Virus record (IMG/VR): IMGVR_UViG_3300010157_000269 | Coordinates: 1-22,724 of that record | Strand: one strand, 5' to 3' | Origin: a virus | DNA length: 22,724 nt | Shown: one piece after another, positions 1 through 22,724 of the stretch | Layout of the letters: each line of letters starts with the position of its first letter | Position numbering within the stretch: the first letter of the stretch is position 1 | Notes under the pieces: generated by a model | What the model saw: the letters and a program-made list of their open reading frames with translations, nothing else | What the model was told of the DNA's origin: nothing | Database searches by the model: none | Position numbers and translations under genes: made by a program

Positions 1-447
1 CTCCGGACGTGCAGCAAAGTTGTCAATGTGAGTGTGCAGCATCTGCCCTGTGGTCTGGTTATGAAACTTGATCATGCTATCGTTCATGCCAAGGCATTCG
101 CTGATCTTTTTGAACAGTTCGATATCTTCAGCAGCTGTCCTGTTGAACACCGCAGCGCTGGGATCTGCACCTGCTCTGATCAGATCCTGTTCTTCTGCAC
201 TGGCACTGTACAGTCCTTGATCAGCAATATCTTTGTTGAAGTTGTTGCGTGTGCCCCAGCTGCTTAACTTAGCACGCGGCATGCATTCTGCGATAGCATC
301 GCTGAAATCTGCGCGAAATCTACACACATGAGTGTAGCTATCCGTACCAGGTGCCGGAGCCCTGGTAGTGTCGAAATGCCAACGGCTGCGGTTCTTGGTA
401 AATTCCCATCTGCTGCCTTGCCAATCTTCAGTTTTTGTATCTGACAT
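1..447 (-). CDS. 2OG-Fe(II) oxygenase-like protein, 3' end outside window
   Basis: An open frame of 149 codons runs from an ATG at 447 to the window edge without a stop, so the C-terminus is missing. The last visible residues contain a candidate HxD iron-binding motif (His140-Ile-Asp142) in the context FHNQTTGQMLHTHIDN. This resembles the start of the double-stranded beta-helix core of phage 2-oxoglutarate/Fe(II) dioxygenases. The distal His and the 2OG-binding Arg would lie beyond the edge and cannot be checked. The N-terminal half is Trp/Arg-rich (DWQGSRWEF) and has no motif I recognise. A late-promoter-like CATAAATA lies 22 nt upstream of the start, and the Shine-Dalgarno site is weak. It is divergent from the methyltransferase at 518. 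The substrate could be a protein or a nucleic acid; this is unknown. Confidence 0.7.
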   Translation of the reverse strand, partial: MSDTKTEDWQGSRWEFTKNRSRWHFDTTRAPAPGTDSYTHVCRFRADFSDAIAECMPRAKLSSWGTRNNFNKDIADQGLYSASAEEQDLIRAGADPSAAVFNRTAAEDIELFKKISECLGMNDSMIKFHNQTTGQMLHTHIDNFAARPE

Positions 448-468
448 GTTTTTTTCACTCTATGCTGA

Positions 469-476
469 TATTTATG
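469..476 (-). promoter_or_regulatory. T4-type late promoter, CATAAATA
   Basis: CATAAATA matches the T4 late consensus TATAAATA at 7 of 8 positions and sits about 22 nt before the start of the oxygenase-like gene. It continues as TCAGC, shared with the copies at 9887 and 21756. Confidence 0.55.
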
Positions 477-484
477 TTATATAG

Positions 485-494
485 TATATAAACC
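485..494 (+). promoter_or_regulatory. possible late-type promoter for the methyltransferase
   Basis: TATATAAACC lies 24 nt before the methyltransferase start and is the only late-promoter-like string on the plus strand there. The match to TATAAATA is imperfect (TATAAACC, 6 of 8). A weak GGAA ribosome site at 507-510 precedes the ATG by 7 nt. Confidence 0.25.
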
Positions 495-517
495 AAACGG
501 CTATACGGAAAAATTAC

Positions 518-1252
518 ATGAACACGAAAATTTACAATTATCTTACGGAAAAATTGCGCGAGACCTTTAATTTACCGAGATGGGATCAAATACGCAGTAG
601 TATAGCAGCAGATACCATCATTCTAGATCTACCGTGGACACCCAAGCGTTTAGAAAAATTCAAAGACGACCTTGCCAATCTGTTTGATGTTGAGATTGAT
701 CTATCAGGTTCTGTAACTAACGTAACTGCTGACATTGACGACAAGTATGCCGCAAGATTCTGGGGTGGAGGTGTGTGGCAACCTCGCACAGACGTTTACC
801 AATACACAGGTTGGAACATAGTCGACGAGATCAACAAGCTCAGTCCCAAGGCAGTGCTTGACGTGGGCTGCGGATACAACCAATTCAAACCTCGCATAAA
901 GAATCTAGTTGGCATAGACAAGTTTAATAACAGCGCCGATTACATGGTAGACATACTAGAATACAATGTTGAACCCCAGACCTATGATGCTGTAATAGTA
1001 TTTGGAAGCATCAACTTCGGAGATTACGATGATGTTTCTGCTAGGTTCAGCAAGGTGTTTGAACTAACTGCACCCGGCGGCAAGATTTATGTGCGTGCCA
1101 ATCCCGGACAATCACACAAGAATGGGCCATGGATACAGATCTTCCCCTGGGATTTTGAAGCAGCACATCGCATTGCTAAGGAAAATTCGGTCACACTAGT
1201 AACCTTCAAAAAGGACAACGGTGACAGGCTTTACTTTGAATATCAAAAGTGA
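518..1252 (+). CDS. class I SAM-dependent methyltransferase
   Basis: This is a 244-aa protein with a class I Rossmann methyltransferase signature. Motif I is LDVGCGYNQ (residues about 114-122), followed by VGIDKF (acidic residue ending strand 2), a strand-4 segment YDAVIVFGSINFG, and a post-motif segment APGGKIYVRANPG. The N-terminal ~80 residues have no obvious motif. It may methylate a nucleic acid, protein or small molecule; the sequence does not say which. It is the only plus-strand gene in the window. It is divergent from the oxygenase-like gene (71-nt gap) and convergent with the tmRNA. A 12-nt direct repeat (504-515 and 544-555) spans its start. Confidence 0.85.
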   Translation: MNTKIYNYLTEKLRETFNLPRWDQIRSSIAADTIILDLPWTPKRLEKFKDDLANLFDVEIDLSGSVTNVTADIDDKYAARFWGGGVWQPRTDVYQYTGWNIVDEINKLSPKAVLDVGCGYNQFKPRIKNLVGIDKFNNSADYMVDILEYNVEPQTYDAVIVFGSINFGDYDDVSARFSKVFELTAPGGKIYVRANPGQSHKNGPWIQIFPWDFEAAHRIAKENSVTLVTFKKDNGDRLYFEYQK

Positions 1253-1296
1253 AGTGGGCCCGTTCTGTTTCTAGGTGGAACCCATACCCAATGAGG

Positions 1297-1341
1297 TTAC
1301 GCTGCTAGAGCGATCTCAAATGGAGCGTTATCATTCGCTGC
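1297..1341 (-). other. tmRNA tag-peptide reading frame
   Basis: The frame GCA GCG AAT GAT AAC ... GCA GCG TAA encodes AANDNAPFEIALAA. The ANDN start and hydrophobic LAA end are typical of tmRNA degrons recognised by ClpXP. Whether the resume codon is the first GCA or the next GCG is not certain, so the encoded tag is 13 or 14 residues. ANDN-type tags are common in alphaproteobacteria; Caulobacter has AANDNFAEEFAVAA. Confidence 0.9.
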
Positions 1342-1437
1342 ATTTAGTGTTGTTGGACAATCCGGTTACCCGGAGGCGTGCCTAACCTACTGACTCCTGC
1401 TACCTTTTACACGTCTGTCGAATCCTATTTCGTCCCC

Positions 1438-1468
1438 ACAGAAATACATCATTTAACTAATGTATTTG
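1438..1468 (-). other. tmRNA intervening segment (excised hairpin)
   Basis: The 31-nt linker joins the CCA end of the acceptor piece to the 5' end of the coding piece. It folds as a hairpin: AAATACAT pairs with ATGTATTT around a short loop, and the stem continues with a bulge into the flanking CCA/TGG. In permuted tmRNA genes this segment is removed during maturation to give two RNAs. Confidence 0.8.
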
Positions 1469-1537
1469 TGGTGGAGACGCTGGGTACCGCCCCCAGGTCC
1501 AGCCCGCTTATTATGATGCTATCAACATCAGCAATTC

Positions 1538-1566
1538 TATTTAAGCATCAATCCTGAAATAGTCAA
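1538..1566 (-). promoter_or_regulatory. candidate sigma70-type promoter for tmRNA
   Basis: TTGACT (1561-1566, 5 of 6 matches to the -35 consensus) and TTAAAT (1539-1544) are separated by 16 nt; TAAATA at 17 nt is an alternative. Transcription would start near 1531, where the acceptor piece begins. The box overlaps the 3' end of the upstream small gene. CTTAAATA is also a weak late-promoter match (6 of 8). Confidence 0.45.
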
Positions 1567-1774
1567 CCTTAGACCACTCAAAACTGCACCTAACGTCACA
1601 GAAACCCAGATTGCGCTCAGCATTATGGTACAGAGGGGCCCAGTATACCCACTGTGCATTGCCGCCTTGAAACTGATGTAATATGGCTTCAGTGGGCTGG
1701 CCGCAGTGGCTACAGGGTTGCCCCTGCGACCATGTCATAGTCTTGCTGGGTTCTGAACTAAGCGGGTATCTCAC
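1541..1774 (-). CDS. small Cys-rich (zinc-finger-like) protein
   Basis: A 77-aa protein, not recognised as a named family. It carries a CxxC pair (Cys21, Cys24 in CSHCG) and a CxxxC pair (Cys59, Cys63 in CDVRC), spaced as in a small zinc ribbon. The middle is aromatic-rich (WVYWAPLYH). I chose the GTG at 1774 because it overlaps the stop of the Sm-like gene as GTGA, implying translational coupling, with AGGGA about 12 nt upstream. An in-frame ATG at 1738 is possible but lacks a ribosome site. The gene ends immediately before the tmRNA acceptor piece. Confidence 0.65.
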   Translation of the reverse strand: MRYPLSSEPSKTMTWSQGQPCSHCGQPTEAILHQFQGGNAQWVYWAPLYHNAERNLGFCDVRCSFEWSKVDYFRIDA

Positions 1775-2103
1775 CTTACCAATCCCTGCTTAGCTCCTGG
1801 TACAGCCAAACCTGTGGTGCTGGAAATGTAGTTTGATCTTGCATTATCATCACTGGGCACGATTGCAATGATGTGCCGCATGTCAATGGTAATGCGAGCA
1901 TCTCTGCTGCCACTGAACATGAAACTAGGCAACATCTGTAGCACTGGTTGATTGTTGTTGTCTACACCAATCTGCAGCACCAGTGGTTTGGTTATGGTAA
2001 GGGTGTCTCCTTTGATGTCTGCTATCTTGGCGATTACTTCTTCGCCAGTGACCATCTTCATGGTGCAGACATCATCTATCTTGTAAGATTTTTCTAACAA
2101 CAT
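1771..2103 (-). CDS. small Sm-like/SH3-like fold protein
   Basis: A 110-aa protein. Residues about 15-45 (KMVTGEEVIAKIADIKGDTL, then TITKPLVL) resemble the Sm1 motif of LSm/Hfq-like beta barrels: a Gly-Glu-Glu turn between strands, then an N/K-P-aliphatic strand. ARITIDMRHIIAIVPSDD (about 70-87) could serve as Sm2. Proteins of this look recur in T4-like cyanophages without a known role. The start ATG at 2103 has a strong AGGAG 7 nt upstream, and that site is buried in an inverted repeat (2110-2136). It overlaps the next gene by GTGA. RNA binding is an inference from fold resemblance and from the tmRNA two genes downstream. Confidence 0.7.
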   Translation of the reverse strand: MLLEKSYKIDDVCTMKMVTGEEVIAKIADIKGDTLTITKPLVLQIGVDNNNQPVLQMLPSFMFSGSRDARITIDMRHIIAIVPSDDNARSNYISSTTGLAVPGAKQGLVR

Positions 2104-2109
2104 TGCTAT

Positions 2110-2136
2110 TCTCCTATCTGTAAGCTTAATAGGAGA
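2110..2136 (-). promoter_or_regulatory. hairpin sequestering the ribosome binding site
   Basis: TCTCCTAT and ATAGGAGA form a perfect 8-bp stem around an 11-nt loop. The 3' arm contains the AGGAG Shine-Dalgarno (2111-2115) of the 110-aa gene starting at 2103. In a long transcript the site would be hidden; a regulator or local unfolding would expose it. Confidence 0.65.
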
Positions 2137-2153
2137 TCAGTTAGAGAACCAAA

Positions 2154-3125
2154 TTAACGTGTGCCGGGATCATACTTACCGTATGGCACTGGACCTAGTA
2201 TTGGCTTGTCAAATTCCGCTGTGACTGGCCAAGCTCTGCCAACTGTCCTTATGTCGTGCAAGCTGGTATATGTACCAACGCAAACGTCGTTACCCTGATT
2301 TCCACCTATTAGGGCAACGTGTCCAGTGCTGAGATCCACTCCTCGCAAGAATGCCACGTGGCCTTGCAACTTACCATTGAACACTGATTCCTTGTATACA
2401 ACGTCATTCCTGCGCCATTGCGACGGGTCCATCAGAGGCACACGCTGTGCACCACGCGAGAACCACACGTCCGAATAGGATTTGGCTGTGAGGCTGCTCA
2501 GAGACAGTGCCCCTGCTGCCTGCAGTGCTGTTCCAGCAAATGCTGCGCACCATGCAACGTCATCGCATTGACCTATCCTTGCTAGTTTGTCAGGTGGATA
2601 ACCGCACTGGTTGAAACAGTGCATGATGTTCGGGTTACCTGGACAACCGCCCTGTTCTTTCCATCCACCAGTTTTGGCTTGTTGAAGGCACTGATTGAGA
2701 TAATTTTCCAGCTTGCCCAGTATGCTATCGCCGTTGGCCAGCGGCACGTTTGGCATGTTTGCTGGATTACCAGACAGATCGTTGGGATCTGTGGTGTTTG
2801 CACCCGGTGGCATTGGAGCTGTTAGATTACCAAACGTACCAGCATTAGCACCTTCTGCGATATAGAAGCTTTCTGGATTGGCCTGAGAAGCTTGTTTGGC
2901 TGCCTTGTAATTTGCTATCTGTTCTGGGTTTGGCGCATAGTCTGCTACTGGTGGCGCTGCTGGTAGATTGAGCAAGCTTAATACGCTGTTACCGCTAACC
3001 GGAGACTGCCACAGAGCAACGGGTACGTTATTAACATAGACACTGGGGCTATAGTAAACGTCTGCTACACCAGGATCAACTATGTCTGTGGCCTGTACTG
3101 TGCCTTCTCTAGGTACATATGGCAT
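2154..3125 (-). CDS. PAAR-like/CHAP-like cell-wall peptidase fusion
   Basis: A 323-aa protein. Residues about 17-40 (DPGVADVYYSP, then SVYVNNVPVALWQ) resemble PAAR-type spike-tip segments. A Pro/Ala/Asn-rich linker (55-130) leads to a C-terminal domain (135-300) with CHAP/NlpC-P60-like amidase features: Cys193 in DVAWCAAFAG, His256 in GHVAFLRG, and Asn276 in GGNQGNDV. These look like the nucleophile, base and third residue. The arrangement fits a baseplate or tail-tip protein that both pierces and digests peptidoglycan, rather than a free endolysin. There is no signal peptide. It starts 3 nt after the glutaredoxin stop. A plain structural protein with an inactive domain is the main alternative. 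Confidence 0.7.
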   Translation of the reverse strand: MPYVPREGTVQATDIVDPGVADVYYSPSVYVNNVPVALWQSPVSGNSVLSLLNLPAAPPVADYAPNPEQIANYKAAKQASQANPESFYIAEGANAGTFGNLTAPMPPGANTTDPNDLSGNPANMPNVPLANGDSILGKLENYLNQCLQQAKTGGWKEQGGCPGNPNIMHCFNQCGYPPDKLARIGQCDDVAWCAAFAGTALQAAGALSLSSLTAKSYSDVWFSRGAQRVPLMDPSQWRRNDVVYKESVFNGKLQGHVAFLRGVDLSTGHVALIGGNQGNDVCVGTYTSLHDIRTVGRAWPVTAEFDKPILGPVPYGKYDPGTR

Positions 3126-3128
3126 GGA

Positions 3129-3389
3129 TTAACCCAGATGTTTCACGAGGTCATCGTGGCCGCCGATGTGCTGACCATCTAACCAAATCTGCGGCACGGT
3201 CTTAGCAGCAGGAGCTGCTTCTAATAGTGCTTCGCGAGTGGTCCAAGTTTGGTTTTCCCTAAGCTGTCTGTTGTCCTTGCCATTTACAGCTATGATTTTC
3301 TCTTCATAGGTGATGCCTTTGTTATCAAAAAGCGCCTTGGCTCTGGTGCAGTAAGGACAGTGATCTTTGGTGTAAATGATTGCGTGCAT
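3129..3389 (-). CDS. grxC: glutaredoxin
   Basis: An 86-aa glutaredoxin with the dithiol active site CPYC (Cys11-Cys14), the cis-Pro loop KTVPQIW (Pro66) and the glutathione-binding end IGGHDD (75-80). The length is normal for the family. It would reduce the disulfide formed in ribonucleotide reductase at each turnover, and it follows nrdA and nrdB in the same direction, as T4 NrdC serves NrdAB. AAGGGG lies about 10 nt upstream of the ATG and AATAAATA about 20 nt upstream, so it may also be expressed late, apart from nrdAB. The insert around residues 37-52 is slightly longer than in minimal glutaredoxins. Confidence 0.93.
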   Translation of the reverse strand: MHAIIYTKDHCPYCTRAKALFDNKGITYEEKIIAVNGKDNRQLRENQTWTTREALLEAAPAAKTVPQIWLDGQHIGGHDDLVKHLG

Positions 3390-3407
3390 ATTAGGTTATC
3401 CCCTTGA

Positions 3408-4100
3408 TTATTTATTGGTGTGCTTAACGTGGCTTAGTGAGCCATCGGCATTAGTGTGTATCCAAACTGTACCATCTGGTATAGGCCAGCCGGCATATTC
3501 ATAATGCCAAGCCCAGCGTGTGACATATACCACCGTGGGTTCGTCACTGCGAACTATGCCCATGCCAGTATCTATCACTGCTTTAGCAAAGTATCTGTCG
3601 CTCCACAATCTCTGTCCTAGATCAACTATCCAACCGGTCATGGCAGGCAAAGCTTTGCGAGTTAGAAACCAGCTGTTAGTGTCAACCATGTTCTCGCCAT
3701 TGCTCTCCACACGATCAACGTACATCTCGCGATCATCTTGGCTGTGTATGACCCGGGTAGCTATCACACCATCAGCGCCGCTTTCGCGCAGGATGTTGAC
3801 CATGAGCTCAACGTGATTGGTCTTGAGATAATTGTCAGCATCGATGAATCCCACAGCATCATAGCCTTGGCTAAAGGCGCTGAGTGCTACTATTGCTCGC
3901 GGAGTAGCACCGGCGTCTGCATGTGCTAGAGGCAGCTTGTAGTGATCCACATCTAACTTGTCTACCATGGGATGAGGTTGACCATCACTGACCATCAAGT
4001 GGCGAACATCAGAATAGGTCTGGGCCATCACGCTGTCGTGGCATCTGCGGAGAGTTGTAGCATCTTCGTTATGATAGGGCGTGATTATTGCAACACGCAT
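3408..4100 (-). CDS. family 2 (GT-A) glycosyltransferase
   Basis: A 230-aa protein with the GT-A nucleotide-sugar fold. It opens with MRVAIITPYHNED (first Rossmann strand and loop), has HADAGATPRAIVALSAF (60-76) and a DxD metal site in FIDADN (Asp87, Asp89). The later segments NSWFLTRKALPAMTGW and LWSDRYFAKAV are typical of acceptor-side regions. The length matches a single catalytic domain without membrane anchor. The ATG at 4100 overlaps the nrdB stop as TGATG, so it is translationally coupled to nrdB. Phage GTs can glycosylate DNA, capsid proteins or host envelope; the acceptor cannot be told here. Its place between nrdB and glutaredoxin is unusual. Confidence 0.88.
   Translation of the reverse strand: MRVAIITPYHNEDATTLRRCHDSVMAQTYSDVRHLMVSDGQPHPMVDKLDVDHYKLPLAHADAGATPRAIVALSAFSQGYDAVGFIDADNYLKTNHVELMVNILRESGADGVIATRVIHSQDDREMYVDRVESNGENMVDTNSWFLTRKALPAMTGWIVDLGQRLWSDRYFAKAVIDTGMGIVRSDEPTVVYVTRWAWHYEYAGWPIPDGTVWIHTNADGSLSHVKHTNK
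3409..3416 (-). promoter_or_regulatory. T4-type late promoter, AATAAATA
   Basis: AATAAATA (7 of 8 matches) overlaps the last codons of the glycosyltransferase and lies about 20 nt before the glutaredoxin start. Unlike three other copies in the window it is not followed by YCAGC. Confidence 0.45.
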
Positions 4101-5203
4101 CAGAGGCTGAAACCTTTGAAGCTGTCAGTGCCAACATCTTGTTTGGTACCGCCGCTCACATAGCTTGAGATTTCTGTTTCCTGTGGGGCCACTTGAACTT
4201 CCCCGCCAGCTATCCACTTCTGTGTCCAAGGTAGAGGATTACTGCCTCCCTTGTACTTGCTGGGCAATCCAACGGCAGTCATGCGCTTGTTAGCGATCCA
4301 TTCCACATAATCACCTAGCAGCTGATTGTTCAGTCCGATCATGCTGCCATCCTTGAACAGATATTCTGCCCAGCGTTTCTCTTGATCCACAGCATCCTCA
4401 AACATCTTCACTGCTTCAGCTTGGCATTCTAATTCAATCTTGGCATAATCTGGATCATCCTTGGGCAGTATCTTCAGCAGCGTCTGCGTGCTGGCCAAGT
4501 GAAGGTTCTCGTCGCGTGCGATGAACTTGATGATCTTGGCATTGCCTTCCATCTTCTTGACTTCAGCAAACGCCCAGCTGCAAGCAAAGCTCACATAGAA
4601 GCGCACGCCTTCGAGGATGTTCACGCTCATCATGCACAACCAGATCAGCTGCTTGTGGCGATAGGCATCATATCCAGGTCGAGGACCAGGCTGAGCCAGC
4701 AGGTTGTTCATGGTAATTAGCTCGTCATAGTACTTGCTAATGTCGCCAGCACAGTCCACGATCTCAGCGATGTCCATGAGCTCGTCAAAGATCTTGCTAG
4801 GATTGCTATAGACGTTTCTAATGATGTGAGTGTAGCTGCGGCTGTGGATAGTCTCACTGAACGTCCAAGTGGTGATCCAGTTTTCCAACTCAGGTAAGCT
4901 GCAGATAGGACCAAATGCCACGCTGGGTGCACGACCTTGCACGCTGTCTAACAGTATCTGCCGTTTGAGATTGCTGGTGAATATATGCTGTTCGTGCGCA
5001 GTGAGGTCTTTAAAGTCTTTGGCATCCTTGAAGATATCAACTTCGGTTGGTAACCAGAAAAACGATAATTGTTTTTCTGTGAGCTTGTCTAGCGTCTTGT
5101 ATTTCATGGTATCATAGCGCTGGATGCTCACACCGCCGTTGGGATCAAGGAACGCTAGGCTCTTGGTGTGGTCTGATCGGTTAGCGACGTCAAAAACGCT
5201 CAT
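4100..5203 (-). CDS. nrdB: class Ia ribonucleotide reductase, beta (radical) subunit
   Basis: A 367-aa R2 subunit that generates the tyrosyl radical for NrdA. All di-iron ligands are visible: Asp86 (LLDSVQG), Glu117 and His120 (SETIH), Glu198 (NILEG), Glu232 and His235 (DENLH). The radical Tyr124 is four residues after His120. The C-terminal tail ends DSFKGFSL, the segment that docks into the large subunit. Length is near the E. coli form (376 aa). GAGGA lies about 8 nt before the ATG. A 60-nt gap separates it from nrdA and holds a sigma70-type promoter and a small hairpin, so nrdB has its own transcription start. The following GT is coupled by TGATG. Confidence 0.97.
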   Translation of the reverse strand: MSVFDVANRSDHTKSLAFLDPNGGVSIQRYDTMKYKTLDKLTEKQLSFFWLPTEVDIFKDAKDFKDLTAHEQHIFTSNLKRQILLDSVQGRAPSVAFGPICSLPELENWITTWTFSETIHSRSYTHIIRNVYSNPSKIFDELMDIAEIVDCAGDISKYYDELITMNNLLAQPGPRPGYDAYRHKQLIWLCMMSVNILEGVRFYVSFACSWAFAEVKKMEGNAKIIKFIARDENLHLASTQTLLKILPKDDPDYAKIELECQAEAVKMFEDAVDQEKRWAEYLFKDGSMIGLNNQLLGDYVEWIANKRMTAVGLPSKYKGGSNPLPWTQKWIAGGEVQVAPQETEISSYVSGGTKQDVGTDSFKGFSL

Positions 5204-5229
5204 GATTGTTTCCTCATCTGTATGTGTTA

Positions 5230-5258
5230 ATTATAGAACAGGTAGGTTGTGTTGCCAA
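5230..5258 (-). promoter_or_regulatory. sigma70-type promoter upstream of nrdB
   Basis: TTGGCA (5253-5258, 5 of 6) and a perfect TATAAT (5230-5235) are separated by exactly 17 nt. Transcription would start near 5223, about 20 nt before the nrdB ATG. A 6-bp hairpin (AGGTTG/CAACCT, 5244-5261) covers the -35 box and could be an operator. TATAATTA is also a 7-of-8 match to the late consensus. Confidence 0.65.
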
Positions 5259-5263
5259 CCTGC

Positions 5264-7579
5264 TTAGATGGTGCAGCTCTCGCAGTCAGCTTCATCAACT
5301 GATGGTAGATCGACCACACTATCTGAAATCATCTTGGTCACATTAAGCTCGCCTTGACCATCGTATGTCTGAAAATAATAAAGCTGCTTGCCACCGTACT
5401 TGTAGAACATCAACAAGTGGCCCAGCATCTCGCTAAGTGGTATCTTATCATCTTGATAATGCTGAGGATTGTAACTCGTATTCACCGATATACCTTGGTC
5501 GATGTACTTCTGCAGCACTGCGCATATCTTGAGATAGCCTTCGGGACTGGTCTGATCCCAGAGCAGTTCATACTTGTTCTTCAAGCGGCGGAACTCTGGA
5601 ACTACCTGCTTGAGTACACCGTGCTTGCTCTGTTTGACGCTGATCAAGCTGCGCGGCGGTTCAATGCCGTTGGTAGCATTGGCTATCTGTGCACTGGTTT
5701 CTGCGGGCATCACTGCCATTAGCGTGCTGTTACGTATGCCAACTACCTGCAGATCTTCGCGCAGTTCGGCCCAAGGCATGCGCTCAACATGTGGTACCAG
5801 CTCATCAATATCACGCTTGCGTGTGTCAATGGGCACGATACCATTACCATACTTGGTCTCTTCGCTCTTGCCGCAAGCACCCTTGGTTCGTGCCAGATCC
5901 ACAGAGGCCTTGATCAGATAGTAGCTCATGGCTTCCATGTATTCATCAACCAACGGCAGTGCTGCAGGGTCACTGTAGCTCACGCCGTTCTTGGCCAACC
6001 AGTAAGCAAAGTTTATGATACCAATGCCCAGAGGGCGGCGGTTCATAGTGCTACGATAAGCCGCTTTCACAGGATAAGTTTGGTAATCAAGAAGATTGTC
6101 CAGCGCCATCACTGCCAGCTTGCATGGCTTTTCAAAGTCAGCAGGGCTGCGTATGTTGCCCCAGTTGATAGCGCTCAGCGTGCAGAGGCTGATCTCGCCT
6201 TCTTCGTCATTGAAATCATTCAGAGGCTTGGTTGGCAAGTCGATCTCAGCACAGAGATTGCTCTGCTTGATAGGTGCAAGGCTTTCAATGAACGCACCAT
6301 GTTGGTTGGCATTGTCAACGTTCTGTAGATATATGCGGCCTGTGTCTTTGCGTTCCTGCATGAAGCTGCTGAACAGATCGATGGCTTTGACTGTCTTCTT
6401 GCGCAGCTTCTTGTTCTTTTCAGCTGTCTCATACAGCACACGGAATCGGTCTTGATCAGCAAAGAATGCATCATAAAGACCAGGCACATCGCTGGGTGAG
6501 AATAGTGTAATGTCCCCGCCCTGTATCAGTCGCTCATAGAACAACTTGCTGAACTGCACGCCGTAATCCATGTGACGCACTCTGTTGTCTTCCGTGCCGC
6601 GATTGTTCTTTAGCACCAGCATCTCTTCAACTTCCAGATGCCAGATTGGATAGTAAAGGGTAGCTGCTCCATTGCGTACACCACCTTGTGAGCAAGAACG
6701 GGTGGCCGCCTGGAACAGCTTGTAGAACGGTACCACGCCTGTGTGGCTGGCATCGCCGTTCCTAATTGGGGAACCAATAGCACGAATAGACCCAGCACCG
6801 ATACCGATACCAGCCTTTTGGCTAACGTATTTGACCACTGCACTAGCAGTGGCATTGATGCTGTCTAAACTGTCGCCTGTTTCGATCAACACGCAGCTAC
6901 TGAACTGACGCTGCGGTGTGCGCACGCCTGCCATGATAGGTGTGGGCAAGCTGATGTCATGCCTGCTGATTGCATCGTAGTAGTCATGTATCACGTTTAA
7001 TCTATTAGGCTTATCATGGCGAATGAACAGCGTGGCGGCGATCAGTGCATAGGCCATCTGAGGAGTTTCCTTGATCTCACCAGTCACTCGGTTCTGCACC
7101 AGATACTTGCCACGCATCTGTTCCATGGCCACGTAGGTTAGGCTGGCATCGCGCTCGTGATCGATGAAGCGATTGATCGCGTCCCACTCAGCTTCTGTGT
7201 ATTCTTCTAGCAGTTGTGCGTCATAGAAGCCGTCAGCAACGTTCTTCTTGATGAGATCAAGTATGTGCCACGGTTTATAGTTACCATAGACTTCTTTGCG
7301 CAGATGATAGTTGACCAAGCGTCCAGCAACATACTGATAGTTGGGTGTTTCTTCGCTGATCAGATCGGCTGCGGCCTTGATCAGCGTTTCCTGCAGATCC
7401 TGTGTCTTGATTCCGTTATAGAACTGTATCTGGCTGCGTATCTCTACTTCGCTGGCACTGACACCTTGGATACCCTCGGTTGCCCAAAACACTACCTTGT
7501 GCAGTTTTTCAATGTTCAGTGGCTCCTTGCTACCGTTACGTTTGGTTACTAGTATCTCGTTTTTAGGTGAAGTGGCCAT
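5264..7579 (-). CDS. nrdA: class Ia ribonucleotide reductase, alpha (catalytic) subunit
   Basis: A 771-aa R1 subunit that reduces ribonucleoside diphosphates. The N-terminus has an ATP-cone-like segment (VTKRNGSKEPLNIEKLHKVV, about 10-29). Catalytic residues are present: Cys229 (FSSCVL), Asn441, Cys443 and Glu445 (SNLCAEI), and Cys466 (SLCTLSAIN). The radical-transfer pair is Tyr734-Tyr735 (LYYFQT). The C-terminal shuttle pair is Cys766 and Cys769 (DCESC). I chose the ATG at 7579 (MATSPKNEIL), with GAG 6 nt upstream; the frame stays open to an earlier ATG-like start at 7633, but those residues look unlike the family. Length matches E. coli NrdA (761 aa). No intein or split is seen, although phage nrdA genes often carry them. 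Confidence 0.97.
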   Translation of the reverse strand: MATSPKNEILVTKRNGSKEPLNIEKLHKVVFWATEGIQGVSASEVEIRSQIQFYNGIKTQDLQETLIKAAADLISEETPNYQYVAGRLVNYHLRKEVYGNYKPWHILDLIKKNVADGFYDAQLLEEYTEAEWDAINRFIDHERDASLTYVAMEQMRGKYLVQNRVTGEIKETPQMAYALIAATLFIRHDKPNRLNVIHDYYDAISRHDISLPTPIMAGVRTPQRQFSSCVLIETGDSLDSINATASAVVKYVSQKAGIGIGAGSIRAIGSPIRNGDASHTGVVPFYKLFQAATRSCSQGGVRNGAATLYYPIWHLEVEEMLVLKNNRGTEDNRVRHMDYGVQFSKLFYERLIQGGDITLFSPSDVPGLYDAFFADQDRFRVLYETAEKNKKLRKKTVKAIDLFSSFMQERKDTGRIYLQNVDNANQHGAFIESLAPIKQSNLCAEIDLPTKPLNDFNDEEGEISLCTLSAINWGNIRSPADFEKPCKLAVMALDNLLDYQTYPVKAAYRSTMNRRPLGIGIINFAYWLAKNGVSYSDPAALPLVDEYMEAMSYYLIKASVDLARTKGACGKSEETKYGNGIVPIDTRKRDIDELVPHVERMPWAELREDLQVVGIRNSTLMAVMPAETSAQIANATNGIEPPRSLISVKQSKHGVLKQVVPEFRRLKNKYELLWDQTSPEGYLKICAVLQKYIDQGISVNTSYNPQHYQDDKIPLSEMLGHLLMFYKYGGKQLYYFQTYDGQGELNVTKMISDSVVDLPSVDEADCESCTI

Positions 7580-7816
7580 GATCATCTCTTTATCTTTCCC
7601 TGCTATTGTATGGTGGACCGTTGCTTTCAGCAACAGGTATATTTAACGCTTTTGTAGCTTTATGACACATCTATAAATCAAAGAAAACCCTGCAAAACCC
7701 TTGAAAAAATAGTCATATTTGGCATATTTTTAACAGATTTCATGATCAACGATCGGCCTGTTAACTATTTTTTTGCGATACATATTTGTTTGAAATCGTT
7801 GTGCATTATACCCACA
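7580..7816 (-). promoter_or_regulatory. AT-rich leader upstream of nrdA
   Basis: No gene is visible between the 165-aa gene and nrdA. On the minus strand it holds a perfect TATAAT (7805-7810) without a well-spaced -35 (TTGAAC is 20 nt away), two GGGTTTT copies 10 nt apart (about 7685-7703), long A/T runs and GTTAAATA (about 7639-7646, 6 of 8 to the late consensus). It is the longest intergenic gap on this strand apart from the tmRNA, and probably starts the early nrd transcript. Confidence 0.4.
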
Positions 7817-8314
7817 TCAGGCATGATGCAGTTCAAACCTCGCTTGTGTAATTTCTACAACTCGGCGTTTCTGCAAATCGTATTTGTACGTATGCATACA
7901 CAACATATCTGGTATTGAATGCGTATCGACTACTGTGCTAGTATCATAACCAATTACCCATCTATCATCAACTATGCATACCAAGCCTTCCCAAGAGATC
8001 ATCGGATCCCGCATCATAGCTAATTTGAGATTTTTATTTTCTATGCGACTGTCGTTGCAAAGCAAAAGAGTATAGAATATACCAAGGCTGATACTGTTTG
8101 AATCCAAGATTTTGCTGTCTAATAGCGTCCACGGATCTGGCCAAGCGTCCGGGTCTAGGTAATCCAGGTATGGTCGGCTAGTTGGTGCCAAGTTCCAAAA
8201 TTTTGATACCGTTTGCAATATGTCCATTACTGGCAGTGATGTATCAATCGAGTTTCTAAGATTTTTCCAAGATTGTCTTAATTGCGCAGGTGGCAATAGA
8301 AACGGGTTATTCAT
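7817..8314 (-). CDS. unknown phage protein downstream of tailspike
   Basis: A 165-aa soluble protein that I do not recognise. It is rich in Trp and Asp (LDPDAWPDPWTLLDSK) and has a beta-rich C-terminal half with WEGLVCIVDDRWVIGYDTS followed by HTYKYDLQKRRVVEITQ. There is no signal peptide or membrane segment. It follows the tailspike by 15 nt with no clear ribosome site, suggesting co-expression. A tail-fibre assembly or virion accessory role is a guess from position only. Confidence 0.6.
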   Translation of the reverse strand: MNNPFLLPPAQLRQSWKNLRNSIDTSLPVMDILQTVSKFWNLAPTSRPYLDYLDPDAWPDPWTLLDSKILDSNSISLGIFYTLLLCNDSRIENKNLKLAMMRDPMISWEGLVCIVDDRWVIGYDTSTVVDTHSIPDMLCMHTYKYDLQKRRVVEITQARFELHHA

Positions 8315-8329
8315 AAATTCAAATCAATC

Positions 8330-9859
8330 TCAGAACTTCCAGTAGGTTACTATGTATTTCATCAAGCCAGGATTAGAACCAGTGCTAGTGTAGTTTATGA
8401 CCAAATTATTACCAACTATGGCAGCTGAAAAAGACACACTTGCATCCATGTTTAGTTCTGCATTTGTATCTAATACCGCAGCAGTAACTCCGTCCGATGT
8501 TATCTGCAGTTGTCCTGTGCGCCTATATGTATCCATGGTAATGCTATAGCTGATGCATCCAGAAAACGTGGTTATACCCTGCATGGAATAGCTGATACCT
8601 GTAGCAACATTAAGCTGGTTATCAAGCAATGTCACGCTGAGTGGTGTTGGTCGATTTACTATCAATTCACTTTGTTGTGCATTGAAGACCAAATTAGATC
8701 CGGGGTTGAGATTGATTATGCGTTTTGATCTATCAGCTTGGCTAAACACATCGCCAATGCTAGTGCATGCGTTAGTGTTGGTGCCCCAATAAATTACGGG
8801 TTCTGTCTCAGCTATGCCAACATCTGTATATGAATTATTGACGCTGGAGACACCGCGATTGGTTGTTGTTACCAATAGTGCATTGCTCGCTATATCCCTG
8901 AAGCTAGAATTAGATATCTGTACATAACTAGGTCCAGTTGCTCCGCCCAGCAATTCTATGCCTCTGTAGGTTTGATAGATCTGGCAAGAGTTCACGTCTA
9001 TTCGCGTTACTGGATCTGATACCTGCAGAGCATAAGTGGCGTTGGTTACATTAACACTGCTAAGAACTATGTCAGACGTAACTATCAGGTTACCCAGGCT
9101 CTCAACTAGTATTGCGCCAGATGATAGGTTAGGATCAGTACCTTCTTCCCAGGATCCAATAATCGTACAGCTACTGAGGCCAACACCTAAGCAACGCTGT
9201 AATAGCACCGACACGCTGTTGGAATCTGCGCTGCTGTCAATGGTCATGCTCTTCACGTTGATGCTAGTTGGCAAGACAGCACCATTGGTACCAATATTGC
9301 TGGCAGTTTGTCCCTGACTATCAGCAGTCCTAAACACAGGACCACTTGAACCTGCAGCCAGTGTTATCTGAGTCCTATGTATGCCTTCACCGACCAGAGT
9401 TGTGAACGGATAGAGTTTAATTGTGCTAGATATTAGGTAATTGCCAGCAGGGAAGAATATGTTGTTCCTGCTCATCAGCGCACTATAGGGCGCATCTGCA
9501 ACTCTGTTCCACTCGTCACTGATAGCTGTTTGTATAGCAACCGTATCGTCAGTTACACCATCACCAACTGCACCGTAATCTTTGACATCTAGATAATCGT
9601 CAAGTATGCTACCTAGGGTGCGTGTCACCGTGGAATTAGCAGATATTCCCGTAGCTCCTTGATAGGTATGGGTTATTATTTGATCGTTGGGACTCCACTG
9701 AGTGAGTATCTGGCTATTGCCAGTAAACGTATTACCGTTACCGATGAAAAGCTGCCTAGTATCAAGGCACCATCCCAGTTCAGCTTCATTTAGGTTATCA
9801 GGTAAATCAGCCCGCAGGCCTCTGCGATGTTGCAATCGGCTGATCGATACTATGGCCAT
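8330..9859 (-). CDS. tailspike with pectate-lyase-type beta helix
   Basis: A 509-aa protein. Residues about 5-45 (LQHRRGLRADLPDNLNEAEL, then GWCLDTRQLFIGNG) match the short N-terminal attachment module common on phage tail fibres and spikes. From residue 91, DVKDYGAVGDGVTDDTVAIQ is the classic opening of the pectate lyase superfamily right-handed beta helix, and FFPAGNYLISSTIKL follows as expected. The Ser/Asn/Val-rich remainder fits stacked coils; the last ~110 residues look like a separate beta-sandwich cap. It probably binds or cleaves a host surface polysaccharide. Catalytic acids cannot be assigned from sequence alone. A late promoter (9887-9894) precedes it, with GGAG about 11 nt before the ATG. 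Confidence 0.85.
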   Translation of the reverse strand: MAIVSISRLQHRRGLRADLPDNLNEAELGWCLDTRQLFIGNGNTFTGNSQILTQWSPNDQIITHTYQGATGISANSTVTRTLGSILDDYLDVKDYGAVGDGVTDDTVAIQTAISDEWNRVADAPYSALMSRNNIFFPAGNYLISSTIKLYPFTTLVGEGIHRTQITLAAGSSGPVFRTADSQGQTASNIGTNGAVLPTSINVKSMTIDSSADSNSVSVLLQRCLGVGLSSCTIIGSWEEGTDPNLSSGAILVESLGNLIVTSDIVLSSVNVTNATYALQVSDPVTRIDVNSCQIYQTYRGIELLGGATGPSYVQISNSSFRDIASNALLVTTTNRGVSSVNNSYTDVGIAETEPVIYWGTNTNACTSIGDVFSQADRSKRIINLNPGSNLVFNAQQSELIVNRPTPLSVTLLDNQLNVATGISYSMQGITTFSGCISYSITMDTYRRTGQLQITSDGVTAAVLDTNAELNMDASVSFSAAIVGNNLVINYTSTGSNPGLMKYIVTYWKF

Positions 9860-9886
9860 GTCGGGTTCTTCTCCGGTATTGGCTGA

Positions 9887-9894
9887 TATTTATC
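9887..9894 (-). promoter_or_regulatory. T4-type late promoter, GATAAATA
   Basis: GATAAATA (7 of 8 matches) followed by TCAGC, about 28 nt before the tailspike start. It lies in the 55-nt gap after the paralogue pair, giving the tailspike its own late transcript. Confidence 0.6.
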
Positions 9895-9914
9895 GCAACG
9901 CATGTACTGTAGGA

Positions 9915-11411
9915 TCACAGTATCAACGGATGTCCAGCCCACTTACGTATACCGCCGCTATCCTCATTGAGCTGGCACTGGTACTTTGGTGATTCGCCTT
10001 TTGACAATTCCTCTATTACCGTGAGGGGTACGTCTTCGAAGTACATGTGAGCACACTGTCCATGCATCATGCTGTTAGGCGACGCATCATTCAATGCCCT
10101 GGCCAATTTCAACAAGCTGGTACGCATCTTTTCTATGCCGTATTTCATTATCGATCTATTGAAATAGAATATGTTGTTCAACCATATTATGTGTTGCCTG
10201 CTAGGATCTATCGCTGCGATCAGCTTGTCCGGATCATCTACGAGATTGCAAAGATGGTACCGGTGATCCAACTTTTTAAAGATCTGCCAAGCAGATTGCA
10301 TGGCATCTGCGCTACCAAATAGCTGCATCAATTCGTGCTCCTGCCTATCGCTGCACTGCTGTACCTTTTCGGCATCTCTGCGATTGCCCCAGCAGTACAC
10401 CGTATCGTCGTCACAGTTAGCATCTATGGACCGCATGAACTCATAGAAATTTCTGCCAGACCATTGCGTGTGTATCTGTTTCCATATGTTTAGAGAGTTT
10501 TCATTGAAATCAAAAGTGTTTATTTGGCAGTTTGTATCTGCACCTCTGATGTACCATTCTGCAAATGATTTGAAACCGCTAGCCGTCGTCCATATTGCAC
10601 CAGGCATCTTGCCATTCATCAATTGCCTGTTCACCAGTACATCTCCAGTGTTGAAAAGGTATATAGCAGAATTCTTATCAGAATTCACTGTCCATACCAA
10701 TTTGTGAAGGTACTTTTGTTGAGTTTCGTTTGATATGCTCAAGATATCAAATGGAGATCCGTTTCTTATGATCTGTACAGCATTAACGAGATTTTCTGGG
10801 TTATCATCTGGATAGATATAGAATTTGGTCTTACGCACTTCGATTGGTAGGTTCGGTATCTTATATCCATTGATCAATGATGCTGCGATTACATGCCAAC
10901 CAAATCTCTTATTGTTAATTGCCACGGTGCCTGCACCAGATGGACGCAACCACAACGGTGTGTAATCATCATGTACGTTTTCGCGGCTGCGTTCATATAA
11001 TGGCAGATCAGCCATACCAACATCATTATAACCAATGTCAGGTCGACCACATGCTTTCCATAAATCTAGATTGATTGCCAGAGATTGTTTATGAAAATAC
11101 GGATATTGATCAGTGTCTCGTAGCATGATATGCCCTGTTACTAACCATGTAGTTGAACAGTGAGCATGCCATGCTGCTTTCATGGTATCTGGATTATTCA
11201 AACAGGTGCCGCTATCATAGATCACTATATGTGTGTAATCTGTCTCATCTGCTGCCCAGCGTATCATGGTCATTAGATCAGGATCAACTATCGGCAACAT
11301 GATGCTGTCGAGTGCGAAATTGATGTCTTGCACCAACACTCGCATCTTGTCATTTTGACATTTTTCAACAGTGTCCCATATAGCATAGCATATCTTAATG
11401 TTTTCTTGCAT
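9915..11411 (-). CDS. paralogue B of a tandem pair, unknown function
   Basis: A 498-aa protein, clearly related over its full length to the upstream gene product. The N-terminal half (to about 130) is alpha/beta with IVIYDSGTCL and a W-LVTGHI...INLDLWKACGRP pattern reminiscent of GT-A-like folds. The C-terminal half has a highly conserved block (about 274-323, TTASGFKSFAEWYIRGAD then CQINTFDFN) and IIWLNNIFYF (about 405), spaced like strands 1, 2 and 4 of a degenerate Rossmann methyltransferase. That reading is an inference. I chose the ATG at 11411, which overlaps the upstream stop as TAATG, over a longer TTG start; it aligns with the paralogue's start. The end is GHPLIL. Confidence 0.75.
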   Translation of the reverse strand: MQENIKICYAIWDTVEKCQNDKMRVLVQDINFALDSIMLPIVDPDLMTMIRWAADETDYTHIVIYDSGTCLNNPDTMKAAWHAHCSTTWLVTGHIMLRDTDQYPYFHKQSLAINLDLWKACGRPDIGYNDVGMADLPLYERSRENVHDDYTPLWLRPSGAGTVAINNKRFGWHVIAASLINGYKIPNLPIEVRKTKFYIYPDDNPENLVNAVQIIRNGSPFDILSISNETQQKYLHKLVWTVNSDKNSAIYLFNTGDVLVNRQLMNGKMPGAIWTTASGFKSFAEWYIRGADTNCQINTFDFNENSLNIWKQIHTQWSGRNFYEFMRSIDANCDDDTVYCWGNRRDAEKVQQCSDRQEHELMQLFGSADAMQSAWQIFKKLDHRYHLCNLVDDPDKLIAAIDPSRQHIIWLNNIFYFNRSIMKYGIEKMRTSLLKLARALNDASPNSMMHGQCAHMYFEDVPLTVIEELSKGESPKYQCQLNEDSGGIRKWAGHPLIL

Positions 11412-12931
11412 TACCTGTTTGTCCAAAAACTGTTTTCGTTTTGTAGCGTTGGATGTCCCACATTAGGTTTGATGTCATCATGTTCAACCAACTGATGATA
11501 CTGGAATGTTGGGATATTCTTGATAGTGATATCTTGTATTATAAGGCTAGGCGTGCTTTCAAAATGACCACAAGGTCCTTGTCCGTGCATAACACTGTTA
11601 GGTGATATTTCATTAATAGCAGCTGCCAATTCCAATAATCTATCGTGTAATAATGCACTGCCGTAATATCGTATAGATCGGCTATAATAGAATATATTGT
11701 TAAGCCAAATCGCATGTATCTTGTCTTTAGACATCAGTTCTGCAAATTTAGTTGGATTCTCAACTAAATTTACCCGATGGTATCTGTGTTCTAAACATTG
11801 GAATGCACGCCACGCAGCTTTCATAGCTGTTTTGCCGCCTAGGAACTCGCATATTTCATTTTCCTGACGATCAGAGGCTTCTCGTGCAGATTCATTATCC
11901 CAAGCATTTCCCCATGTAAACGACTCATCAGATTCAAATGGATAAGTTGACAGTAGATGATCGTATAGGTCAACACCATCCCAGGTATAGTGTATGTGTT
12001 TCCATAACCTAAGGCTATTTGAATTATAATCAAACGTGTTTATCTGGCATGTGCTGTCTGCACCTCTAGACCACCATTCTCCAAAAGATTTGAAACCACT
12101 GGCTGTGTTCCACAACGCATCAAAATGCCTATCTTTTTCAAAATTTTTGTCTACTATGGTGTGCCCTGTATTGAAAACAAACACAGCTGCATTATCAGAT
12201 CCTTGCCTCACTGCATCTATATCTTTGGCATAACTTAAACTATCGCGGCAGCTTGCTAAGATGCTAGCATCTAACTGATATCCAGCACGTATCTTCTCAA
12301 CCTGTTGGATCAATGCAACCGGATCACCTCGCGTAATATGTACCATATATTCTGTTACAGAGGCATCAAAATTGACAACAGATCTGTAATGCTCCAAGCT
12401 TTTTGATATGATGTTCCATCCAAAGCTTCTGGCCTGCACTTCAATCCTGCCCCCTTTTGCTTGATCCACTGTAATAACATTATTAAGAGCATCTCGCTCA
12501 ACGGTAGCTGGACAGAGCAACACTGTGTCTGTTGCAGCTAAACCAAATTCTGGCATACCAAGATTACGCCACAGATCGAGATTTAGAACAAAGGCATCTG
12601 GAGCTAGGCTTGGATATTGGCATTCATCTGAATATTTTATGTATCCAGCTATCAACCAATCTCCCTCGCACAGTTTGTGCAATCCAACGCGCAATGCTTG
12701 CGGATCTACTAAATGAGTGCCAGTTGAGAATACAGCTAGGTGTGTAAATTCTGCATATTTGTTGGCCCAAGATAGCAATTCATTGAGATCTTTCCCAACT
12801 ATTGGATTTATTATGCTGTCAAAGGCAAAGTTGGCATCATGCAGCAGAGCACGCATCTTATGGTCGTGGCAATCATCTGCAGTATCCAGCAGTGCATAAC
12901 ACACACCTGTCTTATAGTTACTATTGGTCAT
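11411..12931 (-). CDS. paralogue A of a tandem pair, unknown function
   Basis: A 506-aa protein with the same architecture as its downstream neighbour. Its N-terminus (YALLDTADDCHDHKMRALLH) aligns with YAIWDTVEKCQNDKMRVLVQ there. The mid block at residues 274-323 shares 32 of 50 positions with the paralogue. HAIWLNNIFYYSRSI (about 403) and the near-C-terminal GHP are shared too. A longer frame to 13000 would overlap the oxygenase gene by 80 nt; I chose the ATG at 12931 (11-nt overlap), which gives co-linear starts in the pair. Stop and next start overlap as TAATG. No membrane segment or signal is seen. Sugar transfer or methyl transfer onto a virion or host-surface target is a guess. Confidence 0.75.
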   Translation of the reverse strand: MTNSNYKTGVCYALLDTADDCHDHKMRALLHDANFAFDSIINPIVGKDLNELLSWANKYAEFTHLAVFSTGTHLVDPQALRVGLHKLCEGDWLIAGYIKYSDECQYPSLAPDAFVLNLDLWRNLGMPEFGLAATDTVLLCPATVERDALNNVITVDQAKGGRIEVQARSFGWNIISKSLEHYRSVVNFDASVTEYMVHITRGDPVALIQQVEKIRAGYQLDASILASCRDSLSYAKDIDAVRQGSDNAAVFVFNTGHTIVDKNFEKDRHFDALWNTASGFKSFGEWWSRGADSTCQINTFDYNSNSLRLWKHIHYTWDGVDLYDHLLSTYPFESDESFTWGNAWDNESAREASDRQENEICEFLGGKTAMKAAWRAFQCLEHRYHRVNLVENPTKFAELMSKDKIHAIWLNNIFYYSRSIRYYGSALLHDRLLELAAAINEISPNSVMHGQGPCGHFESTPSLIIQDITIKNIPTFQYHQLVEHDDIKPNVGHPTLQNENSFWTNR

Positions 12932-13625
12932 TTTGAACAATGTACCTGTAGCTGTCCTTGATCCAAGCATCCCATGTACCAGATCGAACCCCATGGACAA
13001 TTATATGGAAGCGATCTTCGTCGCTTTCGTTGTAAACCATATGTTTATTACCAACTGCTAGCATGTTGACCGTGCCAGGTGAAAACGGAACGGTACCCCA
13101 ATTCTCCATGACAAAGCTAACTCCGGGAGGATTATTGATAGCAAGGTTAACAGCACTGAGCTGTTTCCATTCCACATCCTCATGCGGTAAGATGTAACCG
13201 CCTGGTTCAAGCAACATGAATCTTATGCGATCGTATTGTGCGTATCCAAACTGCTCCCTGAAAAATCTAGTAGATACTGGACAGAACTTGCTTATATCTG
13301 TCCAATCATAGGGTGCAGATTCTCTGTCAGCATATCCGTAACGATCATGGTTTTCTGTATGTACACTGCTTAGACCATGCAAGCAGAGGCTGCGCCAGCC
13401 TCGATGGTTGCCACCTTCTCGATGAGAAACAAAGCCTGTTCGCAGAGCCTTGACTTCTTTAAGCATAGCTTCGTGTGGCATTTCAGCGGGCACGCGGATT
13501 GGAAGAAATCCAAGATTATCTCGTATTTGTTTGGTGCTAGGATTTTCCATCCTTGGAAAGTTAGGTACATAATCCTTCCAAGTGTTAGCAAACTCTCTTA
13601 CTTCTTGGAGATTTTCTTGATCCAT
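12921..13625 (-). CDS. aspartyl/asparaginyl beta-hydroxylase-like 2OG oxygenase
   Basis: A protein of about 234 aa with a cupin-type oxygenase core (numbering from the upstream ATG at 13631). The iron site is His150-Glu-Asp152 (LEPGGYILPHEDVEW) with distal His197 (GNKHMVYN). Arg207 in DEDRFHIIVHG fits the 2-oxoglutarate anchor. SPGTVNMLAVG is the usual strand before the distal His. This resembles the Asp/Asn hydroxylase branch found in many T4-like phages. I prefer the ATG at 13625 because GAGG lies 7 nt before it; the ATG at 13631 is too close to that site. It is followed by the paralogue pair with an 11-nt overlap, so its product may act with theirs. The substrate is unknown. Confidence 0.87.
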   Translation of the reverse strand: MDQENLQEVREFANTWKDYVPNFPRMENPSTKQIRDNLGFLPIRVPAEMPHEAMLKEVKALRTGFVSHREGGNHRGWRSLCLHGLSSVHTENHDRYGYADRESAPYDWTDISKFCPVSTRFFREQFGYAQYDRIRFMLLEPGGYILPHEDVEWKQLSAVNLAINNPPGVSFVMENWGTVPFSPGTVNMLAVGNKHMVYNESDEDRFHIIVHGVRSGTWDAWIKDSYRYIVQNDQ

Positions 13626-13657
13626 GCTCATGCCTCACTGTCATACTTATGATGCAG

Positions 13658-14341
13658 TCAGAACACAAATCTTTCATAATAATCGGCAACCTTTTGGCTC
13701 CAGAGCACGGTGCTTTCCTCAAACTCGTGGCCTGTCCACACGAACTTTTGGAACTCGCATTCTCGGCTGACCATGAACACCACAGTGGTATCAATGTTAG
13801 TGCCATGTATGTTATTGTGTGCCATGGCGTAGGCTGCTAGCTGTAGTCGATAGTCTTCTACCCACTCACGTTTCTTGGGCTTGATAGTGGTCTTGAAATC
13901 CATGATAGCAGGACGGCCCATGTACATGCCAACCAAGTCAGTGGTGCCAGCCCAGAGGTTTTCATAGTAGAGATGGGATTCAACTCCCCAGACTTCATCT
14001 ACGTCAATGAGACCTTCTGAGATTACGGTGTCTGCCATGCGCTGTGCCATCAATCTACCATAGTTGTTGCCGCCTGGGCGCTGTTCACCCAACACATATG
14101 CTTCCAGATGCGCATGCATGGTAGTGCCAAGTCCTGCGGATTCTTCTGTTATCTGCTTGGCTTTGTCCTCACCAATGCGCTTCTTCCACGCTATGAGGTG
14201 TGTCATGTCCTTGGTCTTGCTGAGGATCGTTGTAACGCTTGGTATCTTGTTTCCCACATCATCCACATACACACGGCCTTGTCCACCGCCATCTTGTCTG
14301 TCCAGTTTCTTGTAGGTGTATATTGGATTGTACTTGATCAT
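13658..14341 (-). CDS. PD-(D/E)XK exonuclease (Cas4/RecB-like)
   Basis: A 227-aa nuclease of the Cas4/RecB-type PD-(D/E)XK group. Visible motifs are His76 in GTTMHAHLEAY, Glu121 in WGVESHLYY, Asp135 in AGTTDLVGMY, Asp148-Phe-Lys150 in IMDFKTT, and the RecB-motif helix YRLQLAAYAMA (164-174). There is no four-Cys Fe-S cluster, so it is not a canonical Cas4. Similar proteins are annotated as exonucleases in T4-like cyanophages and also resemble mitochondrial MGME1. It probably trims ssDNA or DNA ends in recombination or replication. GAGG lies 5 nt upstream of the ATG. Confidence 0.88.
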   Translation of the reverse strand: MIKYNPIYTYKKLDRQDGGGQGRVYVDDVGNKIPSVTTILSKTKDMTHLIAWKKRIGEDKAKQITEESAGLGTTMHAHLEAYVLGEQRPGGNNYGRLMAQRMADTVISEGLIDVDEVWGVESHLYYENLWAGTTDLVGMYMGRPAIMDFKTTIKPKKREWVEDYRLQLAAYAMAHNNIHGTNIDTTVVFMVSRECEFQKFVWTGHEFEESTVLWSQKVADYYERFVF

Positions 14342-14379
14342 CTGAGCCTCACTGTTAGACTCTAGTTTAATAGCAATGT

Positions 14380-14622
14380 CTATGTTTGTCTAGCCAGTTC
14401 AGGATGGTGCTTGGCTATCATTAGATCTGCGAGTAACTCAGCCCGCGCTGCTGAGTTGGCTTGGTCGCCCTGTTTCTTTATGTTCTTGAGACCTAGCTTC
14501 ACATCTGGTTTCTCTGGCAGCGCATCAATCTCTTCGATGCTCATGCTGTGTGCTCTAGCAACCAATGCTTGAATGTGAGGTTTCTTGCTCTTTAGCAAGA
14601 AAGCTTCTGGACCATGGAGCAT
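14380..14622 (-). CDS. small helical protein of unknown function
   Basis: About 80 aa from the ATG at 14622, or 89 aa from an in-frame ATG at 14649 that would overlap the upstream gene by 22 nt. The later start has a weak GTGAG just upstream; the earlier has none. The sequence is Lys/Ala-rich and predicted helical (HSMSIEEIDALPEKPDVKLG, then NIKKQGDQANSAARAELLADL). I see no recognised motif. It follows the HTH-ended repeat protein directly and is probably co-translated with it. Confidence 0.6.
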   Translation of the reverse strand: MLHGPEAFLLKSKKPHIQALVARAHSMSIEEIDALPEKPDVKLGLKNIKKQGDQANSAARAELLADLMIAKHHPELARQT

Positions 14623-14627
14623 ACTTC

Positions 14628-17600
14628 TCACGACTTGTGCATGCCCCATTTAGAAGACGGGAACATTCCTGACGTATGCTTGCTGCTAGGACCTTTACTA
14701 CGTAGATTGCCTATGGTACCCGGGCGATATATACCAGTTGTAGCCGATAGCTTAGGCCTAACTTTGCCTTTTTTGTTGTCTTCCCATTCAGCTCGCAATT
14801 GGGCATAATCTGGTTGTTTAACCAGAGTAGCTAACACAGTCCTGCCAACTATAACTTTGCCTAACTGGTCACTGATCTCAGCTAGACTGAAACCTTGTTT
14901 ATAAAGCTCGCGCATCTTTTGTATCATCTCAGGCGTAACTTTACCAGCTAATGTATCGCTCCTTGGCAAGGTTCTACGCTGCTGGGTATCTCGGGCAACA
15001 GTTCCCGGTCCTAGTATCTCATCTACCCATCTTTCAACTGTTGTCCTATCTATAGCGAATTTCTTTGCTATGTTCCTGACATTTTCCCCAGCCTGCCATA
15101 ATCTTGCCATTTCAGCTTTGTCGTCAGGAGTCGCGGCTTGCGCAATGTTCTCGATTCTTTTGGTCCTGTCTTTATGATATCTATCTAGAATATAGCTAAC
15201 CTTAGGCACAGTGAGATCTGTGAGCTGTCCTATTTCCTTCATTGTGTAACCAAGGTCAAATGCCTTTCGTACATCGTCTATTGTATCAGGGCTAAATGGA
15301 ACCTTGCCTTCATTAATGAATTCCCAGGCTCTCATGGCATCACCACTTGACGTTCCACTGGAAGGTCTGATTGGTGTTTGGATTGGTCTGGCGCTGTATT
15401 GTATAGCCAAGGTTGGCAAAATAGTTGATGATGGTATCCATCTGGTCAGCATAGGGACGGTTTGATCTGGATCTTTAGTAGGGACGTTTTGCCAAACCTT
15501 GTAGTAATCGTAACTAGCTGGGTATGGTATTACCTGCATGGTACCAGAACCATAACCGATCGTAGCTGTTGCTGTAGCAGCGTTGCTATTCAATATATTA
15601 GGGGCACTGATATTAACCGTGGGCACGCTGGTGTACCCTTGGCCCTGGTCAGTGATATCTATGTAGGCTATGCTGAATCCTCTGACGGCAGTGAGGCTAG
15701 GCTGCGTGGGTTCTACTGTCTCGCCTGCACCAGCTATCACCTGCAACTGCGGCTGGCTAGTATAGTATTGTCCACCATTAGTAACGACTACCTGTTGTAT
15801 GCCAGTGCTGTATAAAGACACATTTCCTGTTGCAGCGCCAGCTATGGACACTGACGGTATGGAAGTGTAATTATTACCTTGCGCAGTTAGGCTCAGAGAC
15901 TGAACATAGGTTGGACGCAACACGGCTATTGCAGTTGCATTGCTGCCGTCTCCTGTAATGGTAACCATCGGAGGTTCGATGTATCCCTGGCCCTCAGCCG
16001 TGACTACTATGCCCACGATGGAACCACCTAATATATTTGCTGTAGCCTGGGCGCCCTGCCCTTGATCACTTAGAAAATTAACATATGCAATGGTGTAACC
16101 TGATCCACCTTGGGTGACATCTACAAATTCTACACTAGTCTGTGCTAAAGTTGCTACTGCTGTGGCCCCACTGCCAGATGTTAGTACAACGCTAGGAGGT
16201 GTGACATAACCCTGACCAGATGCTGTGACCACTATGCTAGCAACACTGGGACCGTTTAGCAATGCATATGCACTGGCACCGACACCGGTTGGATCATTTG
16301 ATGTTATCAATACTGTAGGTGCTGCTGTATAACCATATCCATCTGACGACAATGTTATGTTATCAATACCTGCTGTTAGGTTAAAGCTGGCTGCTTGACC
16401 ACTACCGCCATATACCGCATTATTGGTCATTATCGGCAATTCGCTGTATAGTCCACTGGTCATTAGAGTGAAATCCACGATAGAACCTGCAGGATCTACC
16501 ACGTTGATACGTATAGAAGCCGATGCCGATCCAGATCCCCCCGACACTATGAGAATATCACCCACTGTATACTGGCTACCGGCACCACCTGTAGCAATAG
16601 CTGCTGTGGTAATACGCATATAGATAGTATCTATTGATGCGCCCTGTCCTGCTGCGGTGATGGTCACAGCTGGCGCAGATGTATATGTAGGACCGCCACT
16701 GTTTAACAAATTGATAGCACCAACAGATGTGGGCGTTAGATAGGGTATAGCAGCTGCATTTTCACCACTTGATATCTTAATGGTAGGAGCAGACGAATAT
16801 CCTGTGCCCGGATTTGTAATCGCAATACCGGTCATGTTACCAGCAGAGAGAATTGAATATGCAACAGCACCGCTCCCACCACCGTCAAGTATGGATATTA
16901 CTGGCGGAGCTGTGTACTGCGTACCTTGGTTTGCCACTGCTATTCGAGCTATTCCCATGACTAGATTAAGAGTACAACCGGTACCCCCACCAGTTGATAC
17001 CGTTGGCGCAGAAATTAGGCTAGGTAATGCAGTATATAAACCACCAGATGAAATATTGACCGAATGTACATCTCCGCTAGGACCATTCGATGCGACTATA
17101 ACAGATAATGGATTTCCAGATCCACCTGTCACCGTGATCACGTCACCAGTGCGATAATTGGTACCACTTTGATTAATTGTTACAGACACAGTAGTGAAAC
17201 TCACTATGCCAGCTGCAGCACCACTGCCTTGTCCAAAAATCTCTATGCTAGGGGGATAATGGTATCCATCCCCGGGACTGTCTACAGTTATATAACCAAT
17301 GTTACCATATGGTGCTAGATATGCTATAGCAGTTGCTTGAACGGTGGCATTGCCACCTGTGATTGTCACGTTTGGATTATATGTGTATCCGGTGCCCGCA
17401 TTGGTTAGCGTGATGCTGCTTATACCATAGGTAAGAGATATTGAAATTGGACGATTGGCTAGCGCATCTTTCTTAGTGTATGCCAAACGTATGGCATCAA
17501 TGCTCCTATATATCACGTAGTACAGCGTGTTTACCATGAATGGACTAGGTAATTCACCTGTGCTGTTCACAAAAACAGCATCACCGGTGTTGTAGGTATG

Positions 17601-17837
17601 ACCTGGTACTTGCAGTGTTCCGGTACTGGGATCAATGCTGAGAACCACACCATTTATGCCAGCATTTTGCGTCATGGTAGTACCACGATCGATCAATGCA
17701 TTATAGTATCCAGCTTTTACTGCATCTAAGATGGCACTGCTGATCGCAGTTCCTTCATCGAACACGATGCGTTCTCTTATTGCATTTTGTCGAGCATCTT
17801 GTGCTGTTATGAATATACCGCTGCTGGTACTAGCCAT
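14628..17837 (-). CDS. virion repeat protein with C-terminal triple helix-turn-helix
   Basis: A 1069-aa protein. The N-terminus (ITAQDARQNAIRERIVFDEG, about 10-29) is of a kind seen on cyanophage-like structural proteins. Residues about 139-765 hold some 16 repeats of a G-x-GY-T-x-x-P-x-V/I pattern in 30-45-residue beta units. After a linker, residues about 852-1006 contain three helix-turn-helix units: YTMKEIGQLTDLTVPKVSYI, NVRNIAKKFAIDRTTVERWV and SLAEISDQLGKVIVGRTVLA. The Lys/Arg-rich tail (PSSKHTSGMFPSSKWGMHKS) fits nucleic acid contact. A repeat-built virion protein ending in DNA-binding domains is odd; it may contact packaged DNA or enter the host. It overlaps the 112-aa gene by 8 nt. 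Confidence 0.85.
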   Translation of the reverse strand: MASTSSGIFITAQDARQNAIRERIVFDEGTAISSAILDAVKAGYYNALIDRGTTMTQNAGINGVVLSIDPSTGTLQVPGHTYNTGDAVFVNSTGELPSPFMVNTLYYVIYRSIDAIRLAYTKKDALANRPISISLTYGISSITLTNAGTGYTYNPNVTITGGNATVQATAIAYLAPYGNIGYITVDSPGDGYHYPPSIEIFGQGSGAAAGIVSFTTVSVTINQSGTNYRTGDVITVTGGSGNPLSVIVASNGPSGDVHSVNISSGGLYTALPSLISAPTVSTGGGTGCTLNLVMGIARIAVANQGTQYTAPPVISILDGGGSGAVAYSILSAGNMTGIAITNPGTGYSSAPTIKISSGENAAAIPYLTPTSVGAINLLNSGGPTYTSAPAVTITAAGQGASIDTIYMRITTAAIATGGAGSQYTVGDILIVSGGSGSASASIRINVVDPAGSIVDFTLMTSGLYSELPIMTNNAVYGGSGQAASFNLTAGIDNITLSSDGYGYTAAPTVLITSNDPTGVGASAYALLNGPSVASIVVTASGQGYVTPPSVVLTSGSGATAVATLAQTSVEFVDVTQGGSGYTIAYVNFLSDQGQGAQATANILGGSIVGIVVTAEGQGYIEPPMVTITGDGSNATAIAVLRPTYVQSLSLTAQGNNYTSIPSVSIAGAATGNVSLYSTGIQQVVVTNGGQYYTSQPQLQVIAGAGETVEPTQPSLTAVRGFSIAYIDITDQGQGYTSVPTVNISAPNILNSNAATATATIGYGSGTMQVIPYPASYDYYKVWQNVPTKDPDQTVPMLTRWIPSSTILPTLAIQYSARPIQTPIRPSSGTSSGDAMRAWEFINEGKVPFSPDTIDDVRKAFDLGYTMKEIGQLTDLTVPKVSYILDRYHKDRTKRIENIAQAATPDDKAEMARLWQAGENVRNIAKKFAIDRTTVERWVDEILGPGTVARDTQQRRTLPRSDTLAGKVTPEMIQKMRELYKQGFSLAEISDQLGKVIVGRTVLATLVKQPDYAQLRAEWEDNKKGKVRPKLSATTGIYRPGTIGNLRSKGPSSKHTSGMFPSSKWGMHKS
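14820..15284 (-). other. three tandem helix-turn-helix units in the repeat protein
   Basis: Residues about 852-1006 of the 1069-aa protein. Each unit has the spacing of a resolvase/sigma-4-type HTH (helix, turn with G/N/D, recognition helix). Units are about 55 residues apart with Arg/Lys-rich linkers. Confidence 0.7.
15543..17423 (-). repeat. array of about 16 beta-type protein repeats
   Basis: The coding repeat is diverged at DNA level; the protein unit keeps GxGY(T/S)xxP(x)(V/I) followed by a Gly/Ala-rich strand. Clear copies are GTGYTYNP, GDGYHYPP, GTGYSSAP, GYGYTAAP, GQGYVTPP, GQGYIEPP and GQGYTSVP. A few lose the Pro (GTNYRTGD, GSQYTVGD). Confidence 0.8.
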
Positions 17838-18168
17838 TGTTTACGCTCTTCCTAGCTGCTTTAGTGGCCATCTTTTCCACCTTATCTGCACTTTTTTGTT
17901 CTTGGTCGTCTGATGCACCTTCTGGCGGTATATCCTGTTGCAATATCACCTTGTCTTTGACAACCCGTTCGATGCCTTGCTTGTCTTTGAGCACATCCAT
18001 TACCCATCTGCGATTGGCATCGAATCCTTGGTTGTGCAAAACAGACAGCAGTTCTTCCATGGGAATGCTAGCTGCATCCTTGCTCTGATATACTGCTACC
18101 AGATCCATGATAGAGTTTTCTGCCTCATCTGGACTGCTAGGTAAGCTAGTGATCTCGCTATATCGCAT
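17830..18168 (-). CDS. small conserved phage protein, unknown function
   Basis: A 112-aa protein. It has an acidic N-terminus (SSPDEAENSIMDLVAVY), a central helical part (IPMEELLSVLHNQGFDANRR, then WVMDVLKD) and a Lys-rich C-terminus (KVEKMATKAARK). The central part looks like a small helical domain, but I do not recognise a family. It begins 15 nt after the 1175-aa gene and overlaps the repeat gene by 8 nt, so the three are likely one translation unit. A virion or assembly role is inferred from position only. Confidence 0.65.
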   Translation of the reverse strand: MRYSEITSLPSSPDEAENSIMDLVAVYQSKDAASIPMEELLSVLHNQGFDANRRWVMDVLKDKQGIERVVKDKVILQQDIPPEGASDDQEQKSADKVEKMATKAARKSVNNG

Positions 18169-18183
18169 GGCGTTATTGCCCGA

Positions 18184-21100
18184 TCACTTTGCTGTCACGC
18201 GATCGAAGTGCTCTGGATTGATCAGCTTAGTCTTTATGCTGCTATTAAGCTGAGCCCAATAATCGCGTGCTTTCTGATCTTCAAAGAACTTGGTCTTGCG
18301 CTTGCCCTGCGATTCATACATAACACCCCACGGCTTGGTAGCTTTGGCAGTGGCAAAGCGTGCTGCCTTGCGCTCTTCCTTGATCGCTGCCAGCAGCTTG
18401 GCTTTGCTGTCTGATTCAAGCACGCGGATCTGTTGATTTAGATCCGCTGCCATTGCTGTGACTTCTGCGATCTTCTTTTCAAGAAGGTCACCTTCAAGTC
18501 CCTGTCCGCTCTTGAGAAGATCCTTGATCTTGCCTTCAGCGAGACGCTGTGTAAATTCTGCTCGGTGTTCTGCTAGATCAGCTTCGTACTTGCGCTTGCC
18601 GCGCAGTGCTTTTTCTATCAGCCCACCCAATCGCTTGATGCTCTCATCAGTGCCTTCGATGCTAGCTCCAATCTCATGAGCTTTCTTTACTACTTTCTTT
18701 GGAAGATCATGTGCTGGCTTGTCTGGATCCATGCCAGCTTCTTTCTTGGCCTGCCACATGCCTATGGCATACGGACTCTTGCTCTTGGCTTCTGCCACCT
18801 TCTTGGCCTTGTCCTTGAGAGCCTTCTTCATAGGCTCTTTCTTGTTGCCATCACCGTCAACGTCGAGGAAGTCTGGCTTGGCCTTCTTGGCTTCTTTCAC
18901 CGGTGTCTGACTCAGATAAGAATCCTTGAGGGCATCTATCTTGTTTACATCATTTGCTTCGATATAGGTGTCTAGGTTCTGCAATTCTTTTGCTGCAGTC
19001 TGGTCACCTTTAGTCGCAGCTGCAGCTAGGGCTTGACCAAGAGGAGTGTCCTTGCTCGCCCCACCGCTGCTCATCCAATTAGCAAGCAGAGCAGCACCTA
19101 ATCCTAATCCTGCTAGTATTTTGACAAGTGCCCCTTCGCGTAAACTGCTCCCGTTGCCTTCAAACGTGGCTGCTTTACTGACAGCCTGTGATTTCTGCTG
19201 AGGAGATAATGGTTTTGCAACATTATCTTTTGGATTAACAGCTGTTTGCTTCTGCAGTCGTTCCCAACGTGCTACTTCTGCATCAAGCTGCTGAGGAGAC
19301 ATTGCACGCCATGCTGCATCTTGTTCTGGATCATCAAGAGCTGTGCTAGGTATGACCTTTTGTATGGTATCCTGCGCTGCTTTGCTAAAGTCTAGATTAG
19401 CCACAGCCTTCTTGATCCTAGCAATCTTCTGGTCCTGCTGTGCGTCTTCGTTGATCTTACCAAACTTGTCTTTCTGCTTGGCACGGATAGCAAAATCGAT
19501 CTGCTTTACAGTCTTCTGTTCAGCAGCGCTGCGCTCTTCTTTATCCATCAGCTTCTTCTTTTTGGCCTTGAGCTCAGCTATGGTATAACCATCCCACTTG
19601 CCCTTGTCCTTCTCGGCAGTGTGCATCTCAGTGCCCCACTTCTCGGCTACTTTCTTGCGACCTTCTGCTACAACTGCACCAGTGCCCGCAGCTGGTTTCT
19701 TGGCGCGGCCCAGAGGTTCTTCTCCACCAGCTGCTGCTGGCATCGTGCCTGTACCATCGCCCATCTCCGGAACTTCGGGTGCTGCTGCACCAGATACGGT
19801 ACCAACATTTTCAATGTCAGTGCCACCGGCACCTGGTATGCCACCGCCCTGCAGTGCCAGCACTGCATCATCGCTTTGATCCTTGGCAGTCTGCACGCTC
19901 TGCAACAGATCTTCTAGCTGCTTCTTCATCACTTCGTTGTATGCATCCGCAGCTTCTGGTCCAAACTGCGTCTTCATTGTATCCACAAGAGGCATGAGAT
20001 CATCAACACCCATGCGTGCTACTTTTTCAGCCATGCTCTGCAGATCATCACTGATGCTCTTGGCAGCTATCAGTGTCTGTGCCTGTTGCAGATCCTGTTC
20101 TGGAGTTTCGGCAGCTTCGCGTAATATACGTGCTACCAATCCGTAACGGCTTTCTTCTAAGCCAACTTCCTCGCCGGCATGTTTTTCAAACTGCTTGTAA
20201 TCCAAGAAGTGCTTGCTGCTGCTAATGCCTTCGCTGGCTTTGGTCAGCTTCATTGCTACCCAACCTTCGAGGTGGTCGCCTGGCTGTATCATCTGGAACA
20301 GCTTGATGCTGTCTTCCACGATGCTGAGCAGGTTCATGCGTGCTATGCTGCCGCTGGTCTCACCTAATTCTTCTTCGCCGCCAATGTCTTCGTCATCCAT
20401 GCTGTAATCAGCCATTGGAGCATCTTCACCTAGCACACCTGGTTCAGCATGCTGATAGTAGTCCATGTAGTGATAGATCTTATCGAGGTTCATAGCAGCT
20501 TTGGTCAAGCAAGCGGCTATCCAAGGTTCAATCTCATCTTCCTTGCGGATCATCTTCAGCATGTCCATGCCGTACTTGGCATTGCGATAGAGCTCGCTGC
20601 GTGCCATGCTGGCCTGATAATCATGATGCTGCATGTGTTCTTCGTTGAGTGCCTTGGCTAGCCTGCTGGTCATCTGTTCGTTCACCTTGTATGTTTTTCC
20701 GTCAACTTCAAACTCATCCTTGTGTGCTGCTTTAGCTGCTGCCAGTGCACCAGTGAATTCGTTGCCTTCGTCTGTGATTTCTTCACTAGCAACCTTCTTG
20801 ATCTTACCACCCCGCTGTAAGAAATCTTGTATGGCATCAGAGGCTGTAGCCCTAAGTTCTTCTTTGCTATTTCCCTCACCTGGAGTCCTGTCTATCCGGT
20901 TGAGCTTACGGTCTCTGTTCATCTTAGAATCTGCCCAGCTGCGTGCTGCTCTAGCCATAGCTCTCGGAGATGGCATTTCATCTAATGTTTCTCCACCTGC
21001 AACGCCATACTTCTTCATCAGTGCTGCTAGTTCTGGATCCATGCTTTGTGTTGCTGCATCATTGTCAGCCATATGCGACACAGTCTCTTCTTTAACCGAT

Positions 21101-21711
21101 GTGCTCTTTTCAGTCTTCTTGGCGTGATGCTTGTCATACATCTTGTGACCCATGCGCAGTGCCATGAGATTTTCCTTGGCTTGCCTGCGATCATCTTGGT
21201 CGTCATTGGTGTCACCAATGCGTGCTTCGTAGTAAGCAACAAGGTCTTTCATGCTCTTTGGAGAGAATGGCTGTCCGAGACGCACTAGGTCCTCGCCAAC
21301 ACGGCCAAAGCTGTTTAGCATGGCCAGCAGCTTGTCATCCTTGGTGTTTGCCTTTTCAGCAAAGTCCATCATCCAGCGACCAACCTTGGTAGCATGGCTT
21401 TCATTGAGGACAGTTTCATCACTCTCGCGCAGATGCCGAGGACGGCGCTTTGGCGCTATCTCAGTGAGATACAGGCGTACTGCTTCCATGATCAACATGT
21501 GCTTGGTGTACACAGGATTGCTGTGCCAGCTGTTGAAAGCGCTCTCACTCACTATGCTGTTCTTGACTATCTCACTGCTGTCATGCAATGCTGCTAGCTC
21601 ATCAATGGTTGATTCATCTAGTGTGAGCTCAGTGTCATACACATGCTTGAGTGTGTGAGTGATTTGGTTGAGCCTGTGCTCTGCGCTTGCTTTAACGTCA
21701 TCGACGAACAT
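18184..21711 (-). CDS. very large virion-type protein with membrane segment and internal duplication
   Basis: A 1175-aa, highly charged, mostly helical protein. Two related ~50-residue units occur at about 365-420 and 453-506: MARSELYRNAKYGMDMLKMI...WIAACLTKAA...YHYMDY and IARMNLLSIVEDSIKLFQMI...WVAMKLTKAS...KHFLDY. Similar units appear in structural proteins of T4-like cyanophages. A Gly/Ala/Pro-rich linker (about 610-665) follows. A hydrophobic stretch (LVKILAGLGLGAALLANWM, about 863-881) could cross a membrane. DFLDVDGDGNKKEPM (about 947-962) is an EF-hand-like Asp loop. The C-terminus has a basic domain (VMYESQGKRKTKFFEDQKA). GAGAGG lies 5 nt before the ATG and a late promoter about 45 nt upstream. 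Injection or head-to-membrane function is an inference. Confidence 0.75.
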   Translation of the reverse strand: MFVDDVKASAEHRLNQITHTLKHVYDTELTLDESTIDELAALHDSSEIVKNSIVSESAFNSWHSNPVYTKHMLIMEAVRLYLTEIAPKRRPRHLRESDETVLNESHATKVGRWMMDFAEKANTKDDKLLAMLNSFGRVGEDLVRLGQPFSPKSMKDLVAYYEARIGDTNDDQDDRRQAKENLMALRMGHKMYDKHHAKKTEKSTSVKEETVSHMADNDAATQSMDPELAALMKKYGVAGGETLDEMPSPRAMARAARSWADSKMNRDRKLNRIDRTPGEGNSKEELRATASDAIQDFLQRGGKIKKVASEEITDEGNEFTGALAAAKAAHKDEFEVDGKTYKVNEQMTSRLAKALNEEHMQHHDYQASMARSELYRNAKYGMDMLKMIRKEDEIEPWIAACLTKAAMNLDKIYHYMDYYQHAEPGVLGEDAPMADYSMDDEDIGGEEELGETSGSIARMNLLSIVEDSIKLFQMIQPGDHLEGWVAMKLTKASEGISSSKHFLDYKQFEKHAGEEVGLEESRYGLVARILREAAETPEQDLQQAQTLIAAKSISDDLQSMAEKVARMGVDDLMPLVDTMKTQFGPEAADAYNEVMKKQLEDLLQSVQTAKDQSDDAVLALQGGGIPGAGGTDIENVGTVSGAAAPEVPEMGDGTGTMPAAAGGEEPLGRAKKPAAGTGAVVAEGRKKVAEKWGTEMHTAEKDKGKWDGYTIAELKAKKKKLMDKEERSAAEQKTVKQIDFAIRAKQKDKFGKINEDAQQDQKIARIKKAVANLDFSKAAQDTIQKVIPSTALDDPEQDAAWRAMSPQQLDAEVARWERLQKQTAVNPKDNVAKPLSPQQKSQAVSKAATFEGNGSSLREGALVKILAGLGLGAALLANWMSSGGASKDTPLGQALAAAATKGDQTAAKELQNLDTYIEANDVNKIDALKDSYLSQTPVKEAKKAKPDFLDVDGDGNKKEPMKKALKDKAKKVAEAKSKSPYAIGMWQAKKEAGMDPDKPAHDLPKKVVKKAHEIGASIEGTDESIKRLGGLIEKALRGKRKYEADLAEHRAEFTQRLAEGKIKDLLKSGQGLEGDLLEKKIAEVTAMAADLNQQIRVLESDSKAKLLAAIKEERKAARFATAKATKPWGVMYESQGKRKTKFFEDQKARDYWAQLNSSIKTKLINPEHFDRVTAK

Positions 21712-21755
21712 GGAAACCTCTCCCGGCCAGCCGGCCTTATTGCTTGGATTGCTGG

Positions 21756-21763
21756 TATTTATT
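21756..21763 (-). promoter_or_regulatory. T4-type late promoter, AATAAATA
   Basis: AATAAATA (7 of 8) followed by CCAGC, about 45 nt before the 1175-aa gene. Between it and the ribosome site lies a GC-rich palindrome (GGCCGGCTGGCC, about 21723-21735) that could form a small leader hairpin. Confidence 0.6.
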
Positions 21764-21794
21764 TAGCTATTGCAATGATGTTCTGACTATGTTA

Positions 21795-22112
21795 TCAGAG
21801 GCTGAAACTGGTACCGCAGCCACAGGTGCTGGCCGCTTCGGGTATGTCTATGACGAAATAAGCGCCTGCAAGATCAGTCTTGTAATCAACCGTGGCATTG
21901 TCAAGTAGGTCATAGCTAATCTTATCTATTACCACAGGACCTGTTGCTGTATCTATGATCATGTCGTCCACGTCAACCGAGTCAGTCCAGCCAAAATGCT
22001 TTTCAAATCCATTGCAACCGCCTGCACGTATCTCTATGCGAGGGGCGCACGGATTGTCTATCCTAAGCTGACCAAATCTCTCTGCAGCCTTATCTGTTAT
22101 TTTTACTGGCAT
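21795..22112 (-). CDS. A-type iron-sulfur carrier protein (IscA/ErpA/HesB family)
   Basis: A 105-aa A-type carrier with the three conserved cysteines: Cys33 in RAGGCNGFEKHF, and Cys97 and Cys99 in STCGCGTSFSL at the C-terminus. It delivers Fe-S clusters to apo-proteins. I chose the ATG at 22112 (MPVKITDKAAERFGQL), the family's usual start; the longer frame to 22160 only reads through the upstream gene. It overlaps that gene by 23 nt. IscA/HesB-like genes are known in some T4-like marine phages. With ribonucleotide reductase and two 2OG oxygenases it adds to an iron-dependent set. Which member (IscA, ErpA, SufA) cannot be told. Confidence 0.9.
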   Translation of the reverse strand: MPVKITDKAAERFGQLRIDNPCAPRIEIRAGGCNGFEKHFGWTDSVDVDDMIIDTATGPVVIDKISYDLLDNATVDYKTDLAGAYFVIDIPEAASTCGCGTSFSL

Positions 22113-22724
22113 CTTCGAGGATCGCCTTGATGTCGCGCTTGATGCTTCCGGCAGTGTCAAGCGCCTTCTGGAACTTGGTAGCGTAGATGTCTTCCTTGAT
22201 CATGTCACCGCGCTGTTCGGCGCGCTTCTGTGCCTGCTTGCTGCTCATGGCGTCTATCTTGCAGCTGGTATAGTGATCATCAAGTTCAAACAACCTACGC
22301 ACAGTTGGATTGTTCACGTACTTGTGATTGTTCAACATCTTTATAGCAGCTAATGCAACTTCGTAAAGCGTGATATCGTTAGCTATGATCGTGCCTGTAC
22401 CGCTGTGCTCAATGCTGTAGTATTGCTTGCCAGCAGCACGCTGCTCATTTAGATGTATTTCTATCTTGTACTCGCCTACGCTGACGCTGCTGGTATCTCG
22501 GCGTGTGCGTACTGCTAATTTCTCATCAGCACTGCTTTCCATGATAACTTGATTGGTGACTTTGTTTAGATTCTCTAACACCTTAGCCATGGCATGTATC
22601 TCAGCTTGACTAGGGCTGCCAGGTCCACCTTCTGTGCTATAGTTTTCCGTGACCATTGCCGATCCACTGGTAGGTGACGGTGTTTCGCCATTCATTATGG
22701 CCATCATTCTAGCCATGGCCTCGC
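22090..22724 (-). CDS. phage protein of unknown function, probably 5'-truncated by the window
   Basis: The frame is open to the window edge; the first in-frame ATG (22716) would give 208 aa but its GAGG is only 2 nt upstream, so the true start is probably outside. After a low-complexity Ser/Gly/Pro stretch comes EIHAMAKVLENLNKVTNQVI, a beta-rich centre (VGEYKIEIHLNE, YYSIEHSGTGTIIANDITLY) and a basic helical C-terminus (KQAQKRAEQRGDMIKEDIYA). This layout resembles uncharacterised virion-associated proteins of T4-like cyanophages. No catalytic motif is visible. Confidence 0.65.
   Translation of the reverse strand, partial: EAMARMMAIMNGETPSPTSGSAMVTENYSTEGGPGSPSQAEIHAMAKVLENLNKVTNQVIMESSADEKLAVRTRRDTSSVSVGEYKIEIHLNEQRAAGKQYYSIEHSGTGTIIANDITLYEVALAAIKMLNNHKYVNNPTVRRLFELDDHYTSCKIDAMSSKQAQKRAEQRGDMIKEDIYATKFQKALDTAGSIKRDIKAILEDASKNNR

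Follow-up and report, generated by a model that had tools for sequence, protein, structure and literature searches.

The window, that is, the whole stretch of DNA analysed here, is an entire viral contig of 22,724 bases from a T4-like jumbo-phage group. In protein searches, its nearest isolated phages are Sinorhizobium phage Phosso, Agrobacterium phage Atu_ph07 and Pseudomonas phage PA5oct, and its genes include those for ribonucleotide reductase, an exonuclease, a tail-spike-like protein and virion proteins. On the minus strand, a 1069-aa ORF runs without interruption from 14628 to 17837 and matches both PHROG virion proteins (phrog_701, 2.2e-51) and a helix-turn-helix (HTH) profile (HTH_23, 5.9e-9). 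An earlier note read this ORF as a single virion protein in which about 16 beta repeats are joined in one frame to three HTH units and a basic tail. The region, with L002 and L003 as two syntenic relatives for comparison, has the following features.

17830–18168, minus strand: upstream virion-protein-like gene, 112 aa (phrog_15050 virion structural, 5.6e-4)
15461–17837, minus strand: repeat virion protein gene, N-terminal domain and about 15–16 beta repeats; frame broken after 15460
15459–15460, minus strand: position at which one base is missing in comparison with relatives (L002/L003 alignment; tblastn frame switch from -1 to -3)
15340–15459, minus strand: old-frame coding sequence for the conserved C-terminal tail of the repeat protein (39 codons, then TGA at 15342–15340); unread in the fused ORF
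14628–15335, minus strand: HTH protein gene, 235 aa, pI 9.8, with its own ATG at 15335; a separate ORF in relatives
15309–15335, minus strand: capsid-targeting-like tag MRAWEFINE, predicted prohead-protease cleavage after E9 (E-F-I-x-E ending of T4 IPII/IPIII)
15177–15290, minus strand: HTH 1, residues 16–53 (AlphaFold2; resolvase HTH alignment, rmsd 1.4–1.5)
15012–15128, minus strand: HTH 2, residues 70–108 (HTH_23, 2.6e-11; AlphaFold2; small-terminase HTH alignment)
14820–14933, minus strand: HTH 3, residues 135–172 (Terminase_5 HTH, 4.2e-7; AlphaFold2; GcrA/Tc3/SANT alignment)
14631–14759, minus strand: basic tail, predicted disordered (pLDDT <50), with conserved RPGTIGNLRSKGPxSKH (window–L002 alignment)
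14380–14631, minus strand: conserved 83-aa gene directly after the HTH gene (tblastn and gap survey)
13658–14341, minus strand: exonuclease gene (phrog_298, 2.5e-51), which served as the synteny anchor

Owing to the single missing base, the repeat gene runs on in the reading frame that encodes the HTH protein. In L002 and L003 the repeat proteins end in a conserved tail (...FQWNVKW), and the window encodes the same tail in another frame, which closes at a TGA just upstream of the HTH gene's start codon. Over the tail stretch the window and L003 differ at 17 bases. Read in the old frame, these differences change 14 codons synonymously and 2 non-synonymously; in the fused frame, the same stretch has 1 synonymous and 15 non-synonymous changes. 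Judged by these codon changes, the old frame is still under purifying selection. Because its coding signal is undecayed, the alignments show a frame broken either by a very recent one-base deletion or by a sequencing or assembly error. Among the window genes compared with relatives, the repeat gene is the sole one with a split frame.

L002 carries a separate 229-aa HTH gene after its repeat gene, and L003 has none. The HTH gene is present on eight contigs from four distinct lineages (L002; L006–L009, four contigs, one of 216 kb; L051, of 518 kb; L053 and L054), and in all of these the repeat and HTH ORFs are separate. One continuous repeat–HTH ORF was found in no relative examined, the genes being separate or the HTH gene absent. 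The comparison of sequences thus shows two genes, not one fused protein. The earlier note had itself named a separate HTH gene in relatives as an outcome that would tell against a fusion, and on that ground the fusion fails.

The repeat gene retains the character first ascribed to it. A regular-expression count gives about 15–16 G-x-x-Y...P/GD repeats, the repeat region matches the virion structural families PHROG 701 and 19630, and the window protein is 60–63% identical to those of L002, L003 and L009. Structure prediction yields a mean pLDDT of 34.6, and therefore no fold is claimed. PA5oct (Arenbergviridae) shares the operon. The order there is homologue of the 1175-aa upstream protein, gene at the position of the 112-aa gene, gp245, exonuclease, ribonucleotide reductase, and gp247, gp246 and gp245 are annotated as structural by ESI-MS/MS. 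The 112-aa gene of the window, which overlaps the start of the repeat gene, thus has its counterpart at the same place in an MS-detected operon. The gp245 protein, only 111 aa long, joins the N-terminus of the repeat protein directly to its C-terminal tail (37.5% identity over 56 aa, 7e-11, and 31% over 55 aa, 2.5e-4, to the L009 copy). Compared with the gp245 form, the repeat protein is, by alignment, a small virion protein into which the beta repeats have been inserted; the tail missing from the fused ORF is, on the same alignment, the conserved core of that protein. MS-detected gp245 shares with the window gene a syntenic operon and both termini, but it lacks the beta repeats, and no HTH gene separates it from the exonuclease gene.

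Other genes of the window may be recorded here. Residues 282–309 of the 1175-aa upstream virion protein (18184–21711) weakly match the RNA-polymerase-binding domain of SutA (3.6e-5, below the curated cut-off), and this segment is apparently absent from the syntenic proteins of L002 (933 aa) and L009 (878 aa). At 21795–22160 lies a phage-encoded Fe-S cluster biosynthesis gene of the IscA/HesB type (7.2e-12); in the same operon, L003 has a gene that is NifU-like by eye. The tail-spike-like protein (8330–9859) combines an Mtd_N domain (4.4e-8) with a pectate-lyase-type beta helix (1.9e-24). Between its gene and the gene at 12921–13631, two adjacent paralogous genes (503 and 529 aa) occupy 9915–13000.

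The HTH units and the basic tail described in the earlier note are borne out in the separate HTH protein. HTH_23 and HTH_28 both score above the Pfam cut-off, and AlphaFold2 predicts three tri-helical units with pLDDT mostly 75–89; the last 45 residues carry a charge of +8.9. VIA-align of the units gives Z values of 5–7, in the range of common folds, and Foldseek with the model returned no match below E 0.001 (best E 0.12), so that the fold assignments are to be taken as ordinary matches of a predicted model. The HTH protein is thus a predicted DNA-binding protein. Some of the HTH profiles match HNH families, yet a nuclease domain is absent, and a homing endonuclease was rejected as a candidate. 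Searched as a single sequence, the HTH part had no relatives among viral contigs or isolated phages; a two-row profile recovered relatives in viral contigs. The L051 HTH protein has no match among named phages.

The slot that holds the HTH gene is itself variable. It lies between the repeat gene and the conserved 83-aa gene and was surveyed by tblastn and a gap survey. In L003, L049, L055, L039 and L040 the slot is empty, and in relatives without the HTH gene the 83-aa gene comes straight after the repeat gene. A three-HTH gene occupies the slot in the window and L002, and a four-HTH gene in L006–L009. L053 and L054 have an HTH gene together with a radical-SAM-like gene (assigned by eye), while L033–L036 have an unrelated 125-aa gene, whose product in L033 (4124–4501) starts MK-x-x-[DE]-[IL] without the full tag described below. 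In L051 a divergent, four-HTH gene is followed by a second one, also tagged, that encodes only 60 aa and a single HTH (3924–4106), suggesting, as far as gene content can tell, that HTH units are gained and lost. In T-even phages, internal-protein genes sit at variable positions and differ in content. By analogy, the slot may be a variable cargo position.

The part of the HTH protein that varies least is its N-terminus. The first ten residues are conserved as MRA[WHSQ]EF[IT]xE[AGT], and every HTH protein of the slot, including the short second one of L051, begins MRAxEF[IT]xE[AGT]. This tag is 60–90% identical between the proteins, compared with 20–52% for the rest of the sequence, except for the L051a/L054 pair at 85%. 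In the window, MRAWEFINE is followed by G; in relatives, the leader ends in ITE or IVE followed by A. Read from NC_000866, the leaders of the T4 internal proteins IPII and IPIII end in E-F-I-x-E-A, and that of IPI is related. For T4 IPIII, the first 10 residues suffice for head targeting, residues 4 and 7 being important for targeting and residues 8 and 10 for processing, and the prohead protease gp21 cleaves after L/I-x-E (PMC9026906). Leaders of this type are about 10–20 residues long and end in [I/L]-x-E, as does that of the HTH protein. The window protein keeps the equivalents of IPIII residues 7 (Phe), 8 and 10, whereas Tyr4 corresponds to Ala.

The likeness to the T4 internal proteins extends beyond the short M-basic-...-E-F-I-x-E-A leader ending in a gp21 site. 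In both cases the proteins are small and basic, gene content is variable, and several unrelated cargoes follow one leader. The tag differs from the T4 capsid-targeting sequence in being one residue shorter and in lacking a conserved aromatic residue at position 4; the mature part here is an HTH array, and the gene lies in a virion operon after the repeat gene. T4 Alt is likewise packaged in the head, processed and injected (PMC9026906), and an ADP-ribosyltransferase is also found among the tagged cargoes of the wider set, but the window protein is not an enzyme and is without an ART domain. Other head-packaged proteins delivered with the DNA, such as P1 Dar and the inner-body ejection proteins of the phiKZ type, are targeted by sequences that differ or are much longer (PMC9024508, PMC5694885) and are set apart on the basis of these descriptions.

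The window is a fragment without head genes, so the machinery that would read such a leader was sought in two relatives, G001 (216 kb) and G006 (518 kb). Both encode a gp21-like protease (PF03420; 1.0e-26 and 9.1e-26, respectively). In G001, a scaffold-like gene with eleven [IL]xE[AGS] sites lies between the protease gene and the gene for the gp23 capsid protein, and G006 has the same protease, scaffold and capsid set. Near the major capsid gene of G001 there is also a tagged gene (L016:13560–14297, G001:C1:108560–109297) that begins MRWREIITEGG; its product has nucleotidyltransferase-like features by eye and is without a match in a PHROG search.

The distribution of the tag was at first discouraging. 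In the relatives' contigs, a strict motif (MR..EF followed by an aliphatic residue) picked out the HTH gene and otherwise a single unrelated match. At face value this counted against a leader. An excess then emerged from less strict, position-aware tests. In G001, nine genes start MR..[EDQ][FIL], compared with 0.7 expected from independent columns. The DNA pattern for M[RK]..[EQ][FIL][IL]xE[AGS], scanned over nine records, matches the HTH gene in five records, the gene beside the G001 major capsid gene, and T4 ipII and ipIII, and its reversed control has zero matches in the same nine records. Phosso and Atu_ph07, both well-assembled relatives, have no match to this strict pattern. Looser searches of further relatives gave 19 tagged matches versus 3 in reversed controls, with products that are mostly dissimilar by eye.

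A DNA scan of IMG/VR for MRAxEFIxEA finds at least 120 stretches, whereas a scrambled tag of the same composition finds 4; because the pattern is strict, the counts are lower bounds and the set is biased to close matches. Among the matches listed, 116 of 121 tagged ORFs are at least 40 aa long, and they fall into 24 clusters without detectable similarity past residue 10. The cargoes among the matches listed include an ART-PolyVal ADP-ribosyltransferase (1.6e-28), a GH19 enzyme (9.5e-16) and, as weak matches, one GNAT-like and one SLT-like protein. A pI above 8.5 is found for 15 of the 24 cluster representatives (again among the matches listed), versus 17% of G001 proteins. Since T4 packages basic internal proteins together with the ADP-ribosyltransferase Alt (PMC9026906), the tagged set resembles the internal proteins of T4-like phages. 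The largest cluster (L205:1071–1472; 59 of the 116 ORFs among the matches listed), whose members are about 134 aa long, finds no counterpart in Pfam, in PHROGs or among named phages and is, by its leader, a common candidate internal protein.

The locus holds a frame-broken virion repeat gene and an independent HTH gene, and collectively these data make it probable that the HTH product is an internal head protein of the T4 type that is injected into the host. Packaging and cleavage are predicted from the ten N-terminal residues. MRAWEFINE would bind the prohead scaffold during assembly, and the gp21-like protease would cut the HTH protein after E9. The remaining basic, three-HTH protein of 226 residues would stay among the packaged DNA in the head and be ejected with it at infection. 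In the cell, the HTH protein would bind DNA, where it might most likely regulate early transcription or shield the incoming genome; both are candidate roles, suggested less strongly than delivery itself. Of the two functions offered in the earlier note, the regulator injected with the DNA has therefore gained ground, with the separate HTH protein, starting with a T4-type capsid-targeting sequence and a prohead-protease site, as its bearer.

Other readings have to be weighed. The HTH protein could be a separate late regulator or packaging factor that acts in the infected cell, with a tag that has some other role, for example, binding to a structure other than the head. This reading would suit HTH types that resemble those of resolvases, sigma region 4 and small terminases, as well as a tag that departs from the T4 one at residue 4. 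However, the tag is common to many unrelated proteins beyond the HTH ones and ends in a protease site, and the matching protease is encoded in genomes of the group (G001 and G006). We regard this explanation as unlikely, though less so than the other alternatives.

A real and functional fusion in this phage, that is, a newborn structural protein with DNA-binding modules, is very improbable. The ORF is indeed open from end to end across the junction, and to this extent the joining in one frame described in the earlier note holds; but the window is one base short, all relatives with the HTH gene keep the genes separate, the old-frame signal persists, and a fused product would have the tag in its interior. 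Moreover, the fused ORF loses the conserved C-terminal core of the virion protein, which makes a functional fusion unlikely. The proposal of a structural protein that anchors the genome through its HTH units falls with it, as relatives encode the HTH part separately and the fused product is without that core.

Even slighter is the probability that the likeness of the tags is due to chance or lies at the DNA level, as a mobile promoter or start cassette. The motif is short, and AGA and GAA codons dominate in the tag among the matches listed. Against this stand the excess over the scrambled pattern and, among the matches listed, fixed residues encoded by every one of the three Ile and four Ala codons, as well as the lack of conservation upstream of the tagged genes. 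Such synonymous variation and unshared upstream sequence indicate selection on the peptide, not on the DNA, and the cassette was dropped for these reasons. Finally, a programmed ribosomal frameshift yielding a minor fused product would fit the position of the HTH gene in the +1 frame right after the repeat gene, but its probability is negligible: the slot lacks an HTH gene in five relatives, and the HTH frame of both L002 and L054 closes four codons ahead of the ATG or GTG start codon, which puts it out of reach of any shift farther upstream and makes a conserved read-through or frameshift product impossible; the explanation, largely refuted by these closed frames, was dropped.

The T4 capsid-targeting leader is already known. 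Our searches of the open-access literature turned up neither the use of this leader form across jumbo phages nor tandem-HTH proteins serving as its cargo. Ordinary breakage accounts for the fusion first reported; the reading that takes its place could be of consequence. We lean, with rather less assurance than for the locus itself, toward the wider view that MRAxEFIxE[AGS] serves a broad, uncultivated group of T4-like jumbo phages as a readable address label for the capsid, marking dozens of unrelated injected proteins, among them a multi-HTH DNA-binding protein that would act on host or phage DNA at entry. A searchable tag of ten residues would turn the injected proteins of jumbo phages into a list that proteomics can test. 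If this view is true, the set of proteins that these phages inject could be listed from sequence alone.
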